Shown piece by piece: positions 1-64,000 of a DNA stretch of 64,000 nucleotides. Location: positions 558,001-622,000 of the forward strand of contig NZ_QYUO01000001.1 in assembly GCF_003591035.1 (NCBI RefSeq). Direction: 5' to 3'. Every line of letters starts with the position of its first letter. Position 1 is the stretch's first letter. The position numbers and the translations under genes were made by a program. This DNA is from Noviherbaspirillum saxi (lineage in GTDB: Bacteria > Pseudomonadota > Gammaproteobacteria > Burkholderiales > Burkholderiaceae_D). The notes beneath the pieces were generated by a model. That model was given only the letters and a program-made list of their open reading frames with translations, had not been told where the DNA came from and made no database searches.

Positions 1-179
1 AGTTTGCGCGCGCGCCGATAGTCCTGTCGATTGCGCCTTCCATCGATGCCAATGCACCAACCTTGCGCATTGTGTTCGGCCGCGAACCGGTCGACAAACC
101 TTTCGTGCTGACGCTGGCATCGGGCGAAGTCAGCGTCGCGATCCGTGCCGACGGGGTCGGCCACTTCACGGTCGAATAG
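1..179 (+). CDS. gspH: Type II secretion pseudopilin GspH (C-terminal fragment)
   Basis: The window opens inside this gene. Only the last 58 codons, ending in TAG at 177-179, are visible. The reading frame contains the stretch LRIVFGREPVDKPFVLTL followed by a short beta-rich tail, as in the C-terminal domain of GspH minor pseudopilins. The prepilin signal lies upstream of the window. The next gene, gspI, begins one base after the stop, so the two are tightly coupled. The assignment rests on the C-terminal sequence and on position at the head of gspI-J-K; a generic GspH/FimT-like pseudopilin is the only real alternative. Confidence 0.8.
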   Translation, partial: FARAPIVLSIAPSIDANAPTLRIVFGREPVDKPFVLTLASGEVSVAIRADGVGHFTVE

Positions 180-180
180 C

Positions 181-567
181 ATGCGCACCTCATATCCCGC
201 CCGCGGATTTACCCTGCTTGAAGTGCTGGTGGCGCTGGTCGTGGTCGGTACCGCGCTTGGCGCGAGCTTGCGTGCAGTAGGCAGCCTGACACAAAACAGC
301 TCCGGTCTGCGCGCATCGATGATGGCGACCTGGTCGGCGGAAAACCGGCTGGCCGAGATCCGGCTCACGCGCGAGTATCCAGCCTTCGGCAAGCGCAGCA
401 AGGATTGCCCGCAAGGCGGCCTGCGGCTGATATGTGAAGAAGAAGTGCTGGCGACGCCGAATCCGTATTTCCGCCGCGTCGAAGTCAGCGTACTGGATGC
501 CGACAATAACCAGCGCCGCCTGATCAAGCTCGCGCAAATCGTGCCCGACCCGTCGAGGACGCGATGA
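181..567 (+). CDS. gspI: Type II secretion minor pseudopilin GspI
   Basis: 128 aa minor pseudopilin of the inner-membrane pseudopilus tip. The N-terminus MRTSYPARG|FTLLE is a prepilin peptidase site, with cleavage after Gly9 and Glu at mature position 5, followed by a hydrophobic helix to about residue 30. I chose ATG 181, one base after the gspH stop, because it gives a short basic leader of normal length; a start at 145 would add 12 residues overlapping gspH. The stop overlaps the gspJ start by four bases (ATGA). In known systems GspI nucleates the I-J-K tip complex. Confidence 0.93.
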   Translation: MRTSYPARGFTLLEVLVALVVVGTALGASLRAVGSLTQNSSGLRASMMATWSAENRLAEIRLTREYPAFGKRSKDCPQGGLRLICEEEVLATPNPYFRRVEVSVLDADNNQRRLIKLAQIVPDPSRTR

Positions 568-1223
568 ACAAACGACGCGGCTTTACCCTGATCGAACTGC
601 TGGTTGCCATCACGATACTGGCGGTCGTCGCCGTGCTCGGCTGGCGCGGCCTGGATGGCATCGTGCGTGCGCGCCTGTCGCTCAATGCCGATCTGGAACA
701 GACGCGCGGCATGCAGCTGGCGTTTGCGCAGATGCAGAGCGATCTTGGCAATATCGCCGTCGCGAAGAACATCGGCAACCGTCCAATCCTGTCGTCACAA
801 GCCGGCCGGATCACGCTGGTGCGCAGCGTGTTTGCCGAGAATCAGCCGTCGCGGGTACAGGTCGTCGCCTATCGGATTCGTGACGGCATATTGATCCGCA
901 AGGAATCGGTCGCCACCCGCAATCTGGTGGAACTTGATGCGGCATGGCGGGCGATGATCGCGGATACTGATGCGGCGGCGGTGGTCAATCTCACGACTGA
1001 TGTGGTGGCAATGCCGGTGCGTCTTTATGCCCCAAATGGTGGATGGCGTGCGGCAACCGAGAATACGAATATGCTGTCCGGCGGTGGTGGTGGTGGTGGT
1101 GGTGGTGGTGTCGCCCCGCCATCCAATCCGCAGGATCAGCCGACAGGCTTGGAAGTGACGCTGCAACTGCGCGACCGGGCGACCGGGCTGATCAAGGTGT
1201 TTCTGCTGGGAGCATCGGTATGA
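564..1223 (+). CDS. gspJ: Type II secretion minor pseudopilin GspJ
   Basis: 219 aa minor pseudopilin. The leader MNKRRG|FTLIE shows the prepilin peptidase site and Glu5, followed by a hydrophobic helix. The GspJ globular domain follows. Residues 173-182 are ten consecutive glycines, nine of them from a perfect (GGT)9 run, sitting just before the last conserved segment. The gene overlaps gspI by four bases at its start and gspK by four bases at its end (ATGA 1220-1223). In the family, GspJ forms the I-J-K tip complex. The polyglycine stretch is odd for this family and length variation there would stay in frame. Confidence 0.93.
   Translation: MNKRRGFTLIELLVAITILAVVAVLGWRGLDGIVRARLSLNADLEQTRGMQLAFAQMQSDLGNIAVAKNIGNRPILSSQAGRITLVRSVFAENQPSRVQVVAYRIRDGILIRKESVATRNLVELDAAWRAMIADTDAAAVVNLTTDVVAMPVRLYAPNGGWRAATENTNMLSGGGGGGGGGGVAPPSNPQDQPTGLEVTLQLRDRATGLIKVFLLGASV
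1083..1109 (+). repeat. (GGT)9 trinucleotide microsatellite inside gspJ
   Basis: Nine perfect GGT units in the gspJ frame encode glycines. With the preceding GGC codon they make ten glycines in a row. Because the unit is one codon, slippage changes loop length without breaking the frame. Confidence 0.97.
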
Positions 1224-2155
1224 CCCTGCGGCCAAATCTCCGGCAGCAAGGCGTCGCGGTCATTACAGCACTGCTGCTGACCACGCTTGCCATTACCATC
1301 GTTGCCAGCCTGTTCTGGCAGCAGCAGGTGCAGGTACGCTCGATCGAGAACCAGCGCCTGCAATTGCAGAAGCAATGGATATTGCGTGGCGCCGTTGACT
1401 ATGCACGTTTGATTCTTACCGCCGCTGACCGTACGCCGAACAGCGATAGTCTGGACGATCCGTGGGCAGTGCCGCTGGCCGAAACACGGCTCGATGACTA
1501 TGTTGAAAATGGTCGTGCCGATACCGATGTACCGGATGCTGTTCTATCGGGTGGTATTGAAGACGCTCAAGGCAGATTTAATCTGAAGAATCTGACACAG
1601 GCCGACGCAACGAAACAGCAAACGGAATTGCTCGCCTTTGGACGCCTGTTGAGCGCGCTGCAACTTAATCCATCGCTTGCACAGGCCACGATGGCATTCA
1701 TTGCATCAACACAAAACAAAGAAATTGAAGGGATTAAAAATCCCGGTCAGCAGGTGCTCGAACTGAACCAGGCGGACGACTTGCTGGCCATACCCGCGAT
1801 CACTCCCGAAGTACTCGACAAACTCAAACCGTTTGTCATTGTGCTGCCCGAAGTAACGGCGCTGAATGTGCAGACCGCGCCGGCCGAAGTTCTCTATGCC
1901 AGAATTGCTACACTGACGCTTGCAGATGCCCGTGAAATTGTCAGCAAGCGGAGAAACATGTCTTTCTCCACCGTAAGCGATTTCGGTGTTCGCATGCAGA
2001 TCAGGGATACGCTTGGTAGTGACGCCACTCTTGGAACAAAGTATTTTCTGGTACATGGTAAGGTCCGCCTCAATCGTGCTGGAATGGAAATGCAGGCACT
2101 GATTCATCGCCCCGCGCCAGGTAGGTCCAGTGTCATCTGGATCCGCGAATTCTAA
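1220..2155 (+). CDS. gspK: Type II secretion minor pseudopilin GspK
   Basis: 311 aa. The leader ends in Gly11, and the mature N-terminus VAVIT carries Thr rather than Glu at position 5, which is the hallmark of GspK. A hydrophobic helix follows, then the large GspK domain, including ELNQADDLLAIPAI and the helix-hairpin-helix-like region near residues 170-250. The ATG at 1220 overlaps the gspJ stop (ATGA) and is preferred over in-frame starts inside gspJ. GspK caps the pseudopilus tip in the family. The end overlaps or abuts gspL depending on the start chosen there. Confidence 0.93.
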   Translation: MTLRPNLRQQGVAVITALLLTTLAITIVASLFWQQQVQVRSIENQRLQLQKQWILRGAVDYARLILTAADRTPNSDSLDDPWAVPLAETRLDDYVENGRADTDVPDAVLSGGIEDAQGRFNLKNLTQADATKQQTELLAFGRLLSALQLNPSLAQATMAFIASTQNKEIEGIKNPGQQVLELNQADDLLAIPAITPEVLDKLKPFVIVLPEVTALNVQTAPAEVLYARIATLTLADAREIVSKRRNMSFSTVSDFGVRMQIRDTLGSDATLGTKYFLVHGKVRLNRAGMEMQALIHRPAPGRSSVIWIREF

Positions 2156-2174
2156 AAAGAAAGAACACGACATC

Positions 2175-3425
2175 TTGAGCACACTGTATATCCGCCTCCC
2201 ATCGCATGCCGTTGCGGAAAGCTTGCAAGCCGGCATGCCACTGTATTGCGAATATGCGCTGGCCACTTCAGGCGGCGCGCTCGAGCGTGAAGGCATGACG
2301 GCCTTGCCGGACATGGGCGAACTGGTGCGCAAGGCGCAACGCGTGGTGTTGCTGCTGGCGCCCGGCGATGTGACATTGTTGCGCGTGAAGGTGCCGCCCT
2401 TGTCGCCGGCACGATTGAAGACAGCCTTGCCCAATCTGGTCGAAGACCAGTTGATGAGCGATCCGGAAGAATGTGTCGTGGTCGCCGACAGTTCGCGCAG
2501 CGATACCCGTACCGTTGCGGTCGTACAGCGCAACTGGCTCGAGTTGCTTGCAAAAACCTTTGTCACCATGGGGGCGCGTCGCATTTCAGCGCTCCCCGCG
2601 CAACTGTGTCTGCCGCATCAGCATGATGCGGCCAGCGCCGCAGTGGCCGAGCATGGCGCCGATATCGATGTCGCCGTGCGCCTGTCCGAGCATGAAGGAA
2701 TAGGTTTGTCTATCGTGGCCGACCAACCGGAATCGGCTGCCTTCGAAGTAATGCAATCGCTGTCGCTGATGGTGCCGCACGGTGCGATCTTTCTGTATGT
2801 TCCGCAGGCGCGGGTACGCGATTATCAGGAATCCCTGCATATCGCTCCCGCTCTAGAAGAAAGAATTACCTTGCACGCCGACAACTGGCCGCGCTGGATA
2901 GGGGCAAGCGATAAGGTAACAGTCGACCTGATGACGGGACTGAGCGCCGCCTCCGGTCCGCAATTCGATTGGTCGCGCTGGCGCTGGCCTGTTGCCTTGG
3001 CCGTTGCTTTGCTTGCTGTAAACGTTATCGGCTTGAATGTCGACTGGCTGCGGATGAAACGCGAGGCGGAAGTCTTGCGTACCAGCATGGTCCAAACCTA
3101 CAAAGCCGCATTCCCTAAAGACACCGTCGTCGTCGACCCGTTAGCGCAGGTGCGTCAAAAGCTGAGCGCCGGACAGCACCTGTCGGGACGGCTTGCGCCG
3201 GACGATTTCGTGGCGCTCGCGGCCAGTTTTGGCGAGGCATGGAGCAGCATTGGGCAAGGCGCGGGCACTATCGCCGGGATCGAATACCGTGACCGTAGCC
3301 TTACCGTGAAATTCAAGCCGGAGGTAAGTGTGCCAAAGGATCAGCTAACCGGTGCGCTGGCATCGCGGAATCTGTCCGCTACCCAGCTCAGCAACAGCGT
3401 ATGGCAAATCAGGAGCGGTAAATGA
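2175..3425 (+). CDS. gspL: Type II secretion inner-membrane protein GspL
   Basis: 416 aa from TTG 2175. The cytoplasmic actin-like domain fills the first 265 residues; one membrane helix lies near residues 270-290, then a periplasmic ferredoxin-like domain. GspL links the GspE ATPase to the inner-membrane platform and binds GspM. The TTG start gives an N-terminus MSTLYIRLP typical of GspL and is preceded by a purine-rich AAAGAAAGAA. An ATG at 2130 is possible but would overlap gspK by 26 bases and add 15 atypical residues. The 3' end overlaps gspM (ATGA 3422-3425). Confidence 0.9.
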   Translation: MSTLYIRLPSHAVAESLQAGMPLYCEYALATSGGALEREGMTALPDMGELVRKAQRVVLLLAPGDVTLLRVKVPPLSPARLKTALPNLVEDQLMSDPEECVVVADSSRSDTRTVAVVQRNWLELLAKTFVTMGARRISALPAQLCLPHQHDAASAAVAEHGADIDVAVRLSEHEGIGLSIVADQPESAAFEVMQSLSLMVPHGAIFLYVPQARVRDYQESLHIAPALEERITLHADNWPRWIGASDKVTVDLMTGLSAASGPQFDWSRWRWPVALAVALLAVNVIGLNVDWLRMKREAEVLRTSMVQTYKAAFPKDTVVVDPLAQVRQKLSAGQHLSGRLAPDDFVALAASFGEAWSSIGQGAGTIAGIEYRDRSLTVKFKPEVSVPKDQLTGALASRNLSATQLSNSVWQIRSGK

Positions 3426-3976
3426 ACGCAAGTACGAATGCAAGTACGAACGCAAGCACGACCGCCGCAAGCAAGCGCATGAGCGGTTTCCGGCAAAGCT
3501 TTTCCGGCTTCTGGAGCGCGCGCAACAAGCGCGAACAAAACATGCTGACGGCGGCAGCCATCGTCATCGTGCTCGGACTGCTGTATGTCCTGTTGATCGA
3601 TCCTGCGCTGAGCGGACGCAAGGATCTGGAAAAGTCGCTGCCGGCCTTGCGTCAGCAAGCCGCAGAGGTGCAGGCCTTGTCGAAGGAAGCTGCGGCTGCA
3701 GGTACCGGCACCAGCACCGCGCCGGTACCGCCGATGACGCGTGAAAGCCTGGAGGCTTCGCTCGCGAGCAAGGGGCTGAAGCCGCAGACGCTGACGCTGA
3801 CCGGCGAACTGGCCAAACTGCAACTGAATGCCGCCTCCTTCTCCGGCATGGTCGATTGGCTGGCCGACATGCAAAGAACCGCACGCGTGTCGGTGGTGGA
3901 TGCCATCATCGAACCGCAGTCGCAGCAGGATACCGTCAATGCCACCCTGACCCTGCGTCAGCAAAAGCCGGAATGA
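3422..3976 (+). CDS. gspM: Type II secretion inner-membrane protein GspM
   Basis: 184 aa bitopic protein. The N-terminus holds three tandem NAST tetrapeptides (12-bp DNA repeat), then a basic stretch, one membrane helix at about residues 41-60, a coiled-coil segment, and the periplasmic GspM domain. GspM stabilises GspL in the platform. The start overlaps the gspL stop. The NAST run is not part of the family fold and is probably an expanded cytoplasmic tail. Confidence 0.9.
   Translation: MNASTNASTNASTTAASKRMSGFRQSFSGFWSARNKREQNMLTAAAIVIVLGLLYVLLIDPALSGRKDLEKSLPALRQQAAEVQALSKEAAAAGTGTSTAPVPPMTRESLEASLASKGLKPQTLTLTGELAKLQLNAASFSGMVDWLADMQRTARVSVVDAIIEPQSQQDTVNATLTLRQQKPE
3425..3460 (+). repeat. 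Three tandem 12-bp repeats at the gspM start
   Basis: Units 3425-3436, 3437-3448 and 3449-3460 read AAYGCAAGYACG and encode Asn-Ala-Ser-Thr three times directly after the start methionine. Confidence 0.93.
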
Positions 3977-4000
3977 GCGGCGCGATGGAGAAACGCTAAA

Positions 4001-4774
4001 GTGCGGCGCCTCGTGATATGGTTGCTGGCTGCGGTGGTCGCCGTGGCGTTGACGGTCATCGTGTTTTGTCCGGCGACGTGGATGACCGTGCTGGTCGAGA
4101 AGCAGACCGCCGGGCGCTTGACGCTGGGCGATGCGCAGGGCACGCTTTGGAACGGCTCTGGCTTCATCGGCGGCGCGCCCAGTGCGGCTGATCCGGTGAC
4201 GCCCTTGTTGCCCGGACGATTTTCCTGGCGGCTGTCGCCGCTGGTGTTGCTGGGGCAGGTGGATATTGCATTGGAGAATGCCGAGGCAATGACCCAGCCA
4301 GTGCGCCTGACCGGAAGCTGGAATCAGTGGCGGGTTACACCGGGGGGGGTGAATTTGCCGGCGGAAAGACTGGCCGGACTGGGCGCGCCGCTCAATACCA
4401 TCCGGCCATCGGGCCAGATGCTGCTGACATGGACGCCCTTGCAGATCACACGCCAGGGCGATGCGGTGGCGATCGATGGCACCATGACGTTGAAGATGGA
4501 CGACATCGCGTCGCGTCTGTCACCGATCAAACCGCTTGGGGCTTACCAATTGATAATGGATTGGCGCGGCCAGCGGGCACAGGTTGCGCTCACCAGTACC
4601 AAGGGGCCCTTGCTGTTGGACGGAACCGGCGAACTGGTGAACGGCAGGCTGCGTTTTTCAGGAAAGGCGGAAGCGGAAGCAGGGCAGGAAGAAAGGCTGG
4701 CAAATCTATTGAATTTGCTGGGACAACGCCGGAAAGTAGGCGACAAGGATGTTATCGCGCTAGAGTTCAAATGA
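4001..4774 (+). CDS. gspN: Type II secretion protein GspN
   Basis: 257 aa from GTG 4001. An N-terminal membrane anchor (residues about 3-25, hydrophobic, ending FCPATW) is followed by a periplasmic beta-rich domain with the family signature GRLTLGDAQGTLWNGSG. GspN is an accessory T2SS component found in some lineages with a role less well defined than its neighbours. It follows gspM after 24 bases, and its stop overlaps the gspD ATG (ATGA 4771-4774). Confidence 0.88.
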   Translation: MRRLVIWLLAAVVAVALTVIVFCPATWMTVLVEKQTAGRLTLGDAQGTLWNGSGFIGGAPSAADPVTPLLPGRFSWRLSPLVLLGQVDIALENAEAMTQPVRLTGSWNQWRVTPGGVNLPAERLAGLGAPLNTIRPSGQMLLTWTPLQITRQGDAVAIDGTMTLKMDDIASRLSPIKPLGAYQLIMDWRGQRAQVALTSTKGPLLLDGTGELVNGRLRFSGKAEAEAGQEERLANLLNLLGQRRKVGDKDVIALEFK

Positions 4775-7023
4775 AAAAAAATCGATCAGCAGAAACATTA
4801 CAGGGTACGGCGCGCATGCGCCGCATAGGCGCAGCCGCATTGTTGATGTGTGCCATGGCGGGCATCCCGAACGTGAATGCGCAAGACCCGTCTTCCAATC
4901 AGGCGACGCTCAATTTCGTCGGCGCCGATATCGAATCGGTGATCAAGGCGATCGGCCATTACACCCGCACTACCTTCATCATCGATCCGCGCGTGAAGGG
5001 CACGATCAACCTGGTGTCAGAAAAGCCGGTCAGCAAGCCGCAAGCCTTGCAAATGCTGGCGTCCTCGCTGCGCCTGCAGGGCTTTGCGATGGTGAAAAGC
5101 GACGGCGTGACGAAGGTGGTACCGGAAGCCGACGCCAAGCTGCAGGCTGGTCCGATACAGGCCGGCGAGGTACGCGGCGACCAGATCGCCACGCAGATCT
5201 TCCGGCTCAATTACGAGTCGGCACCCAACCTGGTGCAGGTGCTGCGCCCGCTGATTTCGCCCAACAACACGATCAACGTCAATCCCGGCAATAACAGTAT
5301 TGTGATCACCGACTATGCGGACAATCTCAAGCGCCTCGGCCGCATCATTGCCGCGCTCGATTCGCCGGCGGTCGGCGATCTGGATGTGGTGCCGATCCGA
5401 TTTGCGGTTGCCACCGATATCGCCGTGCTCGCCAACCGCCTGCTGGAACAGAGCGGGCCGGTCGCCGGCGGCGACGCCGGCCGGGTGTCGGTGCTGGCCG
5501 ATAACCGGACCAACTCGGTCATTATTCGTGCCCCGTCGGCGGCGCGCGCCAACCTGGCCAAATCGCTGATTGCCAAGCTGGACCAGCAAACCGCGCAACC
5601 GGGCAATGTGCATGTCGTCTATCTACGCAATGCGGATGCGGTCAGGCTGGCGCAGACGCTGCGCGCGGTGGTCGCATCCGATCCTTCCGCGCAAGGCGGC
5701 GCCGCACAGCAGCCGCCGCAGCAGCAGCAGGCGCAGGCGGTATCGCCGGGACAGCAGGCACAGCTCGGACAAGGCGCTCTGAGCCAGAGTCAGCCGACGC
5801 CGACCGCATTGCCGACCGGCGGCGCAGGCGGCTTCATCCAGGCCGACCCCGCAACCAATGCGCTCATCATTACGGCGAGCGAAGCCGTGTACCGCAACCT
5901 GCGTACCGTGATCGACCAGCTCGACGCGCGGCGCGCGCAGATTTACGTGGAATCGCTGATCGTTGAAGTCAGCGCGGATCGCGCGGCCGAATTCGGCATC
6001 CAGTGGGCCGGACTGTCCGGCGACGTGACCAGCAGCTATCGCATCGGCGGTGCAACCGGTTTCACCACCCAGGGTGGAGGCAACAACCTGATCAGCCAGG
6101 CCGTTTCCAAAGCGACCAACAATACCCTCTTGCCGCCTGGCAATGGCCTCAATCTCGGCATCTTCCGCCAGATCAACGGCTCGCTGACACTTGGTGCGCT
6201 GGCCCGTGCGCTGGAATCCGAAGGCAATGCCAACATCCTGTCGATGCCGAACCTCATTACGCTTGACAATGAAGAAGCCCGCATCATCGTCGGCCAGAAC
6301 GTGCCGTTCGTGACCGGCCAGTTCACGACCGCCGCATCCGGCGGCGGGGCTGGCATCAATCCTTTCCAGACCATCGAACGCAAGGACGTCGGCCTGTCGC
6401 TGCGCGTGCGTCCACAGGTGTCGGAAGGCGGCACGGTCAAGATGGCGATCTACCAGGAAACCTCGAACATCCAGCCGACCAGCAATGCGTCCGACATCAT
6501 CACCAACAAACGTTCGATCGAGACCAACGTACTGGTCGATGACGGCCAGATCATCGTGCTGGGCGGCTTGATCGAAGACCGCGTCACCGATGGCAACGAG
6601 CAGGTGCCGGTACTGGGTGATATTCCGATCGTCGGCAATCTGTTCAAGTACCGCAGCCGCACCGGCAAGAAGACGAACCTGATGGTATTCCTGAAACCGA
6701 CGGTCCTGCGCAGCAATGAGCAAAGCGTCAGCGTCACCGGCGACCGCTATGAATACATACGGAACGTCCAGGGAAATTCGCAGTCCACCGATTCTCTGCT
6801 GCTGCGTCAGGTAACGACGCCGGTGCTGCCGCCGCTCAAGGATGGTCGCCCGGTCGGCGGTAGCGTCGTCAATGTCGATCCGCGCGATCCGGTACCGCAA
6901 TCGCCGCCGGCCGGCACGGTAGCCAATCCGCCGCCGCTTGCGCCCGGACCGGCACCAGTGCCGCCGCCGGCACCGGCTCCCGATATGGCGCCGCCGCGCA
7001 GCACCAACCCGAACGCACAGTAG
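4771..7023 (+). CDS. gspD: Type II secretion outer-membrane secretin GspD
   Basis: 750 aa secretin that forms the outer-membrane gated channel. A signal peptide ends near residue 36 (PNVNA|QD). N0 begins at ATLNFVGADIESV and is followed by N1-N3 repeats, a Gln-rich linker around residues 310-345, and the C-terminal secretin domain with VPVLGDIPIVGNLFKYRS and TNLMVFLKPTVLR. About 100 further residues form a proline/alanine-rich tail that is longer than usual. ATG 4771 is chosen because it overlaps the gspN stop and yields a clean signal peptide. A pilotin gene is not visible nearby. Confidence 0.95.
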   Translation: MKKNRSAETLQGTARMRRIGAAALLMCAMAGIPNVNAQDPSSNQATLNFVGADIESVIKAIGHYTRTTFIIDPRVKGTINLVSEKPVSKPQALQMLASSLRLQGFAMVKSDGVTKVVPEADAKLQAGPIQAGEVRGDQIATQIFRLNYESAPNLVQVLRPLISPNNTINVNPGNNSIVITDYADNLKRLGRIIAALDSPAVGDLDVVPIRFAVATDIAVLANRLLEQSGPVAGGDAGRVSVLADNRTNSVIIRAPSAARANLAKSLIAKLDQQTAQPGNVHVVYLRNADAVRLAQTLRAVVASDPSAQGGAAQQPPQQQQAQAVSPGQQAQLGQGALSQSQPTPTALPTGGAGGFIQADPATNALIITASEAVYRNLRTVIDQLDARRAQIYVESLIVEVSADRAAEFGIQWAGLSGDVTSSYRIGGATGFTTQGGGNNLISQAVSKATNNTLLPPGNGLNLGIFRQINGSLTLGALARALESEGNANILSMPNLITLDNEEARIIVGQNVPFVTGQFTTAASGGGAGINPFQTIERKDVGLSLRVRPQVSEGGTVKMAIYQETSNIQPTSNASDIITNKRSIETNVLVDDGQIIVLGGLIEDRVTDGNEQVPVLGDIPIVGNLFKYRSRTGKKTNLMVFLKPTVLRSNEQSVSVTGDRYEYIRNVQGNSQSTDSLLLRQVTTPVLPPLKDGRPVGGSVVNVDPRDPVPQSPPAGTVANPPPLAPGPAPVPPPAPAPDMAPPRSTNPNAQ

Positions 7024-7033
7024 GACAGTTGCA

Positions 7034-8473
7034 ATGAGCACAATCTTGACCGACGCCCGACTTTTGCCATATGCCTTCGCCCGCGACCATGCCTTGCTCG
7101 CGCGGCGCAGCGAAACGGCTGGCAATGCCGTTGAGGTATGGGTGTCGGATGCCACCGTTCCCTCAGCGATCGCCGAGGTCAGCCGCCGTTTCGGCCGCGT
7201 CAAGCTCAAATCCTTGCCGCGCGAAGACCTGGAAGCGGCAATCGCCAAAGCCTACGCCGGTTCCGGCAACGATGCGGCGCAGGTGGTCGACGAAGTCGAA
7301 TCCGATCTCGATCTGGCCAAACTGATGCTGGATATGCCAGCGATCGAAGACTTGCTCGAATCGGCCGACGACGCACCGGTCATTCGCATGATCAATGCCC
7401 TGCTCACGCAGGCCTTGCGCGAAGAAGCTTCCGATATCCACATTGAGCCGTTTGAACAGGTATCGGTGGTGCGCTTTCGCGTCGACGGTGCATTGCGCGA
7501 CATCGTGCGGCCGAAGAAGGCGATTCATGCCTCGCTGATATCGCGCATCAAGATCATGGCCCAGCTCGATATCGCCGAAAAACGCCTGCCGCAGGATGGG
7601 CGCATCACGCTGCGCGTGGGCGGCAAACCGGTCGACGTGCGGGTATCGACCCTGCCGACCGGCCACGGCGAGCGCGCGGTGCTGCGTCTGCTCGACAAGG
7701 AAGGCGGGCGCATGGACTTGAGCCATCTCGGCATGAGTCCGAATGTGCAGCAGCAATTCGACCATCTGATCAGCCAGCCGCACGGCATCGTGCTGGTCAC
7801 CGGTCCGACCGGTTCCGGCAAGACCACGACACTGTATGCGGCGCTGACCCGGCTGAACGCGCCCGCGACCAATATCCTTACCGTCGAAGATCCGATCGAG
7901 TATGAATTGCCTGGTGTCGGTCAGACCCAGGTCAATGCGCGCATCGACATGAGCTTCGCCAAAGCCTTGCGGGCGATCCTGCGCCAGGACCCGGACATCA
8001 TCATGATCGGCGAGATCCGCGACCTTGAAACCGCACAGATCGCGGTCCAGGCCTCGCTCACCGGTCACCTTGTGCTGGCGACGCTGCACACCAACGATTC
8101 CGCTTCCGCCGTCACGCGACTGCTCGATATGGGTATCGAACCTTTCCTCTTGTCATCATCGCTGCTCGGCGTGGTCGCGCAGCGTCTGGTGCGCAAGCTG
8201 TGCCCGGTGTGCCGGCGCAACGATGGCCAGCAATGGCATGCGGTCGGCTGCGACAAGTGCGGACATACCGGTTATCAAGGGCGCGTCGGCATCTATGAAT
8301 TGCTGACGACCACCGATGAAATCCGCAAGCAAATCCATGACCGCGCTTCGGAAGCCGAGATCCGTGTTACCGCCCAGCGCGACGGCATGCGCACCATGCG
8401 CGAAGACGGCGAACGCTGGGTCGCCGATGGCACTACCACGCCAGCCGAATTGCTGCGCGTTGCCAAGGAATGA
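7034..8473 (+). CDS. gspE: Type II secretion ATPase GspE
   Basis: 479 aa cytoplasmic hexameric ATPase that powers the pseudopilus. The Walker A motif GPTGSGKTT is at about residues 257-265, followed by the Asp box (VEDPIEYELPGVGQ), Walker B and His box regions, and a tetracysteine zinc-binding element (CPVC ... CDKC) near residues 390-412. The N1E domain is at the start. ATG 7034 lies ten bases after the gspD stop. Length and all key residues are normal, so the protein should be active. Confidence 0.95.
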   Translation: MSTILTDARLLPYAFARDHALLARRSETAGNAVEVWVSDATVPSAIAEVSRRFGRVKLKSLPREDLEAAIAKAYAGSGNDAAQVVDEVESDLDLAKLMLDMPAIEDLLESADDAPVIRMINALLTQALREEASDIHIEPFEQVSVVRFRVDGALRDIVRPKKAIHASLISRIKIMAQLDIAEKRLPQDGRITLRVGGKPVDVRVSTLPTGHGERAVLRLLDKEGGRMDLSHLGMSPNVQQQFDHLISQPHGIVLVTGPTGSGKTTTLYAALTRLNAPATNILTVEDPIEYELPGVGQTQVNARIDMSFAKALRAILRQDPDIIMIGEIRDLETAQIAVQASLTGHLVLATLHTNDSASAVTRLLDMGIEPFLLSSSLLGVVAQRLVRKLCPVCRRNDGQQWHAVGCDKCGHTGYQGRVGIYELLTTTDEIRKQIHDRASEAEIRVTAQRDGMRTMREDGERWVADGTTTPAELLRVAKE

Positions 8474-8531
8474 AACCGTGCCCGTCCATGCCGCAGGCAC
8501 AATAGATCGATTGATGGAAGCCTGACATACC

Positions 8532-9752
8532 ATGCCCGCATTTCGCTACGAAGCCGTCGACGCCGCCGGCGCCACCAGAAAGGGCGTTGTCAATGCCGAT
8601 AGCGCGCGCGCTGCCCGCTCGGATTTGCGTGCGCAAGGCCTGGTGCCGATCCTGGTGGATGCGATCGCTGCCCAGGTCGACGAACTCGGGCAGGCACGCA
8701 GCCGCGCTTTCGGCGACAAGCTGTCTACTACCGAACTCGCTTTGTTCACGCGCCAGCTCGCCAGCCTGCTGGAAGCCAGCCTGCCGCTGGAGCAGGCGTT
8801 TACCGCACTGCTCGAACAGGCGGAGCGCGCCTATGTGCGCGACCTGGTCGCCTCGGTCCGCTCCGAAGTGATGGGCGGCTCCTCGCTGTCCGATGCACTG
8901 TCGCGCCATCCGCGCGACTTTGCGGATATCTATCGTGCGCTGGTCGCCTCGGGCGAACAGATCGGCCAGCTGTCGCGCGTGCTGTCGCGGCTGGCCGACT
9001 ATATCGAGCGCCGCAATGCACTGGTGCAAAAGGTGCGGCTGGCGTTCACCTATCCCGCCATCGTCACCGTGGTGGCATTCGCGATCGTGATCTTCCTGTT
9101 GGCGTATGTCGTGCCGCAGATCGTATCGGTGTTCGCCAATACCAAGCAAAAGCTGCCCCTGCTAACCGTCATCATGCTGGCGATTTCCGATTTCGTGCGC
9201 AGCTATGGCTGGATCGTCGCGCTCACCGCAATAGCCGGCTTCCTGGTGTGGCGCAATGCACTGAAAAACCCCGACATCAAATACCGCTGGCATCGCTGGC
9301 TGCTGACCGCACCCTTGTACGGCAAATTTGAACGCAGCCTCAATACCGCACGCTTTGCCAGCACGCTGGCGATCACGACCGGCTCAGGCGTGCCCATCCT
9401 GCGGGCACTGCAAACCAGTCGCGATACCCTGTCCAACGTCGCCATGCGCGAACAGGTCGAAGAAGCGACGGCCAGCGTGCGCGAAGGCGTGGGGCTGGCG
9501 CGCGCGCTGTCGGCGCACAAGCATTTTCCGCCCATGTTGATCCATATGATCCGCGCCGGCGAAGTGACCGGCGAATTGCCCGCGATGCTGGAACGCGCAT
9601 CAGATGCACAGGAGCAAGACCTGGAACGGCGTGCACTGACCATTGCCGGTTTGCTGGAACCGGCGCTGATTCTGGTCATGGGCGTAGTGGTGTTGCTGAT
9701 CGTGCTGGCGGTACTGATGCCGATCATTGAAATCAACCAGCTGGTACGCTGA
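8532..9752 (+). CDS. gspF: Type II secretion platform protein GspF
   Basis: 406 aa inner-membrane platform protein with the two T2SSF helical repeats (residues about 70-195 and 275-395) and three membrane helices. The N-terminus MPAFRYEAVDAAG is characteristic. It follows gspE after 58 bases. GspF interacts with GspE and GspL to assemble the pseudopilus. Nothing unusual is seen. Confidence 0.95.
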   Translation: MPAFRYEAVDAAGATRKGVVNADSARAARSDLRAQGLVPILVDAIAAQVDELGQARSRAFGDKLSTTELALFTRQLASLLEASLPLEQAFTALLEQAERAYVRDLVASVRSEVMGGSSLSDALSRHPRDFADIYRALVASGEQIGQLSRVLSRLADYIERRNALVQKVRLAFTYPAIVTVVAFAIVIFLLAYVVPQIVSVFANTKQKLPLLTVIMLAISDFVRSYGWIVALTAIAGFLVWRNALKNPDIKYRWHRWLLTAPLYGKFERSLNTARFASTLAITTGSGVPILRALQTSRDTLSNVAMREQVEEATASVREGVGLARALSAHKHFPPMLIHMIRAGEVTGELPAMLERASDAQEQDLERRALTIAGLLEPALILVMGVVVLLIVLAVLMPIIEINQLVR

Positions 9753-9807
9753 CGTTGACTGCAGGGAGACAGTTGCACAACATGACAAGAAATAGAAAAG
9801 GAATGAA

Positions 9808-10677
9808 ATGAAGCGCTTGCCGCTCGCCTTGAGCTTCGTGCTGTTCATGCTGCTGTGCGCATCGATTGCGTACTGGGGGCTGCAACTGTTCAAACCGCCA
9901 CTGCGACCGGTTGCCGCCCCGCCGCGCGCCGCGCAGCCCGAAGTCCGGCCGGAAGCGGCAGCCGCGCTATTCGGCGGCCGTACCGGGCTGACCCAGGCGG
10001 CCAGCAATTTCCAGCTGCGCGGCGTCATCTTTTCCGGCAACGCACGCGACAGCGTGGCCATTCTGAGTACCGAGGGTAAACCGGCGCAAGCGGTACGCGT
10101 CGATATGGAGGTCGTGCCCGGCGTCACGGTGAAGGAAGTGCATCGCGGTTACGTGGTGTTGTCCGACAATGGCGTATCCAAACGGGTGGAATTGCCGGAA
10201 GACGCGAAGGGTGGTGTCGAGACTACGCCGCCTGTGTCGACCTCGCCGAACCCGCCCGGTCAGGGACGCAACTTCCCGCCGCCGACGCGTGCCCAAGCGG
10301 CGACGGGCGCTACGCCCGCGCCGCCAACACCGCCTGCAGCCCCACCTGTGCCCGCAAACCAGCAGGTGCAGCCGCAACTGCGCCCGCCGCCCGCACCAGC
10401 CACCCCGGTACAGCCAGCAGCGCCGCAAACTCCCCAGGTTGGAGCCGGCACGCCAAGTCCGACACCACCGCTGACGCCGCAGAATGCGCCGGCTCCGCCC
10501 GGACAAGCCATTACCGCTCCGCCGACAGTGGTCGTCACGCCGCCGCCCGCCATACAGTCTGGCGTGACCGGCGCGCCGCTCACCAACGCGCCGAACGCGG
10601 TTCCGAATACCCTGCCGGTAACCCCTCCGGCAACCGGTTCGACAGTGCCGGGCGAGCCGCCGCTGCAGAGCCGGTAG
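9808..10677 (+). CDS. gspC: Type II secretion protein GspC-like, with proline-rich tail
   Basis: 289 aa. A short cytoplasmic end and one membrane helix (residues about 5-27) are followed by the GspC homology region (about 45-135), with FQLRGVIFSGNARDSVAIL and PGVTVKEVHRGYVVLSDNG. The last 150 residues are almost entirely Pro, Ala, Thr and Gln. No PDZ or coiled-coil domain is present, as in the short GspC forms. GspC connects the secretin to the platform. The gene comes last in the operon, downstream of D-E-F, instead of first as in many gammaproteobacteria. Confidence 0.85.
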   Translation: MKRLPLALSFVLFMLLCASIAYWGLQLFKPPLRPVAAPPRAAQPEVRPEAAAALFGGRTGLTQAASNFQLRGVIFSGNARDSVAILSTEGKPAQAVRVDMEVVPGVTVKEVHRGYVVLSDNGVSKRVELPEDAKGGVETTPPVSTSPNPPGQGRNFPPPTRAQAATGATPAPPTPPAAPPVPANQQVQPQLRPPPAPATPVQPAAPQTPQVGAGTPSPTPPLTPQNAPAPPGQAITAPPTVVVTPPPAIQSGVTGAPLTNAPNAVPNTLPVTPPATGSTVPGEPPLQSR

Positions 10678-10719
10678 TGTGATCAGTCGTATCGACGGTA
10701 CAGTCAGTCCGACACTTAG

Positions 10720-11107
10720 AAGCCAGTCGACAATGAACTGGCTGTCGCAGGCTATTTTTGTGCGACTGGCGGGGGCGGATGCCGGAGGTGTGGGTGCGAT
10801 AGTTGGCTGAGCTTGAGCCGGAGGAGCCTGAGTCGTGCTTTCTCCCATGATGACGCTGATCAGGGTAGGGTAGTCGTATACGGCACCTGAGCTGGTATCC
10901 ACGGCTGTGCCAATGATGCCACCAAAAAGGATGTTTCCAAATGCCATCGGCTTGGTACTCGATTTAACAGCGACCATGCCTGGCTGCAGGCCGTCTTTCT
11001 CGCACTTTACATTCAGGTCGTCATAAGCGCGGTGAATGGTCACTGTGCCTGGAGTCGTAACGTAGAACGTGCCTTTCGGATTGACCGGCGTGCATTGCGC
11101 GCCGGTC
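10720..11107 (-). pseudogene. Lipoprotein gene fragment, 5' end lost at an IS junction
   Basis: On the minus strand the frame reads AQCTPVNPKGTFYVTTPGTV followed by HRAYDDLNVKCEKDGLQPG and FGNILFGGIIGTAVDTSSGA. It resembles small Gly-rich surface lipoproteins of proteobacteria whose mature start is a Cys followed by a GAxC motif. The signal peptide, lipobox Cys and first 30-40 codons are missing; the sequence upstream becomes the IS1380 transposase near 11108. The 3' end is also unclear, because the frame runs on into gspC antisense without a stop. I call it a remnant. The family identity is recalled from general pattern, not searched. Confidence 0.6.
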
Positions 11108-11108
11108 G

Positions 11109-12126
11109 AACAGGTCGAGTTGCGCCTCCTTGATGCGATTCTCGGCTTTGCCGCGGCCGCAGTAGAGCTGTTTATACAAAGCCTCGCAATCACCGTGCAA
11201 GGTGGTGACGACGAAGCGGGGATTGGCGCCACGGGCATCGTGTTCCAGCCGCGTAATCACATGACGCTCTCGATCCCCCAGGTACCGGCGGCATACACCT
11301 CGGCGATCGCCAGTTCGGTCAGTTCCACCCGCTTCAACAGCGCCGCGTTCTTTTGCAAGCCGATGATGTAATGCATGCCCCATTTCTCGAAGCGGCGCAA
11401 GGCGGCTGGCCGGCAAAAGCCGGAGTCGCCGTGCACAATCAGGCGTACGTCGGGCCAGACCTGGCACAGACGTTACGCGATCAGCTTGATCAGTGCCGAC
11501 AGGATGCTGGGCGGATCGCGGCTGGACGGGCACAGCACGCAAGCCAGCAAGTCCTGGCCGCAAAACACGTGCAGCGGCAGTTAGCAATAGTGGTCGTAGT
11601 AGCGGTGGAAATGCGCCTTTTCCTGATCGCCAAAGAGCGGCACATAGATGGCGTCGATGTCGAGAATCAATTTCTGAGGCGCCTCGGTGCGGCTGGCAAT
11701 GAACTGGTCGAGCAGCACGCCATGCAACGCAGTCGTGTGGACCGCAGTGGCGGCCGCTTCCAAGCGGCACAGCGTCGGCCCGGAAGCCAGTGCAGCATCG
11801 CGTCCGACAGCCGTCTGCAGCGCCAGATCATGACGCAGCGTATTGTGATCGGTAACGTTCTCCCAGCCGCAGCACAGGGCATAGATGCGCTGGGCGAGTA
11901 AGGAATGGATCGGGGGCGTGACGTTGGCGGCACGGCGCTCATCGGCGAACACCCGGGCGATCGCGCGCGTCAGCCCGATCCGCTCATCGGCGCGCCGCAA
12001 CAGCAAGATGCCCGCATCACTGCTGAGGTCGCCACCATCGAACGATGCCTCGATCACGCGGCGTCCGACCTTGCCCAATTCGATCAATTCAGAGATGCGG
12101 TCAACGGTACAATGTGGCGGGGCCAC
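11109..12126 (-). pseudogene. IS1380-family transposase, broken
   Basis: Starting at GTG 12126 the frame shows the IS1380 features ASFDGGDLSSDAGILLLRR and HYDHYC-type segments (YYDHYC at the break). An in-frame TAA (11581-11583) falls where the family has Tyr. A second in-frame TAA occurs about 40 codons later in the same frame. The frame then continues IVHGDSGFCRPAALRRFEKW, and shifts after about WGIES to a frame reading NPRFVVTTL and RGKAENRIKEAQLDLFD. The C-terminal quarter is absent. Two nonsense changes, one frameshift and a truncation make this a pseudogene. Confidence 0.85.
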
Positions 12127-12130
12127 CGAG

Positions 12131-12221
12131 GCATCGGCGATTCCGATTTTTGTTTGGCGCAGGATCCAATAACAACGCGCTTCGGCACGGAATCGCCGAC
12201 CTGCGTCATAAAATATCCGGG
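12131..12221 (-). repeat. 91-bp IS1380-type end, copy A
   Basis: This block matches copy B at 14893-14983 in the same orientation without gaps; I count 12 differences in 91. Both copies contain a perfect 12-bp inverted repeat, TCGGCGATTCCG (12134-12145) and CGGAATCGCCGA (12188-12199). Copy A lies between the transposase start and the outer IS end. Confidence 0.9.
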
Positions 12222-12324
12222 TTTAGGGCAACGACGGGTGCGTGCTAGACTACCTTCCCCATCGCGTTTCGTTTTAGTACCATGCGTCACCCGCATATTT
12301 ACCGCTGCAATACGCCGCCGCTCT

Positions 12325-13320
12325 ATGTCAACAAATGACACCGTGCTGAGGCAGATAACGATGCTGCGGCTTATCCCCCGACAGCCACGCAGGATCGACG
12401 CGAAAACTATCAGGGAGAGGCTGAAAGAGGCCGGATACGACATTGACGTCCGTACGGTACAGCGTGACCTGAATAAACTGTCACAGACCGTGCCAATCGT
12501 CGCCGACAATGCCAAGCCACAGGGCTGGTCATGGCAAGCTGGCGCAGCATCGTTGGACGTGGCGGCGCTGGATGCACCGGCTGCACTGACCTTCAAGCTG
12601 GTCGAGCAATACCTTAGCCCTTTGCTACCGCAAACCGTGTTGGAGCACCTGCAGCCGTGGTTTGACACTGCCGAGGGTGCCCTGAACACTAGCGACAACG
12701 GATTTGCCCGTTGGTGCGACAAGATCCGCATTCTGCCAGCCGTCCAACCGCAAATCCCGCCGCCGGTCGGATCCGACGCGCAAGCCGTGCTATACCAAGC
12801 GCTGCTAGAACAACGTCGCGTCGTGCTGCACTATCAGCGACGCGGCGCGACGGCTCCACGCGACTATGTGGTATCGCCGTTGGCGCTTGTCGTGTCGGAA
12901 AACGTGATCTATATCGTCTGTACGCTGGGCGAGCGGCCCGATGTCAGGCACCTGGCACTGCACCGGCTGCGCGAGGCACGCTTACTCAACGAAACCTTTG
13001 CGCCGCCCGATGGCTTCGACATTGATCAGCATATCGCTCAAGGGGCCTTCGGGTTTCCAATATCGGGCAAAAACCTCCATCTCGAAGCGGAATTTACCAC
13101 CCGCGTGGCTGGGCTTCTGCAAGAGCGGCCATTGTCAGCGGATCAGATTGTGGTTGCGGTCAACGACACGCGCAGTATTGTGCGTGCCACGGTGCAGGAC
13201 ACGAAGGGGTTGCGCTGGTGGCTACAGGGTTTCGGCACTGAAGTCCGCGTGCTCGGCCCGGACTTCTTGAAGGAGGAATTCCGCCGCACGGCCCAGCAGC
13301 TCGCTCAGATGTACGAGTAG
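12325..13320 (+). CDS. WYL-domain transcriptional regulator
   Basis: 331 aa. An N-terminal winged helix-turn-helix (residues about 5-60; DAKTIRERLKEAGYDIDVRTVQRDL) is followed by a WYL domain (about 155-225; LEQRRVVLHYQRRG, then SPLALVVSENVIYIVCTLG) and a WCX-like C-terminal domain ending in EEFRRTAQQLAQ. The namesake W-Y-L tripeptide is degenerate here (I-Y-I). WYL proteins bind ligands or nucleic acid and often repress defence or mobile-element genes. It is the first cargo gene after IS end A and could control the three genes downstream. ATG 12325 fits the domain start; no strong ribosome site is seen. Confidence 0.85.
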   Translation: MSTNDTVLRQITMLRLIPRQPRRIDAKTIRERLKEAGYDIDVRTVQRDLNKLSQTVPIVADNAKPQGWSWQAGAASLDVAALDAPAALTFKLVEQYLSPLLPQTVLEHLQPWFDTAEGALNTSDNGFARWCDKIRILPAVQPQIPPPVGSDAQAVLYQALLEQRRVVLHYQRRGATAPRDYVVSPLALVVSENVIYIVCTLGERPDVRHLALHRLREARLLNETFAPPDGFDIDQHIAQGAFGFPISGKNLHLEAEFTTRVAGLLQERPLSADQIVVAVNDTRSIVRATVQDTKGLRWWLQGFGTEVRVLGPDFLKEEFRRTAQQLAQMYE

Positions 13321-13410
13321 GCACAGTAAGCGAGACCCGCGCGAATGCGACATACGGTGTCGCCACCGACGGCTACAGTAATGCCTGACACAACAACAAC
13401 GGAGTCAGAT

Positions 13411-13614
13411 ATGCTGGGTGAGGCAATAGGCGGCGCGCTCCGGGCGGTATTCGTGGCGGCCTTTTTCAAGCCGCTCTACCAGTGGCTGCGCAGCGAGATC
13501 AGTTTTGGACGAATGCTTGCTAGATTGGCGTGTGTTTTCCTGTGCTGGCTCCTCACCCTGGCAGTCCTGTTTGCGATGCTTATGGCGCTACTCCATTCGA
13601 TGGCGCAGGGCTAG
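13411..13614 (+). CDS. Small membrane protein, unknown function
   Basis: 67 aa from ATG 13411, preceded by GGAG at good spacing. An amphipathic start (MLGEAIGGALRAVFVAAFFKP) is followed by RSEISFGRMLAR and one long hydrophobic helix (about residues 38-62). In-frame ATGs at 13345 and 13381 would add 10-22 polar residues without a ribosome site. No recognised family. It lies 90 bp after the WYL gene and 28 bp before the next gene, so the three may be co-transcribed. Confidence 0.6.
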   Translation: MLGEAIGGALRAVFVAAFFKPLYQWLRSEISFGRMLARLACVFLCWLLTLAVLFAMLMALLHSMAQG

Positions 13615-13642
13615 CGCGGAATCGCCAATGAGGAGGTTAGCT

Positions 13643-13963
13643 ATGAAGCTTTCCAAAATTTTCAGCAGGGTTCTTGGCCGCGCACGGCAGTCGCTGCCGG
13701 AAGAGCACGCGGCGTATGACTACTTGGTTGCCTATTTCGGCGACTTTACGGTGAGCCAGGCGTTACAACTGGAGGTCGCCGACTACGACACGCCAAACGT
13801 GCGGCGGGAGTACGACACCTTCCATGCTAAGGATCGACACATGGGGTTTAACGGTGCGGCGTTGCATGCCAATCAGCTACCGTATCTGATGCGGCTGCGC
13901 TTATGTCGGCTGATACTACAGCGACAGATCGAGACGGAACTGCGGGTCGACTGCCGTGATTAA
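13643..13963 (+). CDS. Hypothetical 106-aa protein
   Basis: 106 aa with a strong AGGAGG ribosome site eight bases upstream of ATG 13643. The protein is soluble and mostly helical by composition. It has a basic N-terminus (MKLSKIFSRVLGRARQ), an acidic centre (EHAAYDYLVAYFGDF, VADYDTPNVRREYDTF), and a basic C-terminal helix. I recognise no domain. It lies between the small membrane protein and the GIY-YIG-like gene in the IS-bounded segment. Confidence 0.6.
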   Translation: MKLSKIFSRVLGRARQSLPEEHAAYDYLVAYFGDFTVSQALQLEVADYDTPNVRREYDTFHAKDRHMGFNGAALHANQLPYLMRLRLCRLILQRQIETELRVDCRD

Positions 13964-14082
13964 GAACGGGGGCGCCGTCAAGGAACCGTCCACTGGTCGA
14001 GCGTAGGTTGGGGCCATACGCCATCGGTGAAGCGGCGATCGAATAACCTGTGTCCAATAATCAACTATAGGAGTATTGCGTA

Positions 14083-14838
14083 ATGGCGCCGACAATGACC
14101 TTTGACCCGCCCGACATCACCGGCATTGATGTGGACAAGCCGCTGATTTACATGTGGGAAATTTACAAGCCCGCCGGTGAACTCGTTGGACGGTACGTTG
14201 GTAAAGCAATCCGCGGCGAGAAACGCCCGACGGAGCGTTACACGCAGAACGTGAACAAGCTTCTCCAGAAGCGGCCGTATAAGAGCGGAAAGTCCTATCG
14301 GCGCGTGCATCATGCGCTGGGCGAGGCGGTGCAGAAAGGATATCACATTGAGCTTAGCTATCTGTGCAACGTTGATCCGGCAGAGAACATCTTTCAGGTC
14401 GAGATGCGCTATATCCGTGAATTGAACTGTTTGGACGCGGCGGGCTACGGATTGAACGGGCGTGGCTTGACACCTCTGCGCAACACCAGCAAGAAGACGC
14501 GTGCCGTCCCCGGCAAGGCGACGCCATTCAAGGAAGAGCAGACTGCGCCCGTCGCCGAGGCCGCAACCAATCTCGACCACCTGATGGAACTGGTTCAGAC
14601 CCGATACAGTGAGCTACTTGAGCTCGAATGCGGCAAGCGCCGCTACTCCTGGTACGTCGGGAATCAGCGCATCCTTCGTGCCAAGCAGCAAAGCCCGCGC
14701 GGCAAGGTCCGCATCAAGCTGGCGGTGTCGTCAATTTTGGATCGGGATGCAAACGAGCATACATGGGACGGCACTGAAGAACAGCTGACGCAGTTCATCG
14801 CGCAAGAACTGCAACGGTTTAGAGCTGCGCTCACATAA
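14083..14838 (+). CDS. GIY-YIG-like nuclease-domain protein
   Basis: 251 aa, ATG 14083 with GGAG upstream. Residues about 20-115 look like a GIY-YIG endonuclease fold: PLIYMWEIYKPAG, then GRYVGKAIRGEKRPTERY (the YVGK block and following Arg), then a helical part ending EMRYIRELN with the conserved Glu. The canonical G-I-Y is L-I-Y and Y-I-G is Y-V-G. The remaining 130 residues are unassigned, basic in parts. GIY-YIG proteins cut DNA in homing elements, repair and some defence systems; which applies here is unknown. It is the last cargo gene before IS end B. Confidence 0.55.
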   Translation: MAPTMTFDPPDITGIDVDKPLIYMWEIYKPAGELVGRYVGKAIRGEKRPTERYTQNVNKLLQKRPYKSGKSYRRVHHALGEAVQKGYHIELSYLCNVDPAENIFQVEMRYIRELNCLDAAGYGLNGRGLTPLRNTSKKTRAVPGKATPFKEEQTAPVAEAATNLDHLMELVQTRYSELLELECGKRRYSWYVGNQRILRAKQQSPRGKVRIKLAVSSILDRDANEHTWDGTEEQLTQFIAQELQRFRAALT

Positions 14839-14892
14839 TGCACTGGACGCGCCGCTGGCGCGCAGCAAAGATTGATTCATCGGTACAATTTT

Positions 14893-14983
14893 GCATCGGC
14901 GATTCCGATTGTTGTATGGCTTGAGCACCAATAACAACGCGCTTCGGCACGGAATCGCCGACCTCATTCATGAAATATCCGGG
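14893..14983 (-). repeat. 91-bp IS1380-type end, copy B
   Basis: Direct repeat of copy A, with the same internal 12-bp inverted repeat (14896-14907 and 14950-14961) and the same outward motif (ATATCCGGGCTAA). There is no transposase attached: the sequence inward of it is only 55 bp of spacer after the GIY-YIG-like gene. The short shared CGGTACAAT just inside both copies suggests copy B is a deleted relative of the same IS. Confidence 0.88.
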
Positions 14984-15054
14984 CTAAGCCGTATCAGGAA
15001 AGTTATTGCGGGCAGCGCTGCATTCATCCAATCCTGACGCCAGCAAAATGCTTG

Positions 15055-15561
15055 TCACTCTTTGGCGTTGAACGCCTCATGGTAGGTTACAGCGGCGGTC
15101 GGTATAGCTCCGCGCAAACCGAGCGCTTGAAAATACTCCGGCGGAACACCGGGCAAGACAAGCGCCGGTTCGGCCTTGAAGCCGAAGCGGCTATAGTAAG
15201 CCGGCTCTCCCAGCAGCACACAGCCTTTCGCATCCAGGCTTTTCAATTCGACTAAGGCCTGCCTCATGAGTCGGGTGCCGATTCCTTGCCGCTGGCGTTC
15301 GGGCGCTACCGATATCGGTCCCAGGCCATACCATCCATTCGTACCGTCAGACAGCGAAACGGGCGACACCGCGACGTGTCCGACGATGACGCCATGCTCT
15401 TCGGCGACTAGCGAAACAGATAATTGATGGGTCTTGCGCAGCGCGTTGACGATAAAGTGTTCGGTGCGGCTGGTATGCGGGGCGCGAAGGAAAGCTGCAG
15501 CGGTTAATGCTTCGATGGCTGCGATATCTGATGGTTTTTCGCGCCGGATGATCATAATCAT
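15055..15561 (-). CDS. GNAT family N-acetyltransferase (YhbS-like)
   Basis: 168 aa. The acetyl-CoA binding signature is visible as ISVAPERQRQGIGTRLM, followed by the YhbS-type C-terminal block GEPAYYSRFGFKAEP. The start at 15561 or the ATG two codons later are equally possible. The substrate is not predictable. It lies between the IS-bounded island and the hslVU operon and looks like an ordinary chromosomal gene. Confidence 0.85.
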   Translation of the reverse strand: MIMIIRREKPSDIAAIEALTAAAFLRAPHTSRTEHFIVNALRKTHQLSVSLVAEEHGVIVGHVAVSPVSLSDGTNGWYGLGPISVAPERQRQGIGTRLMRQALVELKSLDAKGCVLLGEPAYYSRFGFKAEPALVLPGVPPEYFQALGLRGAIPTAAVTYHEAFNAKE

Positions 15562-15689
15562 GGAAAAGCCGATGTCGAAGATGCCGTCAAAGGTGCCAGT
15601 GCGGCGGGACGGAAGCCTCTCTCTATATGCGCTTGGTTGGCGAGATGCTTGCAGAAGCTTGATGCTAAGTTTCTTCTAGTCCGCCTATC

Positions 15690-15869
15690 TTATTTTCGGT
15701 CCGATTTCCCCAATATTCTGCTAAGCAAGCTCGCCTGCACCGACCCGGTCGGCTGGCTCGCCTTCTGCTTCGCGCCCGGAACCACCGCATTGCGGCCTTT
15801 CAAGGGCCGCTGCGATGGTTCCACGCGTATCGTCATTTTCTGACGCTGCGCCAATGCCTTGTTCGCCAT
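15690..15869 (-). CDS. Small basic protein downstream of hslU
   Basis: 59 codons (MANKALAQRQKMTIRVEPSQ then RPLKGRNAVVPG, ending ILGKSDRK, TAA at 15690-15692). It begins 13 bases after the hslU stop on the same strand, so it is probably the third gene of hslVU. The product is rich in Lys, Arg and Gln, lacks membrane segments or cysteines, and has no family that I recognise. Codon use looks like that of real genes here. Evidence is the reading frame, spacing and composition only. Confidence 0.5.
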   Translation of the reverse strand: MANKALAQRQKMTIRVEPSQRPLKGRNAVVPGAKQKASQPTGSVQASLLSRILGKSDRK

Positions 15870-15882
15870 GAGCGCTTGCAGA

Positions 15883-17232
15883 TCACAGCACGTAGCGCGA
15901 CAGGTCTTCGTCGATCGCCAATGCGCCTAGCTTGTCGTCGACATAGGCGCCATCGATCGCCACCGTTTTGCCCGACGATTCGCTGGCGGTAAACGACATT
16001 TCCTCCAGCAGTTTTTCCATCACCGTGTACAGGCGGCGTGCACCGATGTTTTCGGTTTTTTCATTGACCGAAAACGCGATCTCCGCGAGGCGCTGAATAC
16101 CGTCGTCGGTGAACTCGATGGTCACGCCTTCGGTTTGCAGCAAGGCTTCGTATTGCCGCGTCAGGCAGGCATCGGTACTGGTCAGGATGCGTTCGAAATC
16201 GGCGATCGCCAGCGATTCGAGTTCGACGCGGATCGGAAAGCGGCCCTGCAGTTCCGGGATCAGGTCCGACGGTTTGGCAAGATGAAACGCGCCCGACGCG
16301 ATGAACAGGATATGGTCGGTCTTGATCATGCCGTACTTGGTATTGACCGTCGTGCCCTCCACCAGTGGCAGCAGGTCGCGCTGCACACCGGCGCGCGATA
16401 CATCGGCGCCGCCCACTTCCGAACGGGAAGCGATCTTGTCGATTTCATCGAGGAAGACGATGCCGTTCTGCTCGACGTTGGCAATCGCCTTTTGCTTGAG
16501 TTCGTCTTCGTTGACCAGCTTGGCGGCTTCTTCATCGATCAGGATCTTTATCGCCTCCTTGATCTTCATCTTGCGCTTTTTCTTGCGCCCGCTGCCCAGA
16601 CCGGAAAACATCGACTTGATCTGCTCGGTCATTTCTTCCATGCCGGGCGGCGCCATGATTTCCATGTGCGGCGCCGCTTCGGAAATGTCGATCTCGACTT
16701 CGCGATCGTCCAGCGCGCCTTCGCGCAGACGCTTGCGAAAGGTCTGGCGCGTGGTGTTGCTGCTGCTGCCGGCGTCGCTTTCCACGGCACTCGGCGTTGC
16801 GCTGAATCCGAAGTCGCGTGCCGGCGGCAACAGAATGTCCAGCACCCGGTCTTCCGCGGCATCTTCGGCGCGCGCTCGCACCTTGCGCATTTCGGATTCG
16901 CGCGTCTGCTTGATGCCGATGTCGATCAGGTCGCGGATGATGGTGTCGACATCGCGGCCGACATAGCCGACTTCAGTGAATTTGGTCGCCTCGATCTTGA
17001 TGAACGGGGCATCCGCCAATTTCGCAAGACGACGCGCGATTTCGGTCTTGCCTACCCCGGTGGGCCCGATCATCAGAATATTCTTGGGCGTGATCTCGTG
17101 GCGCAGCGGATCGGCCACCTGCTGTCGACGCCAGCGGTTGCGCAAGGCAATGGCGACCGCGCGCTTGGCGCGTGACTGGCCGACCACATGCTTGTCGAGT
17201 TCGGAAACTATCTCTTGAGGAGTCATGTTCAT
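15883..17232 (-). CDS. hslU: HslU, ATPase subunit of the HslVU protease
   Basis: 449 aa AAA+ unfoldase. The N-terminus [16 protein letters not shown], Walker [10 protein letters not shown], the pore loop GYVGRD, the intermediate I-domain with a Lys/Arg-rich stretch, and Walker [10 protein letters not shown] are all present, as is the C-terminus RYVL that docks into HslV. The start at 17232 (MNMTPQ) matches the usual length; 17226 (MTPQ) is also possible. It lies 28 bases after hslV and is translated with it. Confidence 0.95.
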
Positions 17233-17260
17233 GATGGATATTCGGGACGATGGAAACGCG

Positions 17261-17797
17261 TTATTCAAGGGTTTCGATGGTGTGCGACAGGTTCGTGTAA
17301 ATGCAGAGCTCGCCGGCGATAGTGAGCGCTTTCTTCACGATTTCGCCTGGCGGCAAGTCGGTGTTTTCCTGCAGCGCCTTCGCAGCCGATTGCGCATACA
17401 CGCCGCCCGAACCGATGGCGCCGATGCCGCTTTCCGGTTCCAGTACATCGCCGTTGCCGGTAATGATCAAGGTTGCTTCGCGATCGGCCACCAGCAGCAT
17501 GGCTTCCAGCCGGCGCAGGATGCGGTCGGTGCGCCAGTCCTTTGCCAGTTCGACCGACGCGCGCATCAGGTTGCCCTGGTGCTTTTCCAGCTTGGCTTCG
17601 AAACGCTCGATCAGGGTGAAGGCATCCGCTGTGCCGCCGGCAAATCCGGCCAGGACCTTGCCCTGGTACAACTTGCGTACCTTGCGCGCCGTGCCTTTCA
17701 TCACCACATTGCCGAGCGTCACCTGACCATCGCCGCCCAATGCAACGGTGTTTCCGCGCCGCACCGAAAGGATGGTCGTGCCGTGAAATTGTTCCAT
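17261..17797 (-). CDS. hslV: HslV, peptidase subunit of the HslVU protease
   Basis: 178 aa proteasome-like threonine peptidase. Processing before Thr7 ([15 protein letters not shown]) would expose the catalytic N-terminal threonine; the catalytic Lys lies in [15 protein letters not shown], and GDGQVTLG is the family block. The leader of six residues is longer than the single Met of enteric HslV but normal for betaproteobacteria. A heat-shock-type promoter lies 30-65 bp upstream. Confidence 0.95.
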
Positions 17798-17834
17798 GCT
17801 TTCCCCAACAGGATGAGAGTCTGTAATCCAGCGC

Positions 17835-17862
17835 AGATGAGGGCGGACAGGATTAATACAAG
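17835..17862 (-). promoter_or_regulatory. Candidate heat-shock (sigma-32) promoter of hslVU
   Basis: On the minus strand CTTGTA (17862-17857) and CCCTCATCT (17843-17835) are separated by 13 bases, close to the sigma-32 consensus CTTGAA-N13-CCCCATNT. The predicted start would leave about a 30-base leader to the hslV ATG. Confidence 0.5.
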
Positions 17863-17927
17863 TGTAATTGAGGATCGGGGATGCGACAGACTGGCCTCCG
17901 AAATGGGAGGACCATAGGGAAACATAA

Positions 17928-18276
17928 TCAGTTTTTGCGTGGCAATATACGCACGATATTTTTCAACCCGATCACGTTCAACAATGCAAGGACAAGATGG
18001 TTGACGTGGTGAAATTCAAGCGATTTGCCATTGCCGCAAAATGGGCTCAAGCCGGTAACCAGCCGTCCCGCGGCGTTGAAGTCGACCCGGTTGAGCCGAG
18101 AGCAGTCGACGATCGCCGGATCGTGGTCGTCGGAATAAGTGGCAATCGCGACGATCAGTTCGTCGATGCGGCCCTCGACTACCGCCGGCATCATGAAGCC
18201 TTCTGCCTGCGCGGTGTTCGCCGGCTCGGCCGTTGCCGTGGTGACCTTGTTTTGCGGCGCAATGAAAGCAGGGGGG
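17928..18276 (-). pseudogene. STAS-domain protein, 3' part after a frameshift
   Basis: This frame continues the STAS gene that starts at 19360. It reads PPAFIAPQNKVTTATAEP, then MMPAVVEGRIDELIVAIATY and CSRLNRVDFNAAGRLVTG, the second anti-sigma-antagonist-like block with SPFCGNGKSLEFHHVNHLV, ending at 17928. It joins the upstream frame if one base is added to the run of six G at 18271-18276 (C on the coding strand), restoring VSPPAF. An internal near-repeat upstream, FETSPPAW, supports that joint. Either a sequencing error, a true frameshift, or a programmed or phase-variable site. Confidence 0.7.
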
Positions 18277-19360
18277 AGACTTCGAAGGTCACGCAATAAT
18301 CGATGCTGATTTCTTCGAATTCTTTCTCGCGATTGAGCAGGCGCAGTACTTCGAGCAGCAGCAGCCAGGCGTCTTCGGTGTCGTCGCGACGACCGACTTC
18401 AAGAATCGCGCGGATCTTGTCGGTCAGTTCCGGCGCGCCGACCAGGATCAGGTCATGGCTGGATTTCTGCAGCTTGCGCAGGATGCCGAGCAATAGCCTG
18501 CATCCGGCAGCATCGACTTCGGTCACACGCACGAACTCAAGGCGCAAGGCACGGAAGTTTTCCGCCAGCTTCTGGATACGCTCGATTTGCTTGGCGCAGC
18601 TGGCGTCCAGCTTTGTATTGAACGGCACCATGGGGGTGGTGCCGGCCGCAGGCGTTGCAGACGTGGCGGTTCGCGCATCGGCTCCATGCCAGGCCGGCGG
18701 CGAGGTCTCGAACTTGTTCGTGTATTCGATTGCAAGGTTGTCGAATTCCTGCTGCTTGCCGACGATCTGGTACAGGTCCAGCAGCATCAGCCACGCGGTC
18801 TTCTCGACCTCGCCAAGATCGCCGGCGGCGATTGCCGCATGCAGCATGTGCTCGACCATGTCGGACTGGCCGTTGGCAAACATGATCGCGGCTTCTTCGA
18901 TCACGGCAACCGCTTCGGAAGATGGCGATGCGATGTCGCTGACGGCCGTCTGGCCGTCAAGCAGGAATTCGGTGGTGCTGCCTATCCCGGTTGCCAGCGG
19001 CTGCAGTGTCAGGTTTTCTGTCGTGAGTGCCGCGCTGTCCGGGTTTTCCGGCGAAGGCTTCGGTGTTGCGGCAGCAAGTTGGGGCGTGGCAGCCGGTTTT
19101 ATACTTACCGGTTTGGCCTTGGAGCCAGTGGCGGTTTGTACGCTGACGAATTCGGAAGACATTTCCGATTCGATCGCATCGATTTTCAGCGCGGTCTGCA
19201 GCGCAGTCTGTGCATCGCGCCTGACCGTGGGTGTCTTGGTATTGGATTTGCCGGCATCCGGGCGCGGCTTCGTCGCGGTGCTCTTGGAACGGGAAGCATC
19301 TTTGTCAGCAGGCTTGGCCGGCTGACGATCCTTCTTCCCGAAAAGCGAAAAAATACCCAC
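18191..19360 (-). CDS. STAS-domain protein, 5' part (frameshifted at G6)
   Basis: 389 codons as read. A positively charged N-terminus (MGIFSLFGKKDRQPAKPADK) is followed by a low-complexity Ala/Thr/Pro linker to about residue 145, a helical block (AWLMLLDLYQIVGKQQEF) and a STAS-type domain (FRALRLEFVRVTEVDAAGC, LLLGILRKLQKS). A second helical block, EDAWLLLLEVLRLLNREKEF, follows. After VTFEVSP the frame leaves the family pattern, giving an unlikely Arg-rich tail. The full gene would run to 17928 if the G6 run were G7. STAS proteins of this type are probable scaffold or regulatory proteins; the exact role is unknown. Confidence 0.8.
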   Translation of the reverse strand: MGIFSLFGKKDRQPAKPADKDASRSKSTATKPRPDAGKSNTKTPTVRRDAQTALQTALKIDAIESEMSSEFVSVQTATGSKAKPVSIKPAATPQLAAATPKPSPENPDSAALTTENLTLQPLATGIGSTTEFLLDGQTAVSDIASPSSEAVAVIEEAAIMFANGQSDMVEHMLHAAIAAGDLGEVEKTAWLMLLDLYQIVGKQQEFDNLAIEYTNKFETSPPAWHGADARTATSATPAAGTTPMVPFNTKLDASCAKQIERIQKLAENFRALRLEFVRVTEVDAAGCRLLLGILRKLQKSSHDLILVGAPELTDKIRAILEVGRRDDTEDAWLLLLEVLRLLNREKEFEEISIDYCVTFEVSPLLSLRRKTRSPRQRPSRRTPRRQKAS

Positions 19361-19386
19361 TTGGTCCTTGGCTTGAAAGGAAACGT

Positions 19387-19410
19387 CCTCTTCCGGTTAC
19401 ACGGAAGAGG
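19387..19410. other. Strong hairpin between the STAS gene and the ZnuD-like gene
   Basis: CCTCTTCCG (19387-19395), a six-base loop and CGGAAGAGG (19402-19410) form a perfect 9-bp stem. It lies 27 bp upstream of the STAS start and about 130 bp after the receptor stop. No U-run follows on the minus strand, so a terminator is possible but not typical. Confidence 0.6.
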
Positions 19411-19537
19411 AAATTACAAGTGTGTAAAGGTAACACAGACATACGTCGGGATGCCATTCTAGGGATGGAAAAGATGACTTTCTGTTACTGGCCTGTTGCT
19501 TCCCGTACGCGCAATTCAACAGGCCTCGGTACGATCG

Positions 19538-21544
19538 TCAGAAACGCGTGCGCAGTCCGATCACGATATTGCGGCCCGGTTGGGGCGCGACATCGCGCAG
19601 CAGCGAAGTGGACAAGCGGACATCGCGGTTCATCAAATTCTTCGCCAGCGCGAACCAGGTCCATTGAACGCCACCCTGCCTTAGCGTATAGGACAGGTTC
19701 GCATCCAGCAGCGTATAAGCCGGCGTCTCCGTTGTCTCGAACGCGGCCAGACGGTCCTGTCGCAACGCGTGCAGCGCCGATACGCCGCCGCGCCATCCGT
19801 CTTGCCGATAACCGAGATCGATTCCGACGCGGGTCGCAGGCTGCAAGGGCAGGTTGCCTTGTCCAACCAGGACGCCGCGCGAGGTATCGGCATAGCCGCG
19901 CAGGGACAGGCCTTCGCCGCGCTGGTTATAGCTGAGCTCGGCTTCGGCGCCGCGGATCCGCGCGCGGTCTTGCGCCCAGAGGCGACGTACAAACTCGCCT
20001 GCTGGATCGTCGATGCCGCTGTCGTCGACCGTGCTGCCGTCGGTGCGGCCATAAACGTAATTGCGCAGCCGGTTCTCAAACAGGTTGGCCTTCCAGCGCA
20101 CGAGCCCTTCGGTTTTTTGCAGGCTTAGTTCCAGGTTGCGCGAGCGTTCCTTTTGCAGGGAAGGATCGCCGATGTCGAAGGTCGCCGTCGATTCATGCGG
20201 GCCGTTGGAATACAGCTCTTCGGGTGCCGGAGCGCGTTGCGCGATCGAATATGTCGCGCCGATGCTATAGCCCGGCAAAAAGCTCCACAGGCCACCGAGC
20301 GAATACGAATTCAGGTTGATGCGGCGGTCGCTGAAACCCGGATCGTCGGGTCGTCGCCGTACCGATTCGATGCGCAGGCCGGCGCTCGCACGCAGCGGTC
20401 CGAAATCGCGTTCCTCGACCAGGAAAGCGGCAATCGATGAGGACTTCGTGGTAGGTACCGTATCGGAGCGTCCGGTCGCAGCCGATAGCGCAGACAGTTT
20501 GCTATTGTCAGTCTGCATGCCGATGGTGCCGCGCCATCCGGCGATCGGCAGGTGGGCAATTTCCCAGCGGGTTTCGAAAGACTTATTGGCGAAGTCGGTG
20601 GCAGGCGTGCCGTCTTCTTCCTTTTCGGTATGCGTATAGTCGCTTGCCGCCAGCTTGAATGCGAACGATGCGGCACCGGCGAATGGTTCGCGCACCAGGC
20701 CGGCAATATCGCCGCGTGTCTGCGACAGATCGATATAGGCTCGTTCGGCTGTCGGGATGCCGTAGCGGTCGCTGCGGGTATCGATGGAGGCGCCGACATA
20801 ACCCCAGCCGGCGATATGGGATGCGCCAAAGCCCAGGCTATGCGCACGCGTAAAGGACGATGGCAATCGTCCCGATGGCGACGCCGGATCGTTGCGTAGC
20901 GCAGTGCCTGGAATACGGTAATCGCCGCTATCGCGCACGCTGCCATCGACATGAAGCCCCAGGCTGGCCGCCGATCCATCGGCGGAAAACGACAGGCTCT
21001 TTTCCCGATCGACGGAGCCGAAACGCATTTCCGCTTCTCCGGTCGGTTTGGGCATCAAGGCGGTCGGGATACGGTCATTGACGACATTGACCAGTCCGCC
21101 GATGGCGCCGGAGCCATACAGCAGCGACGCTGGTCCGCGCAGGATTTCGATCTGGCGCGCGGTAGCCGGATCGGTGGCAACCGCATGGTCGTTGGATAGG
21201 CTGGACAGGTCAGAGACCGCCATGCCGTTCTGCAGGATTTTCACGCGAGGCCCCTCCATTCCACGAATGATGGGGCGCGATGCCCCCGCGCCAAAGCCGG
21301 AAGACGATACGCCCAGTTCTTGGGAAAGCGTGTCGCCCAGCGAGCTGCCGAGTTTGTTGCGCAGCTCGCTGCCGGAAAGCACCTTTGCAGGCGCGAGTAT
21401 TTGCGCATTTTCGTCGCCGCCGAGAGGTGTCGCCGTCACGGTGACGGTCGGAAGCGACTGTTCCGCGGATTGGGCGAAGGCGAATGAAGTGGAAGCGAGC
21501 GCGGACAGAACCGCACTCGTCATGAGTGTGTATTGAATGGCCAT
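19538..21544 (-). CDS. znuD: TonB-dependent receptor, ZnuD-like (zinc uptake)
   Basis: 668 aa outer-membrane receptor. The signal peptide ends near residue 25 (SFAFAQ), the plug domain contains LSQELGVSSSGFGAGASRP, IRGMEGPRVKILQNG and EILRGPASLLYGSGAIGG, and the barrel ends in a terminal Phe (RTRF). The pattern matches ZnuD-type zinc receptors of Neisseria and relatives. ATG 21544 gives a proper signal sequence; upstream in-frame codons would add about 94 residues of no known pattern. It is downstream of DUF2946 and the ABC genes on the same strand. Heme or another metal remains possible. Confidence 0.8.
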   Translation of the reverse strand: MAIQYTLMTSAVLSALASTSFAFAQSAEQSLPTVTVTATPLGGDENAQILAPAKVLSGSELRNKLGSSLGDTLSQELGVSSSGFGAGASRPIIRGMEGPRVKILQNGMAVSDLSSLSNDHAVATDPATARQIEILRGPASLLYGSGAIGGLVNVVNDRIPTALMPKPTGEAEMRFGSVDREKSLSFSADGSAASLGLHVDGSVRDSGDYRIPGTALRNDPASPSGRLPSSFTRAHSLGFGASHIAGWGYVGASIDTRSDRYGIPTAERAYIDLSQTRGDIAGLVREPFAGAASFAFKLAASDYTHTEKEEDGTPATDFANKSFETRWEIAHLPIAGWRGTIGMQTDNSKLSALSAATGRSDTVPTTKSSSIAAFLVEERDFGPLRASAGLRIESVRRRPDDPGFSDRRINLNSYSLGGLWSFLPGYSIGATYSIAQRAPAPEELYSNGPHESTATFDIGDPSLQKERSRNLELSLQKTEGLVRWKANLFENRLRNYVYGRTDGSTVDDSGIDDPAGEFVRRLWAQDRARIRGAEAELSYNQRGEGLSLRGYADTSRGVLVGQGNLPLQPATRVGIDLGYRQDGWRGGVSALHALRQDRLAAFETTETPAYTLLDANLSYTLRQGGVQWTWFALAKNLMNRDVRLSTSLLRDVAPQPGRNIVIGLRTRF

Positions 21545-21665
21545 GATGGATGCTGAATGAGTCAGAAAGCCGCGAAGCGCATGCAGGGCGTTGCAACGCC
21601 TTGCATGCAGCTGGCGGATGGACAGCGTACGGCGCTGTCCTAACGAGATCAGGCGCCGTGATGCA

Positions 21666-22007
21666 TCAGGCGAGGGGCGGTGCGCGGGAAGAGAAATGGC
21701 GGACGAGCGGAGCGTCCCAGGACGTGAATGCCGTCCAAAGGGCCAGCACGCGCACGCTGGTGATAAGCGGTGCGGTAAACGGCGGCAAGTGAACGATGTC
21801 GCCGACTGTCGTTGCGTCGAAGGCAAGACAGGAATGGGTCAGCTTCTTGTTTTCGTCGGTAACCTTGGAAGAAACCTGCTGCGAGGCCTGTGCGGTGCTC
21901 GCATGTTCAATGCGGTGCTGCAATCCTGTCCACTGCGCAAACAGCAGCGCGAGCGCCAGCGATGCCGCGAAGCCGTTGCGTTGCGAGGACAGGCGGAACA
22001 GGTTCAT
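21666..22007 (-). CDS. DUF2946-type small periplasmic protein
   Basis: 113 aa. The hydrophobic segment ASLALALLFAQWTGLQ near residues 15-30 is an anchor or signal, followed by HRIEH and a conserved-looking THSCLAFDATTVGD. The pattern fits DUF2946, small proteins often found beside metal-uptake genes; His, Cys and Asp residues suggest metal binding by inference. It lies four bases after the DUF3299 gene stop, so they are co-transcribed. Confidence 0.7.
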   Translation of the reverse strand: MNLFRLSSQRNGFAASLALALLFAQWTGLQHRIEHASTAQASQQVSSKVTDENKKLTHSCLAFDATTVGDIVHLPPFTAPLITSVRVLALWTAFTSWDAPLVRHFSSRAPPLA

Positions 22008-22011
22008 GGGC

Positions 22012-22533
22012 TTATTTTGCCGTCATGGTGACCGGCATTGCATCGGTGAGCCGGTAGTACAGCCCCATGGGATCGTCTTTCAGCACAGCCATCCTGCCGC
22101 TCAGGATGACGGGTTCGAAGGTGTACTTCACCGGCGTCTTCGTTTTCACTTCAACTACGCCTTCCGGTCCGGCGGGCAGGCAGAACGAGCAGGATTGCGG
22201 GTTCATGGAAATAAGAAAATGCTTTTGCTTCTCGCCCGGTTCCAGCGGCATCATGAAGCCTTGCACTTTGACTTCCTTGTCGTTCAAGGCGACGATTTCC
22301 TTGGAAAATTCCGGCAGGATCCGGTCCTTGGTCTTGATCGGCGTGACTTTGGCGAGCGTGTTCCACGACACGACGCCATTGATTTCCGGTAGTTGCTGCA
22401 TCGCTGCAGGCGGCACGCCGGACGGTACATGTCCGGCCGGCGCGTTCTGAGGCTGCGGGCTCGGTGTTGCCGACAAAGCAAGCAGCGGTACAGCCAGCGT
22501 CATTGATAAGACAATGCGAAATGTGAAGTGCAT
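22012..22533 (-). CDS. DUF3299 secreted protein of the zinc locus
   Basis: 173 aa. The signal peptide (MHFTFRIVLSMTLAVPLLALSA) is followed by a Pro-rich stretch and the DUF3299 core: DKEVKVQGFMMPLEPGEKQKHFL, with SCSFCLPAGPEG holding a CxxC. In Pseudomonas, a DUF3299 lipoprotein is encoded with an ABC ATPase and FtsX-type permease in a Zur-regulated operon (PA4063-4066, from memory). The same trio occurs here, so a zinc role is inferred. The gene follows the permease after 81 bp. Confidence 0.85.
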   Translation of the reverse strand: MHFTFRIVLSMTLAVPLLALSATPSPQPQNAPAGHVPSGVPPAAMQQLPEINGVVSWNTLAKVTPIKTKDRILPEFSKEIVALNDKEVKVQGFMMPLEPGEKQKHFLISMNPQSCSFCLPAGPEGVVEVKTKTPVKYTFEPVILSGRMAVLKDDPMGLYYRLTDAMPVTMTAK

Positions 22534-22614
22534 GACATCTCCGGAACTGGACCGTAACGGTCCCGCTATAAACTATCGGCTATTGTAGGTGGCTGCCGAG
22601 CCGGCCAGCAATCT

Positions 22615-23847
22615 TCATCGCGCCAGGGTCGCCGCTATATCGGTACGGTAGGCGCGCAGCGCCGGCAGCAAGGCGGCAAGCACACCGACGGCGACCGCCA
22701 CGAGCAGTAGCCATGCTTCGTCGGCATACACCGCAAGGCCGGACAATGCGAGATTCTGTTCCTGCGAAAGCAGCCTGCCGACCGCTTCCACCGCGGCATG
22801 CCCGACCAGCCAGCCGAGTGCCGCCCCAGCCAGCGCCAGCAGCAAGCCTTCGGACAGCAGCAGCAACACCAGTTTGGCGGGTCCGGCGCCCAAGGTGCGC
22901 AGAATCGCGAGATCGGTTTTTCGTTCTTCCAGTGCGTTGTACAACGCGGCGAACATCGACAAGGCAGCCGCGATCAGCATGATGGCGGCGATACCGCGCA
23001 ATACATCGACTCCGACACCGAGCATGCGTATCAATTTCGCGGATTCGAATGCAGGCTGCGCAGCCTGCAATTCGCTTTGACTATTGATGGCGCGCGGCAG
23101 CATCGCGGCGGCGAGAGGCGATGCATACTGGACCAGCAGCGCCGTGATTTCACGCTTTGCGTGTTCATCATCGTCACCATGGTCTTTGTGCTCGGCTTCG
23201 TCTTTCGCACCGTTGTCGTGCCCGGCTTCGTGGACGTGCCATACCGATTCCACCGGCGTCAGAACAAGGCGATCGAGTACCGTGCCGGTCGGCTTGAGAA
23301 TGCCGACGGCGACAAACGGTCGCTCGGCATGCGCGTCGCCGCTTGCAGCCAGTCCATGTGAACCCGAGAAATGTGCATTCAGCCCGATCCCGGCCGCCTT
23401 CGCCGCGTGCGCCCCGAATACGGCCTGCATCGGCGCATCGAACAGCTTGCCCTCGGCGAGCGTGCCGCCATAATGCGCTATGTAATCGGTGCTGGTGCCG
23501 ACGATGCGGAAACCGCGATAACTGTCGCCCAGTGCGAGCGGAATCACTTTCTTGACCAACCGGTTGCGTGCCAGTTGCGCTTGGGCGGCGAGCGGAATAT
23601 TGCCGGTCGGGATATCGATGTGATACAGCGACGACAGGATGAGTTGCAGCGGCGAGCCTTTGGCACCGACCACCAGGTCGATCCCTTGTGCATCGCGCAG
23701 CGCATGGTCTTCCAGTTGTCGGGATGCCGACAGCACAAACGTCATCATGGCGATGCCGACCGCCATCAGCAGCAGGTTCAGCGCGCTCGACAGCGGCTTG
23801 TGCCGCAGCGACTTGAGCGCTAGCGCAAAGGCGTTGAGTCGCATCAT
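22615..23847 (-). CDS. ABC transporter permease, FtsX/MacB type, with His-rich loop
   Basis: 410 aa. One membrane helix near residues 20-40, a large periplasmic MacB_PCD-like domain, then three C-terminal helices typical of FtsX permeases (LRGIAAIMLIAAALSMFAALYN ... LLLLLSEGLLLALAGAALGW). The periplasmic part carries a His/Asp/Glu-rich insert, HVHEAGHDNGAKDEAEHKDHG, that could bind zinc. The start overlaps the ATPase stop by four bases. This pairing is known from the PA4064-PA4065-type zinc locus. Substrate inferred from context. Confidence 0.88.
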   Translation of the reverse strand: MMRLNAFALALKSLRHKPLSSALNLLLMAVGIAMMTFVLSASRQLEDHALRDAQGIDLVVGAKGSPLQLILSSLYHIDIPTGNIPLAAQAQLARNRLVKKVIPLALGDSYRGFRIVGTSTDYIAHYGGTLAEGKLFDAPMQAVFGAHAAKAAGIGLNAHFSGSHGLAASGDAHAERPFVAVGILKPTGTVLDRLVLTPVESVWHVHEAGHDNGAKDEAEHKDHGDDDEHAKREITALLVQYASPLAAAMLPRAINSQSELQAAQPAFESAKLIRMLGVGVDVLRGIAAIMLIAAALSMFAALYNALEERKTDLAILRTLGAGPAKLVLLLLSEGLLLALAGAALGWLVGHAAVEAVGRLLSQEQNLALSGLAVYADEAWLLLVAVAVGVLAALLPALRAYRTDIAATLAR

Positions 23848-24494
23848 GCGGTACCTCCCAGGCGCAAGACAGCCGCATCAGGCAGCGCGGCAAGCACGCG
23901 TGCGTCATGGGTGGCGATGACGAGTGAGGCGCCGACGGCCGCCGCCTGCGTGTTCAGCAAGCCGATCGACGCTGAGCAGGAAGCATCGTCCAGATTCGCT
24001 GTCGGTTCATCTGCCAGCAGCAGGGCAGGGCGATTGAACATCGCCCGCGCGATCGCCGCGCGCTGCTGCTGCCCCTGGCTAAGAGCATGCGGCTTGGCCG
24101 TCGCCTTGTCCGCGAGGCCCAACGCGGCAAGCAATTCGGTGGCACGCACGATTTCCGGGGCACGGCCTGTGGCATAGGCGGCAACCGTCAGGTTCTCGAA
24201 TACGCTCAGGCTGGGAATCAGCGCCAGCTTCTGCGGCAGGAAGCCGACAGTGCGGCCGCGCCATGCATCGGCTTGGCGTGGGGTGAGTGCACGAAGGTCG
24301 GTCCCGGCGACATGCAAGCTTCCTTGTTGCGGTGTCAGGATGGCGGCAAGCAGATGCAGCAGGGTGGACTTGCCGCAGCCGGAAGGACCAAGAATGATGG
24401 CATGCCGCCCGGCCTCGAGCGAGAACGATGGCACGGTCAGCTGTGCGGAGGTCGATGTCGGATAGCGATAGTGGAGATCTGTAATTTGCAACAT
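23844..24494 (-). CDS. ABC transporter ATP-binding protein of the zinc locus
   Basis: 216 aa LolD/MacB-like ATPase. Walker A GPSGCGKST, signature LSQGQQQR, Walker B LLLADEPTANLD and the H-loop ATHD are all visible, so it should be active. It partners the FtsX-type permease that it overlaps by four bases. A TATAAT box lies 6 bases before the ATG at 24494, so the mRNA could begin at or next to the start codon. A 15-bp palindrome overlaps the same place. Confidence 0.9.
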   Translation of the reverse strand: MLQITDLHYRYPTSTSAQLTVPSFSLEAGRHAIILGPSGCGKSTLLHLLAAILTPQQGSLHVAGTDLRALTPRQADAWRGRTVGFLPQKLALIPSLSVFENLTVAAYATGRAPEIVRATELLAALGLADKATAKPHALSQGQQQRAAIARAMFNRPALLLADEPTANLDDASCSASIGLLNTQAAAVGASLVIATHDARVLAALPDAAVLRLGGTA

Positions 24495-24501
24495 GGTTGC
24501 A
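24487..24501. promoter_or_regulatory. Candidate Zur operator at the ABC operon start
   Basis: TGCAACATGGTTGCA is a perfect inverted repeat with 6-bp arms and 3-bp centre. It covers the ATG of the ATPase gene (24492-24494) and touches a TATAAT box (minus strand, 24506-24501). It matches, with 12 of 15 positions when aligned, a palindrome upstream of the zur-like gene (27315-27329). It would block the promoter if bound. Confidence 0.5.
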
Positions 24502-24604
24502 TTATATGGATCACAGGCGGGAAAAGAAAGTCAATAAGAGATATATGGCATCGCCGTATCATGTGCCTTCACGTCGCGCAGTCCGCGGCGGGACGCAAAA
24601 GCAA

Positions 24605-24637
24605 ACAAGCGTACGAGGCAGGGCATCGTACGCTTGT
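24605..24637 (-). terminator. Rho-independent terminator of dksA
   Basis: ACAAGCGTACGA (24605-24616), a 9-base loop and TCGTACGCTTGT (24626-24637) form a perfect 12-bp stem. On the minus strand it is followed by TTGCTTTTGC. It lies 42 bp beyond the dksA stop. Confidence 0.8.
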
Positions 24638-24678
24638 GGCGTGGGGTTTCCGGAACAGTCCAGTTCCGCTGACGCGGC

Positions 24679-25560
24679 TTAGTCGCCGTACAGCTTTTGC
24701 TTGAGTTCGCGGCGCTGTTGCGCTTCGAGCGACAGCGTCGCGGTCGGGCGGGCCAGCAGGCGAGGAATGCCGATCGGTTCGCCGGTTTCTTCGCACCAGC
24801 CGTATTCGCCGGCATCGATACTGGCGATCGACTGCTGGACTTTCTTGAGCAGCTTGCGTTCACGGTCGCGCGTGCGCAATTCCAGGGCATGCTCTTCTTC
24901 GATCGTCGCGCGGTCCGCGGGATCGGGCACCAGCACGGTTTCGCGCAAATGCTCGGTGGTTTCGCCGGCGTTTTTCAGCAAGTCTCTCTCAAGCTGCTGC
25001 AAGCGCGCCTTGAAGAAGGCCAGCTGCGCCTCGTTCATGTAATCCTTCTCGGTCATCTGAAGGATTTGCGCTTCGGTCAACAGGGTGCCATCGGAGACGG
25101 CGGGGGTCGATTTAGTTGTTTTGGTAGCCACTTCGCTTACTTTCGAAACTGCGGGTTTTTCCATTGTATCCATTAATCCGGCACTTGCATTGTTACCGCT
25201 CATTGACGCGCCGGACGTCTCTTTGGAACCGACCTTTGAAGCGCCGGCAGTCGGCGACTGCTTCAAATTTGTTGCTGCCTTCTTACTGGCGGGAGCCGCA
25301 TCGGCAACCGGCGGTGCCGCTTTCGATGCCACCCCTTCGGATTTTTTCCTGGCCGCTGATTTCGCGGCGGTTTTCACTCTGCTTTTTACCGTGCTTTGGG
25401 CTGGTTTGGCAATCGATTTTGTTGCTGCGGGGGTATTTTTACGCCCGGATGGCGTTTTCGATACCGCGGCGGCCGGAACGGCGGTCTTTTTTTCCGACGT
25501 CGTGCCGGCTTTTTTTGCGGTAGCGCGCTTCACGACAGACCTGGTAACGGTTGCGTTCAT
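24679..25560 (-). CDS. dksA: RNA polymerase-binding protein DksA, cysteine-poor type with long basic N-terminus
   Basis: 293 aa. The first 150 residues are Lys/Ala/Thr/Ser-rich low complexity. The DksA core follows: a coiled coil (MTEKDYMNEAQLAFFKARLQ) and the globular end GEYGWCEETGEPIGIPRLLARP ... LSLEAQQRRELKQ. The zinc finger of Escherichia coli DksA needs four Cys; here only the first is left, with Thr, Ser and Ala in the other places. Such forms work without zinc. DksA and ppGpp adjust transcription in starvation. Its place between the CobW and ABC genes fits Zn-independent DksA, though this type is also the general one in betaproteobacteria. Confidence 0.92.
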   Translation of the reverse strand: MNATVTRSVVKRATAKKAGTTSEKKTAVPAAAVSKTPSGRKNTPAATKSIAKPAQSTVKSRVKTAAKSAARKKSEGVASKAAPPVADAAPASKKAATNLKQSPTAGASKVGSKETSGASMSGNNASAGLMDTMEKPAVSKVSEVATKTTKSTPAVSDGTLLTEAQILQMTEKDYMNEAQLAFFKARLQQLERDLLKNAGETTEHLRETVLVPDPADRATIEEEHALELRTRDRERKLLKKVQQSIASIDAGEYGWCEETGEPIGIPRLLARPTATLSLEAQQRRELKQKLYGD

Positions 25561-25719
25561 GGTGACCTCGCTGATTGAACCGCCCGGCTTTCAGCTTGAA
25601 ACCGCTGCTTGTCCCCGTGCCGGCGGGCTCAGGCTCGACCAAGCGGTATATGACGTGCTTGCCTATCTTGCCAAATGACACTCTCCATTGCATGAATAAA
25701 AATCAAAAGCGACAACAGT

Positions 25720-26766
<1,047 letters not shown>

Positions 26767-26772
26767 GATGGC

Positions 26773-27267
26773 CTACCTTTGTTGTGCGCAGTCGGCGCAC
26801 CATCCCTTAATGGTGAATTCGATGTCATGGCTCTGGAAGCCCTTGCCGAGGCTTTCGTCGAGCGCATTGCGCAACAGGCCGGCTTCGCCGATGCTGTCCA
26901 GGCAGAACACTTTCGCGCAGCGGGTGCATTTGAAATGCCCATGCTGATGATGCGGCGCGGCATCATCCTGGGCGACGCCGTGTTCCGCGCCCGAGCTGTA
27001 GCGAAATACCCGGTCGTCGCCTGCAATCTTGTGCGCCAGCCCGGCATCGGTCAGGCAGTCGAGCGCACGATACAGCGTGACGCGGTCCATGTCGGTAAAC
27101 GCATCCTGCATGTCCTGGTGCGAAAAGGCGCGCTGTGCATCGAGCAATGTCGCGAGAACCTTCACGCGCGCTGCAGTAATGCGTACCGCGGCTTCACGCA
27201 GTTGCACTTCCGCACGTGCCATGCTGGCTTCGGCCGGACTGGAAAAATGTTTTGCTTTGATACTCAT
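26773..27267 (-). CDS. zur: Fur-family regulator, Zur-like
   Basis: 164 aa. The winged-helix DNA-binding part includes VRITAARVKVLATLLDAQRAFSHQ and DMDRVTLYRALDCLTDAGL. The C-terminal dimerisation domain has a His-rich region (APHHQHGHFKC) and two CxxC pairs (CTRC; CADC) for structural zinc. It is first in an operon with the CobW gene. A palindrome lies 48 bp upstream. Zur is preferred over Fur because of the genes around it. Fur-like for iron is the alternative. Confidence 0.82.
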   Translation of the reverse strand: MSIKAKHFSSPAEASMARAEVQLREAAVRITAARVKVLATLLDAQRAFSHQDMQDAFTDMDRVTLYRALDCLTDAGLAHKIAGDDRVFRYSSGAEHGVAQDDAAPHHQHGHFKCTRCAKVFCLDSIGEAGLLRNALDESLGKGFQSHDIEFTIKGWCADCAQQR

Positions 27268-27314
27268 CTTGGCAAAGCGCTGATCGTACTGAAATAAAAA
27301 TTATGACGCATTTT

Positions 27315-27329
27315 TGCAATCCAGTTGCA
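27315..27329. promoter_or_regulatory. Candidate Zur operator upstream of zur
   Basis: TGCAATCCAGTTGCA shows inverted arms TGCAA/TTGCA, and is similar to the one at 24487-24501. It overlaps the predicted -35 area of a promoter whose -10 may be CATAAT at 27305-27300 (minus strand). This would allow autoregulation. Confidence 0.45.
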
Positions 27330-27362
27330 GAAATCGCTACCGCGAGCTACGGCTGCCGGATA

Positions 27363-28565
27363 TTACGGCTTATACAGCATCAATCCCTTCAGGTATTCGC
27401 CCTCCGGAAAGCTGGTTGTCATCGGGTGATCCGCCCCGGCCGACAGCCGCTTGAGAATGCGCGCATCGACCTTGGCATCGTTGGCGGCGCCGGCCACGAT
27501 CTTCTGGAACAGGTCGGCACTGATGGCGCCCGAGCAGGAATAAGTAAACAGCAGACCGCCTTCACGCAGCAGCTGGAAGCCGAGCAGATTGATGTCCTTG
27601 TAGGCGCGCGCCGCACGCTCGACATGGTCGGGCGAGGAGGCGAACTTGGGCGGATCGAGCACGATCAGATCGAAGCTTTTGCCCTGCTCGCGGAAGGCGC
27701 GCAAGGCCTTGAACACGTCCGCATCCTGCCATTCGGTCTTGTCGGCGGCAAAGCCGTTGAGTTCCACGTTGCGCCGGCCGATCGCAAGCGCTTCGCCGGA
27801 AGAATCGATCGACACCACGCTGCTGGCACCGCCCTTGAGCGCGGCAAGCGAAAAACCGCCGGTATAGCAAAAGCAGTTGAGTACGTCGCGGCCCGCCGCA
27901 TGCTCCATCACCAGCCGACGATTGTCGCGCTGGTCGACGTAAAAGCCGGTCTTGTGCCCGGTCTTGATATCGACGGCATAACGCACGCCGTTCTCGGTCA
28001 CGATGGTTTCATCCGACGGCTCATTGCCGGCCAGCGTCCCTGTCACCAGCGGCAATCCTTCGCGCTCGCGCACCGAGGCGTCGGAGCGCTCGTACACATT
28101 CGGGCAACCGGTCTCGGCGATCAGGGCCTGCACGATCGGTGCCTTCCATGCCTCTACGCCTGCCGACTGGAATTGGCACACCAGATGGCCTTGCTTGCCT
28201 GCGTACCAGTCGACCACCAGCCCGGGGAAGCCGTCCGCTTCGCCAAACACCAGACGGATCGCGTCGGTATCCTTGACGGTCGCCATACGGTAGGCAATGG
28301 CTTTCTTGATACGGCGCTTGATCAGCGCGTGATCGATGGGTTCGCTTTCATTGAAGCTCCATACGCGGGCGCGGATCTGCGATTTGGGGCTGTATGCGGC
28401 GCGTGCCAGGAACTGGCCTGATGCCGACTGCACGACCGCGGTGGCGCCGGACTTGTTCTTTTCTTCGGGCTTGCCATCGATATGGTCGATGGCGGTCGGA
28501 AAAATCCAGGGGTGGCGACGCAGCAGGCTTTTTTCCTTGCCGGGCTTGAGAGTGATGGTGAGCAT
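27363..28565 (-). CDS. rlmI: 23S rRNA m5C methyltransferase RlmI-like
   Basis: 400 aa. An N-terminal PUA-like domain (LKPGKEKSLLRRHPWIFP) is followed by a Rossmann methyltransferase with FCYTGGFSLAAL (SAM motif I) and VLDPPKFA, then TYSCSGAI with a Cys near the end of the catalytic pocket. RlmI makes m5C1962 in 23S rRNA in E. coli. RlmK-like domains are the alternative, but the length and PUA match RlmI. Stands alone between zur and xerC. Confidence 0.85.
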   Translation of the reverse strand: MLTITLKPGKEKSLLRRHPWIFPTAIDHIDGKPEEKNKSGATAVVQSASGQFLARAAYSPKSQIRARVWSFNESEPIDHALIKRRIKKAIAYRMATVKDTDAIRLVFGEADGFPGLVVDWYAGKQGHLVCQFQSAGVEAWKAPIVQALIAETGCPNVYERSDASVREREGLPLVTGTLAGNEPSDETIVTENGVRYAVDIKTGHKTGFYVDQRDNRRLVMEHAAGRDVLNCFCYTGGFSLAALKGGASSVVSIDSSGEALAIGRRNVELNGFAADKTEWQDADVFKALRAFREQGKSFDLIVLDPPKFASSPDHVERAARAYKDINLLGFQLLREGGLLFTYSCSGAISADLFQKIVAGAANDAKVDARILKRLSAGADHPMTTSFPEGEYLKGLMLYKP

Positions 28566-28654
28566 ATGAAATGAATGTGGGTTATCCGGCCGCGTTGGCG
28601 TCGGTGAAAAGCATGCGGTCGCCGCGGGAAAATGTTGAAACGATGACCCGGGAT

Positions 28655-29638
28655 TCAGTCTCCGGAGACTGCCTTCTTTTTCGCCCGGGGATGAGCGGCA
28701 TCGTACACCTGCGCCAGCCGCTGGAAATCCAGCGAGGTATATACCTGCGTGGCGGCGATCGAGGCATGTCCTAGCATTTCCTGCACCGCGCGCAGGTCCC
28801 CCGAGGATTGCAGCACATGCGATGCGAAGGAATGGCGCAGGACGTGGGGATGCACGTTCGCCGGAATGCCCAATGCCTGCGCATGGGCCTTCAGACGCGT
28901 CTGCACCATCCCAGGCGTGACCCGCTTGCCGCGATCGGACAGGAACAAAGGGTGCGGGTCCAGTCGCACCAGGCTATCGCGTACCGCCAGCCATGCGCGC
29001 AGCGCTTGCAATGCATGGCTGCCGACCGGCACCTTGCGCTGCTTGCTGCCCTTGCCGGTGACATTGACTTCGCCTTCGGCAAAGTCGATCCAGCCCGCCG
29101 ATTGGTATTCGCCGTCCTTCACGAAGCGCACGTCCAACGAAGTCAGCTCGGAGACACGCAAGCCGCTGGAATACAGCAGCTCGAACATTGCGCGATTGCA
29201 TAACTGGGGAGGCGATTGCGCATCCTTGCCCGGTGTGCTTTGAGCGACGACGCGCACCGCGTCATCGGCCGACAGCGCCTTGGGCAGCGGTTTGCTGCGC
29301 TTTGGCGCCTTGACGCCGTCGACCGGATTCGCCGCCAAGGTCTCCTGGTCGGCCAGCCATGCGAAAAAGCCGCGCCATGCGGACAGCTTGCGGGCGATCG
29401 AGCGCGGGTTCAAGCCTTTCGCGTGCAATTGCGATGCGAACTTGCGAATATGAAAATGACCGACCGCCGCCATGGCCGGCGCGCCGGGCAACGCGTCTAC
29501 CATGACGGTGAGTTCGCGCAAGTCGCTCCGGTATTCGGTAACGGTGCGCGGCGACAGCTTGCGCTGTTTTTCCAGATGCTCGACGTAGCCGGCGATACGG
29601 GCCCGGTTGGTCTCGGCAGACACGGTATTCTCAGTCAA
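28655..29638 (-). CDS. xerC: Tyrosine recombinase XerC
   Basis: 327 aa. SAM-like N-terminal domain (GYVEHLEKQRKLSPRTVTEYRSD), then the catalytic domain with Arg in YSSGLRVSEL, Lys in GKGSKQRKVP, HVLRHSFASH, and LGHASIAATQVYT with the nucleophilic Tyr. XerC and XerD resolve chromosome dimers at dif. The start overlaps the DUF484 gene end, and dapF-DUF484-xerC is a well-known order in betaproteobacteria and gammaproteobacteria. No phage or integron signature. Confidence 0.93.
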   Translation of the reverse strand: MTENTVSAETNRARIAGYVEHLEKQRKLSPRTVTEYRSDLRELTVMVDALPGAPAMAAVGHFHIRKFASQLHAKGLNPRSIARKLSAWRGFFAWLADQETLAANPVDGVKAPKRSKPLPKALSADDAVRVVAQSTPGKDAQSPPQLCNRAMFELLYSSGLRVSELTSLDVRFVKDGEYQSAGWIDFAEGEVNVTGKGSKQRKVPVGSHALQALRAWLAVRDSLVRLDPHPLFLSDRGKRVTPGMVQTRLKAHAQALGIPANVHPHVLRHSFASHVLQSSGDLRAVQEMLGHASIAATQVYTSLDFQRLAQVYDAAHPRAKKKAVSGD

Positions 29639-30299
29639 GCAGGCAATTCATCGCGGCGCTGGCGATTTCGGCAATTTTCGACAGGTAGTCGGTCGCCATT
29701 TCGGTGCCGAATCGGCTTGGGTCGGACGAACCCAGCACCAGCAAGCCGAATGCTTCCGGTGCGGCGCCGATGCGCAGCGGCAGCATCGCGATCGATTGTA
29801 TCGATTCCGCGTCTTCCAGCCAGGAGGCAGCTTCAAAGTCTTGATTCGGGCCGCAATAAGGCGCGGTCAGACCGTTGCAGAAAATTTTTGCATCTTCCGA
29901 TACCGGCGCGGCGAACCAGGTATGCGCGAATTCTTCTGCCACGCCCCAAATGCGCAGCGTGGCATGGGGTACCGAGAAAATCGTCTGCAGGCCGCTGATC
30001 AAGGTATGCGGCATGTCGACATCGTTACGCGCCAGCAGCAGCGAACGGGTCCACTCCAGGAATTTTTGCGTGATCGCGTCGTTTTCCTGCGCAATGCGCA
30101 ACAGATCCGCCATCCGCAATTCATGGATCTTGATCTTTTCGCGCAAGACTTCCATCTGGCGTTCCTGCAGCGATACCGCACGGCCGGCGACCGGGCTGGT
30201 CAGCTTGACGCGGGAGAGCAGTTCGCTGTGCTCTTCAAAGAAATGCGGATTGTCGGACAGGAAATCGGCGACAGCGTTGGAGTCCAGTTCGTAAGTCAT
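29631..30299 (-). CDS. DUF484 family protein
   Basis: 222 aa cytoplasmic protein. The N-terminal VADFLSDNPHFFEEHSELL is the DUF484 signature, followed by a coiled coil (SLQERQMEVLREKIKIHE) and a GAF-like C-terminal domain. The role of DUF484 is not known, although it is nearly always with dapF and xerC. It overlaps xerC by eight bases. Confidence 0.9.
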   Translation of the reverse strand: MTYELDSNAVADFLSDNPHFFEEHSELLSRVKLTSPVAGRAVSLQERQMEVLREKIKIHELRMADLLRIAQENDAITQKFLEWTRSLLLARNDVDMPHTLISGLQTIFSVPHATLRIWGVAEEFAHTWFAAPVSEDAKIFCNGLTAPYCGPNQDFEAASWLEDAESIQSIAMLPLRIGAAPEAFGLLVLGSSDPSRFGTEMATDYLSKIAEIASAAMNCLLD

Positions 30300-30424
30300 A
30301 GCGCAGTTCGGTTAGGTCGCAGTGTGGAAGGCGTGATTTTAACCGACAACCCTCGATGCAGGACGCTGTATCAAGGGCGCAGGGATGCCGGAGCCTGTCG
30401 GCCGATGACAGGGCAAATCCTTGT

Positions 30425-31276
30425 TCAGATGTCGATTTCGCCTTCAAATACGGTAACGGCGGGACCGGTGAGCAACACCGGCGCTGCACCGCCATCCCAA
30501 GCGATCGATAATTCGCCACCGCGTGTCGCGACCGTGACCGGCGAATCCAGCAAACCGCGCCGGATTCCGGCGACGACCGCGGCGCAGGCGCCGGTGCCGC
30601 ACGCCAGCGTTTCGCCGGCGCCGCGTTCGAACACGCGCAGCTTGACGGCGTGGCGGTCGACTACCTGCATGAAGCCGGCATTGACGCGCGCGGGAAAGCG
30701 CGGATGGTTTTCAATCACGGGACCATCGATGCCAACCGGTGCCGCATCGGCGTCCGCCACGACTTGAACCGCATGCGGATTGCCCATCGATACCGCTGAA
30801 ATCCAGATGGTCTTGCCATTGATTTCCAGCGGCCACAGCATATCCTCGTGCTCAGCCCGTGCCTGCAACCCGTTCGCGTCGAACGGTACACGAACGGCGT
30901 CAAGGATGGGCGCGCCCATGTCGACCGTAATGCGTCCATCCGCTTCCAGCCGGGGTTCGATCACGCCCGACATGGTTTCGACCTTGATCGCGCGCTTGTC
31001 GGTAAGGCCCTTGTCGGTCACGAATCTCACGAAGGCACGCGCGCCGTTGCCGCATTGTTCGACTTCGCCGCCGTCGGCGTTGTAGATGCGATAACGAAAA
31101 TCGACGCCATCGGATTGCGGCTTTTCCACCACCAGCATCTGGTCTGCGCCGACGCCAAAACGGCGGTCGGCCAACGCTTTCCACTGTTCCGGAGTGAATG
31201 TTACCTGCTGGTTAACCGCATCGATCACGACGAAGTCATTGCCGGCGCCGTGCATTTTTGTGAATTTGAGTTTCAT
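30425..31276 (-). CDS. dapF: Diaminopimelate epimerase
   Basis: 283 aa. LL-DAP to meso-DAP epimerase for lysine and peptidoglycan. Catalytic cysteines are in [12 protein letters not shown] and LACGTGACA. The start [17 protein letters not shown] is the classical one. It lies 125 bp upstream of DUF484, on the same strand, and 51 bp after the acyltransferase gene. The gap of 125 bp shows no gene. Confidence 0.96.
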
Positions 31277-31327
31277 GCCGAAATTATAGTCTGGCTGCTT
31301 GCGTCGGTTGCCGCTTGCATCCGTCGT

Positions 31328-32212
31328 TCATGCGTTTGGAGCGTTTGCCGCGTAGAGACTCGGCACACCGGGCGGCCGGGTCTTGAAGCGTTTGTGCGCC
31401 CAGAAGTATTCAGATGGCGCTTCCATCACTCTTTCCTCGATGAATGCATTCATGCGGCGGGTGGCCGCCACCATATCGGTCCCCGGATAGTCTTCCCACG
31501 CGGGATAAAAGCTGACTTTCCAGCCACGGTAATTCGGCAGGAAAGTCGCCACCACGGGAATGACCTTGGCGCCGGTCGCACCAGCGATACGCGCCGGCGC
31601 CGTCAGCGTGGCGGCGGGAATGCCAAAGAAAGGTACGAATTCCGCATCCTTTTCGCCGAAATCCATATCCGGCAACATGAAAAACGGCAAGCCATCGCGC
31701 ATTGCACGAATGATAGGTTTGACGCCTTCAGCGCGGGAGAACAGTTTCACCGGACGAAAACGCGAACGTCCCTTGCGCAAGGCTTGATCGAACACCTGGT
31801 TTTGCTGGCGGGTATAGATGGAGCACAAGGCCGAATCGAGCATGACGGCTACGCCGGCCACATCCAGGCATACGAAGTGTGGGCAGAGCAGAATGGTCGG
31901 TCCTGATCCTATCTGGTCCAGCGGCACGCGCGGCTCGACGACCAGCAAGCGCTTCAGGCGCGCTTCCGACGCCCACCAGAGCACGCCGCGTTCGAGCACG
32001 CTGCGCGCATACGCCTGGAAATGTCTCCTGGCAATAGTGCGGCGCGCCTGATCCGACACTTGGGGCATGCACAGCCGCAGATTGGTCAGTGCGATATTGC
32101 GGCGCGAGCGCACAAGGGCAAACAGCAGCGAGCCGATCCCTTCGCCGATGCGCCCGAGCAAGGGCAGCGGCAACCAGTGCAGCAGCCACATCAGGCCTAA
32201 CAACAATCTCAT
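31328..32212 (-). CDS. Lipid A acyltransferase-like protein (HX4D)
   Basis: 294 aa LpxL/LpxM/HtrB-type acyltransferase with one N-terminal membrane segment. The catalytic motif is H112-FVCL-D117, followed by FMLPDMDFGEKDAEFVPFFG and the later SEYFWAHKRFKTRPPG. It adds a secondary acyl chain to lipid A in the inner membrane. It overlaps the upstream paralogue by four bases. Which acyl position is used cannot be told from sequence. Confidence 0.9.
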   Translation of the reverse strand: MRLLLGLMWLLHWLPLPLLGRIGEGIGSLLFALVRSRRNIALTNLRLCMPQVSDQARRTIARRHFQAYARSVLERGVLWWASEARLKRLLVVEPRVPLDQIGSGPTILLCPHFVCLDVAGVAVMLDSALCSIYTRQQNQVFDQALRKGRSRFRPVKLFSRAEGVKPIIRAMRDGLPFFMLPDMDFGEKDAEFVPFFGIPAATLTAPARIAGATGAKVIPVVATFLPNYRGWKVSFYPAWEDYPGTDMVAATRRMNAFIEERVMEAPSEYFWAHKRFKTRPPGVPSLYAANAPNA

Positions 32213-33063
32213 GAGTGGCCTTCTTGTAAATGGGGTGGGGTGACGCCGTCAGGAACCTTGTAACGGTTATAGCTCCAGAAATACTGCGCCGGACTCTGTG
32301 CGATCAATTTTTCCATCGCGGCATTGATCGCGCGCGCCTGTTGTTGCTGGGTATCGCCGAGCGTTTCGTCAAAGGCAACGAAGCGCATCACATATCCAGC
32401 ACCGTGCGGCAGGCGTTCGGCATAAGTCAGGATGATAGGCGCGCCCGATAGTTGATGCAGCTTGACCGGCAGCGTCATCGTATACGCCGGTTTGCCAAAG
32501 AATTCGGCCCACACGCCTTCGCCATGCTGCGGCACCTGGTCCGGCAGCACGCCGACCGGTTCGCCCTGCCGCAAGGCTTTGAGCAGCATGCGTACGCCCG
32601 ACAGGTTGGCTGGCGCGAGGCGCAACTGCCCGCGTGCGCGTGCGCCTTCGATCAATGGTTTCAGCGCTTCCTTGTGCGGAGGGCGGTAAAGCACGGTCAA
32701 TGGTGTCTTGGTGCCAACGATTTGCGCGGTGATTTCAAAGCAGCCCAGATGCGGTGTCAAAAATACGACACCGCGTCCGGCATCAAAGGCGGCCTGCACG
32801 ATATCCCAGTTTTCGATACGGGTGCTATCGATCACCCGCTGTGGCGGGGCACACCAGACGAAGGGTAGTTCCAGGATGTTCTTGCCTGCTTCCGTAATTG
32901 CCGAAGATAAATGGTCGCCGAAGCCGGCAGCAGTAATGTTGCTTTTCAGTCTACGGCGATAGGAAGGCGTGAGCAGATACACCAGCCAGCCAAGAATGGC
33001 GCCAATTGCATGCAAAACCGGTAATGGCAGCCTAGAAAGCAGGCGAAAAAGAGAGACAAGCAT
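32209..33063 (-). CDS. Second lipid A acyltransferase-like protein (HX4E)
   Basis: 284 aa paralogue of the next gene with motif H105-LGCF-E110. The start MLVSLFRLLSRLPLPVL (ATG 33061-33063) supplies the membrane helix; upstream in-frame codons would run into the metK leader and gene and are not real. QYFWSYNRYKVPDG is the C-terminal signature. The two acyltransferases form one operon, divergent from metK. In proteobacteria the pair usually does successive acylations of lipid A. Confidence 0.9.
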   Translation of the reverse strand: MLVSLFRLLSRLPLPVLHAIGAILGWLVYLLTPSYRRRLKSNITAAGFGDHLSSAITEAGKNILELPFVWCAPPQRVIDSTRIENWDIVQAAFDAGRGVVFLTPHLGCFEITAQIVGTKTPLTVLYRPPHKEALKPLIEGARARGQLRLAPANLSGVRMLLKALRQGEPVGVLPDQVPQHGEGVWAEFFGKPAYTMTLPVKLHQLSGAPIILTYAERLPHGAGYVMRFVAFDETLGDTQQQQARAINAAMEKLIAQSPAQYFWSYNRYKVPDGVTPPHLQEGHS

Positions 33064-33083
33064 CAAGATACGCTTTAGAAAAT

Positions 33084-33111
33084 TTGTGATTTTTTTCCAG
33101 ACGCGTAAAAT
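33084..33111 (+). promoter_or_regulatory. Candidate sigma-70 promoter of metK
   Basis: TTGTGA (33084-33089), 16 bases, TAAAAT (33106-33111). Transcription would begin near 33118, right before the first stem of the metK leader. Confidence 0.5.
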
Positions 33112-33117
33112 ATCATA

Positions 33118-33300
33118 CGATGCAATCCAAATTGGACGCGAATCGGATGATTTGGGACGAACAGGATTGCATGAATCATGCGTTCCCGCCGAGTTAATAG
33201 ACAACTTGCGAGGCGGTTTACAAATTTCGCTAAAGCGTCGCAGGCTCATTGGGTTGGCCGCGACAAGGTCCTCACCAACTATCCTTACAGGGAGCCTGCG

Positions 33301-33301
<1 letters not shown>
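33118..33301 (+). promoter_or_regulatory. Structured metK leader, candidate riboswitch or attenuator
   Basis: This 180-base leader shows three notable pairings. (1) ATGCAATCC (33120-33128) with GGATTGCAT (33164-33172), 9 bp perfect, near the predicted 5' end. (2) TCGCAGGCTC (33238-33247) with GAGCCTGCGA (33292-33301), 10 bp perfect; the 3' arm contains part of the GGAG ribosome site and the A of the metK ATG. (3) CTTGCGA (33205-33211) with TCGCAGG (33238-33244), 7 bp with one G-U. Pairings 2 and 3 use the same bases and exclude one another, which is the layout of a translational switch. I could not match it to a SAM riboswitch that I know. Confidence 0.5.
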
Positions 33302-34464
<1,163 letters not shown>

Positions 34465-34479
34465 AGAAAAGTCGCAAAG

Positions 34480-34507
34480 TGGCGGCATGCGCGGGAGCAT
34501 GCCGCCA
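34480..34507 (+). terminator. Hairpin after metK
   Basis: TGGCGGCATGC (34480-34490), loop GCGGGA, GCATGCCGCCA (34497-34507): 11-bp perfect stem, 15 bp after the metK stop. No U-run follows, so it may be a weak or factor-dependent terminator or an mRNA end-protecting stem. Confidence 0.5.
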
Positions 34508-34562
34508 ATCGCGCATTGAATTCGATGCCGTCTTTTAGCGGTGGATCACGCAGCAGCTAAGG

Positions 34563-34568
34563 TATAAT
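34563..34568 (+). promoter_or_regulatory. -10 box of the ahcY promoter
   Basis: TATAAT at 34563-34568 lies directly before the SAH riboswitch, whose first paired base is at 34576. This would place the transcription start just at the 5' edge of the aptamer. The -35 region is not clear. Confidence 0.6.
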
Positions 34569-34575
34569 CCCGCAT

Positions 34576-34646
34576 TCCAAGGAGCGTTGCAGCATGGTGT
34601 TTTCGACACCGTGTCAGGCTTGGATATCTTTATCGCAACGGCGCTC
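34576..34646 (+). ncRNA. SAH riboswitch (S-adenosylhomocysteine)
   Basis: The pairing is that of the ahcY-associated SAH aptamer. P1: GAGCG (34582-34586) with CGCTC (34642-34646), and TTGC (34587-34590) with GCAA (34635-34638), with the usual internal bulge. P2: ATGGTGT (34594-34600) with ACACCGT (34606-34612). Pseudoknot: TCCAAG (34576-34581) with CTTGGA (34619-34624). It sits 40 bases upstream of the ahcY ATG. Known members switch on the hydrolase gene when SAH builds up. Confidence 0.93.
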
Positions 34647-34685
34647 ACGTTACTTTTTTCTATCTTTTCAGGAAAGGAGGGCGTG

Positions 34686-36104
34686 ATGAGCGCCGTTATC
34701 TCGAATACCACTTCCCAGGATTTTTTTGTTGCCGATCTCAGCCTTGCCGACTGGGGCCGCAAGGAAATCAAGATTGCCGAAACGGAAATGCCCGGCCTGA
34801 TGGCCATCCGTGAGGAATTCGCCGCCGCGCAGCCGCTCAAGGGTGCGCTGATCACCGGCTCGCTCCACATGACGATCCAGACCGCGGTATTGATCCAGAC
34901 GCTGGAAGCGCTGGGCGCACGCGTGCGTTGGGCATCGTGCAACATCTATTCGACCCAGGACCATGCAGCCGCCGCGATTGCCGCCAACGGCACGCCGGTG
35001 TTCGCATTCAAGGGCGAAAACCTGGACGAATACTGGGACTTCACCCATCGCATCTTCGAATGGCCGAACGGCGAATATTCGAACATGATTCTCGATGATG
35101 GCGGCGATGCGACGCTGTTGCTGCACTTGGGCACCCGTGCTGAAAAAGACATCAGCGTGCTCGACAAGCCGGATTCGGAAGAAGCGGTTTGCCTGTTCAA
35201 TTCGATCAAGAAAAAGCTGGCGACCGACCCGACCTGGTATTCCGCCCGCCTGGCGAAAATCCAGGGTGTGACCGAAGAAACCACCACCGGCGTGCACCGC
35301 CTGTATCAGATGCACAAGGAAGGCAAGCTGGCTTTCCCCGCGATCAACGTCAATGACTCGGTCACCAAGTCGAAATTCGACAACCTGTACGGCTGCCGCG
35401 AATCGCTGGTCGACGGCATCAAGCGCGCAACCGACGTCATGGTTGCCGGCAAGGTCGCCGTGGTCGCAGGCTATGGCGATGTGGGCAAAGGTTCGGCACA
35501 GGCTTTGCGCGCGCTGTCGGCACAGGTATGGGTCACTGAAATCGATCCGATCTGCGCACTGCAGGCGGCGATGGAAGGCTATCGCGTAGTGACCATGGAT
35601 TATGCCGCCGAACATGGCGACATCTTCGTGACCGCGACCGGCAACTACCATGTGATCACGCACGAGCACATGAAGAAGATGAAAGACCAGGCAATCGTCT
35701 GCAACATCGGCCACTTCGACAATGAAATCGAAGTCGCCGCATTGAAGCAGTACACCTGGGAAAACATCAAGCCGCAGGTCGACCATGTGATTTTCCCCGA
35801 TGGCAAGCGCATCATCCTGCTGGCCGAAGGCCGCCTGGTCAACCTCGGTTGCGGTACTGGCCATCCGTCGTATGTGATGAGCTCTTCGTTCGCCAACCAG
35901 ACGATCGCGCAGATCGAGTTGTTCACCAATACCGCGGCTTACCCGGTCGGTGTTTACACCTTGCCCAAGCATCTCGATGAAAAGGTCGCGCGCCTGCAGC
36001 TCAAGAAGCTCAATGCGCAACTGACCGTGCTGACCGACGAACAGGCAAACTACATTGGCGTGAAGCAGACCGGCCCGTACAAGCCGGACCACTATCGCTA
36101 CTAA
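34686..36104 (+). CDS. ahcY: S-adenosylhomocysteine hydrolase
   Basis: 472 aa; SAH to homocysteine and adenosine, NAD-dependent. [20 protein letters not shown] substrate region (here [16 protein letters not shown]), [17 protein letters not shown] for NAD binding, and the C-terminal KPDHYRY are visible. An AGGAGG site at 34675-34680 decides the start at 34686; an upstream ATG at 34587 is inside the riboswitch and is not used. Under control of the SAH riboswitch. Normal length for the proteobacterial enzyme. Confidence 0.97.
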
Positions 36105-36235
36105 GCGTTGCCAAGGACTGCATGCTGCGCCGGCTGCATGGCTTGCGCAGCAAACGTCTGAATGAAGCGGATGAGCAGGGCGCATCTCGGTGCGTCTTGC
36201 CCATCTTCCTGCAATGCCGGCGAGAAGAGGTCGAC

Positions 36236-36577
36236 ATGCGTTTGCTATTTGCCTGGCTAATCAATGCTGCGGCGCTGTTCGCAGTGTCTTATTTGATGAA
36301 GACGGTGTACGTCGAGGACTTCGTGGTTGCCTTGATCGCAGCCCTGGTGCTCGGGTTCGTCAATACACTGATACGACCTGTGCTGTTGCTGTTGACGCTA
36401 CCGGTGACTTTATTGACGCTGGGATTGTTCATCTTCATCGTCAATGGCTTGATGTTCTGGGCAGTTGCCAATTTCGTCGGCGGTTTCTATGTCGCCGGAT
36501 TTTGGTCGGCGGTCGGTGGCGCACTGTTATACAGCCTTATCTCGTGGGGACTTTCTGCTCTCCTGCTAAAAAAATGA
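36236..36577 (+). CDS. Phage-holin-4-family-like membrane protein
   Basis: 113 aa with four hydrophobic segments (residues 1-20, 28-50, 55-80, 85-110), ending in LLLKK. The pattern, MRLLFAWLINAAALFAVSYL and RPVLLLLTLPVTLLTLGLF, is that of the Phage_holin_4_2 family, which is mostly chromosomal despite its name. It stands between ahcY and metF and overlaps metF by four bases (ATGA), an arrangement that is common in betaproteobacteria. Role in the SAM cycle is not known. No phage genes are near. Confidence 0.85.
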   Translation: MRLLFAWLINAAALFAVSYLMKTVYVEDFVVALIAALVLGFVNTLIRPVLLLLTLPVTLLTLGLFIFIVNGLMFWAVANFVGGFYVAGFWSAVGGALLYSLISWGLSALLLKK

Positions 36578-37410
36578 CTCAGAAAAATTTCAGCATCGAG
36601 TTTTATCCGCCCAAGACGCCGGAAGGGGCGGAAAAACTGCGCGTCACGCGCGCCAAACTGGCGGAATTGCATCCCAAGTATTTTTCGGTAACCTTTGGCG
36701 CCGGCGGTTCGACGCAAAAAGGCACGCTCGAAACGGTATTGGAAATTAAGCGTGAAGGACATGAAGCCGCGCCGCATCTGTCTTGCATCGGCAGCTCGCG
36801 CGAAAGCCTGCGCGCCATACTCGGCGAATACAAGGCCAATGGCATCCGTCGCGTGGTTGCCTTGCGCGGCGACCTGCCTAGCGGTTACGGTGCTTCGGGC
36901 GAATTCCGCTATGCCAACGAACTGGTGGAATTCATTCGTGCTGAAACCGGCGACTGGTTTCATATCGAAGTCGCGGCTTATCCGGAAACCCATCCGCAAG
37001 CCCGTTCGCCACAAGACGATGTGCAAAGCTTTGCACGCAAGGTCAAGGCTGGAGCGAATGCCGCAATCACCCAGTATTTCTACAATGCCGACGCGTATTT
37101 CCGCTTCGTCGACGATGCGCACAAGGCTGGCGTGGACGTACCTATCGTGGCGGGCATCATGCCGATCACCAATTACTCGCAGCTGATGCGGTTTTCCGAC
37201 ATGTGCGGCGCCGAAATCCCGCGCTGGATACGCTTGAAGCTCGCCAGCTTCGGCGACGACAGCGAATCGATCAAAGCTTTCGGTCTGGATGTGGTGACCG
37301 GATTGTGCGAGCGCTTGCTGGCCGGCGGCGTGCCGGGTATGCATTTCTATACGTTGAATCAGGCGGCGGCCACGACTGCGTTGTGGAAGCGTCTGAAGTT
37401 GTCTGAATAG
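36574..37410 (+). CDS. metF: 5,10-methylenetetrahydrofolate reductase
   Basis: 278 aa FAD enzyme making 5-methyl-THF for methionine synthesis. SIEFYPPKTPEGAEKL is the MetF start, GIRRVVALRGDLP the central motif, and GAITQYFY-like (AAITQYFYNADAYFRF) and VPIVAGIMPI follow. The ATG at 36574 overlaps the previous stop. It completes the metK-ahcY-metF methyl cycle; no methionine synthase gene is in the window. Confidence 0.96.
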   Translation: MTQKNFSIEFYPPKTPEGAEKLRVTRAKLAELHPKYFSVTFGAGGSTQKGTLETVLEIKREGHEAAPHLSCIGSSRESLRAILGEYKANGIRRVVALRGDLPSGYGASGEFRYANELVEFIRAETGDWFHIEVAAYPETHPQARSPQDDVQSFARKVKAGANAAITQYFYNADAYFRFVDDAHKAGVDVPIVAGIMPITNYSQLMRFSDMCGAEIPRWIRLKLASFGDDSESIKAFGLDVVTGLCERLLAGGVPGMHFYTLNQAAATTALWKRLKLSE

Positions 37411-37416
37411 TCGTCG

Positions 37417-37452
37417 TAGCGCTCCTTCGCCCACGCAGGGGAAGGAGCGCTA
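37417..37452. terminator. Hairpin between convergent metF and the cyclo-ligase gene
   Basis: TAGCGCTCCTTC (37417-37428), 12-base loop, GAAGGAGCGCTA (37441-37452): 12-bp perfect stem between two converging genes, suitable as a shared terminator although no U-run is present on either side. Confidence 0.55.
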
Positions 37453-37492
37453 ATGCTAATGCGCGCTAAGTTAAACCACGGAGTATTGCCAC

Positions 37493-38047
37493 TCAGTACG
37501 TTGCCGACTCCGTAATCACCGCATCCAGTGCGATGTCATGTGCATCCGGTGAAAATGTAGCCAGTGCCGATGCATAGGCAATGCCGATCGCCGCCGGACG
37601 CGGTATGCCCGCCAGCGTACGATCATAGAAACCTCCGCCATATCCGAGCCGATAGCGCATGTGATTGAATCCGATGCAGGGCACGAGCACCGTTTGCGGC
37701 GTCATGTCGATCTCGCAAGCGGGAATCGCGACGCCGTAGCTGTCCTTGCGCATGCTGTCGCCCGGTGTCCAGCGCAGGAATCGCAGCGCTGTGTTTTTTT
37801 CTACCACGACCGGCAATGCCAGCTGCACGCCGCGCGCAGCGATGATGCCGTATGCATCGCGCAGATCGGGCTCGCCGCGTATCGGCCAATACACACCAAG
37901 TACCGCAACCGGATGCGAATCCAGCCACGCGATCAGTCGTTCGCCGATCGATCGATCGGATTGGCGACGAACTTCGGGCACAATCGCTTGTCTGTCGGCA
38001 AGCAGCTCCTGTCGCAGGATGGTTTTTGTCGGGCTTGATTCTGGCAT
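37493..38047 (-). CDS. 5-formyltetrahydrofolate cyclo-ligase
   Basis: 184 aa. ATP-dependent conversion of 5-formyl-THF to 5,10-methenyl-THF. The N-terminus has ILRQELLADRQAI and the C-terminal half LVPCIGFNHMRYRLGYGGGFYDR is the family signature. It is convergent with metF, which works in the same folate pool. The upstream end is about 80 bp from the start of the divergent slt gene. Confidence 0.92.
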   Translation of the reverse strand: MPESSPTKTILRQELLADRQAIVPEVRRQSDRSIGERLIAWLDSHPVAVLGVYWPIRGEPDLRDAYGIIAARGVQLALPVVVEKNTALRFLRWTPGDSMRKDSYGVAIPACEIDMTPQTVLVPCIGFNHMRYRLGYGGGFYDRTLAGIPRPAAIGIAYASALATFSPDAHDIALDAVITESATY

Positions 38048-38128
38048 GGTGATAACGCTTTATCCGTGGTTGCGCATGCTATTCTAGAATTCGTGATTCC
38101 AGTACCTTTTTATAGAAAGCGGTATGCA

Positions 38129-40084
38129 ATGTTTGCAATGAAATGGATGGCCGGCGTGACGCTTGCCGCAGCGTCGGTTGTGCTTTTGGCACCCGTCGCG
38201 GAAGCAAAGAAAACGGCGGCTGCCGCAACCTTCGCCAACGACGATGACGCCTTCCTGGCGCTGCGCGACGCCGCGCGTAATGGTGATGCCGCACGCGCCT
38301 CCGATCTTGCTTCCCGCCTTGGCAATTATGCCATTCCTTCCTATGTCGATTATTTCCGCTTGCGGCCGCGCATCGGCAGCGCATCCGAGCAGGAGATTCG
38401 CGATTATCTGCAGCGCTACGATGGTCAGGCGATTGCCGATCGTCTGCGCAACGACTGGCTGCTCGAGCTTGGCCGCACGCGTAACTGGACGCTGTTCGAT
38501 GAGCAATACCCATTGTTTGTATTGGATGACGATACGCAGCTTAAATGCTATGCCTTGATGTCGAAAGTCGCCAAAGGTCAGAGCGTGACCGATGAAGCGC
38601 GCGCCGTCATGGTCGCTCCGCAAAATTATGGCGAAGCCTGTCCATCGCTGGTGAGCGCTCTAGCGCAGGCAGGACAATTCACCGCGGACGATGTCTGGGC
38701 TCAGATCCGCCTGATTGCGGAATCCGGCTTTCCTGGCATGATCCGCCGTCTTGCCCCGTTGACCGAGATTAGCGACACTGTATTGATGCAGGCGCTGGAA
38801 AAACCGGATGCGATCCTTGCGCGCGGCCCCGGCAGCGGACGCGCCGCGCACCAAGTCTTTATTCTCGCACTTGGCCGCAGCGCAAAAAACAATCCCACAC
38901 ACGCCGTCAATGTGCTGGTGCCTGCCGCCGATCGGCTCAATGAGCGTGAACTCGCGCAAGCCTGGGCGCAGATCGCCTTGCAGGCTTCGCTCAAGCTTGC
39001 TCCTGAAGCCGTGGTGTACTGGCATCGTACCGAGGGCGCGCCGCTGACAACCGAAGGCTATCAATGGAAGGTGCGCGCCGCCTTGCGCGCCGGCGAATGG
39101 AAACTGGTCAAGGCCACCATCGATGCGATGCCGGCCGCGCTGGCATCCGATCCCGCATGGATCTATTGGCTTGGCCGCGCCTATCGCGCCGAAGGCAAAA
39201 CTGAACTGGCGCAAAAGCAGTTCGAGAGCATCGCGGAACAGACAAATTTCTATGGACAGCTCGCGCTGGAAGAACTGGGCCGCAAGATCGTGATTCCTCC
39301 GCGTGCGCAAGCGGTGACCGCCGACGAGCTTGCTCCGATGGCAAACAATGCAGGCTTCCGCCGTGCGCTCAAATTCTTCGATCTCAACATGCGTTTCGAA
39401 GGTTATCGCGAGTGGAATTGGGAATTGCGCAAGATGAACGATCGCCAGCATCTGGCCGCTGCCGAATTCGCCCGGCAAAAGACTGTGCTTGATCGGATGG
39501 TCAATACCTCGGATCGCACCAAGACGGAATTCGACTTTACCCAGCGTTTTCCCTCGCCTTTCCGTGATGTGATGCAAGCATCGACCGAGCGCCTGGGCCT
39601 GGACATGGCATGGGTTTACGGCCTGATCCGCCAGGAATCGCGCTTCATTCTGAATGCGCGTTCGCATGTCGGCGCTTCCGGCCTGATGCAATTGATGCCG
39701 GCGACTGCGAAGTTCGTCGCACGCAAGATCGGCATGAATGACTTTTCGCAGGGGCAGGTCAACGACATCAGTACCAACATTACACTCGGCACCAATTACC
39801 TCAATATGGTGCTCAATGATCTGGACGGATCGCAGGCAATGGCGACGGCCGCATATAACGCCGGTCCGGGCCGTCCCAGAGCCTGGCGGTCCACCTTGCC
39901 GCGGGCTGTCGACGGTGCGATCTTTGCCGAGTCGATTCCCTTCAACGAAACACGGGATTACGTAAAGAAGGTGTTGTCGAATGCTACCTATTACGCTGCG
40001 CTATTCGAAGGCAAGCCGCAATCGCTGAAAGCGCGTCTTGGCATGGTTGCACCGAAGGGATTCGCTCCAAGCGACTTGCCGTGA
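38129..40084 (+). CDS. slt: Soluble lytic murein transglycosylase
   Basis: 651 aa. The signal peptide ends near residue 25 (APVAEA|KK). A long alpha-superhelical U-domain is followed by the SLT catalytic domain from about residue 490, with MAWVYGLIRQESRFILNARS (catalytic Glu), ASGLMQLMPATAKFVARKIG and TAAYNAGPGRPRAW. The start ATG 38129 has AGAAAGCGG upstream. It cuts the MurNAc-GlcNAc bond with anhydro ends. It is followed by an excellent terminator. Confidence 0.93.
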   Translation: MFAMKWMAGVTLAAASVVLLAPVAEAKKTAAAATFANDDDAFLALRDAARNGDAARASDLASRLGNYAIPSYVDYFRLRPRIGSASEQEIRDYLQRYDGQAIADRLRNDWLLELGRTRNWTLFDEQYPLFVLDDDTQLKCYALMSKVAKGQSVTDEARAVMVAPQNYGEACPSLVSALAQAGQFTADDVWAQIRLIAESGFPGMIRRLAPLTEISDTVLMQALEKPDAILARGPGSGRAAHQVFILALGRSAKNNPTHAVNVLVPAADRLNERELAQAWAQIALQASLKLAPEAVVYWHRTEGAPLTTEGYQWKVRAALRAGEWKLVKATIDAMPAALASDPAWIYWLGRAYRAEGKTELAQKQFESIAEQTNFYGQLALEELGRKIVIPPRAQAVTADELAPMANNAGFRRALKFFDLNMRFEGYREWNWELRKMNDRQHLAAAEFARQKTVLDRMVNTSDRTKTEFDFTQRFPSPFRDVMQASTERLGLDMAWVYGLIRQESRFILNARSHVGASGLMQLMPATAKFVARKIGMNDFSQGQVNDISTNITLGTNYLNMVLNDLDGSQAMATAAYNAGPGRPRAWRSTLPRAVDGAIFAESIPFNETRDYVKKVLSNATYYAALFEGKPQSLKARLGMVAPKGFAPSDLP

Positions 40085-40137
40085 TGTAGCGCTCCGCATG
40101 GACAGTTTGGCAAATGCGGGCAAAAGCTATATGCTCG

Positions 40138-40179
40138 AATGCCGCACCGCAGCGTAACAGGCCGTGGTGCGGCATTTTT
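40138..40179 (+). terminator. Rho-independent terminator of slt
   Basis: AATGCCGCACC (40138-40148) and GGTGCGGCATT (40166-40176) form an 11-bp stem, and five T follow (40175-40179). It lies 53 bp beyond the slt stop. Confidence 0.85.
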
Positions 40180-40216
40180 GCATGAACACCCGATAAGATT
40201 GGATTGGACAAGACGT

Positions 40217-40930
40217 ATGCACACCACAGAACTCGACCCGACTCTTTCGCAAACACTGGATGCCGCCGGCAAGGCAGGCTACAAGCTCATCATCGGCAAC
40301 AAAAACTATTCATCCTGGTCCATGCGGCCTTGGGTGGCGATGAAAGCCTTCGGCATTCCTTTTGAAGAAGTACGGATTTCGCTTGGTCGCGCCGATACGT
40401 CGTCCCGCATTGCACAGCATTCCAACGCAGGCCGGGTGCCGGTGCTCGTGGCGGGAGAAACCACGGTCTGGGATTCGTTGGCCATCTGTGAATTCCTGGC
40501 CGAACAATTTCCCGACAAGGCGATGTGGCCGCAGGAAATCACAGCCCGCGCCATGGCACGGTCGATATGCGCGGAAATGCATTCGGGCTTTACCGGCTTG
40601 CGTTCCGCCATGTGGATGAATGTCAAGGCCAGCTTTCCAGGCAAGGGACGCACGCCGGAAGCCCAGTCTGACATCGCCCGCATTTGCGAGATCTGGGACG
40701 ATTGCCTCGCGCGCTCCGGACCGCATCATTTCCTGTTCGGCGATTTTTCGATTGCCGATGCCTATTTCGCCCCCGTCGTCATGCGCTTTCGTACCTATGG
40801 GGTCTGGCTGGCGCCGTCGCTGCAGGCCTATGTCGACCGTGTGATTGCCCATCCCGCCGTCGCGCAATGGATGGAAGAGGCGCTGCGGGAAAGCGAGTCG
40901 CTGGAAAAGTACGATACCTATCCGGATTGA
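40217..40930 (+). CDS. Glutathione S-transferase family protein
   Basis: 237 aa with a thioredoxin-like N-domain (YKLIIGNKNYSSWSMRPWVAMKAFGIPFEE) and GST_C domain (FSIADAYFAPVVMRF). The Ser in SSWS is the expected catalytic-type residue. The start 40217 was preferred over 40139, because the earlier one lies inside the terminator of slt. It belongs to a GST subgroup with unknown substrate. The cca gene starts 10 bp later. Confidence 0.9.
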   Translation: MHTTELDPTLSQTLDAAGKAGYKLIIGNKNYSSWSMRPWVAMKAFGIPFEEVRISLGRADTSSRIAQHSNAGRVPVLVAGETTVWDSLAICEFLAEQFPDKAMWPQEITARAMARSICAEMHSGFTGLRSAMWMNVKASFPGKGRTPEAQSDIARICEIWDDCLARSGPHHFLFGDFSIADAYFAPVVMRFRTYGVWLAPSLQAYVDRVIAHPAVAQWMEEALRESESLEKYDTYPD

Positions 40931-40940
40931 TGGTCCTGCA

Positions 40941-42173
40941 ATGAAAACCTATGTCGTCGGTGGCGCTGTTCGTGATGCTTTGCTCGGTTTGCCGGTGCAG
41001 GATCATGATCATGTGGTCGTCGGCGCAACGCCGGAGCAGATGGTTGCGCAGGGTTACACGCCGGTCGGCAAGGATTTCCCGGTATTCCTCCATCCCAAGA
41101 CGCACGAGGAATATGCGCTGGCGCGTACCGAACGCAAGACCGCGCCCGGCTACAAGGGTTTCGTTTTTCATGCCGATGCCGACGTCACGCTGGAACAGGA
41201 CCTGATACGGCGCGACCTCACGATCAATGCCATGGCGCAGAGCGAAGATGGCCGGATCGTCGATCCCTTCGGCGGTCAGCCCGATCTGCAGGCAAAGCTG
41301 TTCCGCCATGTATCGGATGCCTTTGCCGAAGACCCGGTCCGCATTCTGCGGGTCGCCCGCTTTGCTGCGCGCTTCACCGGCTTTACCGTCGCGCCGGAAA
41401 CCAATGCGCTGATGCGCCATATGGTCGCGGCCGGCGAAGTCGATGCCCTGGTGCCGGAACGCGTCTGGCAGGAATTGTCGCGCGGCCTGATGGAAGCGCA
41501 GCCGTCGCGCATGTTCGCGGTGTTGCGCGATTGCGGCGCATTGGCGCGCATCCTGCCCGAGCTCGATGCGCTGTGGGGTGTTCCGCAACCGGAAAAACAT
41601 CATCCGGAAATAGACACCGGCGTGCATGTGATGATGGTGATCGACTATGCGGCGCAACAGCGCTTCAACCTGGCGATCCGTTGCGCGGCACTCATGCATG
41701 ATCTGGGCAAGGGGCTGACGCCCCCCGAAGAATGGCCAAAGCATTACGGTCATGAAGGCCGCAGCGTGCGACTGGTCGAGCAGGTATGCAGGCGCCTTAA
41801 AATTCCCAACGACTGCCGCGATCTCGCCGTCATGACCGCGCGCGAACATGGCAATGTCGCACGCGCGTTTGAACTGCGCGCCAATACCATCGTGACCCTG
41901 CTCGAACGCTGCGACGGGTTTCGCAAGCCGGAACGCTTCATCGACATGTTGCGCGCTTCCGAATGCGACCATCGCGGGCGCACTGGATTCGCCGATCAGC
42001 CGTTTCCGCAGGCGGCCTATCTCGAAGTTGCCTTGCGAGCCGCGCAATCAGTCAGGTCCGGCGAGGTGGCACGCCGCTACAAGGATCAGCCGCAAAAGAT
42101 CCCGGAAGCCATTCATGCGGCGCGAGTCGAAGCGGTTGCTGAAGTGGTCGATACGACGCGGCGTACGCTCTGA
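40941..42173 (+). CDS. cca: Multifunctional CCA tRNA nucleotidyltransferase
   Basis: 410 aa. The head domain has YVVGGAVRDALLGLP and DHDHVVVGAT with catalytic acids, then the neck (RILRVARFAARF) and an HD domain (AALMHDLGKGLTP). The length and HD domain match the enteric Cca with phosphatase and phosphodiesterase activities. It adds or repairs the CCA ends of tRNA. Start ATG 40941 is just after the GST gene. Confidence 0.94.
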   Translation: MKTYVVGGAVRDALLGLPVQDHDHVVVGATPEQMVAQGYTPVGKDFPVFLHPKTHEEYALARTERKTAPGYKGFVFHADADVTLEQDLIRRDLTINAMAQSEDGRIVDPFGGQPDLQAKLFRHVSDAFAEDPVRILRVARFAARFTGFTVAPETNALMRHMVAAGEVDALVPERVWQELSRGLMEAQPSRMFAVLRDCGALARILPELDALWGVPQPEKHHPEIDTGVHVMMVIDYAAQQRFNLAIRCAALMHDLGKGLTPPEEWPKHYGHEGRSVRLVEQVCRRLKIPNDCRDLAVMTAREHGNVARAFELRANTIVTLLERCDGFRKPERFIDMLRASECDHRGRTGFADQPFPQAAYLEVALRAAQSVRSGEVARRYKDQPQKIPEAIHAARVEAVAEVVDTTRRTL

Positions 42174-42253
42174 ACACTGTCATGACTTCCGGCGGCACAT
42201 AAAGGGCTTGGGGAGCCATCGATGATGACGGGACAAAATATCGATGGCAATCC

Positions 42254-42350
42254 GTTTACACCTGTCTGCTTTGCTTTACAGTACTATTGCCGTCGCCTAA
42301 GATGCGACGGCCGTTAGGCTGTGACCGAAGGAGTGCCCTTCGCGCCGTCG
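42254..42350 (+). promoter_or_regulatory. Candidate promoter and structured leader of the TPP-enzyme gene
   Basis: TTTACA (42254-42259) and TACAGT 16 bases later could be -35 and -10. Just after, GCCGTCGC (42289-42296) pairs with GCGACGGC (42304-42311), 8 bp. The CGACGGC part can also pair with GCCGTCG at 42344-42350, giving two exclusive forms. A GAAGG/CCTTC hairpin lies between. The leader is about 100 bases. Not similar to the TPP riboswitch or another class I recognise. Confidence 0.35.
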
Positions 42351-42389
42351 GAGATCGGTGGCTGAACTCATCATCCAGGATATTCCCGC

Positions 42390-44165
42390 ATGCGCTTTAC
42401 TGATTCACTCGCATCCAATGATGCGGGTTGGCCGGAACAACAGCCATCCTCCCCGCTCAATATCGCGGGCCTGCTGGTCGCCTACCTCGAACAGCTCGGT
42501 GTCGAGCATGTGTTTGGCGTGCCGGGTGGTGCGATCGAGCCCTTATACAATGCCCTCGCCCAGAGCAGTCGACGCGGCGGACCGCGCCCTGTGGTTGCGC
42601 GTCATGAAGCAGGGGCGGCATTCATGGCCGACGGTTATACCCGCGAAACCGGCCGGATAGGGGTGTGCTGTGCGACGTCCGGCCCTGGAGCAACCAATCT
42701 GATCACCGGCGTGGCATGCGCCTACGACAACGGCATTCCCATGCTGGTCATTACCGGCCAGCCGGCATTGCCAGGATTCGGCAAGCGCGCGCTGCAGGAA
42801 TCGTCGTGCACCGGTATCAATACCCTGGCGATGTTCCGTCATTGCACCCGGTACAATTCCCTGATTTCGCATCCCGAACAGCTCGAAGCGAAGCTGATCG
42901 CGGCCCTGATGCGGGCAACGCGCACACCGCGCGGACCGGTTCATCTCAGCATCCCGCTTGATATCCTGAAAAGCCCGGCGGCGGTGGCCGCGCCTTCCTA
43001 CGACTTGCGCACCATGCTTCAGCCCTCTTCGATGCTGGACGGGCAGGCGGTGGAAAGGCTGGCGCAATTGCTCGATCAGGCCGTTAATCCGGTGTTTCTG
43101 GTCGGCGGCTGGTGCGGCGAAGCGATCGCATCGATCCTGAGCCTGGCCGAACGCAGGCGCGCGGCGTTTGTGACGACGCCCGACGGCAAGGGACTGGTCG
43201 ATCCGCGCCATCCCTTGTATCGGGGCGTATTCGGTTTTGCCGGCCATGCATCGGCGGAAGCCGTCCTGCGCGACACGTCGGTGGACCTGATCCTTGCCAT
43301 CGGCAGCAGCATGAATGAATGGACCAGCAGTGGCTGGAGCGATTCGCTGCTCAATACCCGCCTCGTGCATATCGATGAATCGGATGATCATCTGGCGCGC
43401 ACGCCAATGGCGAAATTGCATGTATCCGGCCGCATCCTGACCATCTTCGAACGCCTGCACGAGCATTTCGAAGCGCGTCAACACCTGTCGCCGGCATTGA
43501 CCGAACCGCGTCTGGCCGCGCTGCCGGCGGTTGCCGCGCAAGCGCCCGCCGGCCCGGTCAAGCCGCAACAACTGATGCATGAGCTGGGACGATTGTTTCC
43601 TGCCACGACACGGTATCTGGCCGACGCCGGCAACAGCGTCGCCTGGGCGGTCCATCATCTCTCCCCCCAAATCGAACATCCGGACGAACGCGGTCCCGAC
43701 AGCATCGGCGGCTGGCTGCGCACCACAATGGATTTCGCCCCCATGGGATGGGCCATCGGCGGGGCCGTCGGCACTGCCCTTGGCAACCCGGATGGGCCGG
43801 TGGTGTGCATCACCGGCGACGGCAGCATGCTGATGAACGGGCAAGAGCTATCGGTCGCGGTTGCTGAAAGATTGACCGTGATCTTTGTCGTGCTCAATGA
43901 TGCTGCGCTCGGCATGGTCAAGCATGGACAGCGGCTGGCCGGTGCGGAAGCCATCGCCTTCGCGTTGCCGCCAACCGATTTCGCCATGCTGGCCAGGGCT
44001 CAGGGTGCAGCTGCCTACACCATCCGGAATGCGGCGGATCTGGCGGCGCTGGATATCGACGCCATTTCCCGGCACCCGGGCCCGACCCTGCTTGACGTGC
44101 AGATCGATGCGGAAGAAGTGCCGCCGATCGGCGTGCGCATGCGGGTGCTCGGCACCGCAATGTAA
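42390..44165 (+). CDS. Thiamine-diphosphate-dependent enzyme, acetolactate-synthase-like
   Basis: 591 aa with three TPP-enzyme domains. N-domain: VEHVFGVPGGAIEP, RHEAGAAFMADGYTRETG with catalytic Glu, and CCATSGPGATNLITG. The middle domain is FAD/NAD-type. C-domain: GDGSMLMNGQELSVAVAERLTVIFVVLND holding the Mg-TPP site GDGS-N26-N. Homologous to the catalytic subunit of acetohydroxyacid synthase and to glyoxylate carboligase, but no regulatory subunit gene is near. Followed by two citrate-synthase-like genes, so a special pathway is probable; substrate unknown. Confidence 0.88.
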   Translation: MRFTDSLASNDAGWPEQQPSSPLNIAGLLVAYLEQLGVEHVFGVPGGAIEPLYNALAQSSRRGGPRPVVARHEAGAAFMADGYTRETGRIGVCCATSGPGATNLITGVACAYDNGIPMLVITGQPALPGFGKRALQESSCTGINTLAMFRHCTRYNSLISHPEQLEAKLIAALMRATRTPRGPVHLSIPLDILKSPAAVAAPSYDLRTMLQPSSMLDGQAVERLAQLLDQAVNPVFLVGGWCGEAIASILSLAERRRAAFVTTPDGKGLVDPRHPLYRGVFGFAGHASAEAVLRDTSVDLILAIGSSMNEWTSSGWSDSLLNTRLVHIDESDDHLARTPMAKLHVSGRILTIFERLHEHFEARQHLSPALTEPRLAALPAVAAQAPAGPVKPQQLMHELGRLFPATTRYLADAGNSVAWAVHHLSPQIEHPDERGPDSIGGWLRTTMDFAPMGWAIGGAVGTALGNPDGPVVCITGDGSMLMNGQELSVAVAERLTVIFVVLNDAALGMVKHGQRLAGAEAIAFALPPTDFAMLARAQGAAAYTIRNAADLAALDIDAISRHPGPTLLDVQIDAEEVPPIGVRMRVLGTAM

Positions 44166-44182
44166 ATAAACACCGGCCATTC

Positions 44183-45004
44183 ATGAAAGACAAGGAATTG
44201 AGCGAAAGACCGCTACCGCTGATCCATACCGAGATCTGGCAGGAAGAACCCGAACCCGGAAATCGCTTTGCGACTCGTGCCGCGTATTGCCGTGGCTATG
44301 ACGTGTACGGCGAAATGGTGGGCAATGCGCGCTGGGTCGAGATGCTGTTCCTTCTGTTTCGCCCCGAGTTGCCCACTCCGGCTGCGCTCGATCTGCTCGA
44401 AGCGCTGGCGGTCGGCCTGGCCAATCCCGGTCCGCGCGATCCTTCGGTGCATGCCGCCATGTGCGGCGGCATTGCCGGCTCGAACGCAGCCGCTTCACTG
44501 ATGGCCGCGCTGGGCGTCGGGGCGGGGCGCTATCACGGCGCGCGCGATGTGCATGATGCAATGCTGCTCTGGGCGCAATGCGGGATGGATGCCGACGCAT
44601 GGAAGAGCGGAGCGGCGAACACTCCCCGATCGAGCGCCGATGTATGGCCGCAAGCCGAGCATCCGCCGGGATTCGAGCCGCATGCAAAGACGGCGGCCGG
44701 CGCTACCTGCGCGTTGCTCGACGCCCTGGCGCGGATTGAGGGCACGCCACGTCTGCGCTGGTTGCAGCAGCAGCGCCGCGCCTTGGAAGAAGCGCTGGAC
44801 ATGGGCCTGGAAATGAGCGGCGTCGCTGCGGCGGCGTTTGCCGATCTGGGTTTTAACCCTGCCGAGGGCGAAATGCTGTATCTGTTGCTGCGCCTGCCGG
44901 GCGCCGCCGCCCATGCATTGGAACAGCAGCGCAAGGATTACACCCAATTCCCGTTCTATCCAGTCGAACTGGAAGACGACCCCGCGCGCAAGGAGGCAAC
45001 ATGA
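44183..45004 (+). CDS. Citrate-synthase/citryl-CoA-lyase-like protein, first of a pair
   Basis: 273 aa. The pattern GYDVYGEMVGNARWVEMLFLLF, DPSVHAAMCGGIAGSNAAAS and GVGAGRYHGARDVHDAM fits the small citrate-synthase-like (citryl-CoA lyase) group. The HGG block is HGAR, the GFGHP block reads PPGFEPHAK, and the later Asp block lies in LEMSGVAAAAFADLGF where the acid is missing. So activity as a classical citrate synthase is doubtful. It ends with a four-base overlap with the next, similar, gene (ATGA 45001-45004). Confidence 0.75.
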   Translation: MKDKELSERPLPLIHTEIWQEEPEPGNRFATRAAYCRGYDVYGEMVGNARWVEMLFLLFRPELPTPAALDLLEALAVGLANPGPRDPSVHAAMCGGIAGSNAAASLMAALGVGAGRYHGARDVHDAMLLWAQCGMDADAWKSGAANTPRSSADVWPQAEHPPGFEPHAKTAAGATCALLDALARIEGTPRLRWLQQQRRALEEALDMGLEMSGVAAAAFADLGFNPAEGEMLYLLLRLPGAAAHALEQQRKDYTQFPFYPVELEDDPARKEAT

Positions 45005-45804
45005 ACGGCCCCATATTGCTCGAATCGCATGTCGGCATCCTGCGCACGCGCGTCGGCGCCTGCTGGCCGGGCAGCCGCGCGGTGTTTCGCGGCGTCGACC
45101 TGCATCAGGAATTCAACGACGCGGACTGGATGGCGCTGTACCTGTACGGCATCACCGGTCGCCGCTTCACGGCGCAACAAGTCAGGCTGCTGCATGGCAT
45201 CTGGGTCAACACCAGCTATCCGGATACCCGGCTCTGGAATAATCGTGTTGCCGCGCTGGCCGGCAGCGTGCGCAGTTCGCCGGTGCTGGGCGTGGCAGCG
45301 GCGCTGGCGGTGTCCGAAGCCCGCATTTACGGCGGCGGGCCCGGCTTGCGGGCGATCGATTTTTTCCAGCGGGCCGGGCGGGCAGTCGACGCCGGCCAGT
45401 CGCTGCGTGCATTTGTGGAACAAGAACTGGCCGCGCGCTATATCTACGGCTATGGTCGCCCGATCGACGCGCATGACGAGCGCCTGCCGTGGCTGGGCGG
45501 TCTGGCGCGGTCGCTGGGACTGGCCGAAGGGCGCTTCTTCAAGATGGCGTTCGAGGTCGAGCAGACCCTGGCCGAGCTCGGCAAGCCTTCGCTGAAAATG
45601 AATTATGCGGCGATGACGGCGGCTCTCGGTGCGGATATGGGACTGTCGCCGCGTGAATTCCAGTTGTTCCGCGTGCCGCTTTTTCTGGCCGGGATGCCGC
45701 CCTGCTTGGTGGAGGCTGCCGAAAAACCGGAAGGTGCACTCTTTCCGACTCCCTGTGACGGTGTTGCTTACACTGGGCCGGGCAAGCGGTCATGGCGAAA
45801 GTGA
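45001..45804 (+). CDS. Citrate-synthase/citryl-CoA-lyase-like protein, second of a pair
   Basis: 267 aa paralogue. YPDTRLWNNRVAALAGSVRS, VSEARIYGGGPGLRAIDFF, and YIYGYGRPIDAHDERLPWL follow the citrate synthase order; here the His of GxGHP is Arg, and the catalytic Asp region NxDF is MNYAAM, with Asn instead of Asp. The two proteins may form a heteromer in which each has part of the site, or may have a new lyase or ligase function. Overlapping reading frames suggest equal production. Confidence 0.72.
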   Translation: MNGPILLESHVGILRTRVGACWPGSRAVFRGVDLHQEFNDADWMALYLYGITGRRFTAQQVRLLHGIWVNTSYPDTRLWNNRVAALAGSVRSSPVLGVAAALAVSEARIYGGGPGLRAIDFFQRAGRAVDAGQSLRAFVEQELAARYIYGYGRPIDAHDERLPWLGGLARSLGLAEGRFFKMAFEVEQTLAELGKPSLKMNYAAMTAALGADMGLSPREFQLFRVPLFLAGMPPCLVEAAEKPEGALFPTPCDGVAYTGPGKRSWRK

Positions 45805-45921
45805 AATCCGTTCTGGCAAGCTGTTGCGGGCGTGTGAAAAATTTGCTCCCCGGAATGGACTGATGAAGACCGTTGCACTAGACTGTTACCGCATTGCACA
45901 ACAACAAGAGTGAGGGAACCG

Positions 45922-48024
45922 ATGAAATCCGTTTATGCGCTTCCCTTTGCTGTTGCATCCTTGCTCCTCGCCGTACCGGTTGCCCATGCCGCAGATAGCG
46001 CTGAGGAAGAAGACCTGACACTGGTCTACGGTGACAAATCAACCATCAGCATTGCAACCGGCAGCAAGCAGAAATTGCGCCGTGCGCCCGCCGTCGCCAC
46101 GGTCATTACCGCTGAAGACATCGCCGCCATGGGGGCGGTCGACCTCGACGATGTGCTTGAAACCGTGCCGGGTATCCATGTCAGCAATGCTCCGAATACC
46201 TATAGCTCGCTATACCTGATACGGGGTATCTACAGCGGGCAGAATCCGCAAACCCTGCTGCTGCAGAACGGCGTGCCGATGACGACCCTGTTTCAGGGCA
46301 ACAAGGGCAATATCTGGGGCGGCTATCCGGTCGAGAACATCGCCCGCATCGAAATCATTCGCGGACCCGGCTCCGCCCTGTATGGCGCGGATGCCTATTC
46401 CGGCGTCATCAACATCATTACCAAGACCGCCGCCGATCAGCGGGGCACTCGCGCGGGCTTGCGCGCCGGCTCCTTCGGCACGCGCAGCGCCTGGGCCCAG
46501 CATGGCGGCACCGCAGGCGATATCGATGTGTCGGCCTATCTGCAGGTTGGCAGCACCGATGGCCACAAGCGCATCATCGAAGCCGATGCGCAGACCGCGC
46601 GCGACCTTGCCGCCGGCACCCGCGCCAGCCTTGCACCAGGGCCGGTCAACGTCGGTTATGACGCAGTCGACGCGCAGCTTGCGCTAGGCTACGAAAAATG
46701 GCGCGCCAATGTCGGCTACAAGCTGCGCGACGACCTCGGCACCGGCGCCGGCATTTCCTCGGCACTGGATCCGGTCGGCAAGGAAAAAAGCGAACGCTTC
46801 AATACCGATCTGTCGTGGACCGATGCCCACCTTGCCAATGGTTGGGGCGGCGGCGTCACCGCCAGCTATTTCGAGTACCGGCAACGCATCCCGGTCAATC
46901 TGCAGTTGTTCCCGCCGGGCACGGTATTGCCGACCGGGTCGTTCCCGCAGGGGATGATCGGTCATCCCGATACGTCCGAGCGGCAGTTGCGCCTGTCCGC
47001 GTTTGCCACCTATTCCGGCTTTGAAAACCATAGCCTGCGCTTCGGTGTAGGGCATGACGACCTCAATCTGTACGAAACCCGGACGTTCAAGAATTACATA
47101 TTTAATCCGGCCGGCGTGCCGGTTCCTACCGGCCGTCCGGTCGAAGACTATTCGACGATACAGCCATTCATGCTGCCGCAGCGCCGGAAAATCAACTACC
47201 TGTATGTGCAGGATGAATGGCAGTTCGCACGCGATTGGGCGCTGACTGCCGGCGTGCGGCATGACCGTTATTCGGATTTTGGCGGCACCACCAATCCGCG
47301 GCTTGCGCTGGTCTGGGATGCGGCGCTCGACCTGACTGCCAAACTGCTGTATGGCAGGGCGTTTCGCGCGCCCTCGTTTTCCGAGCAGTACAGCATCAAT
47401 AATCCGGTGCAACGCGGCAATGCCGACCTGAATCCGGAAACCATCAATACGCTGGAAGCGGCATTCTCGTGGCAGGCGCGACGCGATCTGCAACTCAACC
47501 TGAGCATCTTCCGCTACAACATGGATGACATCATCCGTGCCACGCCCAACCCGGCGCCGGTCCTTGGATCGACCTTCAACAATGCCGGCGGCCAGCACGG
47601 CCGCGGCATGGAACTCGAAGCGGTATGGGATGCGAGCCGCACCGTGCGGCTATCGGGCAACTACTCCTATCAGCGTTCGATCGACGAGACGACCGGCACC
47701 GATGCCGGCTATGCGCCGCACCACCATCTTTATACGCGCGCCGACTGGCGCTTGACCACCGGATGGCTGGCCAGCACGCAGCTCAACTGGGTCGCCGACC
47801 GCAAACGCGCCGCGGGCGATACCCGTCCCCCGATCGCCGACTACAAGACGGTCGATCTGTCCTTGCGTACCAGTCGCGGCAAAGGACAGTGGGAGTTCGG
47901 TGCCACGGTGCGCAACCTGTTCAACGCCGATGCGCGCGAGCCCAGCCCTGCGCCAGGCCTGATCCCCAATGATTTGCCGCTGGCGCCGCGCGCACTTTAT
48001 CTACAGGCGGCGTACAGCATGTGA
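45922..48024 (+). CDS. TonB-dependent receptor
   Basis: 700 aa. Signal peptide to about residue 24 (VAHAADSAEEED), a TonB-box-like segment EDLTLVYGDK, then the plug: RRAPAVATVITAEDIAAMGAVDLDDVLETVPG and EIIRGPGSALYGADAYSGV. The beta barrel ends QAAYSM rather than with Phe. ATG 45922 with GAGGGAA is preferred over GTG 45910. This type often stands next to an ABC-type binding protein and a sensory kinase, as here. Ligand unknown. Confidence 0.88.
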   Translation: MKSVYALPFAVASLLLAVPVAHAADSAEEEDLTLVYGDKSTISIATGSKQKLRRAPAVATVITAEDIAAMGAVDLDDVLETVPGIHVSNAPNTYSSLYLIRGIYSGQNPQTLLLQNGVPMTTLFQGNKGNIWGGYPVENIARIEIIRGPGSALYGADAYSGVINIITKTAADQRGTRAGLRAGSFGTRSAWAQHGGTAGDIDVSAYLQVGSTDGHKRIIEADAQTARDLAAGTRASLAPGPVNVGYDAVDAQLALGYEKWRANVGYKLRDDLGTGAGISSALDPVGKEKSERFNTDLSWTDAHLANGWGGGVTASYFEYRQRIPVNLQLFPPGTVLPTGSFPQGMIGHPDTSERQLRLSAFATYSGFENHSLRFGVGHDDLNLYETRTFKNYIFNPAGVPVPTGRPVEDYSTIQPFMLPQRRKINYLYVQDEWQFARDWALTAGVRHDRYSDFGGTTNPRLALVWDAALDLTAKLLYGRAFRAPSFSEQYSINNPVQRGNADLNPETINTLEAAFSWQARRDLQLNLSIFRYNMDDIIRATPNPAPVLGSTFNNAGGQHGRGMELEAVWDASRTVRLSGNYSYQRSIDETTGTDAGYAPHHHLYTRADWRLTTGWLASTQLNWVADRKRAAGDTRPPIADYKTVDLSLRTSRGKGQWEFGATVRNLFNADAREPSPAPGLIPNDLPLAPRALYLQAAYSM

Positions 48025-48154
48025 CGGGCAAATGTCCGCGACACCATATTCTCGAACAAATACAGCGATACAGTCGGCCAGACGTGGCGCGACCCTCGCT
48101 ACAACAACAATAAGGCAGTCTGCGCAGCCGCGCAGGCCATGCCGGAATAACACG

Positions 48155-49414
48155 ATGGATAACAAGCCGAGTACGCATTATCAACCGCCGTTCGTCACGA
48201 AATTCAACCGCAGCACGCGGTTGTGGAATCTGTTCGGACAAAAGAAGATCGACCTGTCCGAGGAATCGCTGATCGCGGCTGCCCGCGCCGAAACCGGACT
48301 TGAACGCTTTGGCGATGAAAGCTTCCTTGCGCCCCTGCGCATGCTGCTGCAATCGCTCGAGACCGAAGCCGACCTCAATCCGTTCGGACGTTTCAATGCC
48401 CGCATGCGCACCATCCGGTCATTGAAAAACCGCTTATGGGCCAATGCCTGTTTTGAAGCGCATCCCGAAATTCTGGCGCAGAACATCGAGACGCCGATCG
48501 TCATCGTCGGGCCGCATCGCTCCGGCACCACGCGCCTGCAGCGCATGATGGCAACCGATACGCGCCTGCAGCATCTGAAGACATGGGAAGGTTTCAACCC
48601 GGCGCCGCGTCCGGGCCAGCCCGAGATGGGCAAACAAGCCCGGCGTGAAGAGGTCCGGCAATTCCTGGACATGGGAAAGCAGATCTATACCGGTGGCCAT
48701 ATCGCCCATCCCATGGATGCGGACTGGCCGGAAGAAGACATGCTGCTGCTTAACCATTCCTTCTGCGGTTTTTCCGTGCTCGGCATGTTTCATGTGCCGA
48801 GCTACTACCGCTGGTTTCTCGACTACGACAAGACCGAGGTCTATCGCTATACCGCCAAGCTGATGAAGCTGATTTCCTGGTCGCGCGGCGATGGCGCCGA
48901 CAAGCGCTGGGTCTTGAAGAACCCTCAGCACATGCTTGACCTCGACACCTTGCTGAAGGTGTTTCCGGACGCGCGGCTGGTGTTCACCCATCGCGACCCG
49001 CTCAAGACAGTGGGCTCGGTCATGTCGCTGATGTGGTATTTCGCCGTGCAGCATACCGATGTGCCGTGCCGCGCCAGGACGCGCGATGTGTGGATGGATT
49101 TCTGCGAGCAGGCGGCGCGGCGCGCAATCGATGCGCGCGAACAGATTCCCGCCGCCCAGCAAATGGATGTGCACTACGACGACATGAATCGCGATTGGCG
49201 CGCGGCGATGCACAGAATTTATGCATTCGCCGGCATGGAATTCACGCCGCAGGGCGAGCAGGAAATGCAAGCCTGGCTGTCCGCCAGCGAAAGCGAAAAC
49301 CTGCATGGCGGTCACCGCTATGCTCTGGAAGACTTCGGCACCAGCGCCGACGAAGTGGATCGCCGCATGATGTTCGTGCGCGAACGCTACGCTATTGCCT
49401 ACGAGGGCAAATGA
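48155..49414 (+). CDS. PAPS-dependent sulfotransferase family protein
   Basis: 419 aa. The 5'-phosphosulfate loop is IVIVGPHRSGTTRLQRMM (about residues 115-132) and the 3'-phosphate region is VFTHRDPLKTVGSVMSL. It belongs to the Sulfotransfer_3-like family of bacterial enzymes that transfer sulfuryl groups to an unknown acceptor. The start 48155 follows a 130-bp gap after the receptor gene. The gene overlaps the next, an APS kinase, by four bases, which would supply PAPS. A role in sulfating a small molecule is likely by context. Confidence 0.86.
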   Translation: MDNKPSTHYQPPFVTKFNRSTRLWNLFGQKKIDLSEESLIAAARAETGLERFGDESFLAPLRMLLQSLETEADLNPFGRFNARMRTIRSLKNRLWANACFEAHPEILAQNIETPIVIVGPHRSGTTRLQRMMATDTRLQHLKTWEGFNPAPRPGQPEMGKQARREEVRQFLDMGKQIYTGGHIAHPMDADWPEEDMLLLNHSFCGFSVLGMFHVPSYYRWFLDYDKTEVYRYTAKLMKLISWSRGDGADKRWVLKNPQHMLDLDTLLKVFPDARLVFTHRDPLKTVGSVMSLMWYFAVQHTDVPCRARTRDVWMDFCEQAARRAIDAREQIPAAQQMDVHYDDMNRDWRAAMHRIYAFAGMEFTPQGEQEMQAWLSASESENLHGGHRYALEDFGTSADEVDRRMMFVRERYAIAYEGK

Positions 49415-50067
49415 ACGCGCGCCCGAACTTGGTCGATATCGCCGGCGTAGTCGGCGGCAGGGTAAGCGCCGATATCAGCTGGCATAGCAGCAAGGTGGCA
49501 TCTTCCGATCGTGCACGCCTGTTGCGCCAGCAACCCGCGACCGTGTGGCTGACCGGTCTTTCCGGCTCCGGCAAATCGACCATCGCATTCGAGCTTGAGC
49601 GCCGGCTCGTCGCGCGCGGGCATGCCGCTTTCGTGATGGATGGCGACAATGTGCGGCACGGACTGAGCCGCGATCTCGGTTTTTCGCCTGCGGACCGCAA
49701 GGAAAATATTCGCCGGATCGCCGAGGTTGCCAAGCTGTTCAATGAAGCAGGGCTGCTGGTGATCACCTCATTTATCTCGCCGTACCGCGAAGACCGGGCC
49801 GCAGCGCGCGCCATCGTCGGTGCGGATTGCTTCATCGAAGCGTATCTGAGCGCCCAGCTGAGCGTCTGCGAAGAGCGCGATCCCAAGGGACTGTACAAAA
49901 AGGTGCGCGCCGGAGAAATCCGGGAATTCACCGGCATCAGCGCACCCTATGAAGCGCCGGAAACGCCGGAAGTATGCATCGATACCGGCAGCATGACGGT
50001 CGAGGACAGTGCGGATGCGATCATCCGCATACTGGAACCGCGCCTGGGAGCAGCGTCACATGGTTAA
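49411..50067 (+). CDS. cysC: Adenylylsulfate (APS) kinase
   Basis: 218 aa. P-loop GLSGSGKS at 49-56, VMDGDNVRHGLSRDLGFS, FISPYREDR, DPKGLYKKVRAGEI and FTGISAPYE are all in place. It makes PAPS from APS and ATP. Translationally joined to the sulfotransferase. About 40 residues precede the kinase domain, more than in plain CysC. There are no cysDN or cysHIJ genes near, so this CysC probably serves the sulfotransferase and not assimilation. Confidence 0.93.
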   Translation: MNARPNLVDIAGVVGGRVSADISWHSSKVASSDRARLLRQQPATVWLTGLSGSGKSTIAFELERRLVARGHAAFVMDGDNVRHGLSRDLGFSPADRKENIRRIAEVAKLFNEAGLLVITSFISPYREDRAAARAIVGADCFIEAYLSAQLSVCEERDPKGLYKKVRAGEIREFTGISAPYEAPETPEVCIDTGSMTVEDSADAIIRILEPRLGAASHG

Positions 50068-50153
50068 GAGCGCTTGTAAAAATGCTTCTGGCGCCGTCCA
50101 ACATTGTTTATGTTGATAACGATATGTTTGCCGCTCAAGGTTCGCTAAGCAGC

Positions 50154-51170
50154 ATGGCCAGGTCCGGTGCCCGCATTCTGTGCGTCGCGCTGAGCCTGTT
50201 GTCGGCGATCGTGCCCGGAGTCGCGTCGGCCAATGGAAAAATCGGCACCATCCTGCTGGCGGAAGCGGGGGATCCGCCGCGTCGCAATGAGTCGCCTGCA
50301 AACGGGGCGGTTGCGGTGGTTTATCCGGATCTGGGCGAACCATATCGCAGCATCTTCGCAAGAATCATCGAAGGCATCGAGGACGGCGCACGATCCGCCG
50401 TGCGGTCCTATCCGATCGGAGCGAATGCAGCCGAGACCGCCGAACTCGGTAGCCAGCTCAAGCGCAACGGGACCAAGGTTGTGATCGCCCTGGGGCGGCA
50501 AGGGCTGAAAGCCATGTCCGCCATCGACCGCGACATTCCGGTGGTAGTGGGCGCTGTGCTGGCGGTACCCGAGACCGACAATCGCAGTGTGACCAGCATC
50601 AGCCTGACGCCCGATCCCAACCTCCTGTTTGCTCGCCTCAAGGGCCTGGTGCCGTCGGTCAGGCGTGTGACCGTTGTCTACAATCCGCAGCAAAACGACT
50701 GGCTGATCCGGATTGCACGCGAAGCCGCACGCGCCCAGGGGCTGGAACTCGTGGCGCTCGAAGCGCGCGATCTTGCCAGCGCGGCCCGGCTGTATGAAAA
50801 CGCATTCGCCGTCAGCGACAGCAAGCGTGACGCCATCTGGCTGCCGCAGGATTCCACCACGGTCGATGAAACCACGATTCTGCCGCTGGCCTTGAAGGAA
50901 GCATGGAACCGCAACGTCGCGGTGTTTTCCAGCAGTTTTCTGCATGTGAAGAAAGGCGCCCTGTTCGCGCTGTATCCGAATAATGTCGAGCTTGGCCGCA
51001 CGCTGGCCGCTGCCGCGCTCGGCGTGCTCGCCAACGATCCGCGCCGGCGCGGCATCTTTCCGCTGCGTGACGTACAGATGGCCGTCAACATCAGAACCGC
51101 CAACCACATCGGTTTAAGTATCGGGTACCAGCAACAACGCAGTTTCGATGCCATTTTTCCGGAGCCATGA
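50154..51170 (+). CDS. ABC-type substrate-binding protein without permease genes
   Basis: 338 aa. Signal peptide up to ASA near residue 25 from ATG 50154 (an earlier ATG at 50124 adds 10 residues). Periplasmic binding fold of the ABC_sub_bind (PF04392) type, with VAVVYPDLGEPYRSIFARII and VTVVYNPQQNDWLIRIA. No ATPase or permease lies nearby. The order TonB receptor, binding protein and membrane histidine kinase occurs in other proteobacteria, where such proteins are taken as sensory inputs. It ends with an overlapping small ORF. Confidence 0.8.
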   Translation: MARSGARILCVALSLLSAIVPGVASANGKIGTILLAEAGDPPRRNESPANGAVAVVYPDLGEPYRSIFARIIEGIEDGARSAVRSYPIGANAAETAELGSQLKRNGTKVVIALGRQGLKAMSAIDRDIPVVVGAVLAVPETDNRSVTSISLTPDPNLLFARLKGLVPSVRRVTVVYNPQQNDWLIRIAREAARAQGLELVALEARDLASAARLYENAFAVSDSKRDAIWLPQDSTTVDETTILPLALKEAWNRNVAVFSSSFLHVKKGALFALYPNNVELGRTLAAAALGVLANDPRRRGIFPLRDVQMAVNIRTANHIGLSIGYQQQRSFDAIFPEP

Positions 51171-51259
51171 TGAATAACGACAGCACTGCCCCTATTCAGC
51201 CGCTGCCCGACATCGCCCTGCATACGCGTGCCTTTACAACGCGACAACCGAAATCCTGA
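51167..51259 (+). CDS. Possible 30-aa peptide before the sensor kinase
   Basis: ATG 51167 overlaps the previous stop (ATGA) with GGAG upstream; the frame runs 30 codons (MMNNDSTAPIQPLPDIALHT then RAFTTRQPKS) to TGA 51257-51259. The kinase ATG is seven bases further. It may couple translation. No family is known. Could be chance. Confidence 0.3.
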   Translation: MMNNDSTAPIQPLPDIALHTRAFTTRQPKS

Positions 51260-51265
51260 ACCTCC

Positions 51266-54200
51266 ATGCTGCGCCACTACTTCAGCCGTACCGGCTTCCG
51301 CCGCCAACTGACGATCACGGTAAGTGCCGCCATTCTAGGACTTGCCCTGTTTTCATCGCTGATGAATTCCTGGGAAGCCAGCCGCCGCATGGAAGGCTAT
51401 CTGGTCGAGCAAGGGCAGCGCATTGCGGAAAACCTGGCACGTCAGAGTATTCTGGCATTGCTGTATCGCTCACCCGACAATGTACGTGACGGCGTCGCCG
51501 CCACGCTCGCCTTTCCCGATGTGTTGCAGGTGGAGATTACCGATCCCGCTGGCGCTCCGCTGCTGTCGCAAGCCAAGCCGGGAGTGGAAGCATTAGGCAA
51601 GCAGACGCAGCAAGCCCGGCAGAGCGGTGCCAGCGCCGCGCTTGCAGTGCTCGACAGCGAAAGCAGCAGCCAATGGCATTTCAGTGCGCCGGTCTATGGC
51701 GGCCAGTCCGTTTCATCGCCGTTCGACATGCATGACGCCAAGCCGCAACTGCTCGGCTATGTGCATGTGGTGATCGGCAAGGGCACATTGAACCGGCTCG
51801 TGACTTCGCTCCTGATCGGCAACCTTGCCATCACCCTGTCGTTTGCGGCAGTCTTGCTGGGCATTATGCGCTTGCTGGCGCGGCATATGATCCGGCCGCT
51901 CAATGCCTTGTCCATGCTGATGGGTCGCGCCGAGGCCGGCGAATCCGGCATGCGCGCGACGCCGGGCGGCCCGCGCGACATCGTCGAGATGGCGCATGCG
52001 TTCAACAAGATGATGGATGTGCTGGAAGAACGCGAAGCCGAACTCAAGCAGTCGCGCGACGATGCGGTGCGCACCGCGCTGACCAAGACCCAGTTTGCCG
52101 CCACCGTCAGCCATGAAGTACGCACGCCGCTCAACGGTGTGGTCGGCATGCTCGACATGCTCAAGGAAATGCGCCTGACCAAGCGTCAGCAGGAATGCGT
52201 CGATATCGCATGGAATTCCTCCCGTGCACTGATCGAGCTGATCAACGACATCCTCGATTTTTCGAAGATGGAAGCCGGCAAGCTCGAACTGGAAGAAATC
52301 GAATTCGATTTGCGCAAGCTGATCGAAGAAGTGATCGAGCTGTTGGCCAAGCAGGCTCAGCAGAAGGGATTGGAACTTGGTTACCTGATGGCGCCCGGCG
52401 TGCCGGAGCGCATCCGTGGCGATTCACTGCGCCTGCGCCAGGTCTTGCTCAACCTGATCAGCAACGCGGTCAAGTTCACCGAACACGGCGAAGTCGCGGT
52501 GCATGTCGCGGTCATGCCGGCCGAAGGCGACAACCTGATCCTGCATTGCAATGTCGTCGATACCGGCATCGGCATGAGCCCGGACGCCGTCAAGCATATT
52601 TTCGAATCCTTCGCGCAAGCCGACCGTTCCACCACGCGCAAATATGGCGGCACAGGCCTTGGCCTGGCGATCTGCAAGCAACTGGTCGTGCTGATGCGTG
52701 GCGAGATCGGCGTATCGAGCGAACTGGGCAAGGGCAGTACCTTCTGGTTTGAAACCCGATGCAAGGCAGGCATCAACCAGCCGGCCGTGGCCGACGATAC
52801 CGCATTGCGCGGCGTGCGCGTGCTGGTGATCGAAGAAAGCCTGATCGTACGCAGTTTCGTCTGTCAAAGCCTCGAGCAGGCAGGCATGCGTTGTCACGCC
52901 GTATCGAACGGAGCGGAAGCCTTGTCCGAACTGGCACGGGGCGAACAGGCGCATTCGCCTTACCAGCTAGCCATCATGGATATCGACACCACCGACGACC
53001 GTGGGACCGATCTGGTGCGCCGCCTGCGCATAGAAATCGGGGCCGTGGTGCCACGTTTGCTGGTGCTGGACCGCTATGCGTCGCCGATGGGCAGCAGCTC
53101 GCTCGGCGCCGATCTTTACCTGGGCAAGCCCTTGCGGCTGGAGCGTCTGTTGGATACGGTGCGCCGCCTGCTGCCGGGCGCGCCTATGCCAGCGCCCGCA
53201 TTTGCGGCGAGCGCGCCGGTGGCCGCAAGCGGCAACAGCAAGGATTACCGGGTGCTGGTTGCAGAAGACAACCGCACCAACCAGATGGTGGCCGGCGGCA
53301 TGCTGGCGATGAACGGTTGCGAATGCCAATTCGCCGCCAATGGCCGGGAGGCGGTCGAAGCAGCTCGCCGCGGCCGCTTCGACCTGATCCTGATGGATTG
53401 CAGCATGCCCGAGATGGACGGCTACGAAGCGACCGCGCATATCCGCAATTTCGAGGAAACGCTAGGCCTGCGCACGCCGATTATCGCCATGACCGCCAAT
53501 ACCCAGCCCGGGGATGCGGACAAATGCCTCGCCGCCGGCATGGACGATTACCTGGCCAAGCCAATCACCTTGGTCGAACTGCGGCAAAAACTGGAACGCT
53601 GGCTGGCACGCCTGGAGCCGAGTGGACGCGCGATGCTGCCCGAGGTCGACCCCTACGAAGCCGATGGCAGTCCGCTCGACCATGAAGTGTTCGACAAACT
53701 GCGTGAAATCCTCGGGCCCGCGCTGCAACAGACGGTCAATCCCTTCCTCGAAGACACGCCAGACTATCTGACGCGTCTTGAGCAAGCGGTGCAGGAAGGC
53801 AATGCCGACGTGGCCCGCGCAATGGCACATTCGATCAAGGGCAGCAGCGGCAACCTCGGCGCGCCGACGCTGGCGCAGCTTGCCAAGGAAGCCGAAGAGC
53901 TTGCGATCGAGCATAGGGTTGAAGAAATCCGTCCTTTGATCGGGCGCCTGCGGCAGGCGTTTGATGCGGTATCGGCGGTGCTCGGCACGGAAGTCCTGAT
54001 CGAAGACCGGCTGAGCGTGCGCGAAGGCGAGGAAATCGCCCAGGTACTGGTGGTTGACGACGACCGCAGCACCCGCAGCTCGCTGCGCCACACGCTGCAG
54101 CGCGACGGTTTCCGCGTCGAGGAAGCCGCCGACGGCGCGCAGGCGCTGCAAATGCTCAAGCGCATGCAACCCGACGTGATCCTGATGGATGCGGTGATGC

Positions 54201-55750
54201 CGGTCATGGATGGGTTTACCGCTTGCGCGCGCGTGCAGGAATTGCCCAACGGGCGCGCGATTCCGGTGCTGATGATTACCGCGCTGGAAGACAACCAGTC
54301 GGTCGAGCGCGCGTTTGCCGCCGGCGCCAGCGACTACATTCCCAAGCCTATCCACTTTGCCGTGCTGTCGCAGCGGGTGCGCCGCATCATCGAAGCCAAC
54401 CAGGCCGAAAAGCGGATTCGCCATCTCGCCTATAACGATTTGCTGACCGGTTTGCCGAACCGCGCGCTGTTCATGGATCAACTTGGGCGCCGGATTGAAC
54501 AGGCGCGCGTTGCCGGTGAATCGGTGGCGGTGCTGTTCCTCGACCTGGATCGCTTCAAGAATGTCAATGATTCGCTCGGCCATGATGTCGGCGACCGCTT
54601 GCTGGTGGCAGTCGCGCAGCGTCTGCGCCGCAGCGTGCGCAATGCCGATTGCGTCGCTCGTCTCGGCGGCGATGAATTCACGGTGGTGCTGGCGGAAATC
54701 GTCGGCCCGAATGCGGCGGTGTCGGCTGCGCAAAATATCTGCCGTGCACTGTCCACGCCGTTCCAGATCGACGGGAACGATATCTTTGTCACGACCAGCG
54801 TCGGCATTTCGATGTACCCGCATGATGCGACCGATGTCGGCACGCTGCTCAAGCATGCGGATACCGCGATGTACCGTGCCAAGAAAACCGGCAGCGGTTT
54901 CCAGTTCTTCGAAGCGTCGATGGAACACTCGATTTCCGAGCATGTGCGCATGGAAAACGACTTGCGCCGTGCGCTGGATCGCAACGAGCTGGAAGTGTAT
55001 TACCAGCCGCAGGCACGGGTCGACAGCGGCAAGATCATCGGCGCGGAAGCGCTGGTGCGCTGGCGCCATCCGACGCGCGGCATGGTGTCGCCGGCAGAAT
55101 TCATCCCGCTGGCCGAAGAAACCGGGCTGATCAGCGCACTCGGCGAATGGGTATTGCGTACCGCATGCGCGCAGCTGCAGGCATGGATTGCCTCCGGCCT
55201 GCCGCCGATCCGGATGGCGGTCAACCTGTCGGTCAAGCAATTGCTGAAGAAGGATTTCGCGAGCTCGGTCGAGCAGGCGCTGGCGGATACCGGTGTTTCC
55301 GCCAGTCTGCTGGAACTCGAAATCACCGAGAGCACCTTGATGGAAAACGCGCAGGATACGCTGGAGGCATTGCATCGCCTGCGCAGCTTGGGCGTGCGGC
55401 TGTCGATCGACGATTTCGGCACCGGTTATTCGTCGCTATCCTATCTCAAGCGCTTCCCGGTCGATATCATCAAGATCGACCGCTCGTTCGTGCGCGATGT
55501 ACCGCATGATGCGGACGATGCATCCATCGTCACCGGCATCATCGCGCTGGCCCACAGCCTGCGCCTGGAAGTGGTGGCCGAAGGCGTGGAAACCGCGTCC
55601 CAGCTGGCCTTCCTCAAGGATCAATCCTGCGATCTGATGCAAGGCTATTACCTGAGCAAGCCGGTCCCGGCCGAGCAGTTCGGACGCGAGCTGCTTGCGG
55701 TCAGCCAGCCGCAATGGCAAGGGATGACGCGCAGCCTGCCGGGCTTGTGA
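51266..55750 (+). CDS. Hybrid sensor kinase with phosphorelay, GGDEF and EAL domains
   Basis: 1494 aa inner-membrane protein. Order: TM about 13-33; periplasmic sensor to 172; TM about 176-200; HAMP; HisKA with H near 283 (VSHEVRTPLNG); HATPase (DTGIGMSPDAVKHIFESF; GTGLGLAICKQLV); receiver 1 about 515-640 (weaker, VLVIEESLIV); receiver 2 about 660-785 (LVAEDNRTNQ, LMDCSMPEMDG); HPt about 815-910 (AHSIKGSSGN); receiver 3 about 926-1045 (VLVVDDDRS, LMDAVMPVMDG); GGDEF near 1133 (intact); EAL from about 1230 (EALVRW; DDFGTGYSSLSYL). It unites a complete relay with c-di-GMP synthesis and breakdown. The upstream periplasmic binding protein may deliver the signal. Confidence 0.93.
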   Translation: MLRHYFSRTGFRRQLTITVSAAILGLALFSSLMNSWEASRRMEGYLVEQGQRIAENLARQSILALLYRSPDNVRDGVAATLAFPDVLQVEITDPAGAPLLSQAKPGVEALGKQTQQARQSGASAALAVLDSESSSQWHFSAPVYGGQSVSSPFDMHDAKPQLLGYVHVVIGKGTLNRLVTSLLIGNLAITLSFAAVLLGIMRLLARHMIRPLNALSMLMGRAEAGESGMRATPGGPRDIVEMAHAFNKMMDVLEEREAELKQSRDDAVRTALTKTQFAATVSHEVRTPLNGVVGMLDMLKEMRLTKRQQECVDIAWNSSRALIELINDILDFSKMEAGKLELEEIEFDLRKLIEEVIELLAKQAQQKGLELGYLMAPGVPERIRGDSLRLRQVLLNLISNAVKFTEHGEVAVHVAVMPAEGDNLILHCNVVDTGIGMSPDAVKHIFESFAQADRSTTRKYGGTGLGLAICKQLVVLMRGEIGVSSELGKGSTFWFETRCKAGINQPAVADDTALRGVRVLVIEESLIVRSFVCQSLEQAGMRCHAVSNGAEALSELARGEQAHSPYQLAIMDIDTTDDRGTDLVRRLRIEIGAVVPRLLVLDRYASPMGSSSLGADLYLGKPLRLERLLDTVRRLLPGAPMPAPAFAASAPVAASGNSKDYRVLVAEDNRTNQMVAGGMLAMNGCECQFAANGREAVEAARRGRFDLILMDCSMPEMDGYEATAHIRNFEETLGLRTPIIAMTANTQPGDADKCLAAGMDDYLAKPITLVELRQKLERWLARLEPSGRAMLPEVDPYEADGSPLDHEVFDKLREILGPALQQTVNPFLEDTPDYLTRLEQAVQEGNADVARAMAHSIKGSSGNLGAPTLAQLAKEAEELAIEHRVEEIRPLIGRLRQAFDAVSAVLGTEVLIEDRLSVREGEEIAQVLVVDDDRSTRSSLRHTLQRDGFRVEEAADGAQALQMLKRMQPDVILMDAVMPVMDGFTACARVQELPNGRAIPVLMITALEDNQSVERAFAAGASDYIPKPIHFAVLSQRVRRIIEANQAEKRIRHLAYNDLLTGLPNRALFMDQLGRRIEQARVAGESVAVLFLDLDRFKNVNDSLGHDVGDRLLVAVAQRLRRSVRNADCVARLGGDEFTVVLAEIVGPNAAVSAAQNICRALSTPFQIDGNDIFVTTSVGISMYPHDATDVGTLLKHADTAMYRAKKTGSGFQFFEASMEHSISEHVRMENDLRRALDRNELEVYYQPQARVDSGKIIGAEALVRWRHPTRGMVSPAEFIPLAEETGLISALGEWVLRTACAQLQAWIASGLPPIRMAVNLSVKQLLKKDFASSVEQALADTGVSASLLELEITESTLMENAQDTLEALHRLRSLGVRLSIDDFGTGYSSLSYLKRFPVDIIKIDRSFVRDVPHDADDASIVTGIIALAHSLRLEVVAEGVETASQLAFLKDQSCDLMQGYYLSKPVPAEQFGRELLAVSQPQWQGMTRSLPGL

Positions 55751-55786
55751 GACGCACTCTCCGCAGATCGCTGCGGAATGACTGCT

Positions 55787-56278
55787 TCACACCAGCGGCA
55801 AGGCCGTCGTGTCCTTGATCCTCTGCAGCGCGAAGCTGGACTTCACATCCATTACCGCCGGATGCCGCAGCAAGGTTTCCATCATGAAATGCGAGAAATG
55901 CTCCATGTCTTCCACATGGACGCGCAAGAGATAATCCATTTCTCCGGTCATCGCATAGCAGGCGACAACCTCCGGCCAGTTTGCAACCGATGCGGAAAAA
56001 TCCGCGCGCGGCGAACGCCCGCCGGCCGGATGCACATCGTTATGCTTTTCCAGCCGCACATTGACATAGGCTAGCAAGCCCAGTCCGATCTTGTCCGGAT
56101 CCAGCAGGGCGACGTATTGGCGTATTACCCCACGGTCTTCCAGGCTTTTGATACGGCGCAGGCAAGGCGACGGCGACAGGCTGACCCGCTCCGCGACTTC
56201 CTGATTGGTCAGCCTGCCATCGGATTGCAAGATTGCAAGGATTTTGCGGTCCGTTTTATCCAGTTCTATCTTGGGCAT
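55787..56278 (-). CDS. Lrp/AsnC-family regulator, probably for phhA
   Basis: 163 aa. Winged helix (ELDKTDRKILAILQSDGRLTNQEVAERVSLSPSPCLRRIKSLE) and RAM domain (LLAYVNVRLEKH ... GEMDYLLRVHVEDM). The start MPKIELDK at 56278 is more usual than an upstream ATG. It is divergent from phhA; a 15-bp Lrp-type palindrome lies in the intergenic region. Known regulators of phhA in betaproteobacteria and others include Lrp-like proteins; the ligand would be an aromatic or branched amino acid. Confidence 0.9.
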   Translation of the reverse strand: MPKIELDKTDRKILAILQSDGRLTNQEVAERVSLSPSPCLRRIKSLEDRGVIRQYVALLDPDKIGLGLLAYVNVRLEKHNDVHPAGGRSPRADFSASVANWPEVVACYAMTGEMDYLLRVHVEDMEHFSHFMMETLLRHPAVMDVKSSFALQRIKDTTALPLV

Positions 56279-56303
56279 ATTTGGCCAATATATGAAATTA
56301 ATA

Positions 56304-56318
56304 AGCAATATTATTGCT
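56304..56318. promoter_or_regulatory. Lrp-type operator between the regulator and phhA
   Basis: AGCAATATTATTGCT is a perfect 7-bp inverted repeat around one T. It agrees with the Lrp consensus YAGHAWATTWTDCTR. It lies 26 bp upstream of the regulator ATG and 110 bp before phhA, where TATACT (56372-56377) may be the -10 box. Confidence 0.6.
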
Positions 56319-56428
56319 CACTAATACCAAAGTAGCGCAACTATCGCAATTATCTGCTTTGGCAACTTGTCTATACTGTGCGAAAGGAATTTGCGCATGG
56401 CGCGCGTCACAGTGTTGGAGACACGATC

Positions 56429-57313
56429 ATGAATACCTCAGTAGACCAGGCGGACTTTTTCAAGACGCTGGAAGAAAAATCCGATGGCGGCACATTGCGC
56501 GGTGACTATAGCCGCTGCGATGCCAACTATGTGGTCCAGCAGGATTGGTCGGCATATACCCCAGAACAGCATGCGCTCTGGCGCCGACTCTATCAGCGCC
56601 AAGCGAAACTGGTTCCGGGCCGCGCCTGCGATGTGTTTATCGATAGCCTGGCGAAAATGGATGCCAGCGAGGAGATTCCGCGTTTCGACCGCACCACCGA
56701 GGCGCTGCACAAGGCAACCGGTTGGGAACTGGTTGCCGTGCCTGGCCTGGTGCCGGACCTGACTTTCTTCGAGCATCTGGCCAACCGCCGTTTCCCGGTG
56801 ACGGTCTGGCTGCGCGATCCGCATGAATTCGATTACATTGTCGAGCCCGATGTATTTCACGATTTCTTTGGTCATGTGCCGCTGCTGTTCAACCCGATCT
56901 TTGCCGACCACATGCAACAATACGGACAGGGTGGATTGAAAGCGCTCAAGGTCGATGGCCTGACCTATCTGGCGCGGCTGTACTGGTACACGGTGGAATT
57001 CGGATTGATGGAAAGCCCGCAAGGGTTGCGTGCCTATGGCGCCGGCATCCTGTCATCCGGCGGTGAAGTGGAATACTGCCTGACCGCCCCTGCGCCGCGG
57101 CGCATTCCGTTTGAGGTCGAGCGTGTGATGCGCACCTTGTACAAGATCGATTCGTACCAGGAAACGTATTTCGTGATCCGCGATTTCCAGCAATTGTTTG
57201 AAGCGACCACCCCCGACTTCACGCCTTACTATGAGCGTTTGAAAACCCAGGAAGCGCTGCCGGCAAATACCTTGCTGCCGGGCGAAATCAATCTCGCGCC
57301 AAACCCGCACTAA
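56429..57313 (+). CDS. phhA: Phenylalanine 4-monooxygenase
   Basis: 294 aa. Phe to Tyr, pterin- and iron-dependent. Iron ligands His144, His149 (VFHDFFGHVP) and Glu190 (YWYTVEFGL) are visible. The start 56429 has GGAG upstream. It lacks regulatory ACT domain, as other bacterial enzymes. No 4a-carbinolamine dehydratase gene (phhB) is next to it. Controlled most likely by the divergent Lrp-type gene. Confidence 0.96.
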   Translation: MNTSVDQADFFKTLEEKSDGGTLRGDYSRCDANYVVQQDWSAYTPEQHALWRRLYQRQAKLVPGRACDVFIDSLAKMDASEEIPRFDRTTEALHKATGWELVAVPGLVPDLTFFEHLANRRFPVTVWLRDPHEFDYIVEPDVFHDFFGHVPLLFNPIFADHMQQYGQGGLKALKVDGLTYLARLYWYTVEFGLMESPQGLRAYGAGILSSGGEVEYCLTAPAPRRIPFEVERVMRTLYKIDSYQETYFVIRDFQQLFEATTPDFTPYYERLKTQEALPANTLLPGEINLAPNPH

Positions 57314-57321
57314 CCCGGGGA

Positions 57322-57621
57322 CTAACTCGATAGCCTGCTGCGAAGCAGCAGGCGAATCTCTTCGCGCGTGACCTTGCCGTCTTTGTTCAGGTCCAGCCGG
57401 TCGAAGCTGCTGACCACGCGGTCCATGTTGGCGTTTTGCGCTTCGGCCTTGCTGAGTGCGCCATCCTGATCGATGTCCGCAGTCTTGAACTGCTCATCGA
57501 ATTTCGCTAGATGGCGCTTCGGTTTTGACTCTGAAACGGGGGCCGGGGCGGGCTCCGTAGCGATCGCAAGTCCGGCACCAAACACGGTGCCCGCCACCAT
57601 GCATGCCAGAATATGTTGCAT
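57322..57621 (-). CDS. Secreted EF-hand protein
   Basis: 99 aa. Start MQHILACMVAGTVFGAGLAIA is a signal peptide with a Cys at 7. Two EF-hand loops follow: D49-I-D-Q-D53-G ... E60 and D77-L-N-K-D81-G ... E88, both with complete ligands. A periplasmic calcium-binding role is suggested. Convergent with phhA, with 8 bases between stops. A start at 57681 would only add residues before the signal. Confidence 0.82.
   Translation of the reverse strand: MQHILACMVAGTVFGAGLAIATEPAPAPVSESKPKRHLAKFDEQFKTADIDQDGALSKAEAQNANMDRVVSSFDRLDLNKDGKVTREEIRLLLRSRLSS
57333..57353. terminator. Hairpin at the end of phhA and the EF-hand gene
   Basis: GCCTGCTGC, loop GAA, GCAGCAGGC: a 9-bp perfect stem 20 bp beyond the phhA stop, inside the last codons of the EF-hand gene. 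No U-run. May act on phhA mRNA. Confidence 0.4.
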
Positions 57622-57830
57622 TGCTTCCTCCACAGACGTGCTGATTACGGTTTTAATGTAAGCAGCGCCTGTGCCTTTCACTAAGGCATTTACGCCTTGT
57701 TACAGCTTGGCCGTGCTTTTTGTTTGCAGAACGGCTATTTTTCGACGCAGTACGCAGCAGAACAATGCTTCTTCATTAAGAATGTCACAACCGCCCGGCA
57801 TGTAATGTCGTCCAACTGTAAGCAATCACC

Positions 57831-58160
57831 TCAGGCCAATCGATACTGCAAGGCGGACAATTCAATATGCGTAAGAATCACCGCGCTTTTCAATGCGTAG
57901 GTCATGCCATCGGAAGGGTGCAGGCGATGCTGGGCTTCATCGCTGATTCGCGTCAGGTCATCAATACTCTGCCGCACCCGGGATTCATCCCGTGCGCGCA
58001 GCGCTTGCTGTGCCTGCCGGGAGCGCTGGCGTAGACGGAACACGCAATTCCTCAGTTCCATCGGAACATTCTCATCGTGATGACATGCCTTGGCCGCATG
58101 AATGATCGTGCGATCGATAAAGGCGAGTCGATTGAGAATTTCTTGTTGATGCACTTTCAT
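57831..58160 (-). CDS. Hypothetical 109-aa helical protein
   Basis: 109 aa, soluble, highly charged and helical: MKVHQQEILNRLAFIDRTII, HHDENVPMELRNCVFRLRQR, ARDESRVRQSIDDL and VILTHIELSALQYRLA. It has no recognised domain or signal. It lies by itself between the EF-hand gene and DUF72 with 209 bp downstream and 309 bp upstream where I see no gene. The pattern of conserved residues seems like a real protein. Confidence 0.6.
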   Translation of the reverse strand: MKVHQQEILNRLAFIDRTIIHAAKACHHDENVPMELRNCVFRLRQRSRQAQQALRARDESRVRQSIDDLTRISDEAQHRLHPSDGMTYALKSAVILTHIELSALQYRLA

Positions 58161-58469
58161 TCAAGACTCTCTTCCTGCGGCGCAGGTGCAGTTGATTTCC
58201 AGTGCATGGCTTGGGCGACCATGCCGATATCGCGGCTCCCCGCAACGAATGCTTATGCAAAGTCGATACAGTGGAACTCGCTCTCCGTCACACCCATGGA
58301 TGTAGTCGATGATGGACTTCGTGCACGGGTCTGGTCTCAGAGTGCGGTGACTCGATTGTGCTCCCGCTTCTGATGCGGATCAATTCGCAGTGCACAATGT
58401 CTAAGCGCTATACCAACAATGCAGTCAAGGAATTGGTGCACCGCGGCGCAAATCGGGATCGGACATCGC
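58161..58469. other. Gene-free region between the 109-aa gene and DUF72
   Basis: About 309 bp. Short open frames occur on the plus strand but with poor composition and no ribosome site. I see no repeat, terminator or RNA here. The promoter of the DUF72 gene is presumably inside but is not evident. Confidence 0.5.
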
Positions 58470-59318
58470 ATGCAAAACAACTCATCTTCTTCCCTATTCA
58501 TTGGATGCGCAGGCTGGAGTGTTCCCTCCGCCGCCGGCGCACACTTTCCCGCTGACGGCAGTCATTTGCAGCGCTATGCGCAGGTATTGAATGCGGTCGA
58601 AATCAACACCTCCTTTTATCGCCCGCACCGTCCTGTGATTTATGTGCGCTGGCGTGACAGCGTGCCCGAAACATTTCGCTTCTCGGCCAAGGTGCCGAAA
58701 CACATCACCCATGAACTACGTCTGAAAGAATTCAGGGAACCCCTGAAGCGCTTCATCGGAGAAGTGCGGCACCTCGGGAACAAGCTGGATTGCCTGCTGG
58801 TCCAACTGCCGCCCCGGCTGTCCTACAATGCCGGGAATGCGCGCAGCTTTTTCGTCGCCCTGCGAGAAATGGTTGAGGTCGATGTGGTGTGCGAGCCGCG
58901 CCATGCAAGCTGGTTCACGTCGGCAGCGGCCGACATGCTGCATGAACAGGATGTGTCGTACGTCATCGCGGATCCCCGGGTCACTCCCGTCGCCATCGAC
59001 AGCATTGCCGGACATATGCCGACGATCTATCTGCGGCTGCATGGCTCGCCCGAAATGTACTATTCAAGTTACTCTGATGCCTCTCTGGAAGCGCTGGCGG
59101 CACGGATCAAAACCTATTTGCAAGAGGGCAGCAAGGTATGGTGCGTATTCGACAATACCGCCAACGGCGCAGCCGTGCCCAATGCCTTATTCCTGTTGCA
59201 AGCGCTGGCGCGCACTGCCGGAGCGGGCGAGCCGCATGCGGAGGTGGAGGATTCAACTGCTGCCGGGGCTCTTTACAACGGTCACCGTGCAATCGGCCTG
59301 GGCTACCACTTGCGTTGA
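58470..59318 (+). CDS. DUF72 family protein
   Basis: 282 aa TIM-barrel-like protein. FIGCAGWSVPSAAG start block, NAVEINTSFYRPHRPVIYVRW, FSAKVPKHITHEL, and the C-terminal VWCVFDNTANGAAVPNALFLLQ are DUF72 hallmarks. Function is unknown (YecE family). The start 58470 is preferred. The final 25 residues after ALARTAGAG are encoded antisense to a universal-stress-protein remnant, so the original end may have been replaced. Confidence 0.88.
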   Translation: MQNNSSSSLFIGCAGWSVPSAAGAHFPADGSHLQRYAQVLNAVEINTSFYRPHRPVIYVRWRDSVPETFRFSAKVPKHITHELRLKEFREPLKRFIGEVRHLGNKLDCLLVQLPPRLSYNAGNARSFFVALREMVEVDVVCEPRHASWFTSAAADMLHEQDVSYVIADPRVTPVAIDSIAGHMPTIYLRLHGSPEMYYSSYSDASLEALAARIKTYLQEGSKVWCVFDNTANGAAVPNALFLLQALARTAGAGEPHAEVEDSTAAGALYNGHRAIGLGYHLR

Positions 59319-59402
59319 TACGCTGCCGAGGTAACGGCGGAGTACCGAACTGCCGCGCGAACCGATCACGATGTGGTCGACATCATTGCCAAGGTAACGA
59401 TG
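59253..59402 (-). pseudogene. Universal stress protein, C-terminal remnant
   Basis: Minus-strand frame: GNDVDHIVIGSRGSSVLRRY, LGSVSTQVVAQADCTVTVVK, then SPGSS and TGA at 59253-59255. This is the G-2x-G-9x-G(S/T)V end of a UspA domain with its ATP-type loop. The first two thirds are not found between it and queC (59443). It overlaps the DUF72 gene end antisense for 66 bp. A deletion relic. Confidence 0.75.
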
Positions 59403-59442
59403 TCATTGGCGTGCGCAGGCGTTGCGAGATTGGTGTCTCTGC

Positions 59443-60150
59443 TCAGGCCTTGCCGGCAATGAACTGCCGGTAGCCGCGCGCACGCAATTCGCAGGCGGGG
59501 CAGGTGCCGCAGCCATAGCCCCAGTCATGCAAGGCGCCACGCTCCCCAAGATAGCAGGTATGCGTGTCGGCACGGATCAGATCCACCAGCGCCTGTCCGC
59601 CCAGTTCGTCGGCAAGTTTCCATGTCGCGGCCTTGTCGATCCACATCAGCGGCGTTTCCAGTTTCAGGCGCGTCGCCATGCCGAGATTGAGCGCGACCTG
59701 CATGGCCTTCATCGTATCGTCGCGGCAATCCGGATAGCCGGAAAAATCCGTCTCGCACATGCCGCCGACCAGGACATCGAGGCCGCGGCGATAGGCAACC
59801 GTGGCCGCCACCGTCATGAACAACAGATTGCGCCCCGGCACAAAGGTATTCGGCAAACCATTGTCCTGCATGGCGATGGCGACGTCGCTGGTCAGCGCGG
59901 TATCGGAAATTTTCGAGATCAGGGACAGATCGATCATATGATCTTCACCCAGTTTACCGGCCCAGTCGGCGGACTGCAGTCGCATCTTTTGCAGCAGCGC
60001 AGGTCGCACGCTCAATTCGATCGCATGGCGCTGCCCGTAGTCGAAGCCTATGGTTTCCACCCGCTGGTAGCGGGATAGCGCCCAGGCCAGGCAAGTGGTC
60101 GAGTCCTGTCCGCCGCTGAATAAAACAAGTGCACTGATGTTCGTGGTCAT
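59443..60150 (-). CDS. queC: 7-cyano-7-deazaguanine synthase
   Basis: 235 aa. PP-loop motif [12 protein letters not shown] near residue 10, [11 protein letters not shown], and the zinc-site cysteines in [16 protein letters not shown]. It makes preQ0 for queuosine tRNA modification from CDG, ATP and ammonia. The start is [11 protein letters not shown] (60150). Other que genes are not in the window. Confidence 0.95.
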
Positions 60151-60248
60151 GTATCGAAGGAAAGATTGACTGGATAGGTGCGCGTACCTGAAACGCGAAT
60201 TCCCGGCGCCGTCACCCTGGTAGTGGCGATTGTAGCGGCAGCGCGGCG

Positions 60249-60998
60249 TTACGATCCCTTTTTCGTCACCTGCTGCAGGTTCTGTTCGATGAAGTCGCCA
60301 TCGTCTTCGCTGTAGCGTACCCGCACCGGATACCACTCCATCGACGGCGCCAGCCAGACGTCGAGATGTTGATCCTTCGAATCGGGGGTCGGGACCCGTT
60401 GCAGGTGCAAGCTGTTGATGTTGCCGAGCGGCGTGCGTATGGTTTCCTGCTTTACGACCTGGAACGACCACTCGTCCGCGTCGCGCTGGCCCGCGACAAA
60501 CACTTTCCATGCATAGCCTGGCTTGAATCGGGCCGGCGTGGCACGTGCCACCGATACCAGCTGCCAGATCACGCTGTTGCGATCCTGTTCACCGCCCTGA
60601 ATAGGATAGCGCCGGTCGGAATCGCTGAAACTGATGGTCCGTGCCGCGCGGTCGAACGATGTGGTGGTGGGCTGCCGGCGCAGGCGCTTTTCGACAAAGG
60701 CGGTCGGCGCCAATCCGAAGGCATCGATGCCGCCCTCGCTCCTGGCATCGAGAATTTTTCCGATCAGCATGGCGCGTGCTTCGTTGCTTGCGCTGAAGGT
60801 GCTGGGGGTAACGCTCCAGCGCATGAGTGCATCACCTTCGACGGCAATGCCTTTCTGCTTTGCCTTGATGGTGTAACTTAATTCGGCCGAAGGCGGCAGG
60901 TTCACTTTCTGTTTCACCGGCGGCGCGGCAATGCCGGCAGGCAGCGCGCCGCACAGTGCGACAGCCAGCATCATCGTTAACAAAGGATGTTTCATCAT
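60249..60998 (-). CDS. DUF3108 secreted protein
   Basis: 249 aa. Signal peptide to about 24 (LPAGIAA), then a DUF3108 beta-rich domain ([63 protein letters not shown]). The function of the family is unknown. Its start is directly adjacent to the stop of a longer paralogue upstream, so the pair makes an operon. Confidence 0.87.
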
Positions 60999-62150
60999 TC
61001 AGTTTTCTTGGTTGGCCGGCGCGGCGCCGGCATTCAGGTGCGATAAGGACATGTCGAGATAATCGCCATTCGCCGACGTCTGCCGCAGCCTGACCGGATA
61101 CCATCCCTGCTGCGGGGCGAGCCAGATGTCGATGGTCTGGTCATAGGCTTTTTGCCGCGGCGCGCGCCGCACATGCCAGGCCTGCATCGCGCCGTATGCT
61201 GTCTCGATATTTTCTTCGCCGATCACCACGATGCGCCAGGTTTCCGCATCGCGCGCGCCGGCCACGACCATGTCAAAGATGGCGCCGGGCGCGAATCGAC
61301 CGGGTTCGCCGCGGCCGATGCCGGACAATTGCCACATGATGCTGGCCCTGTCCTGTTCGTCGCCCTGGTAGGGATAATTTGCCTCCGACGCGGAAAAGGT
61401 GATCTTGCGGTTGTCATGCTGAAAATGCGTATGGGTCAATGATTTGTTTCTCGGCTTTTCGCTGTAGAGCACCGGCGCGACACCTTGTTCATTGATTACG
61501 CCTTCGCTCTTGAAGTTCAATACCGTCAGGTTGATCAGCAGCAGGGAGGCGCTGGCTTCGCCGGTGATGCGATAACGGCCGCCCGCGTTTTCCCAGACAA
61601 AGCTTCCCGCGCCATACCATTTCTGGTTGCCGCGCATTGCCGTCACGTCATAGTGCAATTCGGCCGACGGCGGTAGCGCGACGGTATAAGGCGCCGGTGC
61701 GGGCGGACTCGCTTCCGCTGCCGGGGGCGCGGTTTCGATGACAGGTTCGGGTGCGGGCATGGCCGGAATTGCCGCGACCGGCGCTTCGGTACTGGTGCCG
61801 GGCGTTTCCATGCCTGCCGGCGGCAAGCTTGCAAGCGTCTCGGCGGATGATTCGACAGGCGGCGGGGGGCGCGGCTTGGGCGCAGGTTTCGGCTTGGCGG
61901 CACGCGGCTTGGGCTTAGCCTCTGCGGCACGTTGCGGCGGCGGGGGCGCAGCAGGAGCCGGCGGTTCCTGGCTCAGGGTCACGCTCACCACTTGGGGCGG
62001 CGGCTCTTCCCGCATCGATGGCAAGCCGAAGCTCCCTTGTGCCCACTGGTAGGCAAGCAGATGGAGCAGAGCGGAAAGAAGCAGCAGCACGACGCCCCGC
62101 CGTGCCCGGGGTTTCTGCGCCTGCCTGCCGGGCAAGGAAAACTGGATCAT
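60999..62150 (-). CDS. DUF3108 protein with membrane anchor and proline-rich linker
   Basis: 383 aa. N-terminal anchor (RGVVLLLLSALLHLLAYQWA), then about 120 residues very rich in Pro, Ala and Lys, similar to TonB periplasmic spacers, then a DUF3108 domain (LPPSAELHYDVTAMRGNQKW; GDEQDRASIMWQLSGIGRG; IWLAPQQGWYPVRLRQTSANGDY). It starts at ATG 62150; further upstream codons are not coding-like. The layout suggests a protein that spans the periplasm. Confidence 0.87.
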   Translation of the reverse strand: MIQFSLPGRQAQKPRARRGVVLLLLSALLHLLAYQWAQGSFGLPSMREEPPPQVVSVTLSQEPPAPAAPPPPQRAAEAKPKPRAAKPKPAPKPRPPPPVESSAETLASLPPAGMETPGTSTEAPVAAIPAMPAPEPVIETAPPAAEASPPAPAPYTVALPPSAELHYDVTAMRGNQKWYGAGSFVWENAGGRYRITGEASASLLLINLTVLNFKSEGVINEQGVAPVLYSEKPRNKSLTHTHFQHDNRKITFSASEANYPYQGDEQDRASIMWQLSGIGRGEPGRFAPGAIFDMVVAGARDAETWRIVVIGEENIETAYGAMQAWHVRRAPRQKAYDQTIDIWLAPQQGWYPVRLRQTSANGDYLDMSLSHLNAGAAPANQEN

Positions 62151-62352
62151 CCCGCTAGTGTAACAATCTCTTCTTCCAGCTCGAAGGTATGCGTCAGGTT
62201 TCATGCGGGCAATGGCGCTTGTCTGAGCGGTAGCATGGCCGACAGGTTCTGCGTTTGATCCGCCGCACATGACAGGGCCGGCATCGCGGTGCATACTTGG
62301 GGCTTGCGCGGTAATCCCGCATGTTCACGTTTTCTATGCCTGGAGGTGTTCG

Positions 62353-63078
62353 ATGATTAAACCAGAAATGCCAAACTTTTCCGGAATGGGCGCGATGACC
62401 GACACCCTGGACTTCGTGAAAAACCTGTGGGGAAGCATGGGCATTCCTGGCATGAATGTGCCCGGGGCCAATGCGCCCGGCATGTCGATTCCAGGAATGA
62501 ATATACCGGGCATTCCCGGCATGGTGATGCCGACCCTGTCGGTGGAAGAAATCAATAAAAAGATCGCGGATCTCAAGGCGGTCGAAACCTGGCTGACGCT
62601 CAACATGAACATGTTGCGCGGTACCATCCAGGCACTGGAAGTGCAGGCCGCCACCATTTCCACCCTCCAGACCATGGGCGAAACATTCGCCGCGACCATG
62701 CAGGCCGGCGCAGCCGCCGCCAAACCGTCCGCAAAAGCGTCGAACGGGAATGGCAGCAGTGCCAGCAGCACATCGAGTGCGACAAGCGAGGCAAGCGCCG
62801 GCGACAAACGCAAGGGCGTTCCCGAGCCAACCAGCAAGGATGAAAGCGATGCGGCCAACCTGACCGCGCCGCTCGTCAATGCCGCCGCATGGTGGAACAT
62901 GCTGCAGGATCAATTCAAGCAAGCCGTCAATACCGCGATGACAGAAACGCCGAAATCCGACGAGCAAGCCGGCGGCAAACCGAAGGCAGCCGCGAAAAGC
63001 GCCGGCAAGGACAAGGACAAGGGCGAGCCGGCAGCCAAGGCGTCCCCGTCTGCCCGCAAGAGCAAACCGGAGAAATAA
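62353..63078 (+). CDS. phaM: PhaM-type polyhydroxyalkanoate granule protein
   Basis: 241 aa, start 62353 with a strong GGAGG. MTDTLDFVKNLWGSMG is the PhaM signature. A run of IPGMNVPGANAPGMSIPGMN-type repeats follows, then PTLSVEEINKKIADLKAVET with WLTLNMNMLRGTIQALEVQ, a Ser/Ala linker, and a Lys/Ala-rich tail (AAKSAGKDKDKG) like those that bind DNA. PhaM in Ralstonia activates PHA synthase and ties granules to the nucleoid. No pha synthesis gene is close. Confidence 0.85.
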   Translation: MIKPEMPNFSGMGAMTDTLDFVKNLWGSMGIPGMNVPGANAPGMSIPGMNIPGIPGMVMPTLSVEEINKKIADLKAVETWLTLNMNMLRGTIQALEVQAATISTLQTMGETFAATMQAGAAAAKPSAKASNGNGSSASSTSSATSEASAGDKRKGVPEPTSKDESDAANLTAPLVNAAAWWNMLQDQFKQAVNTAMTETPKSDEQAGGKPKAAAKSAGKDKDKGEPAAKASPSARKSKPEK

Positions 63079-63104
63079 TTACAGCAATACCCGCGGCAGC
63101 CAGT

Positions 63105-64000
63105 TCAATCCGCCGGTATTGCCGGCGCTACCTTCAGGTGCCGGGCCATCCAGATCGCAATGAATGTACAGGCCATCGCGAGATAGCCGACCAGATTGTA
63201 CCGTTCGATCTGTCCGGCGGCATTGTGGGTGATGATCAGGCCCGCGATCAACGATGCCATTCCGGAAGCCAGCATCTGTACCGACGAGGCTATGCTCATG
63301 AAGGTGCCGCGCACCTGAGGCGCGGCCGCCGCGGTAATCATCGCCATACCCGGAACCATACGCCCGGGCACCAGAATGAAAAACACCGTGGAATTGAGCA
63401 GTACGGCCCACCAGGGCACGGGCACCAGATGCGTGGTCACCAGGAGCGGCACCAGCGAAGCCAGCGCCAGCACGCGATAGGTGCGCAGCTTGCCATGGCG
63501 GTCCGCCATCTTTCCGATCAGGCGCGAAGTGAAAAAGGTCGCGGTTCCACCGCACAGATAGATCACGGTAATGAAAGATTCCGACATGCCCACATTGGCC
63601 GTGTAATAAAGCGCCACATAGGGGATCACCGTGAAGCCACCCAGCATCAATAGCGACATGAAGACATAGGCTTTCAAATGGTTGGGTTCCCTCGCGACCG
63701 CGTAGATTTGCTGGAACACATTGCCGCTGCGGATGCGTTGCAAATGATCGGTCAGTGACGGCAGATACCGGTAACCGACCGCCAGGAAGCCGCACGACAG
63801 CAGTACGATGAAAAAGAAGGGCGCGCGCCAGCCGAGCGTGCCCATATGTGATGCGAGGAACAGCCCGAGCGGGACACCGGCTACCGTCGACAGCGCGAAC
63901 GCGGCCATGATCGTACCCATTGCCTGCCCGCGTCGTTCAAAGGGCACGACATCGGCCACCATCGTCTGCACCAGCGCGCCCAATATGCCGCCGAACGCTC
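63105..64000 (-). CDS. MFS transporter (C-terminal part; start beyond the window)
   Basis: At least 298 aa. The frame is open to the window edge and continues upstream of it. It shows the MFS-type loop VPFERRGQAMGTIMAAFALSTVAGVPLG and a second GKMADRHGKLRTYRVLAL at the cytoplasmic 8-9 loop, with about nine membrane helices visible. Drug:H+ antiporter or sugar-efflux-like subfamily is suggested; substrate unknown. Convergent with phaM, 26 bp apart. Confidence 0.88.
   Translation of the reverse strand, partial: AFGGILGALVQTMVADVVPFERRGQAMGTIMAAFALSTVAGVPLGLFLASHMGTLGWRAPFFFIVLLSCGFLAVGYRYLPSLTDHLQRIRSGNVFQQIYAVAREPNHLKAYVFMSLLMLGGFTVIPYVALYYTANVGMSESFITVIYLCGGTATFFTSRLIGKMADRHGKLRTYRVLALASLVPLLVTTHLVPVPWWAVLLNSTVFFILVPGRMVPGMAMITAAAAPQVRGTFMSIASSVQMLASGMASLIAGLIITHNAAGQIERYNLVGYLAMACTFIAIWMARHLKVAPAIPAD

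Follow-up and report, generated by a model that had tools for sequence, protein, structure and literature searches.

Comparative sequence analysis makes it highly likely that the leader of metK in a 64,000-nucleotide stretch of Noviherbaspirillum saxi DNA, here called the window, is a divergent riboswitch sub-type of the SAM-II superfamily, which we term 'type II' and which would act on translation. Its conserved core, at positions 33186-33239, is an H-type pseudoknot of the SAM-II/SAM-V type, and comparison among leaders shows the helices P1 and P2, a conserved pocket and the presence of the strands of two further helices, P3 and P4, whose coordinates are collected in Table 1. A preliminary description of this DNA had proposed that the metK leader is a SAM-type riboswitch acting on translation, with a stem that hides the Shine-Dalgarno sequence, and for Burkholderiales the comparison supports this. 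The metK leader region holds two promoter-like sites against 0.3 expected, the sequence GCGTAAAATA or near variants of it precede the aptamer in many other metK leaders as judged by eye, and a pattern search of this window found no terminator-like site ahead of metK. Downstream of metK, ahead of a frame that appears ahcY-like by eye, lies an SAH riboswitch (34573-34653, 57.1 bits), which is the sole Rfam match at the gathering threshold across the whole window. It shares the window with the metK leader but belongs to a different Rfam family (RF01057) with a different ligand, and we found no link between the two.

Table 1. Coordinates of metK and of the observed and predicted elements of its leader in the window
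Feature	Position	Strand	Segments	Remark
Promoter-like site	33084..33111	+	TTGTGA 33084-33089, 16-nt spacer, TAAAAT 33106-33111	transcription start expected at about 33118
Upstream hairpin	33120..33172	+	33120-33128 with 33164-33172	this leader only
P1	33186..33216	+	CCGCC 33186-33190 with GGCGG 33212-33216	changes on both sides in 4 of 6 P1 pairs, counting one outer pair
L1 third strand	33191..33197	+	GAGUUAA	GUU in 63 of 63, partly by construction
P2a (pseudoknot)	33200..33239	+	GAC 33200-33202 with GUC 33237-33239	
P2b	33206..33233	+	UUGCGA 33206-33211 with UCGC 33227-33230 and AA 33232-33233, bulged U33231	99.7% of cells paired
A-rich pseudoknot linker	33217..33226	+		in other genomes, longer by up to about 115 nt
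P3, competing hairpin	33237..33264	+	GUCGC-A-GGCU 33237-33246 with GGCC-GCGAC 33256-33264	
P4, anti-Shine-Dalgarno helix	33240..33299	+	GCAGGCUC 33240-33247 with GAGCCUGC 33292-33299	10 bp here, 33238-33301
Shine-Dalgarno	33290..33294	+	GGGAG	
metK, methionine adenosyltransferase	33301..34464	+		TIGR01034, 606.6 bits against a cut-off of 309.4

The metK loci used for comparison were gathered by protein search, in which the closest relatives with a name belong to Oxalobacteraceae; some of the loci are the same genome fetched twice, and 101 of the leaders are distinct. A pattern search located the motif ahead of metK in 104 of the 110 related loci, and a covariance model added one divergent, partial copy (locus L085, 27.3 bits). 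The sequence upstream is too short in two loci (L072 and L095); among the 108 with enough, 104 fit the pattern, and in three (L036, L050 and L100) both the pattern and the covariance model failed to find the motif ahead of metK. Written out, the core is CCGCC/TCGCC - GAGUUA - n - GA(A)C-(A/U)AC-UUGC - RR - GGCGG/GGCGA - linker - (C/U)GCUAAAGCGU(U)CGC. An early form of the pattern was anchored on a later GCCAAAGC in L038, L075, L081, L084 and L098, and subsequent analyses were anchored on GCTAAAGCG. Our main alignment, A1, comprises 63 distinct short-linker aptamers of the 90 distinct plus-strand ones, leaving out 27 longer-linker aptamers and 12 loci with metK on the minus strand. Its rows were selected by a pattern that contained GTTA and GC(T/C)AAAGCGT, so that invariance at these two places is partly by construction, and that did not include P1, UUGCRR, the YY or the 5' side of P2a. 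R1, a covariance model built on metK leaders, had matches in 185 of the 250 genomes searched in the order at E 0.01, with none in the other 65; at E 0.001 the figures were 110 of 274 for the class and 30 of 299 for the phylum. All of these counts mix type II with the type I copies described below. Among the matches listed, compared by eye, at least 53 of the order's 250 genomes have one directly ahead of metK.

Within the 63 aptamers, 95.0% of the 1006 cells of P1, P2a and P2b are paired, compared with 85.7% after shuffling and 35-43% when slid. Double changes occur in 8 of the 16 pairs, giving 141 double-change cells against 46.6 in shuffles (none of 500 as high), while the number of further pair types is not above that of the shuffles (429 of 500 as high). 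On a FastTree metK tree the pseudoknot pair 31-52 changed 11 times, seven of these being double changes, and never became a mismatch, and double changes also took place at pairs 21-63 (three, with no break), 32-51 (two) and 5-37 (three). Frequent makes or breaks were seen on the same tree for pairs 4-38 (ten), 20-64 (seven) and 9-33 (four), and pair 20-64 is unpaired in 28 of the 63 aptamers; columns 21-63 of P2a hold G-C in 32, A-U in 28 and G-U in three, with none unpaired. Compensatory changes in homologous leaders were thus looked for and found: as judged from the aligned leaders, the P1 stem and the P2 pseudoknot covary, supporting both helices.

Compared with Rfam up to E = 10, the metK leader of the window scored with a single family, SAM_alpha (SAM-II, RF00521), at 13.1 bits where the threshold is 36, and no family matched it at threshold. 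Among 20 other metK leaders the same search returned three matches, all to SAM_alpha at 14.7-20.9 bits, and nothing for the remaining 17, so that SAM_alpha is the sole scoring family in the 21 leaders (4 of 21) and its gathering threshold of 36 bits was passed by none of the 20. Likewise, 20 whole metK loci, 18 with the motif and two (L050 and L100) lacking it, gave no leader match at the Rfam gathering threshold, and SAM-V, whose Rfam number we take to be RF01826, gave no match up to E = 10 in the 21 leaders. In this genome, R1 detected two strong sites, one at metK (79.6 bits) and one 107 kb upstream of it, ahead of metX (39.3 bits), the next scoring 17.2; the metX copy carries GAUUUGA, the third strand of SAM-II, followed by a hairpin with a T-run. 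Built on metK leaders, R1 picks up type I copies at about 25-48 bits, and the relatives that it finds precede metX and metZ-, metH- and metF-like genes (the last three named by eye). SAM_alpha was matched by 18 of 20 metX/metZ-like, tandem or unassigned loci at 22.6-42.1 bits, three of the 20 reaching 36 or more. The metX relative in the same genome and the tandems of type I, terminator and type II found elsewhere tie the metK leader to SAM-II, and we conclude from these sequence relationships that metK leaders are homologous to undoubted SAM-II members through intermediates. The earlier suggestion that this RNA is unlike SAM-II and SAM-V is not borne out: no Rfam family other than SAM_alpha scores up to E = 10, the metX gene of the same genome is preceded by a clear relative of SAM-II, and the pseudoknot and nearly the whole pocket are those of SAM-II/SAM-V.

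The SAM-V pocket is called virtually identical to that of SAM-II in the portion of PMC6061858 drawn on here, where the adenine of SAM is paired by U47 and its aminoacyl end by A50, the triple U20:A48.U9 faces the sulfonium, and U8 makes no SAM contact and only hydrogen-bonds U47; the ligand contacts are stated there to be common to SAM-V and metX SAM-II. By our own alignment to the SAM-V numbering, the equivalents of U47, A50, U20:A48.U9 and U8 in the window are U33231, A33234, U33207:A33232.U33194 and G33193; G33193 takes the place of SAM-II U10 and SAM-V U8, and U33194-U33195 correspond to the U of the sulfonium triple and the U of the next triple. Except for the U8 equivalent, the nucleotides that make contacts in SAM-V/SAM-II are present in 63 of 63 aptamers, as is the UUGC/GC-U-AAA core with the unpaired U predicted to bind adenine, of which the GC(T/C)AAAGCGT half was selected by the pattern and UUGC was not. 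The U-U of the third strand is also kept in nearly all copies found by the covariance model; the UUU of the SAM-II third strand (GAUUU) is absent in the window, which has GAGUU instead. GAGUUA occurs in 94 and GGGUUA in 2 of 96 distinct leaders, the selecting pattern having required the G. Among copies found by the covariance model, with unparsed or split matches set aside, the U8 place is G in 30 and U in 6 metK aptamers, and G in 1 and U in 35 metX/metZ-like ones (Fisher p 6e-13, uncorrected for relatedness), where the metK count of U may be low because R1 was built on G copies, biasing the metK sample to G. The interchange of G and U at this place ahead of the same gene argues that the ligand is likely unchanged.

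Two copies stand together in 31 loci, which correspond to 30 distinct places (L122 is the same as L228) and include some near-identical or same genomes; L176 and L243, not being true tandems, were left out. A copy with the type I strand (AGCUU) comes first and one with the type II strand (CAACUU) second in 26 of the 31, the exceptions being L245 and L246 with two type I strands and L227, L247 and L259 with other letters. By a plain count, all 31 loci have a run of at least four T and a predicted hairpin between the copies. The plan, terminator first and translation second, is that of the SAM-II/SAM-V tandems, and according to the portion of a 2022 review that we used (PMC9481103), SAM-II also occurs doubled in 44 leaders, of which some have a mixed plan. 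Both kinds of tandem treated there share with ours a distal copy with a terminator and a proximal copy acting on ribosome access; that portion names neither metK nor the G variant for its tandems, and the single type II metK copies are not tandem. Some tandem aptamers lie ahead of a small protein of about 95-130 aa that starts with MYDC (L146-L152, L136, L139, L195, L198, L203, L204 and L212), for which no Pfam match was found in three tested proteins and no NCBIfam match in one; in several of these loci a MATE-like transporter frame, named by eye, follows. One gammaproteobacterial genome (G583; L238 and L244-L246) has ten R1 matches, forming five tandem pairs before genes of unclear type.

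Downstream of the core, P3 pairs more strongly than its shuffled versions do on average in all 43 distinct leaders of the Oxalobacteraceae type and in all 58 others, and on the respective alignments 94.2% and 92.7% of its cells are paired, with modest covariation. In this genome P3 uses the bases of P2a and most of the anti-Shine-Dalgarno strand, and on the aligned sequences the competitors common to both leader groups are the pseudoknot P2 and the downstream hairpin P3. P4, which hides the Shine-Dalgarno sequence, is the 10-bp stem of the preliminary description, in which TCGCAGGCTC at 33238-33247 and GAGCCTGCGA at 33292-33301 are exact reverse complements. Conservation of this stem extends to its inner 8 bp, all of which pair in 28 of the 43 Oxalobacteraceae-type leaders and at least six of which pair in 42, but not to the outer two pairs that reach the A of ATG, which are present in 27 and 14 of the 43. 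Cognate anti-Shine-Dalgarno pairing is above the mean of non-cognate pairing in 30 of 43 Oxalobacteraceae-type and 43 of 58 other leaders, and the anti-Shine-Dalgarno stretch pairs best among the leader positions tested in both groups; in 37 of 101 leaders, however, it does not stand out from shuffled controls (fraction above 0.1), and P4 shows weak covariation among Oxalobacteraceae, with 3 double-change cells, a number that 28 of 500 shuffles equal or exceed. Nearest-neighbour energies for this genome, with the pseudoknot omitted and no ligand, are -44.8 kcal/mol for closed P4 and -35.7 kcal/mol for P1 with P3; since P4 is favoured energetically over P3 even without ligand, switching would need kinetic control.

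Two other stems had been described in this leader. The 7-bp pairing of CTTGCGA (33205-33211) with TCGCAGG is present, one of its pairs being T-G, and is complete in 41 of the 43 Oxalobacteraceae-type leaders, but only 2-5 of the 7 pairs form in the 58 others, and it was rejected as a general switch because it holds only in Oxalobacteraceae. The 9-bp stem, too, is real in that ATGCAATCC (33120-33128) pairs perfectly with GGATTGCAT (33164-33172), and an unconstrained fold of 33118-33330 includes both it and the 10-bp stem; it was rejected as a part of the sensor because its two 9-mers occur together in 1 of 101 distinct leaders, namely this one, a count of these 9-mers and not of other hairpins there. 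The pairing that is kept in both leader groups is that of UUGCRR (33206-33211) with YYGC-U-AA (33227-33233), a pseudoknot absent from the earlier account.

We infer that the ligand is SAM, and likewise the direction of switching and its kinetic control. P1 and the pseudoknot helix P2 would make the SAM pocket, in which U33231 would engage the adenine, U33207-A33232 with U33194 the sulfonium, and A33234 the aminoacyl end. With SAM bound, P2 would be stabilised and P2a would hold 33237-33239, so that hairpin P3 would be blocked, 33240-33247 would be free to pair with the Shine-Dalgarno region in P4, and metK translation would be off. At low SAM, P3 would capture 33237-33246 during transcription, which would hide the anti-Shine-Dalgarno strand and allow metK to be translated, the net outcome being negative feedback on SAM synthesis.

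It is unlikely that type II forms its own riboswitch class, descended from SAM-II, with the G of the third strand adjusting the affinity or altering which ligand is bound. If this were true, the tandems of type I, terminator and type II would work as gates with two steps or two inputs, and a sensor left unannotated by Rfam would govern SAM synthesis in much of Burkholderiales. Less likely still is a SAM-II-derived aptamer in which G33193 directs binding to another ligand of the SAM cycle, such as SAH, decarboxylated SAM or methylthioadenosine, with the type I/type II tandems acting as two-input gates. The separation of metK (30:6) from metX/metZ-like copies (1:35) by G or U at the U8 place would fit such a ligand, as would the 26 of 31 tandem loci that combine the two types and not two alike; however, in SAM-V the nucleotide at this place does not contact SAM but props U47, the sulfonium triple is kept, and U is found there in some metK leaders and in some tandem proximal copies.

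That the structured leader is conserved for being read by a protein, through MetK autoregulation or another RNA-binding protein, with no ligand sensing, we consider very improbable. Conserved RNA structures can serve proteins, and a proposal that MetK binds RNA is noted in the portion of PMC9373788 drawn on here, but the conservation sits on the nucleotides that contact SAM in SAM-II and SAM-V, and the related aptamers precede metX and the metZ-, metH- and metF-like genes mentioned above. Hardly any weight goes to an N-terminal extension or leader peptide of metK as the source of the conservation: an ATG at 33178 is in frame with metK, and the list of open reading frames includes a 428-aa frame from it, yet the stretch from GAGUUA to GCUAAA differs by single bases among leaders (inserts of 3, 4, 5, 6, 7 and more), and the double changes keep pairs, not codons. 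We rejected this explanation on the frame-breaking length changes.

Read as a SAM-II-superfamily riboswitch, the metK leader shares with SAM-II P1 and the H-type pseudoknot P2, the third strand, the bulged U, the UUGC/GCUAAA core and the association with methionine/SAM genes. It differs in that most of the metK copies have G where SAM-II conserves U10 of the third strand; in that P2b is two pairs longer than in the SAM-II consensus derived by our own alignment and P2a has only 3-4 bp; in the long linkers of some copies and a score below the Rfam threshold; and in that it seems to switch via a separate anti-Shine-Dalgarno helix and a competing hairpin. With SAM-V it shares the pocket and, as proposed here, the translational mode, and in tandems SAM-V follows a terminator-bearing SAM-II copy. 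According to the portion of PMC6061858 drawn on here, P2a of SAM-V includes part of the Shine-Dalgarno sequence, whereas the metK Shine-Dalgarno sequence starts about 50 nt after P2a and neither lies in it nor adjoins it (33290-33294, P2a ending at 33239), the distance from GCUAAAG to the start being 61-102 nt in the 101 distinct leaders.

Among earlier findings, a metXZ element of betaproteobacteria was described as a pseudoknot before metX/metZ followed by a terminator (Leyn et al. 2014, PMC4239095); the part of that paper considered here places it at metX/metZ only and does not relate it to SAM-II. By gene, lineage, pseudoknot and terminator, the element would fit our type I copies (such as L145 ahead of metX). 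The same part reports that this survey of about 200 proteobacterial genomes failed to find a regulator of metK in betaproteobacteria, and suggests that the interactions are not conserved or that the genes are constitutive. SAM-II was listed for Bordetella and Coxiella in 2005, as stated in the portion of PMC1273637 that we used. In the available parts of the open-licence PMC literature, covering the 104-RNA, 26-genome and 50-genome discovery papers, a Burkholderia start-site paper and SAM-II/riboswitch papers, we found no metK-linked SAM-II in betaproteobacteria; an earlier notice is possible in subscription papers, supplements or a 2017 survey. The Burkholderia sRNA family Bp2_287 (RF02424) matches the antisense of the type I leader below threshold (L145:798-934, minus strand, and L150, L151 and L152), and what is catalogued as this sRNA may represent the wrong strand of a riboswitch. 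At L153 a SAM-I/IV aptamer (329-433, 61.1 bits) lies about 370 nt ahead of a SAM-II-like copy (803-862). Copies with the type II strand CAACUU precede AAA-ATPase-like frames, named by eye and with no known SAM link, at L127, L130, L131, L233 and L235, and three genomes from a single gammaproteobacterial family (L252-L254, f210) have long-linker R1 matches ahead of an unknown short ORF.

The Rfam SAM-II model thus misses a sizeable sub-type, which offers a natural G-for-U variant at one pocket position, useful for probing SAM recognition, and a SAM-II relative that seems to act on a distant Shine-Dalgarno sequence through a competing hairpin. Judged from these comparisons, many betaproteobacteria very probably use the metK leader as a switch to lower SAM synthesis when SAM is plentiful, and such a widespread SAM-II-like leader would close the gap in metK control in betaproteobacteria by a direct negative-feedback loop.
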